Shown here: positions 1 through 39,350 of the stretch, in pieces
Position numbering within the stretch: the first letter of the stretch is position 1
Layout: each line of letters opens with the position of its first letter
Position numbers and translations under genes: made by a program
DNA from: a virus
Length of the DNA: 39,350 nt
IMG/VR virus record: IMGVR_UViG_3300025636_000011
Span: 1 to 39,350 of that record
Reading direction: 5' to 3' (one strand)
Notes under the pieces: generated by a model
Database searches by the model: none
The model's input: the letters and a program-made list of their open reading frames with translations, nothing else
What the model was told of the DNA's origin: nothing

Positions 1-3000
1 TGGTGTATATGTAAAGTTAGAGTCTGGTGTAAATCCAACAGAGGCTAAACTATCCACACTATCACTATTAACAATAATTGATGAGCTTCCTTTAAATGGC
101 TTTGTATATAATTTTAAATAATCTACCGTAAAGACATCTAGTAAGTTATTAATAATATAGGCCTCAGAATCATCTACCAATGTTGTTTTATCACCAATTG
201 ATTTTGTAGGGTCAACGTTATTTTGTAGCGTATTCAATACTCCACTATCTCTTAATTTTTTATAGATAATAGAATCCATATAGAAATCTGCAATGATAGT
301 ATCTTCATCTTCAAAAATCATTATATCCGACGTGTTGTTTGAATTTCTAAGAATATCATCCAAGGTCTCTTTACTTTCAACATTAGAATATGTATAATCT
401 AATAGGATATAAGAGTTTTCCACTTTCATTATAGTTGAAGCTAAATACGAGCGCTCTTCTATTACATCAAATGTACCAAATATTTTTTCACTCTTACCAC
501 CAGCTAAAGATCTAGTATAATAATTAGAATCCCAAGAAGATCTAAATACGTTTATATCTTTTTTATCAACTGCAACCTCACCGATTAAAGGGTATAGAGG
601 AAGTAGTTCACTTGAAGCTGTAAGTTTTGTAACACCAGTTGTATTAATATCATTTACTTTATGGTAAAAATGATTCTTAATTAAGCCCCAGTTTTTATCA
701 TGGTCTCCATTGTCCTGTATAAAATCTAGATTAAATGTAGTTCCACATCTATTGAATCTATTGTAATAATCTCTAGCAATAGAATATTCAGATATACTAC
801 TTAATGAATGTTTATATAGGCTCTCTTCAAAAACACGTTCAACTAGGTTACTGGTCAAATGATCTCTATTAACTTTAAAATGGCTATATAGATCTGTAAA
901 TGTTACAACTGGTTTCATATCAATTGTATAATTACCAGAATGTCTAATTAAGAACGGGTAGTACTCTTGTCCCTCTACTATATTATAACCAATTGTTCCA
1001 GAGCTTAATTTATAAGATTTTGGTTTATTAGTATCTTCTTCAATCGTTAAGTTAGCACGCTTAATTATTTCTTTACCACTTTCAAAGTTAATTACAAATC
1101 TATTATCAAGTATTGCACCATCGGCTTCTACTGTTTTATAATTAACTTCAGAGCTACTAGAATTTAATAAGTCGGCAACATTTTGAATTGATAATAATTC
1201 AAGTATAGTACTATGTGCATTAATACCACCACCTTCATATTTGTAAGAAGCATTTTCTTGTAATGAAGTACTTAAATAAGAAGTTGGTAATAATGTAGCA
1301 GGATTAGTAATATCATATGGAATTTCAAATAGTGTAAGCTCATTACTAGAATTAACAGATTGGACGCGAGCAGCATATGTAATACCAGTACCAAAATCCA
1401 TTAAAATTCTACCATAAATACCATCAGTTCCTGTGGCAATTTGATTTGTAAAAATAGAATCTGTGCCGTCAGCATGTGGTATTCCCGTAACACTATAAGG
1501 TCCACTTCCAGTAAAATCTGCATTTAATAAATCCAGAGCACCGTATAAATTAACATCACTATAAATATATTCACCAATACCATCGCCGTACGTATCAGCA
1601 TTAGAATAAACTAATTTATGGTTAAGTTCATATAACATTTTTCTAGAAAGACTTCCATCTAACCAATAATCACTAATATTTAGAGTAATAAAGAATATTA
1701 CAAACTTATGTGCTTTATTTTGGATTACATCATATTCTATAGAATTTGATATATCTTCAGAAGCAACATTATTCACTTTAACTACAGTGCTAAATCTATA
1801 CCCATTAAATTCTGTATTCTTTACAAACTCAGTTGCCGTATCATTATTAAATTCCTTTCTAGACTTAAATAAAACTTTAATACCTTTAAAGAATGTACTA
1901 GCAAATGAGCTATTACTTCCACTTTCAATTGGACTATATTTTTTTAGTCTAACAGATTTAGCAAAAGTTTCCATATCAAAATCTACTGGATCTGGGTTTA
2001 ATAAATCAGAAGAGTCTGATTTTACCTCTAAACCTTCATATACCATAAACTTATCAAAGTAGTCGTTGTCAGGATCCATGAATAATTCTTTAGTTAATTC
2101 AAAATCTTGTATGAAATTAATATAACTAAAAGTATCATTAATATCATTGTACCTATAATAAGTCGGTAATTTATCCATATAGAACCATTCATGTGTGAAC
2201 GATTTTCTGTCTCTACCTTCGACTGATAAATCTGGAGCAAAATTAGTTCTACCAAATGCCTCATTTGCATTTAGATAATAAGGTTGTTCTCTTGTCGTTA
2301 ATGTATTCTTTAATACCCATTTGTTTATATTTGGAACTACTCTAGAATTAAGAGCAAATTCCTTAGTATTATTCTCTTGTAATCTATCAAACTCAGAGTT
2401 AATAAATTCACCTGCAGTACCATCAATTGTTTCATTTGATAGCAATGGTAATAGATTAGAGAAATAATCAATAGGACTTAATGTATAATCAGAGTCTAAT
2501 ACTTCATCTTTAGTTAAACCATCATATAGAGGTCTATAATTAATATTGTCAGGGTCAGTCCAATCATTAACATCTATATACGGTGGGTATACAATATTAT
2601 CTAGCTCTTCTTTTTTCAATTCTTTCAAATCAGAATTTGAAGTATCGTAAAAATCAAAGTTCAAGTCATAGATATCATATGCTGAAAATAAACCAATTCT
2701 AAGTTTGTTCTCTCTATATAGTCGACACTCTCCGGTTTTTACTGTGTTTATATCGTTCAATATTACTTTATACATTCCGGATTCTAAATCATCAATATAT
2801 TCAACAACATCAATAATTTTATTATAAACATTATTATATTTAGTACCTATGTAATCGCCTATTTCAATTTCACTAATAGTATTACCATTCACCAATATTG
2901 ATTTACCTTTAGTATTACCACCATTAAAATAATGTGCATTCCATGCTGTCAATACACTACTATCAAGTTTCAATATTGAGCCTGTAACATCAGTATTGCC

Positions 3001-6000
3001 AACTTTAATAAAATCAGTATTATTTGCTTTTTTAACCAATAACGTATGTTGACGTAAATTATAACCTGGTATATTTACACTCACATAAACATCTTCACCT
3101 CTACTAAAAGCGCTAAATCCTGGCAGGTTACTAATAGCTGCGCTTATTGCAATCGCAATATCAGAAAGTTTTCCATCTTGTGAAAATCTGTTTCCACTAA
3201 AAGTACCTTTAGTTAATTCACCTGGACCTGCTGCAAATAATGTATTATCATATAAATTTACATGAGTATAGATTTTAGAAACTTTAATAAGGTTTCCATT
3301 TGGAATAGTAATGGATAGCGACAAGTCACCTAATGCTGCTAATTTTTCAGTTAGGTAAATTTTATCAGCATCTTTTGAAATATAAAAATGAGGTTCCATT
3401 GTACTAGCAGCAAACGCAGCCTCAAAGTTAGTTATAGCCTCGGCAACATTAATACCAGTATTAAAAAGAAGAGAATGTCCATGTGAATCCTCAACAGTAA
3501 CAAAAGTACTAGGAATATGTTTAATAAACTTAAAACTAAAAGCTTCCTCTTTTGTATTTACAATTGCAATATTATCATTAATAACCGGAGTTTCAGCTAT
3601 CTTAAATTTAATAAAGTCAAATCCTTCATTAGAGTTTGCTTCGATATCTATTGATTTACCTTTGTATTTTATACCTAATTTTTTAGTTATGTCATCCATA
3701 ACATCAACCACTTCTAGGTTTAGATTAGACTCTTCATAATACTTATTATTAGAAATCTTATAATAATCACCTTCAATTGCAGTATAACCTAGAGTTAGAG
3801 TCCCATTCATCATTTTATAACTAGGGATTGCACTAGATTGAATGTTTGGATTTACATAAGAATCTAAACTCTTAAACTTAATCCTACCAAAATTAGAGGT
3901 TAATACTTCTCCTAGACCAGAATCAATATCATCTACATATAGACCAAAATATCTATTTACTGAATAGTCAATAGAGGTTACATCATCAAATAAAAACTCT
4001 AGGTTTAAGATATTAGCAGAGACCATAGAGTTTCTTCTAAATCCATCTGTAATAAAATCATTTGCCTCAATTAAAGGCTTATCTTTCTCAACGAAGTCTT
4101 TATATAAGTACTCAGATTTACTCGTAAAGCCACCCCTACCCAAGTCAATTCCATTATATGAAGACTTTTCATTCTTTTCAAATGAGAATGTTAGCGGACT
4201 AGCTGGGAACCTCTCATCTTGTACATGGTTTCTAATATACTGTCCAATTGCTGAATTCTTAGTTAAGTCAAAAGTCTTTACAATTTCAGCATTAGTCAAC
4301 ATTGATTTAATTCTACTAAAATTATCTTCAGCATTATTTAAAAGTCCTTCAGCATTGGCTGGATTGTTAACCTTAAAGATAACAAATTTCTTGGGCATAT
4401 TAAGGTCTGCCCAGATTGGTGCAAATATTCTAAACTTCTCGTCATATAATTTAGAGTAGTTAATAGTCGCTCCATATTGATAGCTTTCCTCAATTTGAGA
4501 TTGATAGCTTTCCAATACTGAAATATCAGAAGATGCTCTTTTTGTTTTATAAATAATATCAGATGGAGTTCTTTTAGAATTAAAGAAATTAGCAACATCA
4601 TAAGAATATTTACCAGACTTATTTACCTCATTCCTTTTATATTCAATACTCGCTAAATCTTTAGTAGCATCAATTGATTCTAAGAAGATTCTATCATTAT
4701 TATCTGCAATTATTTTAACATTAGCTGTTAATTTAGGATTTGTTCTTAATAGAGGTCTAGCAACGTTATCCAGATTATAATTTTTTTCAGTTGAAAAGTT
4801 AGGACCTAGATCTAATGGTGGCTGACTTTCAATATCACCAAATGTATATGGGTCTCCTATTGGTTCACATATACAATCTCCACAATTACTCTTTAAATTT
4901 AAAGTATTACCACTAAAGATACCTATGAAGTTGGCAGGTTTTTGTTGTACTGAATCATATCCAGTTGGAAGTAAATTCTCTAATAAACTCTGAGCCTCAT
5001 CAATATCTATGGCAACAATCCTGTGTATAAATGTCATACATTCATCTCCAGGTGTATTTGTAAATGTATATTTTCCAGATGCTGTCATTGCATCATAGAA
5101 CTCAGTCATGTAATTACTCTCACTATCAAAGTGGTCACCGTCTATTAAATAGACTGGGAATTTAACATCACCTGGGCTTACCTCATCTGCGATACAAGAC
5201 CAGAATGCATAAAAGTATTTAGATGCAAATGGATCTGCACTAGAAATTAATTCACTAGTTAAAGTTCCAGGTCTTACATAGATATCACACTTGCCACCCT
5301 CTTCTATTAATAGACCGGTAGCAAGATCGCCAGCTGAAGTAAATCCAAACCATTTTCTACCACTAGGTGTGGCGTTTCCATATAAGAACCATCCTAATAC
5401 AGGCTCTCCATGGCTACTATAAATTGCCAATGGGGCCAAATCACTACTTAAAGCGTTTTCAGCACCTGTAATAGTAGTGTAGATTAAAATATTTTGCTTT
5501 GCAATTTCTAAAAGGTCTAAGTTAGAACCTTTTACAGCTTTATAATAAAAATTAGTTTTAATTTTACATCCAGTACAAAAATTATCTGCCTCTGTATCGA
5601 ATTCTTTCGTATGTTCTAGAGTAATAGGGAAAATCTCATATTCTATAATAGAGCATTGAAATTCATCACCACCATCTAACCAAGCATAAGAATTTGAAAT
5701 ATTCCAGACGACATACCATTCCTTTCCATTACCAGTTAGCGTGTATGCATAAAATTCTGGAACTGCATCAATCCATGAATATGGGATGCCTGCACTGGTT
5801 TCATTAATCCAGGTTTGTGCTCCAATTGTGCTTACAAAGATAGGAATACCTTCTTGTGCAATTTGTAATAAAGTTTTAGGTTCTGTTGCTGGGTAATATA
5901 TTGTACGATCTTCCCATGTATCAGGGTCACATGCATCGGCACTAGATAGAGCCGTATAAGGAATTACTAAAGATAATACTGTATAGCTAGGACCAGATCC

Positions 6001-6792
6001 ACATACTAAAATATCTTTAATGTTACCAGCCGGATCTACTTGTATAGCTTTACCTTCTCCAATTAAAAGGTACCAATAATTTTGACCATCAAACGGAACT
6101 AAAAGACCTGGGTCTTTAAAAAGAGAGCTACCAACTACTAAATCAGCTACATCTAGTGTTGAAAATATAGTACCATTAAAACTATCTAAACATGCCCCCG
6201 ATGCAGCAACATGTGGACTTGATATATCTATAGAAAAGCTAGAAACTGAACAATTCTGAATATCATCAACCTTACCGTTAGGACTAACCTGTATTGATTT
6301 ATTTTCATCATATAAATAATACCAGGCATTATCACCATCAAATGGTATAGTTTCACCTAAGTCATCATATAAAACATCTCCAAGTGCAAGTGTGTCTGGA
6401 GTTATTGCACTGTTATATTTAGTGCTATCAAGTACATTATTTAAACATGCTGAATTTGCATCTGGTGATCTTAGACCTAAGCCAATACCACTAGAGCTAC
6501 AAGTATTTTCATCAGCTACAACTCCATTTTCATCAACTAGTATTGATTTATTAAATTCGGTATAATACCAATAAGGTACACCGGGATCTTTAGGAGTTAC
6601 TCCGTCCTCTATGAAAATATCTAGTTGTGTAGCACTTGCATCTAAAAATATCTCACTTCCAACTGCAGGTTCTGCTAAAGCACCTCCTTGGTCGTCAAAA
6701 TATCTACTAGTACCATCCGTTGATGCAGCACATGCATCATTACCGTCAGTAAAGTATGTTGCCCCGTGTATCTTAAAGCCTATTATCGCCAT
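1..6792 (-). CDS. Giant fibre/adhesin-like virion protein (3' end outside window)
   Basis: An uninterrupted minus-strand frame runs from ATG at 6790-6792 to the left edge, giving at least 2,264 codons. I checked it for in-frame stops along its length; a TAA lies three codons before the ATG, so the start is secure. The first ~290 residues hold three successive Cys-bounded modules (C21/C98, C116/C181, C201/C264, next C288), each with a W-Y-Y/Y-W-Y patch followed by K-S/A-I-x-V and an Asp/Gly-rich turn before the last Cys. A CxxCxC cluster lies at 637-642. The rest is Asn/Asp/Ser-rich with no enzyme motif recognised. It is the last gene of the tail-fibre block. By size, position and composition it is probably a tail fibre or baseplate-attached adhesin, an inference. 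The repeat type is one I associate with Bacteroidetes phage proteins. Confidence 0.75.
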   Translation of the reverse strand, partial: MAIIGFKIHGATYFTDGNDACAASTDGTSRYFDDQGGALAEPAVGSEIFLDASATQLDIFIEDGVTPKDPGVPYWYYTEFNKSILVDENGVVADENTCSSSGIGLGLRSPDANSACLNNVLDSTKYNSAITPDTLALGDVLYDDLGETIPFDGDNAWYYLYDENKSIQVSPNGKVDDIQNCSVSSFSIDISSPHVAASGACLDSFNGTIFSTLDVADLVVGSSLFKDPGLLVPFDGQNYWYLLIGEGKAIQVDPAGNIKDILVCGSGPSYTVLSLVIPYTALSSADACDPDTWEDRTIYYPATEPKTLLQIAQEGIPIFVSTIGAQTWINETSAGIPYSWIDAVPEFYAYTLTGNGKEWYVVWNISNSYAWLDGGDEFQCSIIEYEIFPITLEHTKEFDTEADNFCTGCKIKTNFYYKAVKGSNLDLLEIAKQNILIYTTITGAENALSSDLAPLAIYSSHGEPVLGWFLYGNATPSGRKWFGFTSAGDLATGLLIEEGGKCDIYVRPGTLTSELISSADPFASKYFYAFWSCIADEVSPGDVKFPVYLIDGDHFDSESNYMTEFYDAMTASGKYTFTNTPGDECMTFIHRIVAIDIDEAQSLLENLLPTGYDSVQQKPANFIGIFSGNTLNLKSNCGDCICEPIGDPYTFGDIESQPPLDLGPNFSTEKNYNLDNVARPLLRTNPKLTANVKIIADNNDRIFLESIDATKDLASIEYKRNEVNKSGKYSYDVANFFNSKRTPSDIIYKTKRASSDISVLESYQSQIEESYQYGATINYSKLYDEKFRIFAPIWADLNMPKKFVIFKVNNPANAEGLLNNAEDNFSRIKSMLTNAEIVKTFDLTKNSAIGQYIRNHVQDERFPASPLTFSFEKNEKSSYNGIDLGRGGFTSKSEYLYKDFVEKDKPLIEANDFITDGFRRNSMVSANILNLEFLFDDVTSIDYSVNRYFGLYVDDIDSGLGEVLTSNFGRIKFKSLDSYVNPNIQSSAIPSYKMMNGTLTLGYTAIEGDYYKISNNKYYEESNLNLEVVDVMDDITKKLGIKYKGKSIDIEANSNEGFDFIKFKIAETPVINDNIAIVNTKEEAFSFKFIKHIPSTFVTVEDSHGHSLLFNTGINVAEAITNFEAAFAASTMEPHFYISKDADKIYLTEKLAALGDLSLSITIPNGNLIKVSKIYTHVNLYDNTLFAAGPGELTKGTFSGNRFSQDGKLSDIAIAISAAISNLPGFSAFSRGEDVYVSVNIPGYNLRQHTLLVKKANNTDFIKVGNTDVTGSILKLDSSVLTAWNAHYFNGGNTKGKSILVNGNTISEIEIGDYIGTKYNNVYNKIIDVVEYIDDLESGMYKVILNDINTVKTGECRLYRENKLRIGLFSAYDIYDLNFDFYDTSNSDLKELKKEELDNIVYPPYIDVNDWTDPDNINYRPLYDGLTKDEVLDSDYTLSPIDYFSNLLPLLSNETIDGTAGEFINSEFDRLQENNTKEFALNSRVVPNINKWVLKNTLTTREQPYYLNANEAFGRTNFAPDLSVEGRDRKSFTHEWFYMDKLPTYYRYNDINDTFSYINFIQDFELTKELFMDPDNDYFDKFMVYEGLEVKSDSSDLLNPDPVDFDMETFAKSVRLKKYSPIESGSNSSFASTFFKGIKVLFKSRKEFNNDTATEFVKNTEFNGYRFSTVVKVNNVASEDISNSIEYDVIQNKAHKFVIFFITLNISDYWLDGSLSRKMLYELNHKLVYSNADTYGDGIGEYIYSDVNLYGALDLLNADFTGSGPYSVTGIPHADGTDSIFTNQIATGTDGIYGRILMDFGTGITYAARVQSVNSSNELTLFEIPYDITNPATLLPTSYLSTSLQENASYKYEGGGINAHSTILELLSIQNVADLLNSSSSEVNYKTVEADGAILDNRFVINFESGKEIIKRANLTIEEDTNKPKSYKLSSGTIGYNIVEGQEYYPFLIRHSGNYTIDMKPVVTFTDLYSHFKVNRDHLTSNLVERVFEESLYKHSLSSISEYSIARDYYNRFNRCGTTFNLDFIQDNGDHDKNWGLIKNHFYHKVNDINTTGVTKLTASSELLPLYPLIGEVAVDKKDINVFRSSWDSNYYTRSLAGGKSEKIFGTFDVIEERSYLASTIMKVENSYILLDYTYSNVESKETLDDILRNSNNTSDIMIFEDEDTIIADFYMDSIIYKKLRDSGVLNTLQNNVDPTKSIGDKTTLVDDSEAYIINNLLDVFTVDYLKLYTKPFKGSSSIIVNSDSVDSLASVGFTPDSNFTYTP

Positions 6793-6800
6793 TGTGTTTT

Positions 6801-6847
6801 AAAATCTTTTTATATATAGAATCTCTCTATTATATATCAAAGATTTT
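6801..6847 (-). other. Long imperfect hairpin between two fibre genes
   Basis: Nine-base perfect arms (AAAATCTTT at 6801-6809 and AAAGATTTT at 6839-6847) enclose a second pair of near-complementary AT-rich arms around 6811-6820 and 6826-6836. The structure covers almost the whole gap between the stop of the 1,234-aa gene and the start of the giant gene and overlaps that stop codon. There is no U-tract on the leftward transcript, so it is not a standard terminator. It could be an mRNA processing or stabilising element, or a chance product of AT-rich DNA. Confidence 0.45.
6830..6838 (-). promoter_or_regulatory. Candidate phage promoter box GATATATAA
   Basis: Minus-strand GATATATAA lies 37 bases upstream of the giant fibre gene start. 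The same nonamer or a one-base variant stands 21-37 bases before four other genes in this window. It resembles an AT-rich late-promoter -10 element such as the T4 late TATAAATA. No experimental support; AT-rich gaps make chance matches likely. Confidence 0.3.
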
Positions 6848-9800
6848 ATCTAACTAATTGGGCAGCTTTAATAGAGTTTAAGTTTTTACCTTTAGGGCTA
6901 TATTTTGCAAATACTTCTAAGTCAAATGAGAATTGCTCGTCAAACTTATCAAAGATATCTAAACCTAGTACTTTAGTATAAGTTAAGTTACCATATCCAA
7001 ATTTACCAAATCCACCAATTCTACCAATATCTGATGCAGCGTCATCTCCAAAATAATCTGTCATTCTATATTGGAATACAACATCTAATGAGATTCCATT
7101 ACCGGTTCCACTTAAAACTTTTTTAGTACTCTGTTTTGTATCACCGTCTACAGATAATGTATTCGTATTAATAGGAGACAAGAATAAAAAGGCTCCACAT
7201 GATTTTCCACCTAATAAATATTGGTCATTAACATCGAACGACATTTTAAAAGATCTATCACCGGCTGCAATCATGTTATCCATTTCCATATAAGCTAATT
7301 GCTTTTTAGTCATAGAAACAGAACCCGCAACTGAATATGCAGGTAAACTTAATCCACCAGGTGTAATACCACTAAATGGCGTAAGTAATCCAGATGTTTC
7401 AGTTGTAGCAGATATTGGCATTGTATAGATTGCATTATCTACTAAAGCTTTTATTGAAGTCTGTTGTTCAACACTAGTTGCTACGCCTCCTGGGTCCACT
7501 ACATTATTACTATAATCTAGATATAAATTTTCTAGATCCGGGTGATCTTTATGTATGTAAAGACCATTGTTATAATTAGTTAAACCTACTGTACCGATAC
7601 TAGTAACATCGATCATTGCTGGTGAAAAATCAACACTTAAATCTGGGGTTGCACCATCTTTAGCTATTCCAAAGGTTCCAGCCCAAATAAAGTCTGCAGT
7701 TGTAGCATCACCTGATACTGATAATAATGTAGGTAGCGTAGCAGACTCAAAATCAGCGTAACCTAAGATGTGCTCATAATTAGTAAGTGAACCTATTGCA
7801 CCATCAGTGGAAAGTGGTTCAGTAAAGTATAAAGGAGCAGTACCTGCAATATCCATAAACCTAGAATAGACAAATTGCCCTCTTCTTTGTGCAGATTGAT
7901 ATGGAGCCTCATGTAATAGATTAAGTGCACTTAATTCACTTTGAGAAATATTTTGATATTGAATTGGTACTAAGTCATACATACCTTCGGTAGTATAATA
8001 AGTATCATTAATAATTTTATTATCAACATCTTGTGCTCCAATGTCGTTCACTGGGTTACCAAAGCCATTCTGTGTTGCTGTAGAAGTAGATCCACTAGAT
8101 TTATAAGCTGGTAATACTCTATCGCCAGTTAGCCTTGAAATCAATTCTAGAGTAGTCGCTTTAGTATTTTCAATTACTAGTTTAAATGTTTTAGTAACAA
8201 TGTGTCCTTTCTTTACAGTAAGATCTGCAACCTCGTCCACGTAATATCCAGCAAAAATCTGATTTGTAGTGTCTTTATTAATGTTAGTAACAGTTCCGTC
8301 TTCAGAGATAAGCTTAACAAATAGTTCACCTTTAGCTCCAGCAATTTGATCTTGTAACGCTTGTATTTGTAATTGCATTTCTGCTAATTTGTCATATACA
8401 GAAATTGGCTTTTGTTCAGCTGAAAGAAATCCAGATGCTAAATCGGTTGCTGCGTGTGCATAATATCTCTCATTAGAAGTAAAAGAGCCGGCAACGTGTG
8501 TGTAAACTCCTTGCGCATTTAACTCTTCATTAAGTTTAACCTTTGTTACTTCAGAGATATTTTGTTGTATTAAAGCATTTAAGTCAGTAGTATCAACTTC
8601 GCCTGCTGGGAATTCAACCAATATTGGCTCAGACCAGTCTGACATAATTGGATTAGCAGGATAGCCAGCTTCAGAAATAGATTTAACTCTAATTTCAACA
8701 GATTCACCTTGTGAAATCGCAATATCTAACTGATTAAAGTTAACTTTTTGTGCATCCTCAACAAGACTGTCTTGCCATTTGAATTTACCAGTAGTATCTT
8801 TTGCTCTATCTCTTGGTACTGTTTTAAATTCATTCCAGTTTGAGAAAACAGCAGTCTTCTCTCTTGAATTCTCAAAGAATTTAATTTGATTCACCTCTGG
8901 AGTTTTACCTGAAGTTGAGATATATCTATATTGTACAATAAATTGAACCACATTTTGCTCTACAGTACCTGCGACAGTTTTAGGTTCTGGAACTTGCCAA
9001 AAACCTCTAACTCTATATTTAGGAGCAACCTTACCAACGTTTGTGTCTGTTGATAGTGATTGTATCTGTGTCACAATTGAGCTATACAGAGATGCCTCAG
9101 ATGACCTCTGGTCAATCAAGGTTGTTAATTCGTTTCTATCTTTATCAGCCTCGATTTGTGAATTATATTTCTTAGTAGAAATCTCAGTTCTCTTCTTGGC
9201 GATTGTATCATCTAATTTCTTGATAGTCTCTTCAACCGAAGATTTATCAGAAACCAATTTTTTAATTTTAACAGCAGCATCACTCTCGGTTAAGTGTTTA
9301 TTAACCTGAACTACAGTAAAGTTATCAACTAAAACTGTTGGAGCTTCTGGTGTAATACCTTGAGTTGCTGGTGGAATTGCATCTTCCTTTAGGGCTTTAA
9401 TATATCTACCAAAGTCAGCAACTTCGTCAACGTAGTAATTAGCAAGAGTTTGTACGCTACCATCTTCTAGTATAATTGTTAAATCATTCGAATAGAATCC
9501 AACACCAGGAGACCATTGTTCTGCTAACATTTTAGAAACTGGATCTATTGCTTTAATAAAAGTTAAAATTCTTTCATTAAATCCAACATTAATTTCAACC
9601 TCTAATGTATTGTCAATATTCTTATAGATAGACAATGAATCTGCTCCTATTTTAATAGGCTCATAACCTTCAACTAACTCTAATTCTACTTGTCTACTAG
9701 ACGCATCAACTTTTGTTACTTTATATCTAGTACTTTTATTAATAGAATTAACCATTAACTCATCTCCAACTTTGATAACCTCAGTTTGATCTAATTCTTT

Positions 9801-10550
9801 ATTAGAATCACTATAAGTTAATTGGTCTAATGTATAAAGTTTAATCGGTAATTTTTTAGTAACACCATCAACTACTACCTCTCTCTTAGAATTACTAATT
9901 GCAGTAACATCAAATTTACCATAATATCTACTATTTCTAAAAGGCATATCTCTTACCTCTTCATCAATAATATATGCAATATTATTATTTTCTAATCCAG
10001 CAACTGCAGGATTATGTGCAATATCATTTTTATTAACAAAGTTTTCATTAAAGTAATCAACTGCAACCTGGTTAGTTGAATCAAATATAAATCTTTTAAC
10101 TAATACTCTTTCCGTATCATTTGGTATCTGTCCAGTAACATCAAATCTAGCTACTAATAGTGGATTTAAGAAATCTTCAAAGAAGTAGTTTGCCTTTGTA
10201 GAAAAGTTAACCGGTCTATTTAAAGCAGTAATATCATTTGCTGGAGTTTTAAGTGCTCCAGTAATTAGTTTTTGATATGAACCATCTGCTAGTCTAATAT
10301 TTGTATTACCAGCCCCAAGTCCACTAATAGCTTTAAGATTAGTATCTAATCTTTCAAGCTCTTTTGTCATAAAACCAAACGATGGCACATAAACAGTTTT
10401 AGTCTCACCATCAGATGTTAAAATCTCTAGTGGGACATTTTTTTCACTTGTCGTGATTGCTTCGTTGATTCTTTCGAAAGTTTTTAATGAGTTAACATTA
10501 ATCTCAAGAAGCTGTTTTATTGCGCTGGAAATAGAGTTGTTTGTATTCAT
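6846..10550 (-). CDS. Large tail-fibre/baseplate-associated structural protein
   Basis: A 1,234-residue protein with no enzyme motif. A predicted coiled coil rich in E/K/D/I spans roughly residues 435-500. A fibronectin-III-like stretch follows (about 513-645, starting VRGFWQVPEP and ending with DWSEPILVEFP). A second short coiled coil lies near 725-745, before a GAKGELFVKL segment. The phrase YYVDEVAD occurs twice, near residues 372 and 769, each time after an EDG(S/T)V motif, pointing to an internal duplication. The C-terminal ~300 residues are Gly/Ser/Asn/Asp-rich as in fibre shafts or tips. The start lies one base after the stop of the preceding gene (translational coupling likely). A role as a tail fibre or baseplate appendage is inferred from composition and position. 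Confidence 0.7.
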   Translation of the reverse strand: MNTNNSISSAIKQLLEINVNSLKTFERINEAITTSEKNVPLEILTSDGETKTVYVPSFGFMTKELERLDTNLKAISGLGAGNTNIRLADGSYQKLITGALKTPANDITALNRPVNFSTKANYFFEDFLNPLLVARFDVTGQIPNDTERVLVKRFIFDSTNQVAVDYFNENFVNKNDIAHNPAVAGLENNNIAYIIDEEVRDMPFRNSRYYGKFDVTAISNSKREVVVDGVTKKLPIKLYTLDQLTYSDSNKELDQTEVIKVGDELMVNSINKSTRYKVTKVDASSRQVELELVEGYEPIKIGADSLSIYKNIDNTLEVEINVGFNERILTFIKAIDPVSKMLAEQWSPGVGFYSNDLTIILEDGSVQTLANYYVDEVADFGRYIKALKEDAIPPATQGITPEAPTVLVDNFTVVQVNKHLTESDAAVKIKKLVSDKSSVEETIKKLDDTIAKKRTEISTKKYNSQIEADKDRNELTTLIDQRSSEASLYSSIVTQIQSLSTDTNVGKVAPKYRVRGFWQVPEPKTVAGTVEQNVVQFIVQYRYISTSGKTPEVNQIKFFENSREKTAVFSNWNEFKTVPRDRAKDTTGKFKWQDSLVEDAQKVNFNQLDIAISQGESVEIRVKSISEAGYPANPIMSDWSEPILVEFPAGEVDTTDLNALIQQNISEVTKVKLNEELNAQGVYTHVAGSFTSNERYYAHAATDLASGFLSAEQKPISVYDKLAEMQLQIQALQDQIAGAKGELFVKLISEDGTVTNINKDTTNQIFAGYYVDEVADLTVKKGHIVTKTFKLVIENTKATTLELISRLTGDRVLPAYKSSGSTSTATQNGFGNPVNDIGAQDVDNKIINDTYYTTEGMYDLVPIQYQNISQSELSALNLLHEAPYQSAQRRGQFVYSRFMDIAGTAPLYFTEPLSTDGAIGSLTNYEHILGYADFESATLPTLLSVSGDATTADFIWAGTFGIAKDGATPDLSVDFSPAMIDVTSIGTVGLTNYNNGLYIHKDHPDLENLYLDYSNNVVDPGGVATSVEQQTSIKALVDNAIYTMPISATTETSGLLTPFSGITPGGLSLPAYSVAGSVSMTKKQLAYMEMDNMIAAGDRSFKMSFDVNDQYLLGGKSCGAFLFLSPINTNTLSVDGDTKQSTKKVLSGTGNGISLDVVFQYRMTDYFGDDAASDIGRIGGFGKFGYGNLTYTKVLGLDIFDKFDEQFSFDLEVFAKYSPKGKNLNSIKAAQLVR

Positions 10551-10551
10551 C

Positions 10552-12492
10552 TTATCTTAAAATATCTGCTTCAAATTTGTAGTTAATTGGATCTGTGCAT
10601 ACGATCTCAATATACGGTTTAGCTGTAATTAGCTGTTCAGGTTCAATATGTGCCATGGTCTTATTGAAGCCCCCGGCTTTACCAGTCTTAATGATGATAC
10701 TATTACCGTTAAGATCTATTGTGTCAAAAGCTATCTTAAATACTTGACCAGATTCCCATGCAGTTGTACTATCATCAATGTATATATACAAATCATCGTT
10801 AGGCTCGCTTGAGAACGTATCTCTAAGGCTCATTCTATTTGTAAATGTCTGAAGTCTAGTCCAGATTGCAAATTTATCAGCACCTGCACCAGATACGTTT
10901 GCATCAAATAGAGTTACTCCATCTAATTTTGAACTTACAACATTAGCAGCAATATCCCATAAGAAATTAATAGACTGCTTATAACCAACTACGTTATTAT
11001 TAATTTTAATATGTCCAGCTGCAGTTTTATCTACAGTTGTACCTTTACCATTAAATATTACATCAGTATTATATTGTAGTGAAGTTGGAATAGTTCCATC
11101 AATTAGAGAGTTTAACTTCTCATGTGCTTTTTGGATTAACTTTAATAATGAATCCGAGTCTTGTAATTGTAATGAACTATTTTGGAAATCATTTTCTAAA
11201 CTAGCTAATCTTGCCACAATCTCATCTGAATCTGTTCCAGCAACTAGAAGGTTTTCCATGCTATCAAGTCTTTCAACTATAGAAGCATATCTTCCGTTTG
11301 CTTGTAATAAAACTTCAACTGCATTTTCTAAAGCTGTAGTAGTGTCCATGAAAAGATCCATAGAAAAAGTTGTAAAATCATTTACACTTGTCTCTACACC
11401 AACATTATCTAGAGATGAGTTGAATTTAAGATTTAATTTTAGTGAGAATGCATTACCATTAAGTCCTGTAACTTCATTTGGCTTATTCTTAATCTGTTCA
11501 TTAATCTTAGAGCCAATTCCACCTACTGATTGGATATCATCTAGGATAAGTATTCCATAAAGGTTTGTTGCTCTATTTGAAGGATTTGATTGGCTATATA
11601 AATCATAGTAAACTAAAATAGCATTAAAAGTAAACTGCTGACCTGTTTTAGCGTAATCCAATAGATTGCTAATAGATGAAGTATTTACAACTTCAGCATA
11701 TGCATTATCATCCCATTCAATTTGAACTCCATTTGTTGAGTTAACTGCAATATCATAATAAGGTCCATCTGACATATTATAGCTATCTACAATTGAATCC
11801 ATATTTAAACTTGGATCTGGATGCGTTTGTCCAGCTCTACCTTCAATCTCACTAGAAGCATAGAGTTTTGTTGCAGTTGTATTATAGTTCTCAGGATTAA
11901 AAATAACTTGCGGTGTATAACCTACTGAAGTTGGCACATTAATAAAAACTTCATGGTAAGTATTACCAGCATAAGCAACATCATTCTCAGCATCAATTGT
12001 ACCTAAATACTTAACGACTCTATCGTAAGCAGTAGTACCAATACCATCACTATTTGCTAATTCAACATAACCTCCTAAAGTACTTACGTTTGAATCTGCA
12101 GTATTATAGTCAATAGCTCCAAGATTATTTAACCACTTAAAGAATATCTTCTCAGCATCAGATTGCATTATGATCGGATCATAATCATCATCTTGCAAGA
12201 GTAATTCCTCCATGTTTAAAGCATAGTTCTGAAATGTTTTTGCAAAATCTACGTTTGGGGCAGTTGCAACATAATTTGAACCTGATGCCTCTTTTAGGTT
12301 AAGTTCGAAATCGATTGTATTTGAACCACCAATTGACGTTGTAAAATCTGGAAGATCTAACAATGCAAATTTACTAAATTCAAATCTGATATCTGGGTTG
12401 TTGAACGCCCTAGTCATATCCTTTGCAGAAGATGCAAAAGCATACATAGTGCCGCCCTGCGACTGAGGTATTCTAACTAGTGGTGTTGCCAT
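10552..12492 (-). CDS. Tail-fibre-type structural protein with central coiled coil
   Basis: A 646-residue protein between a short fibre-like gene and the 1,234-aa fibre-like gene, all on one strand. The N-terminal half is beta-type sequence rich in Asn, Asp, Ser and Tyr. A heptad-like coiled coil covers about residues 387-466 (segments such as IVERLDSMENLL and IVARLASLENDF). It is followed by a segment with INNNVVGYKQSINFLWDI and a short beta-rich C-terminal domain. This architecture suits a trimeric fibre or an attachment protein, but no family was recognised. The ATG follows the A-rich leader AACCAAATAA without a Shine-Dalgarno sequence. Confidence 0.65.
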   Translation of the reverse strand: MATPLVRIPQSQGGTMYAFASSAKDMTRAFNNPDIRFEFSKFALLDLPDFTTSIGGSNTIDFELNLKEASGSNYVATAPNVDFAKTFQNYALNMEELLLQDDDYDPIIMQSDAEKIFFKWLNNLGAIDYNTADSNVSTLGGYVELANSDGIGTTAYDRVVKYLGTIDAENDVAYAGNTYHEVFINVPTSVGYTPQVIFNPENYNTTATKLYASSEIEGRAGQTHPDPSLNMDSIVDSYNMSDGPYYDIAVNSTNGVQIEWDDNAYAEVVNTSSISNLLDYAKTGQQFTFNAILVYYDLYSQSNPSNRATNLYGILILDDIQSVGGIGSKINEQIKNKPNEVTGLNGNAFSLKLNLKFNSSLDNVGVETSVNDFTTFSMDLFMDTTTALENAVEVLLQANGRYASIVERLDSMENLLVAGTDSDEIVARLASLENDFQNSSLQLQDSDSLLKLIQKAHEKLNSLIDGTIPTSLQYNTDVIFNGKGTTVDKTAAGHIKINNNVVGYKQSINFLWDIAANVVSSKLDGVTLFDANVSGAGADKFAIWTRLQTFTNRMSLRDTFSSEPNDDLYIYIDDSTTAWESGQVFKIAFDTIDLNGNSIIIKTGKAGGFNKTMAHIEPEQLITAKPYIEIVCTDPINYKFEADILR

Positions 12493-12513
12493 TTATTTGG
12501 TTGTTTTAATTTA

Positions 12514-13065
12514 TTATAATATTGTTGCATTGTAAGAAGAGATAACAAACCATCTGTTGTTAAAACATCTTAATGTAACTGTTGCATTTTGTCCAGCTAA
12601 TGTAATTGAAGTAACTGTTAAATCAACACCAGGGCCAGGAATAATATCTAATGAAGTTGTTTTACATACAAATGTAACCTCTTGTCCTTCTAGGCCAGTT
12701 GGTATTGTAAAGTTTCCGTCAATAAAATACGTTCCAGCGGCAATTGAACCAGGTACATAATCTGTAGATGGGACCGCGAAAGAACCAACCGTTCCATTTT
12801 TAATAATTTTACCACCCATTTTAATTGCTCCAGTAAAAGTAGAGTCAACGTTAAACGTAGCTTCAGCAGTAGTAATTGTAGCAGCTCCAGTAACTGAAAG
12901 TTCTCCAGTACTTACAGATGCAACGTTAGATAATGTTGAGGTTGTCGGGTCCAATAGAGCCGTGATCGATGCCAATTCGTCATTTAATAACTCAAAGTTA
13001 CTATTGATAACCGGTCTTGATGAAGATACTGAGTCAGTACCTAAAATTTCAGTAATGTTTGCCAT
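12514..13065 (-). CDS. Short fibre-like structural protein
   Basis: A 183-residue protein. The N-terminal segment ITEILGTDSVSSSRPVINSN followed by FELLNDEL matches the short anchor motif (start of a trimeric fibre, with paired N-x-N and L-N-D-x-L) often found in tail-fibre and baseplate-pin proteins of T4-like phages. A Thr/Ser/Ala-rich beta-repetitive shaft (about residues 40-95) leads into a compact Gly-rich C-terminal domain containing one Cys pair at about 133 and 166. It lies nine bases after the 924-aa gene's stop codon side, in the same transcription direction. Likely a minor fibre or tip protein; the exact role is unknown. Confidence 0.6.
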   Translation of the reverse strand: MANITEILGTDSVSSSRPVINSNFELLNDELASITALLDPTTSTLSNVASVSTGELSVTGAATITTAEATFNVDSTFTGAIKMGGKIIKNGTVGSFAVPSTDYVPGSIAAGTYFIDGNFTIPTGLEGQEVTFVCKTTSLDIIPGPGVDLTVTSITLAGQNATVTLRCFNNRWFVISSYNATIL

Positions 13066-13074
13066 TTTAATTTT

Positions 13075-15849
13075 TTATTTTACTTTTATCATGTTTCGTT
13101 TTATAACGTTTGTGTTTCCATAAGTATCTTCAGCGCTCAATTCTATTGAATAGTAACCAGGCTTCTGAAAAATGTATGTGAGCCACATATTATTATAGTA
13201 TATATCATCATTTGCTGGGTTACTTGAATGTTGGATTCTCCATACTGGATTTTTTAAACCTGGCATCTTAGAACCGTCACATGCAATAGTGACATGAGTT
13301 GATCTTTCTACCTCAGCAAAATCATTAAATACTCTAGTATCATCGAATGTTGGATTGTAATGTACAACGTGCTGATTACCTTCAGTAATTTCAACAAATG
13401 GTGATAATGAATCTTGTGCAATTCCAACGTATTCATAGTCGTAATTTTTGCTATATTCTTTACCAACAGCTAAAATATAGTAAAAAGTTTCTACAATACC
13501 ATCACCATCACTATCAAATACAACTGGATTATATATAAATTTACTAATAATAGGATCCGTAGACGCATTTAACTCATCTGCAATCAATTCCCATGCAGCA
13601 ATATCGTTAATTGACGCTGGAGTTGGTGATGTTATCATCACTTGGCCTTCAATTAAATCTCCAGTTGACATATCCATATGCTTAATTGAGAGTATATTAC
13701 CATTAGCTAGATCTTGAATCATAAATGAAGAGGTCTGATCTGGTCCAACTCGAGTTGCTTCCCACCAAAGATGTTGACAATCTAACCATCTATATTCTGC
13801 CTCTTCCCATCTATAAGGTCCTGTAGTTTCACTAAAACCAGTTTCAGAATAAATGTCTTGATATCTTCTAACAGTAGAGAATCTAACACCTTGACTCTCG
13901 TCATGCAAATAATTTGCTCTATCTAAAGTTAAGTAGAGAGCTGCAATATGGTCATTAACTGTTGTCTTATTATTTTGAGGATTGTCCCAGTAGCCGCCGG
14001 ATTTAATCCAAGGTAGATTTTTATCATCCCAGTTAAAAGTTTCTAACCATTTATAAATACCATAAATCTCAATATCTTTTAATTCAACATTAAATAGGTC
14101 TTTCATTCTGTAATGAGATCTATGTCCAAAAAGATCATAAGTTCGCATCTCAATTGCATAGCTTCCATTGTTAGGAACTATCAGTGGCAATCTTAAGAAG
14201 TCATCAATTGGGCCTTTAAGTGCATTAGAGTAACCGTTAGTACCTGTGATAACCCATTCAATTTCATATACCCATCTCTTCCACCAATTATCCCAAGTAA
14301 TACCTGAATGTAATTGTTGAGTTCCGTTTGGTACTGGTGCAATTCCAGTTGGATCTGCATCTTGCCATGTAAATAGAGCCTCGTCCCAAATATCATCAAA
14401 CGTTGGAGTACCATCTAGAATTACTGGACATCCAACTGGAGTGTTCTCATTCCAAGTCTCTAAAGTTCTATCATGATAATTAGCATAAAAGGCCTCAATA
14501 ATATCTCTTAACTCTATAATCTCATTTGAAGTTAAAGTTGAATAGTCTAAATCTAAATAGTTTAGAAACTTAACGTAATTACTACTAGCATCATTTTGAT
14601 CTAATACATTACCAACAACTAGTGCCATATCCTCTATAAAGAGTGTTCTATCACTTTGTTCTACTCTAAATTTAATATCATGGCCTTCACTAAAGAACGC
14701 AACTGCATTTTGTGTATTCCAAACATTAATATTCTTTTGAGTAAAGTAATCACCTTCGGCTGTAATATCAATAATTTTAGCATTAAGTGGCAAGTACTCT
14801 TTTTGTAGCTTTTGTTTTAAACCATATAATTTTATTAAGATCTCGTCTGGTGTAAAATCAAAAACCTCATCTACATTTGGAATATCCCATTGGTCATATG
14901 TACCATTAGGCTCATTTAATCTATAAACAAGGCTAAACTTACTTGTCTTCTTCATTGTTTTAGATGGAACCTGAATAGACATTTTCTTTCTAATCATTTC
15001 ACCTCTAACTGAAGAGTTAGGAACTGGAATTGCATGTAGCTTACCAAAGCCACTTCCACTGGAATCAATATTCATCCAATATTCCTTAAGCGTAATATTA
15101 TTATAGCCAAAGAAGTCAATCGCATTTAGGATTGCTTTATATGTACCAATAAAAGGTTTAATATTATGTAGTTCTAAAAGTAACTCCTTTCTCTTTTGGT
15201 TTAAAAGAATGTAATCTGGAGCCATTTCAGAAATATCATGGTCTTTAAATAGTAGAAAGTCTGTCTCATCTAATGTTGCACCAAAGTTCTGCAATAAGAC
15301 TGTTAATCTTTCATCTTCAGCAACAACTTCACCATAAAAACCAATCGCGGCAATCTTAGTTTTATCATTGCCAATCTTTTCATATACATTTAAGGTTCTC
15401 TTATGTGGACCCTCTACTGTTGAGCTTAATGCAATATTAATTTGAATAGCCGAAGTATCTCTACTATTTAAAACCTTAAATCCATTAGGATCTATAGAAT
15501 CTACAACAGAATTTGAAACCAATGGAATATCAAGCGTGTCATTGCTAGTAACTACTGGAATTCCACCCTTAAGTTCTGCGTGGTACATAAAAATATCAGT
15601 AGACGCATATTCAGAAGTTTCCCATTCAAAATACAACGAAGTAGCACTTGATGAATCTGCAATCGGTTTATTAAAAACCAAATTATTAAGATACGAAACT
15701 TGCTCTAATATAAAAATATTAGTTGTCTCATATAAACCTTCAGATACCTCATCTAAGAAAACTGTACCACGAATGATACCAGCATTGGTATCATATGTTA
15801 GGTTCAAATCATTTTCAGTACCTTTAAAATATCTAAAATTATTATACAT
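13075..15849 (-). CDS. Large baseplate wedge/tail connector candidate (gp7 or gpI position)
   Basis: A 924-residue protein, close to the length of T4 gp7 (1,032), placed after gp25, gp6 and a 91-aa gene, where contractile phages carry gp7 or a P2 gpI-like protein. Around residues 205-260 there is a helical section (LLLELHNIKPFIGTYKAILN, then FFGYNNITLKEYW) that resembles the conserved core of P2-I-type tail proteins. The central part (about 465-700) is unusually Trp-rich (for example TWDNWWKRW, YRWLDCQHLWWE). The last ~75 residues look like a PKD/Ig-like beta domain (KPGYYSIELSAEDTYGN). The upstream gene's stop overlaps this ATG. The structural role is well supported by context; the gp7/gpI assignment is only positional. 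Confidence 0.6.
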   Translation of the reverse strand: MYNNFRYFKGTENDLNLTYDTNAGIIRGTVFLDEVSEGLYETTNIFILEQVSYLNNLVFNKPIADSSSATSLYFEWETSEYASTDIFMYHAELKGGIPVVTSNDTLDIPLVSNSVVDSIDPNGFKVLNSRDTSAIQINIALSSTVEGPHKRTLNVYEKIGNDKTKIAAIGFYGEVVAEDERLTVLLQNFGATLDETDFLLFKDHDISEMAPDYILLNQKRKELLLELHNIKPFIGTYKAILNAIDFFGYNNITLKEYWMNIDSSGSGFGKLHAIPVPNSSVRGEMIRKKMSIQVPSKTMKKTSKFSLVYRLNEPNGTYDQWDIPNVDEVFDFTPDEILIKLYGLKQKLQKEYLPLNAKIIDITAEGDYFTQKNINVWNTQNAVAFFSEGHDIKFRVEQSDRTLFIEDMALVVGNVLDQNDASSNYVKFLNYLDLDYSTLTSNEIIELRDIIEAFYANYHDRTLETWNENTPVGCPVILDGTPTFDDIWDEALFTWQDADPTGIAPVPNGTQQLHSGITWDNWWKRWVYEIEWVITGTNGYSNALKGPIDDFLRLPLIVPNNGSYAIEMRTYDLFGHRSHYRMKDLFNVELKDIEIYGIYKWLETFNWDDKNLPWIKSGGYWDNPQNNKTTVNDHIAALYLTLDRANYLHDESQGVRFSTVRRYQDIYSETGFSETTGPYRWEEAEYRWLDCQHLWWEATRVGPDQTSSFMIQDLANGNILSIKHMDMSTGDLIEGQVMITSPTPASINDIAAWELIADELNASTDPIISKFIYNPVVFDSDGDGIVETFYYILAVGKEYSKNYDYEYVGIAQDSLSPFVEITEGNQHVVHYNPTFDDTRVFNDFAEVERSTHVTIACDGSKMPGLKNPVWRIQHSSNPANDDIYYNNMWLTYIFQKPGYYSIELSAEDTYGNTNVIKRNMIKVK

Positions 15850-16124
15850 TATCTAACTGTTTCGTCATCTTTTTTAGTAGTATAGTTCTTGTAATTCTTT
15901 AAGTATCTAATACCACTTGTTATATTATATAGTGCATCATCTAATATTCCAACAAATTCTCTAAGAGTATCGCTTCTTAATATAAACGGTGAAAGCGATC
16001 TAATTAAAATCCCATCACTTTTAACGTCTCTACCTAGATTTAATTTAAGATCTTTTCTAGATTTAGCAACATCATATAGTTTTACGTCAGTATAGCCAAA
16101 AAGGCCTTTAAATGGATTTATCAT
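15849..16124 (-). CDS. Small baseplate-operon protein of unknown function
   Basis: A 91-residue basic protein between the gp6-like and the 924-aa wedge genes, sharing single-base overlaps at both ends. This tight coupling indicates co-expression with the baseplate wedge. It is mostly helical (FILRSDTLREFVGILDDALY) with a charged C-terminus, and has no signal peptide, Cys or membrane segment. Its place suggests a small wedge or connector component. No family recognised. Confidence 0.6.
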   Translation of the reverse strand: MINPFKGLFGYTDVKLYDVAKSRKDLKLNLGRDVKSDGILIRSLSPFILRSDTLREFVGILDDALYNITSGIRYLKNYKNYTTKKDDETVR

Positions 16125-17956
16125 TATTTAAGTGCTTTTCTATTTCCAGCCTGTACTCTAGTGTAAATTGTTCTAGGTACTGGCGTTGCGTTAAAGTTAA
16201 TACTTAATGCCGCCTCTTCATTCATAAGAACATCATCAACGATAACATCACCATCTCTATCTTGCCATCCACCTCTAAATACCGCAACTTCTTCTTTCTC
16301 CATAATAATATCACCCCATTGGTCTAGACCTGTAATATCTTCTGGAATTATCGTGTTATCATTAATTAAAACTTTATTCACTGTTTCAATAGTTTTAAAG
16401 AAGATATATTTTTGCTTACCATTTCCGATATCTTCAAGTAATACTGGCTCTTGTGGTTGAACTTTCTTTGTAATTGATTCATAGTAACCCAACCTTCTAG
16501 CAGTCTCTTCGGTTTCAGAAATAAATCTAACATTAACCGAGTCGATACCTTCAACTTGCTCTAGAATATAGACAATATCAGACTTAGGTAGTTTATCTCT
16601 TCTTGTGATATTTAATAAGTATTCTGAAACAACACCTCTAACATCATTAAAGATATCAGACTTACTAAAGCCTTCAAAATATCTAATATCAATATCCATA
16701 GAATACTTTCTTACCTGTGGCTTTACAAAACTAACTTCAGTTGTAACCATCATTTGTCCAGAATCTTGTAGAACTTTTAACATGCTATCATATTCAGAAT
16801 CTGCAAAGAACATTTCTCTTTCTGGCATTGAGAAGTAATCACCACCACTTGGCAATTTCTTTTTCATATCCGGCATTGCAAAAATGTAAATGACATTATC
16901 ATCATCTAAAAATTCATCATCCGTAGTATTATAAGCGTCAATATAAGAGAATATTCCATATTTAGAAAGGAAGTATTCATAGTTGTCCGGCGTTGCTAGT
17001 ACAAAGCTCTTAGAGGCCATTGGTGTCAATATCTTTGTAAAGTCAATTGATTCTCTATCTGCTCCCATCTTAGGCGCAGAGGTCACTGTAACATCTAATA
17101 ATTCATTAAGATCGTGGAACGTTCCAGCAGAATCTTGAGCATCTGTTCCCCATTTAATCGTAAGCTCTCCAGAATCAGAAACGTTTCCTGCAGAACCATT
17201 ATGTTTTAAGTATTCAACTTCAATCGTTGCTCCCTCTGGTGGAATCATACCAAAATTACCATTACCAAAATAAACATCCAATCCAGCAGAAATACCTGTC
17301 TTAACTAAATAACCTTTTTCTTCTGCTAAGATATCATATAATGAGTTATGCTTAGTCCACTTCTCACCATTAACACTTACGCTAATTCTATTATGATCTG
17401 TTAAACCAAATCCAGTCTTAACATTAAATGATTGCATTTTTTCACCAGTTGATGTAAACGTTTGAGTTTCAAATTCACCTTGTATGATAGCAACGGTTGT
17501 TTTATTGAAATTGGATTTGTCAATTCTAAAATATTCACTTGGAGTTAATAGAGTATAAGTCATACCATTCGTATCAAACTTAATCTCAGATCTACCATCA
17601 ATAACAAGACCATTACCTGCAATTTTTGACATATCAGCACCTGGCTTCCATCTAAACTGAATTTCACCAAATGCAGCAAAACCTCTAGTTGCATCATGTC
17701 CAGTAAGCCTTGACATTCCATAAACTGATTCTGGGTGTTGTGCTGTATAAATATTCTGTTCTACAACAGAGTCTTCAATATAGAACATAAGTAACTCTGT
17801 AATATCAGATAGTACAGAGATAATTTGTGCAAACGGAGATGCTGTAGTAAAAAGAACACTAGACCTATTATATACCCTAGAGATATATGAAGAGGCATCC
17901 TCTCTAATATTATTAGCAGTTACCCTAAGTCTATTTAAAAATTTTTGTTCGGCCAT
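16124..17956 (-). CDS. 6: Baseplate wedge protein gp6-like (Baseplate_J family)
   Basis: A 610-residue protein (T4 gp6 is 660). Around residues 225-262 it carries the Baseplate_J signature: FGNGNFGMIPPEGATIEVEY followed by a Gly/Asn-rich GSAGNVS stretch. The C-terminal half has the alternating beta/helix pattern of the gp6/P2 gpJ family (for example FVKPQVRKYSMDIDIRYFEG). In T4 family biology, gp6 dimers form the ring of the wedge that triggers sheath contraction. The gene follows gp25 by 19 bases, the same gp25-gp6 (P2 W-J) order seen in contractile phages. It ends by overlapping the next gene by one base. Assignment is firm at family level. Confidence 0.88.
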   Translation of the reverse strand: MAEQKFLNRLRVTANNIREDASSYISRVYNRSSVLFTTASPFAQIISVLSDITELLMFYIEDSVVEQNIYTAQHPESVYGMSRLTGHDATRGFAAFGEIQFRWKPGADMSKIAGNGLVIDGRSEIKFDTNGMTYTLLTPSEYFRIDKSNFNKTTVAIIQGEFETQTFTSTGEKMQSFNVKTGFGLTDHNRISVSVNGEKWTKHNSLYDILAEEKGYLVKTGISAGLDVYFGNGNFGMIPPEGATIEVEYLKHNGSAGNVSDSGELTIKWGTDAQDSAGTFHDLNELLDVTVTSAPKMGADRESIDFTKILTPMASKSFVLATPDNYEYFLSKYGIFSYIDAYNTTDDEFLDDDNVIYIFAMPDMKKKLPSGGDYFSMPEREMFFADSEYDSMLKVLQDSGQMMVTTEVSFVKPQVRKYSMDIDIRYFEGFSKSDIFNDVRGVVSEYLLNITRRDKLPKSDIVYILEQVEGIDSVNVRFISETEETARRLGYYESITKKVQPQEPVLLEDIGNGKQKYIFFKTIETVNKVLINDNTIIPEDITGLDQWGDIIMEKEEVAVFRGGWQDRDGDVIVDDVLMNEEAALSINFNATPVPRTIYTRVQAGNRKALK

Positions 17957-17975
17957 TTTTTGTTTTACTTATAAT

Positions 17976-18329
17976 TTATGCACGCACAGATACCGTATGT
18001 GTATTATTTATCTTAATATCTATATAGCCAATATCTCTTGCCTCACCTTTCTCAAAAGTAACCTCAATATTAACCATGTGCTTATTAGCCAGTGGACAAT
18101 ATGCGTTCAACTGACTTCTTATTTCTTGTTTAATTTTATATTCTGCAAATCCAAGTGTAAATAGCATATCCTCCAAGCTACACCCAAAATCAGGCATACC
18201 TAAGACATCACCCTTTCTCGTAAATAGAATAGTTTCTATCTGCGTGATAAGCTGTTGAATTTCGTCCTCAACATGGAGCTTATTAGGCTCGTGATTAGGG
18301 TCTTCTACTGTTTTAATATAAATCTCCAT
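17976..18329 (-). CDS. 25: Baseplate wedge protein gp25-like (GPW/gp25 family)
   Basis: A 117-residue protein, within the usual 110-135 range of the family. The hallmark is seen at residues ~37-60: TRKGDVLGMPDFGCSLEDML followed by a hydrophobic F-T-L-G-F segment, then the helix KIKQEIRSQLNAYCP and a beta hairpin (MVNIEVTFEKG). In T4, gp25 joins wedge to sheath and helps start sheath assembly; despite old names it is not a lysozyme here. It is directly upstream of the gp6-like gene. The leader AAGATAAATAGTAA before ATG is A-rich with no Shine-Dalgarno sequence. Confidence 0.88.
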   Translation of the reverse strand: MEIYIKTVEDPNHEPNKLHVEDEIQQLITQIETILFTRKGDVLGMPDFGCSLEDMLFTLGFAEYKIKQEIRSQLNAYCPLANKHMVNIEVTFEKGEARDIGYIDIKINNTHTVSVRA

Positions 18330-18345
18330 TTACTATTTATCTTAA

Positions 18346-19191
18346 TTAACTATGCAACATCCAGTCTACACCTTCATCTCCTTTAATTTCTTCTTCAATT
18401 ATAGATAATTCTTCATCGCCCATATCTTTAATTGCACCATAATCAAATTCAACATTTCCAGGCATTGCAAATTTAAAGATTCCTAATTTAGCACCTAATG
18501 ATTGTTTAATTTTAGCACTAACATATCTAAAGAATAACTCATCACCATATAATGCACAATCTTTAATAGTCTCATATACTTCAAGAACTACATCACCTTT
18601 TGGAGTATCACCCATAATTTTTAGGTCACCTGTCAATTGAGAGTAATTATAAGAGATTGGATTCTCTAAGATCTGTCTAGACATATCAGCTAATGAAGCG
18701 TTAAGTACATAGTATTGTAGCTCTTCTGCGGCCTCGGCCATACCAGAACCCTCATACATACCTCTAAATAACATTCTCTCTAACGAGAAGTCAGAACCAG
18801 ACTGGAATCTTACATCCATACCCATACCAACACCATTCCAACCAGATGCTAAATCATATACACCATGTACTGAATAGACTTCTCCACCGCCACCATCTGC
18901 ACTTGGGCCAGGCAATGTTAATGTTCTATTTTGTTTAAAGTATTCAGTCTTAAAAACATCATGTGGGATATGATAATAATTCTCTTTAACAGAATACTCG
19001 TATTTTTTATACATCCACTTTTTTGCTCTATTGATGATATTGATAATTTCTCTTTGAGGTAATTGTACTGGAATCATACATGCACCAGTAATCTCATCAC
19101 TAATCTCAGCAAGAAACGCGTTTAAACAGTTTTCACCAAAGTCTCTTGGAGTATTTAAGTTATCAATACTACCGCTTCTAATTTCACTCAT
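18346..19191 (-). CDS. 13: Neck protein gp13-like
   Basis: A 281-residue protein (T4 gp13 is about 309). From memory, it shares the order of features of T4 gp13. These are an N-terminal L-x-x-x-x-I-x-x-x-I-x-R-A helix (LPQREIINIINRAKKWMYKK) and a mid segment with aromatic residues before LKIMGDTPKGDVVLEVYET, comparable to LKVMGNFQKYDLIIVESWT in T4. Then comes a C-terminal helix plus (M/L)PG-x-V motif (KIKQSLGAKLGIFKFAMPGN) and a Glu-rich tail (EEELSI/EEEIK-type). gp13 with gp14 forms the neck closing the filled head. The gene precedes gp25. Its assignment rests on remembered sequence, so a profile search would be decisive. Confidence 0.68.
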   Translation of the reverse strand: MSEIRSGSIDNLNTPRDFGENCLNAFLAEISDEITGACMIPVQLPQREIINIINRAKKWMYKKYEYSVKENYYHIPHDVFKTEYFKQNRTLTLPGPSADGGGGEVYSVHGVYDLASGWNGVGMGMDVRFQSGSDFSLERMLFRGMYEGSGMAEAAEELQYYVLNASLADMSRQILENPISYNYSQLTGDLKIMGDTPKGDVVLEVYETIKDCALYGDELFFRYVSAKIKQSLGAKLGIFKFAMPGNVEFDYGAIKDMGDEELSIIEEEIKGDEGVDWMLHS

Positions 19192-19197
19192 TTTAGT

Positions 19198-20505
19198 TTA
19201 TTTTATTTTTTTACTTACTACAATTTCAGTATCTTCAAATCTGGCCTCATTGCTCATAAAGCCCTCTCTAAATATACCACCAACCATTTTACCTTTAAAG
19301 ATGCCATCTCTTCCAAAGACATAACAGTTAGTAGCCTCGCAGCTTCCATGGACATAAGATGATTCTATTTTAGATTCTACAATTTTAGAGTTTTTATAGA
19401 AATCACATCTAATTAAATTAGCACCCTTTATAGTACAGCCATAAAAGTTTGAAGTCTCTATATTACCTCCGATTTCACAGTTGATAAAATCATAGCCTTC
19501 CAATAGATAACAAATGCCAAACTTACCATCTTTAATTTGAACCTTACTTAAATCAGAGTCGTAGTTAATTTTACCAGCGGTCATGCCACCGTTAATAATT
19601 AAGTCCATTACCTTCTTCTTGATTTTAGCCCAGTATAATTTAATAATCTGGTCACTTTCCTGTAGGTCAACCATTAAGTGTATGTCTGGCCAATATTGGT
19701 TTATCTTCTTGTAATCTTTTAATGACTCTATAACTGGTAAGTTCTTATTAAGAATCTTTCTAAGCTCAATCTTATTCTCTTCTGTAAAAAGTGGATTATT
19801 ACAAGAATTCCACATCTGCATCAAAAACACCTCAATTAAATAGAAGATACTATCCTGTTTCTTCTCGTAATCTGCACCACCTAAATATCTAAACTCTAGA
19901 TAGTTCTTCTCTTTTTTAGAGAAGTTAATCCCATAGTATTTAGTATCTGCAAATTTATAACTCATCGAAGAGATATTACTACCATCAAAGAAATATGCCT
20001 CATCTTTGGGCATAATCCATTTAATACTTTTTGCATAAACAGATTTTTCTCGGTTTGGGAAGAATTTATAGATTTGCTTTTCATTAAAATCTAAAATAAA
20101 TTTTAAAACATTCATTTTAGAAATCATAGCAGGATCTTCTAAATACTTCTTATCAAAAGATAGGTTAATGTGTATAGACGCTCTATCATTGGTATATCCA
20201 TTCTCTTGGATCCAATTAAGCATTTTAGAAATCATTATTCTGGCATTTCTATAAGGAATAGGTCCTGTTACCAGCTCCATTAGACCTTTACCACCTGACA
20301 TGTCTGGCTCTATTTTGAATTCATCAGCAGAAGGCTGGAATTCAGAATGCGCCTTGGTTTCAAGTCTAATAGGTCGACCTAGAAGAGAGCTTACAGATTT
20401 GCGAGTCTCTTCTAGGCCGATATTAGAATAAAATTCGAATTCAACACCTACTAAAGCAGAGTTTAATATACTATTGCGGTCAGAATTCCTATTTAATTTT
20501 TGCAT
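19198..20505 (-). CDS. Amidoligase-like (GS/GCS fold) protein fused to pentapeptide-like repeats
   Basis: A 435-residue protein, not a recognisable virion part. Motifs in order match the amidoligase / carboxylate-amine ligase superfamily: GVEFEFYSN (20-28, the G-x-E-x-E metal/ATP strand), EPDMSGGKGLMELVTGP (66-82, the D-x-S and E-(L/I)-V-T-G-P core), ASIHINLSF (109-117, the H-x-N strand) and NYLEFRYLGG (201-210, the E-x-R strand). Such enzymes form ATP-dependent amide bonds; known relatives include phage proteins. From about 325 to 430 the sequence turns into a right-handed beta-helix pattern with five-residue spacing (F-I-N-C-E, F-Y-G-C-T, A-N-L-I-R, C-D-F-Y-K). The fusion is unusual. Substrate is unknown; it sits between S1-like and neck genes. 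Superfamily call is good, activity is not shown. Confidence 0.65.
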   Translation of the reverse strand: MQKLNRNSDRNSILNSALVGVEFEFYSNIGLEETRKSVSSLLGRPIRLETKAHSEFQPSADEFKIEPDMSGGKGLMELVTGPIPYRNARIMISKMLNWIQENGYTNDRASIHINLSFDKKYLEDPAMISKMNVLKFILDFNEKQIYKFFPNREKSVYAKSIKWIMPKDEAYFFDGSNISSMSYKFADTKYYGINFSKKEKNYLEFRYLGGADYEKKQDSIFYLIEVFLMQMWNSCNNPLFTEENKIELRKILNKNLPVIESLKDYKKINQYWPDIHLMVDLQESDQIIKLYWAKIKKKVMDLIINGGMTAGKINYDSDLSKVQIKDGKFGICYLLEGYDFINCEIGGNIETSNFYGCTIKGANLIRCDFYKNSKIVESKIESSYVHGSCEATNCYVFGRDGIFKGKMVGGIFREGFMSNEARFEDTEIVVSKKIK

Positions 20506-20530
20506 TGTAAGAGTATGATATTACGTTTGA

Positions 20531-20539
20531 ATATATATC
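20531..20539 (-). promoter_or_regulatory. Candidate phage promoter box GATATATAT
   Basis: Minus-strand GATATATAT lies 25 bases before the amidoligase-like gene, in the 53-base gap after the S1-like gene. It belongs to the recurring GATATATA(A/T) set in this window. Sequence-only prediction. Confidence 0.3.
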
Positions 20540-20558
20540 ACTCTTAAAATACTTTAGT

Positions 20559-21833
20559 TTAAGGTAGTTTCAAGAAGACCTTTTTACTTTCAACATCAAT
20601 TCTAGTGATCTGAACTGTAATCTTATCTCCTGGATTAAATACATTCATTAAAGTTTCATCAAATTCACTAATATGTAGCAATCCAGTGACTCCTTCTTCG
20701 ATATTAATAAAGATACCGTACTCTTTCTTTGTCTTAACTACTGCCTCAACTGTAGAAGGAATTTGATACCTTTTACTGATATCAGCCCAAGGGTTAACTA
20801 CAGCATTATCTTTTTGAGTTAATGTAATTTTAGTATCTGTGATAATATCCTTAATCTTGAATTTAATTTCATCACCTGGCTTAATTTCTCTAGCCTTAAA
20901 TAATGGCATTGTTTCTTCATCAAGATCATTAATGTGAATCATACCAGTTAAACATTGATTAAATTCAACAAACACTCCGTATTTAGCAGTACCTGTAACA
21001 TTACCAACATATTCAGAATCCATATTCTGTTTAATGTTTTCAATCTCATTAGGTATCATTGCCTGTAAGTATTTTCTGTGTGAAACTACAATTGTACCTC
21101 TTTCAGCAGAGAAAGTTACCGGAGCTACATACATCTCAGTACCGATGATAGATTCAAAGTCAACTAATTTGTTAATTCCAGCAAGTGAACCTGGCATAAA
21201 ACATTCAACACCTTGGATATCCACAATATAACCACCATTCTCGATCATGTTAGTTACAGTACCAACGTATGCAGTGTTACCCTCTTCAACGCTATTTCTT
21301 AATTCTAAGAAGATCTTTTGTTTAACACCACCGCTAATAGATCCAAGTATATGTGAGTTTGATTTAGCTCCAGTAATTAATACTGCAGTTTCATCTCCAG
21401 GTTTTAGAGCCTTAACAGCATCTGTCTCCTTTTCATACTTAACATAGATTAGCTCTCTATAGCCAATATCCACAGATATAAAATCATGAGAGACTCCATA
21501 GATTGTACCATTGTATATTGAGCCCTCGTCAACTGCAGGTACACAATCATGATATCCATTAGATTCCATCATATCATATAGCTCTTGAGCATATGATTCT
21601 CTAGAGTAGACCTTGTCTCCTTTTCTAGTTTTAATATGTGGGTTTGGTTTTCTGGTTCTTGATGGGCAAGTTGCTTCATATGCATCCCAATCAAATCCTC
21701 CGTCTGCATCAAAATAATCTGCGTCATTTTTGATGTCATCTACTTTAACTTCGTTTTGCGGTTCTGGAAGTTTGCTAACCGTTGTTTCTAGCTCCACCGT
21801 AGTGATTCTAGTTCTTTTGTTTTTTTGGTTCAT
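20559..21833 (-). CDS. Ribosomal protein S1-like RNA-binding protein with S1 repeats
   Basis: A 424-residue protein whose first ~100 residues are charged and unlike S1. Four S1 (OB-fold) repeats follow at about 102-165, 187-253, 272-341 and 358-424. The last two carry the classic pattern: YVGNVTGTAKYGVFVEF then GMIHINDL, and VEAVVKTKKEYGIFINI then GLLHISEF. The first two are more degenerate. Cellular S1 holds mRNA on the 30S subunit and matters most where Shine-Dalgarno pairing is absent, as in Bacteroidetes. A phage copy could steer ribosomes to A-rich phage leaders, or bind phage RNA; this role is inferred. It is shorter than Bacteroidetes S1 (about 600 residues with six repeats). It heads a minus-strand unit, facing the plus-strand island across a 174-bp divergent region. 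Confidence 0.82.
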   Translation of the reverse strand: MNQKNKRTRITTVELETTVSKLPEPQNEVKVDDIKNDADYFDADGGFDWDAYEATCPSRTRKPNPHIKTRKGDKVYSRESYAQELYDMMESNGYHDCVPAVDEGSIYNGTIYGVSHDFISVDIGYRELIYVKYEKETDAVKALKPGDETAVLITGAKSNSHILGSISGGVKQKIFLELRNSVEEGNTAYVGTVTNMIENGGYIVDIQGVECFMPGSLAGINKLVDFESIIGTEMYVAPVTFSAERGTIVVSHRKYLQAMIPNEIENIKQNMDSEYVGNVTGTAKYGVFVEFNQCLTGMIHINDLDEETMPLFKAREIKPGDEIKFKIKDIITDTKITLTQKDNAVVNPWADISKRYQIPSTVEAVVKTKKEYGIFINIEEGVTGLLHISEFDETLMNVFNPGDKITVQITRIDVESKKVFLKLP

Positions 21834-21860
21834 TTATTTTTATATTAAAAGTGTAACATA

Positions 21861-21869
21861 TTATATATC
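21861..21869 (-). promoter_or_regulatory. Candidate phage promoter box GATATATAA
   Basis: Minus-strand GATATATAA lies 27 bases before the S1-like gene, inside the divergent intergenic region. It is the best-placed member of the recurring motif because the S1-like gene must start a transcript here (the neighbour is on the other strand). Confidence 0.4.
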
Positions 21870-21905
21870 CACTTTATTTCGTGGGTTTAGGAGCAAAGTT
21901 TTTTC

Positions 21906-21968
21906 AAAATAATTGCCGAAAAGTTTTTTAGTGTCAAATATTTTTATTATATTTACACTGTAATTAAA
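21906..21968 (+). promoter_or_regulatory. Duplicated control element, copy A (promoter candidate)
   Basis: A block of about 63 bases begins with AAAATAATTG (21906-21915) and ends with a 28-base T-rich core (21941-21968, containing TTATTATATTTAC and ACTGTAATTAAA). The same two ends recur with identical 35-base spacing in front of the second plus-strand gene (22834-22896); the 28-base core differs at one position. The TATATTTA part resembles the Bacteroidetes -7 element TAnnTTTG, but no -33 TTTG is found at the right distance. It probably drives the gene at 22008. Confidence 0.55.
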
Positions 21969-22009
21969 GATAATATATAATAAATAATTAAAGATAATAT
22001 ATAATAAAT
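21962..22009 (+). repeat. 24-bp perfect tandem duplication in a 5' leader
   Basis: Two back-to-back copies of a 24-base unit (21962-21985 and 21986-22009), beginning AATTAAAGATAATATATAAT. The second copy runs into the ATG of the gene at 22008. The duplication doubles the A-rich leader and a GATAATATATAATA box, and may affect initiation or promoter strength. Confidence 0.85.
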
Positions 22010-22814
22010 GAAGAAGCTAAAATCATACAATCAATTTATAAACGAATCAAAGGAAAATGACATTATGAATGTTATTTTAGATTCATTGGAGCAGACCATT
22101 ACTGAGATGGCAGCAGAAATCGAAACGTGGTTTCGAAAGAAATTCCCAAAAAACATTATCACAAAATATGATAGAGAAAGTTGGAGAATATCCTTAATTA
22201 GAGATATGGTTAAAGCGGTTGAAAAATATACACTACCATCCGATACATTAGTAGATATTCAATCAAACGAAGGAAATAAAGGTAACATTGAAATAATCGC
22301 TAAAATTCAGAGAGATGGAGAAGTGTATGATTTTAGAACCGAAGCAATTTATGCAGGTGGAAATAATATACAAGTCCTTCATTATAGATATATTACCAAA
22401 ACAAGATTACCAAAGACAGGTATCAGTACACTTACTAAAGAGTATGATGCAAAATACAAGAAACTGTCTAAACTCGAAAAGTTAAATACTGAAATTAATC
22501 GATATCAAACTAGAATTACAAAAGCAGAAGAAGATGTTGCAATTAATTCAAAAATGAATGATGACGAAATTATCCAAGCATTAAAGGATGGTGGTGATTG
22601 GTATGACTGGCCAACATGGGACGAGATTGTAAAGAGGGATGCTGCCAAAAATTACAATAATGACGAGGCATATTACAATCAAGAAATGGAAGATAGTATT
22701 GCTAAAAAAATAGAATATTGGAAAAATATAAATATTACCTGGAAAGAAAGAACTATTGTAGAGTTGTCTAAGGAAATTGTAAAACTTCAAAAGAAAATAG
22801 AAGCTTTCATCTAA
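22008..22814 (+). CDS. Capsid-targeting-leader protein, candidate internal head protein
   Basis: A 268-residue protein beginning MKKLKSYNQFINE then SKEN. This leader resembles the T4 capsid-targeting sequence MKTYQEFIAE and the four leaders at 37157-39103, with a prohead-protease-type (I/L)-x-E site after residue 13. After the leader come an amphipathic helix, an alpha/beta domain (about 45-140), a Lys/Glu coiled coil (about 145-180) and a Trp-rich acidic patch (GDWYDWPTWDEIV). A final helix ends in K-L-Q-K-K-I-E. No catalytic motif was recognised. It is the first gene of the plus-strand island, with its own promoter candidate and terminator. Packaging in the head, cleavage and injection are inferred; the molecular target is unknown. 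Confidence 0.65.
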   Translation: MKKLKSYNQFINESKENDIMNVILDSLEQTITEMAAEIETWFRKKFPKNIITKYDRESWRISLIRDMVKAVEKYTLPSDTLVDIQSNEGNKGNIEIIAKIQRDGEVYDFRTEAIYAGGNNIQVLHYRYITKTRLPKTGISTLTKEYDAKYKKLSKLEKLNTEINRYQTRITKAEEDVAINSKMNDDEIIQALKDGGDWYDWPTWDEIVKRDAAKNYNNDEAYYNQEMEDSIAKKIEYWKNINITWKERTIVELSKEIVKLQKKIEAFI

Positions 22815-22833
22815 ATTGTTAATAACTTTTTTT

Positions 22834-22896
22834 AAAATAATTGGCCAAACATTTTTTTGTTTGGCTTTTTTTTATTATATTTATACTGTAATTAAA
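22834..22896 (+). promoter_or_regulatory. Duplicated control element, copy B (promoter candidate)
   Basis: Second copy of the island's control block: AAAATAATTG at 22834-22843 and the 28-base core at 22869-22896 (27 of 28 identical to copy A). The 25-base middle has diverged and here forms the terminator hairpin of the preceding gene. It precedes the gene at 22908 by 11 bases. Confidence 0.55.
22844..22873 (+). terminator. Rho-independent terminator after the 268-aa gene
   Basis: A 7-bp stem GCCAAAC (22844-22850) / GTTTGGC (22859-22865) with an 8-base loop is followed by eight T residues (22866-22873). It lies 30 bases after the stop of the gene at 22008 and is embedded in control element copy B. 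Confidence 0.85.
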
Positions 22897-22907
22897 ACAA
22901 AGAACAA

Positions 22908-23168
22908 ATGACAAATCAAGAATTTAAAGAAAAGTACGGAGAACGAGCAACTGTAGAAACACAAGATGTTTTAATGAGAATTGCAAGCAATCTTTCAGAC
23001 CTCCATATTGAAAAGGACTTTTTTACACCTGAAGAAATGGATAAAAAGCTTAATGCAATTAAAGCTTACATCTTTGATTACAAATCAGTCCTTAGATCAG
23101 AAGAAATATCAAGAAGATATGAGGAACAAGAAATGAGAGAGTTTAATGCACATCTAGGAAAATATTAA
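22908..23168 (+). CDS. Small helical protein of unknown function
   Basis: An 86-residue charged, all-helical protein without Cys, signal peptide or membrane segment. It has NQEFKEKYGE near the start and a Glu/Arg-rich tail (EEISRRYEEQEMREF). It follows control element B directly and precedes the next gene by 12 bases, so the two are likely co-transcribed. The A-rich leader (TTAAAACAAAGAACAA) suits Bacteroidetes-type initiation. Not recognised; probably an accessory (moron) protein. Confidence 0.65.
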   Translation: MTNQEFKEKYGERATVETQDVLMRIASNLSDLHIEKDFFTPEEMDKKLNAIKAYIFDYKSVLRSEEISRRYEEQEMREFNAHLGKY

Positions 23169-23180
23169 AATAAATAAATC

Positions 23181-23582
23181 ATGGGTAAATTTAACACAAA
23201 AGAAGTAAAATGTAATGGTATTGGTGGCTCAGGTTACCAGGGCGCATTAAAACACAAAGATCAAATTTTAGCAATCGTAGAAGAGGTTAGAAATTCTATC
23301 GGACTAGAAGTAATTTGGAAACAAATACTCGAGAATGACCCAATTGGGGATTACCACCAAGGCAGCAGGTTCTTAAGCCCTGAAAATAATGCTTCTCGAT
23401 TAATAACTGGATTGGGCAACTACACACATTCTTATTTAAACTCAGATGAGTTAGTTGAAATGCACTTAGGAGCAATATTAAATAGCTTAACATTCGAGGA
23501 GAAAGTTACATTAGTTGTAGATGCTTGTCGCGATTGTGCTGGCGCCGACCACTGGTACACTTTTGAAAAAGAGTGGAACTAG
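23181..23582 (+). CDS. Small accessory protein of unknown function
   Basis: A 133-residue protein, last of the plus-strand island. It has a Gly-rich start (NGIGGSGYQG), a central helical part and a C-terminal segment DACRDCAGADHW with two Cys three residues apart and a His nearby. That could bind metal, but a full zinc site is not evident. Its TAG stop shares the CTAG palindrome with the stop of the convergent gene, and no terminator separates them. Function unknown. Confidence 0.65.
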   Translation: MGKFNTKEVKCNGIGGSGYQGALKHKDQILAIVEEVRNSIGLEVIWKQILENDPIGDYHQGSRFLSPENNASRLITGLGNYTHSYLNSDELVEMHLGAILNSLTFEEKVTLVVDACRDCAGADHWYTFEKEWN

Positions 23583-25357
23583 AATACTAGGGGTACAAAA
23601 CCAATCATTGGTATAAATGGTACTAGTGGAACTGGAATACCTCCAAGGTATATTAGTTTAAATTCTAATAAATGTAGAGCATATACAGCTGCCAATGCAG
23701 TAGCAATAGTTACTGCTGGTGGTTGTGTTGCTGGTACTTTATCAAAAGACTTACCACTGTTTAGAGCCCTTCTTAGACCTTTGGCCAATCTAGTTCGGCT
23801 TCCATAATAGATTGGAATATAAATCCCACCGAGTGGTTGTGAAACTAATGCTGGCGCCATTGCTGGCATTGGCTTAAATGGCTGTATTAAATGCGAGTAC
23901 CAATAAGTAATTGTAGCAGCTGCCAACTCTTCATAAGGATCTCCACTTGGATAATCATAATCAATGTCCGGTTCTACTTCATTTGCATCACATTCATCTG
24001 CAGCAGCTTTTACATCAAGTGCATATTGTACATTAAACTTAAATAGAGTCCCAGCTGCTGGTAGTTTTATCTTTTGTTCCAAAGTTTCTAGAGTATCACT
24101 TGAACTTACACTTGGAACTCCTAACCATCTTTTTTTATACTCAATTTCATTATACTTATTATCAACATAAGTCCCGTCTTTCTTGTAATAAGTATACCAT
24201 TCGTCTCTATCCCCTACATAATCATAAACCTTAACTGTGGTTGCATCATATGAAAAGAATGCAATTACATCACTTGTTAAAATTTTAGGTCTAGTATCAT
24301 CAACATCATAAGCAACCTGTATTTTATTATATGATAATGGGCATTCTGGATTTTCATCCGGGTCATATGGCCATGGCGTCTCAATTGGCACCTGAGCGCC
24401 TCTTAAAATCCTATCATTAATATCTATAACTTCAACTTCTTCATATATTTTTTCGCCATTTATATAATTACCTGTAAATATTTGCTCGGTATATTCAGGA
24501 TATGCATTGGCGACTGCGTTTACAACTAGGCTAACCACATTGTCAACTAATTCACCAGGGTTATTATAACCAGCGGCTATAATATCGGCCACAACTTTAG
24601 ATCTCAAATTAAAGAATGGATAGTCTCCATCTGTTCTACTTATAAATTCACTAACATAAAACGAGGATGTCTTCTCCTCATATTTTGAGCTACCCAATCT
24701 AATTACCCAATCATAATATTTAATTTTATCAGCAGCGCTACCTATTGCCTCAAATTCTCTAATTAATTTAGTAGCAAATAGTTTTTCAACTTCTTCTTGT
24801 GGTTGGCCATCTTCAATACAGTGAAATTCACGGAATATAAATTTATGTAAATTCATCTCCGAGTCTGTCTTATACTTTTCTAGAAAGGCATTAAACCTCT
24901 TCTTACGTTTCTTTTCTTCCTCAATTGGATCTGGCACTTCAATTGGATCTGGACATAAATCTGCAAATGCTTCACTACTTTCTTTACCAACCTTAATAAT
25001 ATTACCATCAGCATCTTTAGTGTCAATAAGATCTAGATCGCCATCTCGGTAAAGTCTCTCAAATGCTTCACCATAAGCAAGTATAAGTGCTTGGTCGGCT
25101 GGTCCTATTGTATTATGAGTGGCTCCGAGTGGGGTTTGTGCAGTTTTAATCGCACTAATATATTCTTTAGCAACCATTTCGCCAAAGTCTCTTCTACCAC
25201 TTGGTGTTACCAATGGTATATAGTCCACTCCAAAATTAGGATTGTTCTCACTTCCAATTCTCGGTGGGTCGTTAGCAATAGCCCCTGGATTTTTAAACTC
25301 CTGTCCGGCTATACTAGTGCTTACATTTGCAATAAATTGTGGCCAAAGTGCGGGCAT
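23579..25357 (-). CDS. Baseplate-block structural protein with hydrophobic C-terminal tail
   Basis: A 592-residue protein directly after the gp5-like spike gene (start two bases beyond its stop). The N-terminus begins MPALWPQFIANVSTSIAGQE. The central part is alpha/beta with an acidic/basic hinge (DPIEEEKKRKKRFNAFLEKY). Residues ~480-520 are Pro-rich (QPFKPMPAMAPALV). The last ~47 residues are hydrophobic and Gly/Pro-rich (TIATALAAVYALHLLEF, then IPVPLVPFIPMIGFVPLVF). Such a tail could insert in or contact the host membrane, or pack inside the tail tube. No family recognised; its baseplate role is inferred from neighbours. It converges with the plus-strand island. Confidence 0.6.
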   Translation of the reverse strand: MPALWPQFIANVSTSIAGQEFKNPGAIANDPPRIGSENNPNFGVDYIPLVTPSGRRDFGEMVAKEYISAIKTAQTPLGATHNTIGPADQALILAYGEAFERLYRDGDLDLIDTKDADGNIIKVGKESSEAFADLCPDPIEVPDPIEEEKKRKKRFNAFLEKYKTDSEMNLHKFIFREFHCIEDGQPQEEVEKLFATKLIREFEAIGSAADKIKYYDWVIRLGSSKYEEKTSSFYVSEFISRTDGDYPFFNLRSKVVADIIAAGYNNPGELVDNVVSLVVNAVANAYPEYTEQIFTGNYINGEKIYEEVEVIDINDRILRGAQVPIETPWPYDPDENPECPLSYNKIQVAYDVDDTRPKILTSDVIAFFSYDATTVKVYDYVGDRDEWYTYYKKDGTYVDNKYNEIEYKKRWLGVPSVSSSDTLETLEQKIKLPAAGTLFKFNVQYALDVKAAADECDANEVEPDIDYDYPSGDPYEELAAATITYWYSHLIQPFKPMPAMAPALVSQPLGGIYIPIYYGSRTRLAKGLRRALNSGKSFDKVPATQPPAVTIATALAAVYALHLLEFKLIYLGGIPVPLVPFIPMIGFVPLVF

Positions 25358-25359
25358 GT

Positions 25360-26088
25360 TTATTTTCCTTTTTGTTGATAATCAATATGAGTACTAGATA
25401 GTTTTGCAACTAGGGCTGGCGTTGGTGGCATTGGAGGTCCAGAAGGACCAACTCCAGTTGGATGAATATGTGTATTATAATCATCTAACCACATCTGTAA
25501 CCAGTCTTGCAAAGATTGACCTCTAACTGCAGGTTCAGTTTCATCTGCCCCACCCTCTCCAGTATTAGAGACAAATATATCACCAGCATCTAAAAATATT
25601 TTAGCATCTGTAGAAATCTTAATAAATCCCTCTTCATCAATTTGAATAAGAGGTCGCTCCTTGGCGCCAGAGCCACGCGTGATGACAAGACCATCTTCCG
25701 GTGAGTGATATATTCTTAAATTTCTTTCAGCATCATAGACTAAACTTATAACATCATGTGGAGCATCAGACGCATTAAGTATATCCTCTTTTAATTCTGT
25801 ATTCTGGTCTATTTGAAACCAGTATTCTGGATGATAGATGTTACCATTATCAAAACGAACTGCTACAATATCACCAACTCTTGGAACTGCATGTGCACCA
25901 ACATGGTCTCTATTCATTGGAGTTGCCCATGGAATAGCATCATCTGGTAATTGGTCAAATTTACCAAATACCTTAACACGACATCTTCCATCACTTAACG
26001 GATCTGCATTAACAACAACTTCTCCTAACCAATGGCTATCTCTAACATTATCTATAAAAAGTTCGTCTTTATTCATATACGTTATCAT
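25360..26088 (-). CDS. 5: gp5-like baseplate spike/hub protein lacking a lysozyme domain
   Basis: A 242-residue protein. The N-terminal OB-fold part shows the gp5 pattern: GEVVVNADPLSDGRCRVKVF, IPWATPM, then HAVPRVGDIVAVRFDNG (about residues 20-85). A short beta section follows, then a C-terminal segment DYNTHIHPTGVGPSGPPMPP (about 205-224) like the end of cyanophage and T4-like gp5 proteins. T4 gp5 has 575 residues with an internal lysozyme and a long beta-helix; both are missing here. Hence this spike punctures or docks but cannot cut peptidoglycan itself. It overlaps the preceding gene by 20 bases. Confidence 0.8.
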   Translation of the reverse strand: MITYMNKDELFIDNVRDSHWLGEVVVNADPLSDGRCRVKVFGKFDQLPDDAIPWATPMNRDHVGAHAVPRVGDIVAVRFDNGNIYHPEYWFQIDQNTELKEDILNASDAPHDVISLVYDAERNLRIYHSPEDGLVITRGSGAKERPLIQIDEEGFIKISTDAKIFLDAGDIFVSNTGEGGADETEPAVRGQSLQDWLQMWLDDYNTHIHPTGVGPSGPPMPPTPALVAKLSSTHIDYQQKGK

Positions 26089-27406
26089 TTATAGGTGCAT
26101 CTACATCTGGTGCACTTGGGTCATAAACTTTCTTAGGGCTAATTGGACCATCTGTATCTGGCGCAATTCTATCGTAAACTTGTTTAGGGCTAATTGAGCC
26201 TCCGCCTTTATTATTACCACCAATATTAGCGGCTACTTGTCCTGCTGCATTTATTAAACCATTAATACTTCCTTGTGTAATTGCATCTGCAATAGTCCCA
26301 GCAGTATTAACACCATATACATTATCCAAGAATAATTTAGCAGTTAGATTCTCTCCAATTTGATTTGCAACATTAGCAAGAGGTCCAGTTAAAAGGGCTC
26401 CGTGTGCATTTCCAAGGGCACCGGGCGTAAGCCCATCTACTATATTAGATACTTGAGCAACAGTTCCCATTGCTCGGTCTTTTAACTTATTCATTTTACC
26501 TTTTGCTGCAGCACCAAGTCTATCCTTAAGTGGATTTGAATTTCCAGGTGCTGTTTGGCCAGGTAGTGTAGAATTTGGATCGTAAACATTTGCTGGTTCT
26601 TGCTTTCTTTCAGGTATAACCAATTCATCATCGGAAATACCTAAGTTTAAACCAGACCCATATGTTGGAGTTCTTACTGTTCTAAAAGTAAATCCTAATT
26701 TTGTCTTTTTCATTTCAGGATTCTTATTTAAGTCACCTAAAATTTCTTTAGTAGAATCCATATCCCATATACAACGTCCTAATTGCACATGTATAAATGG
26801 CTTAGCTTGTGCATTTAATCCCGGAGCCAATTCCTCAGGTTGATCTTCAATGCCAATATCTTGTGGTATTTTACCATCTAGGCCTTTTTCCCTATCTGTA
26901 ATTTTTTGTTGGAATGTTCTTACCTCACTTACAAAAATATCAACCTGGAAAAATCTTAGTCTTTCCGGTAAAACTTCAACCCAACGCGTAAAATCAAAAC
27001 TAAAATCTCTATAGAGTTTCATTAGAGTAGTTGACATTAGCTCAACGTTTTCTTCAAGACATGTAATCTCAATCTTTTTATCTTTACCCCACCAAGGGTC
27101 GGCCATGTTATTATATGTCATTACCTGGTCTAGGCCAGCAAGTTCTTGCCAAAACCAAGGCATTTCTCTATTAATCTTTAATAATAATTTCTGGAAGTCT
27201 TTAACTTTAGCTGCATACTTAGCACCTTCTTCACCGCCTATTATATTTTCAAAATATTCAATAGCACCTTTAGTTGGGTGAAGTAGTGGTGAAGCACTAG
27301 AATCACCAGTATTAAAAAGCATAAAAAAGCTTAAATACGTAGGGTCCTCATTGACTTTACGTATCTGTGTGCCTTTTTTAAAATATTCTATACCCTTTAG
27401 TTCCAT
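26069..27406 (-). CDS. Tail-tube-fold protein, gp48/gp54-type tube initiator candidate
   Basis: A 445-residue protein between the hub and spike genes. Residues ~110-260 show a tube-fold-like region: FDFTRWVEVLPERLRFFQVD, IFVSEVRTFQ, then HVQLGRCIWDMDSTKEILGD and KTKLGFTFRTVRTP. This resembles tail tube and tube-initiator proteins (T4 gp19, gp48, gp54), where V-L-P-x-x-L-R-x-F-x-V-x-(I/V) is typical. The C-terminal ~180 residues are low-complexity Ala/Gly/Asn-rich with a near-duplicated ISPK(Q/K)VYD(R/P)xAPD motif. In T4, gp48 and gp54 cap the hub and start the tube. The assignment is probable at the fold level, but the gp48 versus gp54 choice is open. Confidence 0.6.
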   Translation of the reverse strand: MELKGIEYFKKGTQIRKVNEDPTYLSFFMLFNTGDSSASPLLHPTKGAIEYFENIIGGEEGAKYAAKVKDFQKLLLKINREMPWFWQELAGLDQVMTYNNMADPWWGKDKKIEITCLEENVELMSTTLMKLYRDFSFDFTRWVEVLPERLRFFQVDIFVSEVRTFQQKITDREKGLDGKIPQDIGIEDQPEELAPGLNAQAKPFIHVQLGRCIWDMDSTKEILGDLNKNPEMKKTKLGFTFRTVRTPTYGSGLNLGISDDELVIPERKQEPANVYDPNSTLPGQTAPGNSNPLKDRLGAAAKGKMNKLKDRAMGTVAQVSNIVDGLTPGALGNAHGALLTGPLANVANQIGENLTAKLFLDNVYGVNTAGTIADAITQGSINGLINAAGQVAANIGGNNKGGGSISPKQVYDRIAPDTDGPISPKKVYDPSAPDVDAPINDNVYE

Positions 27407-27427
27407 TAATTATATATTCTATTTTTA

Positions 27428-27446
27428 TAAAGATGTAATATCTTTA
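27428..27446 (-). terminator. Weak AT-rich hairpin after the hub gene
   Basis: A 7-bp stem TAAAGAT/ATCTTTA with a 5-base loop overlaps the stop codon of the hub gene; the transcript then reads TAAAAAT. The stem is AT-only apart from one G-C pair and the U-tract is poor, so at most it is an attenuator. Confidence 0.25.
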
Positions 27447-28946
27447 GTCAGTTAAGTTGTTAAGTCTAGCCGGCCACTCTCTTCTTAATAGAGTAACCTC
27501 TTGAGTCAAACCACCATCAACACTATATTTATAATTAATATTACCAATTACATAATAGCCACTTAAGAATGTATCTAACATTTGATCTGGTTCCTCCTCG
27601 TTAGTAACTTCAGCTTTATTAACGTTTTTAATAGGCTCGGTATCTAAATCCAGTTCTTTTTTTGCTTCTTTAGTAACCTTTAATGCTTCAATCTGACTGC
27701 TACCATATTTGTAAATCATAACTGGTAGCTTTTGATATTTATATATGCTAGGATTAAATTCTTCAAGCTCAACAACTAAATACATTTTATTTAATTCTGC
27801 ACTATTTTGAATGTTACTTAAAGTACTATAAAGTGCATTTGGGTGCACGTTACCTAAACCATCTTCACCAGCATTCATTCTACCCATATACTTATATTTT
27901 ACCTGTTCCTTATAAGTATCTTCACCCTTTCTACCTCTCAATGGCTCTTCAATTTCTTGTAAGTTTTCGCTAACCAGTGGTTGTATGTTAAAGTCTAGTA
28001 GTTTTTGATCCGGATTATTATTATCGTAATATGAAACATTTCTTTCATATCCATTTTCAAGGCTAACAGTATTTGAATTGTTAACAAGCCTAAAGCTCGT
28101 AATATAAGCATTAGAACTTCTATGGTCCTGGTGGTTTGTTAACATTAATTTAGTAGGTATATTATCTGATGTCTCATCCTCGCTTCCCTTTTCGGCAACG
28201 CTAGATGACATGCTAGCAAGCGACTCTTGTAGCTCTTCAATAGAACCATTCACAGAATTAAATACTCTATTAACATCAATAAAGTTTAGATAATAATATT
28301 GGTCAATGAAATATTTTTGAAATGAATCATCTGAAATATAAGAAGAGCTAACAATTGATTTGATAAAATCAGATGTTGGCGTATATGCCTGTAGCCTCTG
28401 CATTGAATCATCTGCAGTATCAACATTTGTCGCTAGGCCAAGTTTAAGATCTCTTGCAATAAGTTCTAAATGGTCCAACGAAGTTCCATTAGGAAACTCT
28501 CTACAAACCTCAGCAAATAATCTAGGAACTTTACAAATACCTGAAACTAGAAGTGTAGGATAGCCACCTTCACTGGTTCCTTCAGAAGAAATATCTGTAA
28601 TTTCAAAATCCATATGGATAGTCTTAAACGTATCTACGTTTTTAGAATTAATAAAGACTGTTACGCAATCGCCATCTCTTGGTGAATAGTCACTTCCAAA
28701 CGCATCGTTCCTATCAATAAGTTCCATATCAACTTCCGGTAAGATACCATCCATATTAATATCACAACTAGCAATATCTTTATCTCCAAATAAATATTTA
28801 TTAATCTGGATAGAAGGTATTACAGCACCAACGGTCTTGGTTTGCTTATCACCACCATCTTCCTCTTCACCAACATCCACTATTTCAATTGGAGTTGGGT
28901 CAATTGCCGGTTCTACTACAGCTAATATGTGTTGATCTAAATCCAT
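27444..28946 (-). CDS. 27: Baseplate hub protein gp27/gpD-like
   Basis: A 500-residue protein. Hub-type features are a beta-rich N-terminal domain (RDGDCVTVFINSKNVDTFKT, DFEITDIS) and the segment LLVSGICKVPRLFAEVCREF. Next comes the helix-containing core LEL-IARDLKLGLATNVDTAD and the region AYTPTSDFIKSIVSSSYISD followed by YFIDQYYYLNFIDVNRVF (about 190-225). That last pattern is common to gp27 and late-control-D family hubs. In T4, the gp27 trimer joins the tube to the gp5 spike; a gp5-like spike lies two genes downstream. The Asp/Glu-rich region near residues 20-40 and the highly charged stretch near 430-460 are probably flexible. Confidence 0.75.
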   Translation of the reverse strand: MDLDQHILAVVEPAIDPTPIEIVDVGEEEDGGDKQTKTVGAVIPSIQINKYLFGDKDIASCDINMDGILPEVDMELIDRNDAFGSDYSPRDGDCVTVFINSKNVDTFKTIHMDFEITDISSEGTSEGGYPTLLVSGICKVPRLFAEVCREFPNGTSLDHLELIARDLKLGLATNVDTADDSMQRLQAYTPTSDFIKSIVSSSYISDDSFQKYFIDQYYYLNFIDVNRVFNSVNGSIEELQESLASMSSSVAEKGSEDETSDNIPTKLMLTNHQDHRSSNAYITSFRLVNNSNTVSLENGYERNVSYYDNNNPDQKLLDFNIQPLVSENLQEIEEPLRGRKGEDTYKEQVKYKYMGRMNAGEDGLGNVHPNALYSTLSNIQNSAELNKMYLVVELEEFNPSIYKYQKLPVMIYKYGSSQIEALKVTKEAKKELDLDTEPIKNVNKAEVTNEEEPDQMLDTFLSGYYVIGNINYKYSVDGGLTQEVTLLRREWPARLNNLTD

Positions 28947-28953
28947 AGTTTAA

Positions 28954-29751
28954 TTATTTTGAACAAGGTGAATCTGGATCCACGCTATTTGTATTAGTAT
29001 TAGTACCCTGTGGGTTTCCACCGTCAAAGTTGTTTCCACCAGTAACGTCTGCATTAGCACCTGTATTGGTATCATTAGCACCTACATTGGTATCATTAGC
29101 ACCTATATTAGTATCATTAGCACCTATATTAGTATCGTTAACGCCATTAGCATCTAAGACATTAAGTAGATCTACTGCATTTTCTGGAGCTGGGTTAATA
29201 CCACCTGCAGCATTTGCAGCAGCCATATCAGCAAGAGTCGTTGATTGTGTAACAGGAGCTGTTTGTGCCTGTTTACCCATTCTAATTAAACCACCATCAA
29301 ACTCATAAGTTTTCTTACCAGTTGGAATTACGTTCGGTGGCAATAATTCATCTTTACCATACTTCTTTTTAAGCGCTTCAACTCTTCTTTGGTCTTTCTT
29401 AGTAAGCCTCTTTGTATCTATAAATTGATTCTTAACAACATTAGTACTTTCAGCAAACTTCGGCCTATCCAATCTATAGTACGCTATAGAAGGCTTTGGT
29501 ATTTTAATCTCTTCACCCTCATCAATAGAGAACGGGTCCGAAATATTATTATACTTCAGGATGATATCAACCATTCTATGGTCGCCATAATACCTATCAG
29601 CAATTAAATCTGGGCGCCCAGCTTCATCTTCAGTTACAGTATGTATCGTCTTAAGTGAAACATCACCAAGCTCTCTAAAGAACATTGTAGGTTGGACCAG
29701 AAGTAATTTTGCGCCTTCGGTAAACTTGTTTATAATACTTTTTAAATCCAT
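28954..29751 (-). CDS. LysM-like baseplate protein with Asn/Asp/Thr/Gly repeat tail
   Basis: A 265-residue protein. Residues ~35-87 (IHTVTEDEAGRPDLIADRYY, MVDIILKYNNISDPFSIDEG, EEIKIPKP) form a LysM-like unit as found in P2 gpX-type tail proteins and, more loosely, T4 gp53. A basic helix (about 115-135) follows. The C-terminal third is low complexity, with four exact-length NDTN(I/V/T)GA heptapeptides at 205-232 and an Asn/Thr/Gly-rich end. It precedes the hub gene by seven bases, the usual place for a hub-associated LysM protein. Whether it plays the gp53 or gpX role is undecided. LysM domains can bind peptidoglycan, but in tails they often serve only in assembly. Confidence 0.65.
   Translation of the reverse strand: MDLKSIINKFTEGAKLLLVQPTMFFRELGDVSLKTIHTVTEDEAGRPDLIADRYYGDHRMVDIILKYNNISDPFSIDEGEEIKIPKPSIAYYRLDRPKFAESTNVVKNQFIDTKRLTKKDQRRVEALKKKYGKDELLPPNVIPTGKKTYEFDGGLIRMGKQAQTAPVTQSTTLADMAAANAAGGINPAPENAVDLLNVLDANGVNDTNIGANDTNIGANDTNVGANDTNTGANADVTGGNNFDGGNPQGTNTNTNSVDPDSPCSK
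29056..29139 (-). repeat. Four tandem 21-bp coding repeats
   Basis: Four in-frame 21-base units encode NDTN(I/I/V/T)GA in the LysM-like gene. Units differ by a few bases (for example CCTGTATTGG versus CCTATATTAG). The exact unit length and low divergence suggest slippage or unequal-crossover expansion in a linker. Confidence 0.9.
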
Positions 29752-29755
29752 AATA

Positions 29756-31708
29756 TTATCCTGAAGACATGTCCGAAATTCTGTCGGCCATTCCGCTCTT
29801 TAATTTTTTATCTTTGTTACCGTATTGTGAAACATCAACAACATCATCAAGATCTCTAGCACCTGGAGTATCTGGAGTTAAGTAGAATCTACCTTTACCA
29901 GCATTAAACATGCTCTCAATTTCACCTTTATCTCTTGGACGTGCAGGTTTAAGTGTAACTGTTAATTTAAGCTTAGTTGGAAAGCCTTCATAGCCAAGAG
30001 GACCCTCAAATTCAATCTTAGAACTTTCAAGTGCTAAGTTACCGCAAACCATAATTGGTGCCATTGGGTTTCCAATTGTTAAATGCCATTGTCCAGTTGG
30101 ATCTCCAGTTAAGAACGCAGCAGCAGTTTGACCACCCTGGGCTCCACCGCCACCTAGTAGCTTCATAAGACCACCACCAATAACGTTATCCAATATTTTA
30201 GAATCTCCAATTCCATTAAGACCTTTATTAAGTATACCATTTACACCGGCCTTTAAGTCCGCAGCACCTGCTGAAAATTTATCACTTATACCTGTAACAA
30301 TTGACTGTGCAAATCCAGCATAGTCACCATTCTTTAATTTTTCATAGTCACCAAATGGTTTACCAGTAGAACTAGACCCAGATCCACCGACCCATCTAGC
30401 ACCACCACCCCAGAATGGAGCATTATTATATGTAAGTGCTAAAAGGTTTGCCATAACATCCATAAACATAACCTTAGGGCTTGTAGTATATGTTCCCTTT
30501 AAGTCATAATAGAAATTGAGTTCGAAAGACTGGTCAAACTCTAGACCTTGCTCACGAACAAGTACTTTTTTAATTACATTAAGAGGTCCATATACGTGGT
30601 TTGGATAGGTTGCACTCATTGCATCATAACCATCTCCCCTGGACTTTTTTCTAGCGGCAGCATCTGCACTATAGCCATTAACACCAGATTCCACAGCAGA
30701 CATAAGACTACTACCATCAATCTTAGCACCCAATACACCTCTTTTATTAGCAGCAGTACCACCTGATAGTTCTTGCATTTTAGACTCTTCAGTTTTCCAG
30801 TTGAATTTAGTACCGAATGCAAGTACATTCTTCATATCATTTCCTAATGCCGGAGACATCCATGTAAGAGCTCTTGCTAAATCTGGTTGTGTAATATCAA
30901 CTGGCTGTGAACTACCCTTCTTAAAATCTTTAGTATTAATAATATCATCTGGTACTGGATAAGCAAATCTTCTAAGTGTTACTAAGTAATCATTAGAGAT
31001 TTGACCAAAATGCTCAGTAGCAGCAAAATCAGCATATGAATAGTTATAGCTTAAAGAATCTTTCATAATTGCATCAACAATAATCCTCTTAGCAGTTGGA
31101 TTAATAATATCATCATTAACTACAGCTTTATTATAACCATGATTTGTAACATCTTTAGGGTCTGTAACACCTGGTTGATTTAAAAACTTAAATAGAGACC
31201 AAGCATTAAATTTACTTCGTACACCCATTCCCGCGTGGATAGAACCCTTGTCTTTATCCTCAAACTTTTGTGATTGAATAAAATTGTTACCGTATATACT
31301 TTCCTTACTAGCAGGAGCTGCCTCTGCAACTGGTGCCTTTTCAGGTAATGGAGTTTTACTTGGACCTGGTGAAGGCTGATACCCTTTGATATTCGCTGTT
31401 TTCAACATCTCAGCCCTTTCTTTCTTACGTTGCCTAGTTTGAGATCTAGCAGCTTTAGCCTGTGTACGGTCAAGTCCAGTTGTATTTGTAGATGGAACTT
31501 TATTAACTAAAGTAGGGTCCCATCCAGGGGCTCCAGTCCAATACTTTAACTTTACTGGCGGTATTGTCCTTGCACCTAAATCAACTTCCAATACTTCAGA
31601 ATGTTGCCCAAAAAATACTCCACCATCAGGCCCAATCATGACGAACCCGGTAAAAGTACCATCTGGCTGCTCAGTATCAGTGTTTTGACCTTGAAACTTA
31701 TATGACAT
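29756..31708 (-). CDS. Large tail/baseplate structural protein (tube-initiator-like C-terminus)
   Basis: A 650-residue protein with a modular look. The N-terminal ~60 residues are beta-rich (FVMIGPDGGVFFGQHSEVLE). A basic linker (AKAARSQTRQRKKERAEM) and a Pro/Ala-rich stretch follow (about 85-135). A central alpha/beta domain contains GLEFDQSFELNFYYDLKG; next are Gly-rich low-complexity sections. The C-terminal domain has WHLTIGNPMAPIMVCGNLAL and FPTKLKLTVTLKPARPRDKG followed by EIESMFNAGKGRFYL. That C-terminal pattern resembles conserved virion proteins of other large T4-like phages, which I think are tube- or baseplate-associated. It starts the hub block after a 54-bp gap. The specific role is not settled. 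Confidence 0.6.
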   Translation of the reverse strand: MSYKFQGQNTDTEQPDGTFTGFVMIGPDGGVFFGQHSEVLEVDLGARTIPPVKLKYWTGAPGWDPTLVNKVPSTNTTGLDRTQAKAARSQTRQRKKERAEMLKTANIKGYQPSPGPSKTPLPEKAPVAEAAPASKESIYGNNFIQSQKFEDKDKGSIHAGMGVRSKFNAWSLFKFLNQPGVTDPKDVTNHGYNKAVVNDDIINPTAKRIIVDAIMKDSLSYNYSYADFAATEHFGQISNDYLVTLRRFAYPVPDDIINTKDFKKGSSQPVDITQPDLARALTWMSPALGNDMKNVLAFGTKFNWKTEESKMQELSGGTAANKRGVLGAKIDGSSLMSAVESGVNGYSADAAARKKSRGDGYDAMSATYPNHVYGPLNVIKKVLVREQGLEFDQSFELNFYYDLKGTYTTSPKVMFMDVMANLLALTYNNAPFWGGGARWVGGSGSSSTGKPFGDYEKLKNGDYAGFAQSIVTGISDKFSAGAADLKAGVNGILNKGLNGIGDSKILDNVIGGGLMKLLGGGGAQGGQTAAAFLTGDPTGQWHLTIGNPMAPIMVCGNLALESSKIEFEGPLGYEGFPTKLKLTVTLKPARPRDKGEIESMFNAGKGRFYLTPDTPGARDLDDVVDVSQYGNKDKKLKSGMADRISDMSSG

Positions 31709-31729
31709 TAAACTTAGCTATTATTTTTA

Positions 31730-31738
31730 ATATATATC
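31730..31738 (-). promoter_or_regulatory. Candidate phage promoter box GATATATAT
   Basis: Minus-strand GATATATAT stands 21 bases before the 650-aa gene that opens the hub block. It overlaps an 8-bp inverted repeat (ATATCCTA, 31734-31741; TAGGATAT, 31751-31758). Same motif family and a similar distance as at 37148. Confidence 0.35.
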
Positions 31739-31762
31739 CTAGTTTTATGGTAGGATATTATA

Positions 31763-32362
31763 CTAGACCCATTCCGCGCCATCTAATTCAGATGCGTCTG
31801 GTCTATGTAATAAATCATCGATCCATTTTTCATCTCTAGGATATCGTTCACCTAAGAACTTCTCAACTGCTTTTATATATTCGCCTTTTGTATGAAAGTA
31901 AAACTTACCTTTACTATAGGCTGACCTATTTGTAAGCTCATAAAGTTCTTTTAATTTTACTTGAACGTGGAATGTATTTATGTTGTTAAAGAGTTCAATT
32001 TGTTCAACTCTAGTTTTAGTACAAAAAACAGAATCTACTAATATTAAATAGCTTTTCCAATTTTTACCATTAAAGATTTCGTCTTCAACTTGCTTAACAC
32101 TAGAATAACCTTCTCTTTTTACATTAATCTTAGTGTCTTTATTATCAAAGTTTTTAATAAACCTACCACCAAACATATAATGCTTTAGAAAGTAAATATT
32201 ATCATAGAGATTTTTAATCCTAATTTGATATTGAGGATTGATGTCATTAAATTTAACATCGTAAATTAATGCTCTTACTGGAAATAAAATGTTTGGGTTT
32301 TGTGTTGTTGAGATTAGAGCATGTATTGTATCACCTTTTGCAAAGAGCTTATGCTTAATCAT
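31763..32362 (-). CDS. Unknown protein
   Basis: A 199-residue alpha/beta protein with Lys/Asn/Phe-rich composition, no Cys pair, and no signal peptide or membrane segment. The N-terminus begins MIKHKLFAKGDTIHALIST. The C-terminal ~60 residues are helical and acidic (ERYPRDEKWIDDLLHRPDAS). It overlaps the preceding gene by eight bases and is the last of a tightly coupled string of small genes before the tail block. Not recognised. Confidence 0.6.
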   Translation of the reverse strand: MIKHKLFAKGDTIHALISTTQNPNILFPVRALIYDVKFNDINPQYQIRIKNLYDNIYFLKHYMFGGRFIKNFDNKDTKINVKREGYSSVKQVEDEIFNGKNWKSYLILVDSVFCTKTRVEQIELFNNINTFHVQVKLKELYELTNRSAYSKGKFYFHTKGEYIKAVEKFLGERYPRDEKWIDDLLHRPDASELDGAEWV

Positions 32363-32756
32363 TGTCTATAAATTTTACACTATCAAATTTACTAAGGACG
32401 CCTCTCTTTGGATAGTCGCATCTATTAACTATTACTAAATTTAATTCACATGGTGAATTAATAATCTGTTCTATAAAGCTTTTAAAATTAACTACAGTAT
32501 TAGAATCTAAATCCTTAAACATATAAATCATTTTAATATGAGAACTACCATCATTATTCTCAATTGCCTTACTAATCATTTTTCTAATATAGAGTGATAT
32601 AATCAAATCTGAAGGCTCTTCATTATAGGGGTCACTTTTGACTAACCTATTGAATACGTCAAAATAAGAGACTGCTAAATCGTAATTATCTGATTTAGAC
32701 AGCCTCTCAAATTCAGTTCGTGTTTTACACCATACACCTTCAACTTTTAATATCAT
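32355..32756 (-). CDS. Unknown protein
   Basis: A 133-residue alpha/beta protein starting MILKVEGVWCKTRTEFERLS. It has a predicted beta-helix-beta core (IKMIYMFKDLDSN, LNLVIVNRCDYPKRGVLSKF). It overlaps both neighbours (4 bases with the upstream gene in ATGA form, 8 with the downstream gene), indicating coupled translation. No domain recognised. Confidence 0.6.
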   Translation of the reverse strand: MILKVEGVWCKTRTEFERLSKSDNYDLAVSYFDVFNRLVKSDPYNEEPSDLIISLYIRKMISKAIENNDGSSHIKMIYMFKDLDSNTVVNFKSFIEQIINSPCELNLVIVNRCDYPKRGVLSKFDSVKFIDND

Positions 32757-33076
32757 TCTTCTATTAATGCCTTAAACATCCTAAGTCTGGTTTCAAGTTG
32801 TTTAATCTTTATTTTTAATTCCTCTTGCGATGGCTTATACTGACTACCCCAATCCAATGCTAAACTTAATTTATTAGGTTCCAGATCAGTTCCAGTATCT
32901 AGACCTAAGTCTAATATTAATTCTCTTAAAAAATTAACTTGATTAGATCTACCATTAGCACCGTCAAATTCATAAACCTTTCTACTAACATGCTCTTCTC
33001 CACCTCCATTGACATTATCATCAATCAAGAATTTAATAAGACCATTGTCAGCTGGTTCGATACTAATTGTAATCAT
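32753..33076 (-). CDS. Unknown protein with C-terminal coiled coil
   Basis: A 107-residue protein. It opens with a beta-rich half (MITISIEPADNGLIKFLID) and ends in a helix with heptad spacing (SQEELKIKIKQLETRLRMFK). Acidic overall. It couples to the next gene by an ATGA overlap. Function unknown. Confidence 0.6.
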   Translation of the reverse strand: MITISIEPADNGLIKFLIDDNVNGGGEEHVSRKVYEFDGANGRSNQVNFLRELILDLGLDTGTDLEPNKLSLALDWGSQYKPSQEELKIKIKQLETRLRMFKALIEE

Positions 33077-33087
33077 AATTTAAAGTA

Positions 33088-33477
33088 TTAGTTTCTAGCG
33101 TTAAAGCTTTCTCTAGCTTTAGCCATTAATTCTTTTGCTTGTTTGCGATCTGCCTTTCTAGTCGCTTTATCTATTACATTGTTAAGTGCCCAAGCCTCTT
33201 CTAAAAGAGCCATCTCTTCTTTATTGTAACCAAACTTAATCCAGTCTGCTTTTGCAGATTCCAACCTAGACTCTAATGCTGAAGCTATTCTTGCGTCGTT
33301 TACATCAGCGTGCATTTGTTGAATTCTTGCACCATTCTTTAAATTTTCAGCTTGGATCTGTCTTTTCACTGGATGGTTCCAAGGTAATTTAGAAAGGGCT
33401 TTAAGAATTCCAGCCTCTCTCATTTGCATTCTACGCACTCTCCTGTTAGGAGGTAATTGTTGTTTTTGTTTTTCCAT
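33088..33477 (-). CDS. Unknown basic helical protein
   Basis: A 129-residue strongly basic, Ala/Arg/Lys-rich protein, nearly all helical, with a start MEKQKQQLPPNRRVRRMQMR and a basic end (KATRKADRKQAKELMAKARE). It could bind nucleic acid or act as an assembly chaperone; no domain supports either. It shares a one-base overlap with the preceding gene. Confidence 0.6.
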   Translation of the reverse strand: MEKQKQQLPPNRRVRRMQMREAGILKALSKLPWNHPVKRQIQAENLKNGARIQQMHADVNDARIASALESRLESAKADWIKFGYNKEEMALLEEAWALNNVIDKATRKADRKQAKELMAKARESFNARN

Positions 33478-34010
33478 TATTTATAATAATTAGTGATAAA
33501 ATTGGTAATCTGTTCTTTTAGATTTTCTTTCATATTATTTATCTGGCTTTCTACTAGTAGCCCAATTTGTTCATTAAGATCTTCAGCGTCCAAGTCCATT
33601 TGATCTTGGAGTAGTTCATAAACTTGTGCGGATGGTATATTAACACCAACTGTCATTTCTGCAATATTCTTCTTGCTCATTTTTCTAAGCATCTCCATCA
33701 TCACATTAATTTCAGCTGGCTGGTTTTCTTCTACCACTTGAACTGGAACTGCCTTTGGAGCTGCAATCACTTCTGGTTTTGGTGATGTAGTATTACCAAT
33801 ACCACCAAAATCCTTAGAGATATTTTGAGCCTGTTCTAATGTATTTGCTGGCAATAACATTTCTTTAATCAGTGAAGGGTTAATCCTAGTACCATCGGTA
33901 AAATTAATCCAATTAGCTTCAGTTTTACTTGTATCAACCTGTACGATATCTCCTAGTCGTTCGGTTTTAATCCAAACATAATATGTCTCGTCTTGTTTAA
34001 CTTCAGTCAT
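33477..34010 (-). CDS. Unknown protein
   Basis: A 177-residue protein when started at ATG 34008-34010. A longer frame to 34055 exists, but its extra 15 residues overlap the upstream gene, whereas 34010 leaves a clean 7-base gap with an A-rich leader. The N-terminal ~60 residues are beta-rich (YYVWIKTERLGDIVQVDTSK). A Pro/Val-rich linker follows, then a helical acidic C-terminus (DLDAEDLNEQIGLLVESQIN). No family recognised. Confidence 0.6.
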   Translation of the reverse strand: MTEVKQDETYYVWIKTERLGDIVQVDTSKTEANWINFTDGTRINPSLIKEMLLPANTLEQAQNISKDFGGIGNTTSPKPEVIAAPKAVPVQVVEENQPAEINVMMEMLRKMSKKNIAEMTVGVNIPSAQVYELLQDQMDLDAEDLNEQIGLLVESQINNMKENLKEQITNFITNYYK

Positions 34011-34017
34011 CTTATTT

Positions 34018-34230
34018 CTATTTAGTAGCTTTTTTATCAGCCTCTGTACTATCATTATACTCCATATTTATAAATTGTTTAATAAAGTTAGATGACTCAG
34101 TAGAACCTATGATTGCATCTGCTTTAGAGTATCTTCGAACCCAATACTTGGCAAACTCTTCATTTCCCATTTGCATCAGTGATTCTTTAAGTGAATCAAT
34201 CTCCGGTAACATTAATTTGTTAAATCCCAT
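34018..34230 (-). CDS. Small unknown protein
   Basis: A 70-residue helical protein starting MGFNKLMLPEIDSLKESLMQ, with no distinctive motif. It lies 6 bases after the helicase stop on the same strand and has the A-rich leader TAAATAAACATAT. Spacing on both sides supports a real gene. Function unknown. Confidence 0.55.
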   Translation of the reverse strand: MGFNKLMLPEIDSLKESLMQMGNEEFAKYWVRRYSKADAIIGSTESSNFIKQFINMEYNDSTEADKKATK

Positions 34231-34236
34231 ATATGT

Positions 34237-35970
34237 TTATTTAATAGTTTTAATACGTTCGTTGAAGCTAGGTGGAAAGAATCCCTGTTTATTTATCAAG
34301 CTTCCAAAACAAGCATCCAGAATATAGGTCACTGCCCAATCATCTTTACTTCTTACTGATCTTCCAACACCTTGCATTATAGAGATTCCAGTTTTCCAAT
34401 CATACCATTCATTAGAGGTCTGCATCTTTGCTTTAATTAAAGGGTCTCCTAAATTAGGATAAGGTACTTTAAAAAAGATCTGGAATCTACTAATATCATC
34501 CTTTAAATCCAGGCCTTCTAAAAGTGAAGGTCCCATCAAGATCCCATCTTCTTTCTTTTTAAAGACTTCTATAATTCCTTTCTTTTCTTTAGAGGAATCA
34601 TAATCCATTAGCCTAAATGTATGCTTGCTATTCTGTTTAATATAGTTTGAAAACATATAAGAGCCCGTGTGTATTACGCCACGTTGTCCTTTATGTTTAC
34701 TTATAATCTGATCTAGTATTTCTACAACTTTAGGTAGACTAGCCTCTCTTTCTCTAAATGATAACTTGTGTCTATTAACAAAAACCACTGGTGACTTTTC
34801 GTAATCAAATGCATTTGGAACTCTAATAAATTTAGCATTCTTAATACCCATGATTTTTACAAAGGCTCTAGGGTCTCCAATAGTTGCACTCATAAAGACT
34901 TTAAAGCCAGCCTTTTCGTGTAAGTATTTGTTAACCATTTGACTCTCTTCCACACACATAAACTTAGCCTCTTCTTCCGACTGGTCTATTACCATGGCTT
35001 CTATGCCAACTTCTTTGATTAAGGCAACATAGTCATCAAATTTACAGTAGACATCCTTAATGCGGTCGAACGTGGTTAATGCAGTAGACCAATCTCTTGG
35101 TACTTCTCTATTCTTAAATCTTTTACCAGCCTGTGCTTTTGTAATTTGTGCTGCTTTTCGATAAACCTTAGCTACCTTTCTAAAATCTTGCATTGCTTCA
35201 AATAGAGCTGGTCTACTTTTTTCAGTTAGTAGTCTATTTACAATAGCCTTAATACTTCCTAGGGTTTGTATTGGAGTGCCAATGCCCTGCTTCTGTATAA
35301 ATCTATTAGCAAGTCCAAATCTATCTGTAATGTCAATATCAATCCTAGGGCTAAAATGACCCTGTACAATTTCATCAACTTTATGTGCTTCATCAAAGAA
35401 GACAAAATCTCTCTGTTTAAATGGAACCTCTCTACCATCTTGTAGCATTCTGTCTTCTACATAGTTTCTTTGGATTAACCAGAAGCTATAATTCAAGAGT
35501 GCCACAGGTTGCTCTATGGAACGCTTTCTATTCTGGAGATATTCACATGAGCTATAGCAACTAAGCTTCTCAGCTTGCTCGTAACCCATACCCTTGAGCT
35601 TACAATCACCAAGGCTAAATGGTAAACCGTTTACACTACATTCATAATTGTCAACACCACGAACTGAAGGCCATCTTAGGCCTAATTTATAGAAGTCACT
35701 TTCATATTGGTCTTGCAGTGAAAGATCACTTGTAACAAGATAACCTGTGTTTCCTAATTCTTTAAGAACATATGAGGACCACATTGCGATCAAAGATTTA
35801 CCAGCTCCAGTTGGAGCGTCAACCACTACAGTTGCCTCTTGGTCTTCAAGGTATGCATTGCAAATAGCCTCAACAATTTCTCGTTGGCCATTTCTAAATT
35901 CAAAATCCTTTCCAAAAGTGCCAGACTCTAGTGCCTGGTCTATAATTTGAACTACAGTTCGTTCCAGCAT
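34237..35970 (-). CDS. XPD/DinG-type superfamily 2 DNA helicase
   Basis: A 577-residue helicase. Motif I is APTGAGKS at 52-59 and motif II is DEAH at 193-196. Between them four cysteines (111, 123, 138, 142) occupy the place of the XPD-family iron-sulfur cluster, followed by LLNYSFWL (158-165), the usual segment after it. Motif VI appears as GVGRSVRSKDDW near residue 540. The family moves 5'-3' on single-stranded DNA and acts in repair, R-loop removal or recombination. In the phage it probably supports replication, recombination or packaging of DNA. Its start overlaps the deaminase gene by 19 bases, so the two are co-translated. Confidence 0.85.
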   Translation of the reverse strand: MLERTVVQIIDQALESGTFGKDFEFRNGQREIVEAICNAYLEDQEATVVVDAPTGAGKSLIAMWSSYVLKELGNTGYLVTSDLSLQDQYESDFYKLGLRWPSVRGVDNYECSVNGLPFSLGDCKLKGMGYEQAEKLSCYSSCEYLQNRKRSIEQPVALLNYSFWLIQRNYVEDRMLQDGREVPFKQRDFVFFDEAHKVDEIVQGHFSPRIDIDITDRFGLANRFIQKQGIGTPIQTLGSIKAIVNRLLTEKSRPALFEAMQDFRKVAKVYRKAAQITKAQAGKRFKNREVPRDWSTALTTFDRIKDVYCKFDDYVALIKEVGIEAMVIDQSEEEAKFMCVEESQMVNKYLHEKAGFKVFMSATIGDPRAFVKIMGIKNAKFIRVPNAFDYEKSPVVFVNRHKLSFREREASLPKVVEILDQIISKHKGQRGVIHTGSYMFSNYIKQNSKHTFRLMDYDSSKEKKGIIEVFKKKEDGILMGPSLLEGLDLKDDISRFQIFFKVPYPNLGDPLIKAKMQTSNEWYDWKTGISIMQGVGRSVRSKDDWAVTYILDACFGSLINKQGFFPPSFNERIKTIK

Positions 35971-36464
35971 ATAACTTCATTTACAACAATTCCAGCCTTT
36001 TCTAGTAGTGTAACACCACTCATATCTCTATAATCTTCTGCATAATATACCCTGGATATTCCAGCTTGAATAATAAGCTTTGCACAATCAAAACAAGGAG
36101 CAGTCGTAGTATAAAGATCAGCTCCATTTGAAGTCATTGTAGATTTTGCCAATTTAGTAATGGCATTTGATTCTGCATGTAGAACCTCTTTTTTAGTAAT
36201 AGCATCTGGTTTATGACAACACCCATTGTCACATGTAAATCCTTGTTCTACTAAATCTAGAGCATCGTCTGGATTTTCATAAAATCTATTGTCGTCCTCT
36301 TCACACTTATTATCAAATCCATGTGGAGTTCCGTTATAGCCGAATGAGACTATTTGTTCGTCTTTAACAATAATACAACCTACGCGTCTTCGCTCAGCAT
36401 AACTAAGCTTAGCTGTTTGATAGGCCATTTGCATATAGACTTTATCTACTGATATTCTTGGCAT
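35952..36464 (-). CDS. cd: dCMP deaminase
   Basis: A 170-residue enzyme of the cytidine/deoxycytidylate deaminase family. The catalytic HAE lies at 96-98 and the zinc motif PCFDC at 123-127; GYNG (42-45) is typical of the nucleotide pocket. Extra Cys/His residues (C54, C78, C82, C83, H84) suggest the second zinc site of the T4-type enzyme. It converts dCMP to dUMP and so feeds dTMP synthesis for an AT-rich phage genome. In many T4-like phages it is allosterically controlled by dCTP and dTTP, not testable here. It leads the pair with the helicase, downstream of a strong terminator. Confidence 0.9.
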   Translation of the reverse strand: MPRISVDKVYMQMAYQTAKLSYAERRRVGCIIVKDEQIVSFGYNGTPHGFDNKCEEDDNRFYENPDDALDLVEQGFTCDNGCCHKPDAITKKEVLHAESNAITKLAKSTMTSNGADLYTTTAPCFDCAKLIIQAGISRVYYAEDYRDMSGVTLLEKAGIVVNEVICWNEL

Positions 36465-36485
36465 AATTAATTCTTTTTAAATATA

Positions 36486-36514
36486 AAAGGTCCATGTATT
36501 ATACATGGACCTTT
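36486..36514 (-). terminator. 13-bp-stem hairpin terminator
   Basis: A perfect 13-bp inverted repeat (AAAGGTCCATGTA at 36486-36498 and TACATGGACCTTT at 36502-36514, loop of three) lies about 40 bases after the acidic gene's stop. On the leftward transcript the stem ends in CCTTTTATATTT, giving a moderate U-rich tail. It separates the head-protein cluster from the deaminase/helicase pair. Confidence 0.8.
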
Positions 36515-36553
36515 CTAAAAGTTTAATTCGATGATACTTAAATTAACTTAGTT

Positions 36554-37126
36554 TTATTTTGCAGACCAAGCCTCTTTAAGCTCGTCAATTCTTTTTGCAA
36601 AAGTATCTTTCATTTCGTTACAAGCAGCCTCGTACATCTCAATTGTTAAATCACCTTCTCTAACTTTAGAACAAGCTTTCTCGAAAGTTTCAGCAGCCAT
36701 TGATGCGTTTAATGAAGCCATTTCTTTCATGTATGTTTCTACAGTATGTTCTGGGTAATCATCACCTTCATAAGTACATGCCTCATCAACTGCCATTTCA
36801 TAACACTTTTTTATAGACTCAGATACTGTTTCCTTTTTTTCATCCTCCTCATCTTCGTCTTCGTCCTCATCATCGTCGTCATCGCCATCATCGTCGTCAT
36901 CGTCATCATCTTCGTCATCGTCCTCATCTTCGTCATCGTCCTCATCTTCGTCTTCAGATTCATCTTCGATTTCTTCGTCTTCTTCGTCTTCTTCCATGCC
37001 TGTTGTTTCACATGTACATGGGTCGTTATCACAAACTTCACAAACTTCTACATCTTCAGTTTCTTCAACCTGGGCAGCTTTAATTTGATTATTGTAATCT
37101 TCGAATGATAGTATTGTTCTAGCCAT
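36554..37126 (-). CDS. Highly acidic protein, prohead-core/internal-protein candidate
   Basis: A 190-residue protein. Residues ~45-97 are almost only Asp and Glu. Before this run comes a Cys cluster (CEVC, then CTC) that could hold zinc. After it, a helical C-terminal domain of ~90 residues contains further Cys (ESIKKCYEMAVDEACTYEGD). The start, MARTILSFEDYNNQI, resembles a degenerate form of the neighbouring KLFEDFINE leaders but lacks the cleavage Glu. T4 gp67, a prohead-core protein, is similarly acidic, so a core/scaffold or DNA-mimic role inside the head is plausible, not shown. It adjoins the leader-bearing cluster and is followed by a terminator. Confidence 0.6.
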   Translation of the reverse strand: MARTILSFEDYNNQIKAAQVEETEDVEVCEVCDNDPCTCETTGMEEDEEDEEIEDESEDEDEDDDEDEDDDEDDDDDDDDGDDDDDEDEDEDEEDEKKETVSESIKKCYEMAVDEACTYEGDDYPEHTVETYMKEMASLNASMAAETFEKACSKVREGDLTIEMYEAACNEMKDTFAKRIDELKEAWSAK

Positions 37127-37147
37127 TGCTTTAATATTTTATTTTTA

Positions 37148-37156
37148 TTATATATC
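37148..37156 (-). promoter_or_regulatory. Candidate phage promoter box GATATATAA
   Basis: Minus-strand GATATATAA lies 21 bases before the acidic protein gene and abuts the stop codon of the upstream gene. Same motif and distance as at 31730. Confidence 0.35.
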
Positions 37157-37540
37157 TTACTTATTCTGACTTTCAAGAACATATGCACCTGCAGTCTTTT
37201 CACCGTCTCGTAACATTTTAGATGCTCTTGAATATCCATCTAATAATGTACCTTTGTAAACTACAAGGTCATTATATAAATCATCCGGATCTACTTCATA
37301 TTCATCATATCTCTCTTCGCCTGAATTATAATACTCCTTAAAGTCTCTGTCTTTAAGTAGATCCTTGAGTTTAATTTCTTTAAGCTCCCAACCGTCATTT
37401 GGCTTAATAAATTTATCAATGAAATAATCTGGAACATCGCTTTCTTCTGGTGTAATATCCTCAATATATTGAGCTACCTCATCACCAGTAAATGTATTGT
37501 TTTCAGTAATAAATTCTTCAAAGAGTTTGACGTGTTTCAT
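37157..37540 (-). CDS. Capsid-targeting-leader protein with ParB-like motif
   Basis: A 127-residue protein starting MKHVKLFEEFITE, the shared leader with an I-x-E site after residue 13. The body is acidic. Residues ~92-121 read LVVYKGTLLDGYSRASKML followed by GEKTAGAYV, resembling the G-x-x-L-(L/V)-D-G-x-x-R strand-helix motif of ParB/sulfiredoxin-like domains. The helix before it (KLKDLLKDRDF) fits too. Such domains act in DNA binding or as nucleotidyl hydrolases, but no activity is claimed. It is the last leader-bearing gene in the string, 18 bases from the previous one. Cleavage and packaging are inferred. Confidence 0.65.
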   Translation of the reverse strand: MKHVKLFEEFITENNTFTGDEVAQYIEDITPEESDVPDYFIDKFIKPNDGWELKEIKLKDLLKDRDFKEYYNSGEERYDEYEVDPDDLYNDLVVYKGTLLDGYSRASKMLRDGEKTAGAYVLESQNK

Positions 37541-37558
37541 TTTATTAAGTTATTTTAT

Positions 37559-38038
37559 TTAAACGCCGAATCGACCTATTCTAGTTATATCTGAAAATCT
37601 GTCGAATTGCTTTTCCCAATGGTATCTAAAAAGACCTGAATCTAAAGCCCTGTCTTTAGTATCGCCTTCCTTTGGTGTCCAATTAGGGTCATCTTTATAT
37701 AATTTAAGTTCAAGATCCAAATTGCGGCTAGTATGCCATTTTGCATTTTGTAGAGATACTATTGCAATCTGTGCATATTTACGATCAGCATCGTAGCGCA
37801 TTGTAACATCTGTAATCTCGCATTCAAAATTGTCTTCTAAGAACTTTTTTTGTGCTGGTGATTTTTTACCTAATTGAGCAGCACCACCGTGCCATTTTGA
37901 AAACTCTTTCCAGTTTAATTTTTTACCGATAGCCTGTTTTAGAAAATCAAGCAATTCATTAGCCTTTTCTTCTGAAATACTCTTTCTAATTTTAATATCC
38001 TCATTTACAAATTGTTCAAAAAGTTTAATGTGTTTCAT
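37559..38038 (-). CDS. Capsid-targeting-leader protein, unknown body
   Basis: A 159-residue protein starting MKHIKLFEQFVNE, the shared leader, with V-x-E at 11-13. A possible second I-x-E site lies at ISE (21-23). The body is alpha then beta: a helix rich in Leu/Lys (ANELLDFLKQAIGKKLNWKE), a basic Gly-containing patch (HGGAAQLGKKSPAQKK), a beta sheet (CEITDVTMRYDADRKYAQIA) and an aromatic C-terminus. No family recognised. It has the same leader and orientation as its neighbours; predicted to be a processed internal head protein. Confidence 0.65.
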   Translation of the reverse strand: MKHIKLFEQFVNEDIKIRKSISEEKANELLDFLKQAIGKKLNWKEFSKWHGGAAQLGKKSPAQKKFLEDNFECEITDVTMRYDADRKYAQIAIVSLQNAKWHTSRNLDLELKLYKDDPNWTPKEGDTKDRALDSGLFRYHWEKQFDRFSDITRIGRFGV

Positions 38039-38082
38039 TATATGTTTTATTTTAATTATATTTTATTAATATTAGAGTATAT

Positions 38083-38763
38083 TTATCTCTTGATTTCTTT
38101 CATTTTTTCAGTTGCCCAATCAACACCTTCATCTCCACCCCAGATTAACCATGCAACATAACCTTTATCTTTCCATGGTGTCTCTTTATACTCAGCTGAA
38201 ATCTTAGAGTTCTTTCTATGTCTATTAAATGCAGACATTCTACCAACAGTATCAGCAGATAGGTTTTCACCTTTGGCTAATTGGTGAGCTCTCGCCCATC
38301 CAACTGGAGTTCCAGCATCAACTTCATCTCTACCATATTTCTCTTTCCAATCAATTGCCTTTTGTGCATTCTTCTTAGCAGCTGCTGGGTAATCATTATA
38401 AGTTTCTTCTGCCTCTATAATAAGACTCTCTTTAGCCACTTCTTTTTTAGCCTTCTCAGCCTCTTTAGCAGTTTTAACCCTTGCCTTAAGCATTAATTCC
38501 TGTTGTTTTGTCTGAGTCTTTTTGGCATCAATATCTGCAGATTTAATCTGTGATTTGATTAAAAGTTTTTGTAATTTATCAGAAGGTTCAGCCTTACCAT
38601 CTTTTTGAGCAGCATCAAGTTCTTTAGTTTTATCAACTAGGTCTTCTTTCTTCTTAAAGGCTTTCTTAATCTTTTTATTAAGTCCTTTAACTTTCTGTTT
38701 TACAGACTGTGGCTTCTTGCCCTTTTCGGCAATAAAATCTTCAAATAGTTTTACTCGTCTCAT
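38083..38763 (-). CDS. Capsid-targeting-leader protein with basic coil and C-terminal phage domain
   Basis: A 226-residue protein when started at ATG 38761-38763 (MRRVKLFEDFIAE). The longer frame to 38805 would bury the leader and overlap the upstream gene, while 38763 leaves one base after that gene's stop. Residues 14-110 are extremely Lys/Ala/Gln-rich and coiled-coil-like. SLIIEAEE at 113-120 forms a second I-x-E site, which would release a C-terminal domain (122-226). That domain carries NDYPAAAKKNAQKAIDWK, GWARAHQLAKGENLSADTVG-type and RMSAFNRHRK motifs and ends YVAWLIWGGDEGVDWA. I have seen this small domain in other phage virion proteins but cannot name it. Highly basic, so DNA condensation is possible. 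Confidence 0.65.
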   Translation of the reverse strand: MRRVKLFEDFIAEKGKKPQSVKQKVKGLNKKIKKAFKKKEDLVDKTKELDAAQKDGKAEPSDKLQKLLIKSQIKSADIDAKKTQTKQQELMLKARVKTAKEAEKAKKEVAKESLIIEAEETYNDYPAAAKKNAQKAIDWKEKYGRDEVDAGTPVGWARAHQLAKGENLSADTVGRMSAFNRHRKNSKISAEYKETPWKDKGYVAWLIWGGDEGVDWATEKMKEIKR

Positions 38764-38764
38764 A

Positions 38765-39103
38765 TTAATCAAATTTATAGGGTAGTTTTTTATCATAACC
38801 ACCATCTCTTACCTCTTTTGCAACATCAGCATCAGATCCACCCCATGTTGGTTTACCTTTTTCTAGGAAAGCATTAAGTCTTGCATATCCCCATTGTTCT
38901 TGTCCAACTCCAGGTCTATGACCACTATTCCAAGCATCCATTCCACGTCTCATCACAATTCTTAGAATACCAATTGGTACGCCAGTCTCTTTGGCCTTAT
39001 TCTTAAGTCCAGTCTCAATGGCTTCATTATCAATCGGTCCTCTATCACCTTTAGCCTTTTCAGCCTCATTGATAAAATCTTCAAATAGTTTAATATATTT
39101 CAT
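38765..39103 (-). CDS. Capsid-targeting-leader protein with HRPG-type domain
   Basis: A 112-residue protein starting MKYIKLFEDFINE then AEKAKG, the copy closest to the T4 style E-A cleavage junction. Residues 22-97 form a compact domain with GPIDNEAIETGLKNKAKETG, LRIVMRRGMDAW, GHRPGVGQEQWGYARLNAFL and TWGGSDADVAKE. The H-R-P-G...Q-W-G-x-A-R pattern recurs in phage and giant-virus proteins; I believe it corresponds to Pfam DUF5824 but could not check. The function of that domain is unknown. The gene stop lies one base before the next leader gene's ATG, so the two are coupled. Confidence 0.7.
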   Translation of the reverse strand: MKYIKLFEDFINEAEKAKGDRGPIDNEAIETGLKNKAKETGVPIGILRIVMRRGMDAWNSGHRPGVGQEQWGYARLNAFLEKGKPTWGGSDADVAKEVRDGGYDKKLPYKFD

Positions 39104-39107
39104 AGTT

Positions 39108-39350
39108 CTATTCTTTTATTTTAATATCTTCCGCCTTAATATCATTATATGTAAATACTGACTTCATATCAGGTGGCATCAAAGGATCCGGCATCCAGTC
39201 ATATCCCTTACCATTTATTTCTAAAATAACAGGATCGTCACCAAAATCAAAATATTGATCTAATTTTCTAGCTGCTCCAATTGAAGTAACTGCAAACGTA
39301 GCTCTGTATAATTGTTCAGTTGAATTACTACCAGATAATCCAGATCCAAA
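39108..39350 (-). CDS. C-terminal end of an unknown protein (5' end outside window)
   Basis: The minus-strand frame is open from the right edge to TAG at 39108-39110, giving the last 80 residues. They include EQLYRATFAVTSIGAARKLD, PVILEINGKGYDWMPDPLMP and a charged tail DIKAEDIKIKE. The stop lies four bases before the start of the leader gene at 39103, so it belongs to the same transcription unit. Whether it carries the shared leader cannot be seen. No family recognised. Confidence 0.65.
   Translation of the reverse strand, partial: FGSGLSGSNSTEQLYRATFAVTSIGAARKLDQYFDFGDDPVILEINGKGYDWMPDPLMPPDMKSVFTYNDIKAEDIKIKE

Follow-up and report, generated by a model that had tools for sequence, protein, structure and literature searches.

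A cluster of unrelated genes in a marine T4-like virus shares one short N-terminal leader, and this leader is probably (at a probability of about 0.85, judged from sequence comparison) the Bacteroidota-phage counterpart of the T4 capsid-targeting sequence, placed on the genes of a cargo island in a T4-like myovirus. The shared leader, its boundary, the synteny, the co-occurrence with a prohead protease and the diversity of the bodies are directly observed; packaging, cleavage and injection are inferred, without proteomics. The DNA analysed, called the window here, comprises positions 1 to 39,350 of IMG/VR record IMGVR_UViG_3300025636_000011 and is a fragment with tail genes. On its minus strand an open-ended frame of more than 2200 aa with Cys-rich repeats (1-6792) runs to the contig end and probably encodes a tail or adhesin protein.

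Unrelated proteins with a common leader

Four adjacent minus-strand genes of the window have the start M-K-x-[IV]-K-L-F-E-x-F-[IV]-x-E in common. The gene at 38765-39103 encodes 112 aa and joins the leader MKYIKLFEDFINE (39065-39103) to a DUF5824 body (Pfam E 3.8e-13). Beside it lies a gene of 226 aa (38083-38763), in which the leader MRRVKLFEDFIAE (38725-38763) precedes a Lys-rich stretch and a phrog_2859-type domain (phrog_2859 E 7.9e-12); its frame is open already from 38805, and the leader start is an internal ATG at 38763. The third gene (37559-38038, 159 aa) begins with MKHIKLFEQFVNE (38000-38038) and has a body of unknown fold, every homologue of which is leader-bearing, and the fourth (37157-37540, 127 aa) begins with MKHVKLFEEFITE (37502-37540). 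All four starts are present on the minus strand as and where a first-pass annotation of the sequence had quoted them, and its statement that the bodies are dissimilar is borne out: without their first 13 residues the four proteins show no mutual resemblance, the best cross-hit having E = 0.71.

Four is an undercount. The 3' end of a further leader gene, cut by the contig end, encodes 80 aa (39108-39350, minus strand) with 98% identity to the C-terminus of a complete gene in a relative (L035:9605-10243) that begins MKHIKLFEQFINE. On the other side the island is flanked by a fixed gene for a very acidic protein of 190 aa (36554-37126, minus strand; body net charge -66) with the variant leader MARTILSFEDY, from which a clear cut site is absent. 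Its homologues, at the same place in relatives, begin M-x-K-K-I-L-S-F-E-E-Y or MAKLKTFEQYVSE. This gene is followed by a dCMP deaminase (35952-36464, minus strand; phrog_174 E 1.8e-48), a conserved flank that occupies the same position in relatives. One more leader-like gene, of 268 aa and with the start MKKLKSYNQFINES, lies on the plus strand amid baseplate genes (22008-22814); it was found without a preset motif, and its body has no family match. The cargo island thus comprises five leader genes and a sixth with a variant leader, and the plus-strand gene belongs to the set as well.

The shared leader of the window genes is not due to chance. When the 13 residues following the Met were compared without supervision, with no motif given in advance and with homologous bodies disregarded, the window gave five matching N-terminal pairs versus none in three internal control windows, and two long relatives gave 19 versus 0 (G012) and 9 versus 0 (G019).

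Boundary of the leader and predicted cleavage site

To locate the end of the leader, 89 proteins were collected with a pattern that constrains residues 1-10 only and leaves residues 11-13 open. I, V or L stands at residue 11 in 70 of the 89, V also being common there. At residue 13, 73 proteins have E and 8 have D, and there are leaders that end in D or are without the E. Information content drops from 2.5 bits at residue 13 to 0.7 at residue 14 (mostly A, K, E or S) and is approximately 0.2 from residue 15 onward. A separate per-cluster logo was excluded for the E column because its selection had required [ED] there. Conservation stops at [ILV]-x-E, in agreement with the (I/L)-x-E cut that the first-pass annotation had predicted by analogy with T4. 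All four window genes have F7 and F10, two residues that the search pattern itself imposes on the large sample.

In the T4 leader MKTYQEFIAE, targeting requires residues 4 and 7 and processing requires residues 8 and 10, and a leader with D at residue 10 still targets but is uncut (PMC9026906). When the two leaders are aligned at the E, T4 residues 4, 7, 8 and 10 correspond to F7, F10, I11 and E13 of the window leader. The leader codons differ synonymously between copies, even inside one genome, which indicates that the peptide, and not the DNA, is what selection keeps.

The predicted cut also coincides with the start of leaderless homologues. The body of 37157-37540 occurs without a leader in four loci, where its MNTFTGQEV start aligns with the point of the predicted window cut, FITE/NNTFTGDEV (the slash marks the cut). 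A second family behaves likewise (FIQE/SSTEESYNDYP versus MSKEQTYKDYP), and a third pair is similar (VNE/ATVEMDAM versus MATVTMDAM). In the AlphaFold model of a leader-tagged 2H phosphodiesterase the leader is a low-confidence segment before a well-predicted body. Two apparent two-cargo fusions (L137:4919-6034 and L127:1436-1966) contain internal leader remnants, FEQFVSE and LVESVLNE respectively, where separate homologues have a full leader; in the former the remnant stands at the position of the leader in the separate gene L171:1229-2113. It is possible that these remnants are protease sites.

Head module and prohead protease

The head module and the protease are absent from the 39-kb window, and since the window is a fragment without a head module the protease can be seen in relatives only. 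Among the leader-bearing contigs longer than 100 kb, an S77 (gp21-type) protease is encoded by 17 of 20 (5/5 and 12/15), a proportion for which no leaderless base rate is available as a comparison; the three long leader contigs without an S77 hit may be incomplete. The gp21-type protease expected alongside the leader was accordingly found in most of the long leader contigs, and not in the window fragment itself.

In G012 the consecutive head genes match Portal_T4 (7e-74), Peptidase_S77 (2e-11) and Gp23 (1e-46) in Pfam, and the gap between portal and protease is occupied by a 112-aa protein starting MKIIKTFEDFITE. The gene order in the long relatives is portal, a protein with the start MK-x-x-KTFEDFITE, protease and major capsid protein (MCP), with the same head-gene order in G002, G019 and L102 as in G012. 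The slot protein of L102 starts MKHVKLFEEFLSE and so has the exact MKHVKLFEEF leader of the cargo genes, and Chryseobacterium phage MA9V-2 has MKTFTYFINEA in this slot. As the T4 head order is 20-67-68-21-22-23, the leader-type slot protein of the relatives occupies the position of gp67. The S77 motifs GE[LM]xHP and SxR are conserved from T4 to the leader phages. The protease ORF runs on into a long acidic C-terminal region, most of which is covered by phrog_207; this part may be a scaffold, and no homology to gp22 has been shown. In PTm1 an S77 protease is present and a shared leader was not detectable by the unsupervised N-terminus comparison.

Distribution of the leader

A 30-base pattern for MKH[IV]KLFExF matched at least 120 stretches of viral contigs, and a looser leader pattern had zero matches in 84,980 prokaryote genomes (one genome per species). 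The 189 distinct leader proteins in the sequences sampled fall into 93 body clusters, so that at least 93 body families exist in viral contigs. Many contigs carry several leader genes, and without a preset motif 8-9 were found in each of two long relatives. A DNA search of the region against 50,697 phage records returned only two short domain matches. The first-pass annotation had suggested looking for more leader starts, and the window, relatives and one isolate all yielded them.

In approximately 20 relatives the site before the acidic protein and the dCMP deaminase carries varying sets of genes, mostly leader genes. Also inserted in this island are genes whose W-V/I-T/S-type repeats look BACON-like by eye (L004:8509-9846, L007:2257-3354, L013:7628-9930 and L021:13293-14222). 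A family of large proteins of about 700-850 aa (L074, L091, L131, L137, L167 and G019:103635-105755) begins with short sequences of the type MNFNQFLNE or MATFEEFLNE, shares a conserved R-x-Y-T-E-N-H-P motif and has no Pfam match; it is probably another leader-bearing cargo family.

The isolate is Sphingomonas phage PAU (JQ362498.1), whose host HER1398 is now reassigned to Sphingobacterium (PMC3738902). Here the unsupervised comparison found 81 N-terminal matches between non-homologous proteins, versus 4, 3 and 1 in controls. Twenty unrelated PAU genes begin M-K-[TS]-[LI]-x-x-L-[YF]-E, often followed by (A)KLNEA, and most of them lie at 100-121 kb around the protease (loci L195-L205 and L229). 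The PAU leader has Y8 and no aromatic three residues on. In the GenBank notes gp142 and gp154 are internal capsid proteins and gp152 is a scaffolding protein, although the 'internal capsid' notes may rest on similarity and not on measurement. The same layout with a different leader in the PAU lineage points to function and not to the shared ancestry of one sequence.

Further starts were seen in other phages, searched in part. Prevotella phage Lak-A1 (genetic code 15) shows a moderate excess of N-terminal pairs, 27 versus 6, 4 and 1 in controls. Five of its unrelated proteins (183.6-194.4 kb and other places; L270-L287) start M-N-K-N-I-K-x-L-x-E-S-L-F-D-D or similarly, three of them within about 6 kb of the S77 protease; this is possibly another leader type. 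Salicola phage SCTP-2 shows a weak excess only (18 pairs versus 8, 3 and 6 in controls), with small groups of unrelated proteins that have starts such as I-R-K-Y-M-x-L-L-E-N-A-E (L250-L269).

Apparent cargo exchange at the leader

The window and contig L003 are nearly identical at the island, and L003, like L035, has one extra cargo gene before the DUF5824 gene. The BLAST pieces that align the two overlap and end inside the leader at 39065-39103 (window 1-285 and 256-700, counted from 39350), within which 6 of 39 nt differ compared with 2 of 300 nt in the body. The simplest account of the difference, inferred from this single alignment, is that recombination between leader copies lost or gained a whole gene in frame. 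With the crossover placed inside leader DNA in this pair, the leader also appears to be a handle for cassette swapping. Across close relatives whole bodies are exchanged while the flank beside them stays fixed.

The proposed cargo bodies

The bodies of two window genes have counterparts in other head contexts. Roseobacter phage CRP-823 has a single protein, encoded between portal and MCP, that combines phrog_2859-type and DUF5824-like domains, and a phrog_2859-type domain also lies inside the prohead protease gene of HGTV-1, which suggests that both kinds of body are head-associated elsewhere too. For 37157-37540 and 37559-38038 nothing convincing was found in PHROG or Pfam, and the AlphaFold model of the former is poor (pLDDT 54). 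Its assignment as ParB/Srx rests on a by-eye resemblance and stays a guess, the PDB profile hits being weak and unconvincing. PDB profile searches gave only weak, chance-like hits for 37559-38038 and none for the bodies of 38083-38763 and 38765-39103.

Leader bodies in relatives include a cytidylyltransferase (CTP transferase), a GNAT acetyltransferase, a ParB-like protein and a 2H phosphodiesterase. The leader-tagged 2H body of L081:3747-4295 matches Pfam Acb1 with E 1.6e-4 and 21.9 bits, below the curated cut-off of 27. Both H-x-T motifs are present in 6/6 of the 2H bodies (HCTL/HVTL and HMTV/HMTI/HCTV). The AlphaFold model has a pLDDT of 84 and its top Foldseek hits are all Acb1 (7t27, 9q2y and 7t26), as are the three hits of a sequence search (E 0.04-0.28). 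The protein therefore resembles the anti-CBASS phosphodiesterase Acb1 (T4 gp57B, FBB1) in its 2H fold and in both H-x-T motifs, and differs in its sub-cut-off Pfam score and in the presence of a head leader; its activity is inferred, and it is found in relatives and not in the window. In T4 the start of the Acb1-family gene 57B, MMEFKDFSTG (AF158101 73591-74410, L194), is like that of the neighbouring ipI, MKTFKEFTST, which is perhaps a coincidence.

All three T4 internal proteins inhibit type IV restriction enzymes, and the leader is the sole part that they share (PMC12373910). By this precedent and that of the Acb1-like body in relatives, an anti-defence role is reasonably likely for part of the cargo set, although it is unproven for any one protein. 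The anti-defence effectors proposed by the first-pass annotation hence have one good lead in relatives and no evidence for the four bodies of the window.

Proposed mechanism and alternative explanations

It is proposed that the 13-residue N-terminal tag docks the precursor to the prohead core and that a gp21-type protease then cuts after the E of F-[ILV]-x-E. By analogy with T4 the freed body would stay in the head through DNA packaging and be injected with the DNA. Any small protein could turn into cargo, as the tag is the only constant part, and the repeated tag DNA would allow whole cargo genes to be gained or lost in frame by recombination, of which one clear case has been seen. With at least one cargo family in relatives being an Acb1-like 2H phosphodiesterase, some of the cargo probably acts against host immunity. 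The head-packaged, protease-trimmed cargo envisaged at first reading has met every prediction that sequence can address, namely leader, boundary, synteny and protease co-occurrence; targeting, cleavage and injection, like the anti-defence function, are inferences only.

The tagged proteins could instead be prohead core or assembly proteins that dock into the scaffold and are cut up, with nothing useful injected. Leaders are indeed borne by the protein in the gp67 slot, by the acidic product of 36554-37126 and by PAU gp152 with its scaffolding note, and T4 gp22, gp67 and gp68 are core proteins that get degraded (PMC9026906). Core proteins would not be expected to exchange their bodies wholesale between close relatives beside a fixed flank, nor to include a 2H phosphodiesterase, a GNAT acetyltransferase and a cytidylyltransferase, and this explanation is unlikely. 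Synonymous codon variation even within one genome argues that the shared start is not a translation or mRNA element, and the stop at [ILV]-x-E without any decay from the start codon, the same leader on the gene between portal and protease and the identical layout of PAU with another sequence argue equally against a generic N-terminal signal without a link to the head. What such an element would explain is the position of the signal at the very start of genes and the A-rich start regions, with A at -3 in 71/91 genes; it is very unlikely.

The gene-sized insertion or deletion with its crossover inside the leader raises the question of whether the leader is mainly a recombination handle or a selfish repeat that spreads between genes without any targeting role. 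Selection at the peptide level despite synonymous drift, and the leader on a conserved protein of the head-core slot, make this highly improbable as a sole function; the roles of recombination handle and targeting tag are mutually compatible. That the genes are adjacent, short and unannotated might suggest descent of all bodies from one tagged ancestor with divergence beyond recognition. This is barely tenable, contradicted already by the assignment of the bodies to different folds and families (2H phosphodiesterase, GNAT, CTP transferase, DUF5824 and ParB-like), and some bodies have leaderless homologues elsewhere. The head-targeting leader is thus the reading retained here.

Relation to known systems and host

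The capsid-targeting leader is an established concept for T-even phages (PMC9026906, PMC3012670, PMC12373910), and the class of mechanism is already known from T4. Like T4 IPI, IPII and IPIII with their capsid-targeting sequence (CTS) and gp21, the leader phages have a short N-terminal leader on unrelated bodies that ends in [ILV]-x-E; the aromatic-x-x-aromatic spacing of T4 is seen ahead of it in the four window genes and not in PAU. They also share the S77 protease and the T4-type set of portal, protease and MCP, have a leader-type protein encoded between portal and protease, and have their cargo locus apart from the head genes. Unlike the 10-residue T4 leader, the leader described here has 13 residues and another sequence. 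Compared with the three internal proteins of T4 there are 8-9 leader genes in two long relatives, 20 in PAU and 93 or more body families in the sample. The bodies include enzymes, the protease is fused to a long acidic C-terminal region and the hosts are probably Bacteroidota.

In the giant phage SPN3US inner head proteins have N-terminal propeptides that are removed by the prohead protease and are thought to be head-targeting, and two of these proteins have an identical N-terminus (PMC5694885). Most SPN3US propeptides are far longer, several exceeding 100 residues, and the sharing pair is still 34% identical to each other. Polyvalent or injected effectors such as P1 DarA/DdrB and T4 Alt are believed to be packaged and then injected, for use in early conflict (PMC5512222). 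In contrast to these large multidomain proteins, those of the leader set are small, mostly single-body proteins with one short common tag.

Helicase and MCP comparisons place Prevotella Lak, Chryseobacterium and Tenacibaculum phages nearest among isolates, all of them at a distance. The start regions of the leader genes are A-rich, a feature typical of Bacteroidota translation starts. Together these make a Bacteroidota host for the window virus likely, though unproven, and give support to the Bacteroidetes link made in the first-pass annotation.

No description of such leaders for Bacteroidota phages was found in the literature, most subscription papers being outside the search, and it cannot be excluded that leader-mediated shuffling has been noticed earlier in T-even phages. 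What appears to be new is the presence of the system in T4-like Bacteroidota phages with another leader, together with its scale, the enzymes among the cargo and a hint that genes are also swapped at the tag.

The leader provides a searchable flag for putatively injected proteins by which anonymous genes of uncultured phages can be turned into a list of candidate head-delivered effectors, whose action on Bacteroidota immune systems could be tried. For PAU, a phage in culture, it makes a clear prediction, and it suggests a way in which phages renew their cargo, by exchange of genes at a common tag. Should the Acb1-like body be packaged, anti-CBASS activity would come with the DNA and need no prior synthesis. 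A wider suggestion, tentative and short of an even chance, is that T4-like Bacteroidota phages of one large clade carry a head-loaded modular arsenal of dozens of interchangeable effectors, including the Acb1-like enzyme, under one cleavable tag that doubles as the recombination site for cargo swaps, with other S77 lineages doing likewise under tags of their own. Were this true, the Acb1-like enzyme brought by such phages could degrade the alarm nucleotides of the host as soon as infection begins.
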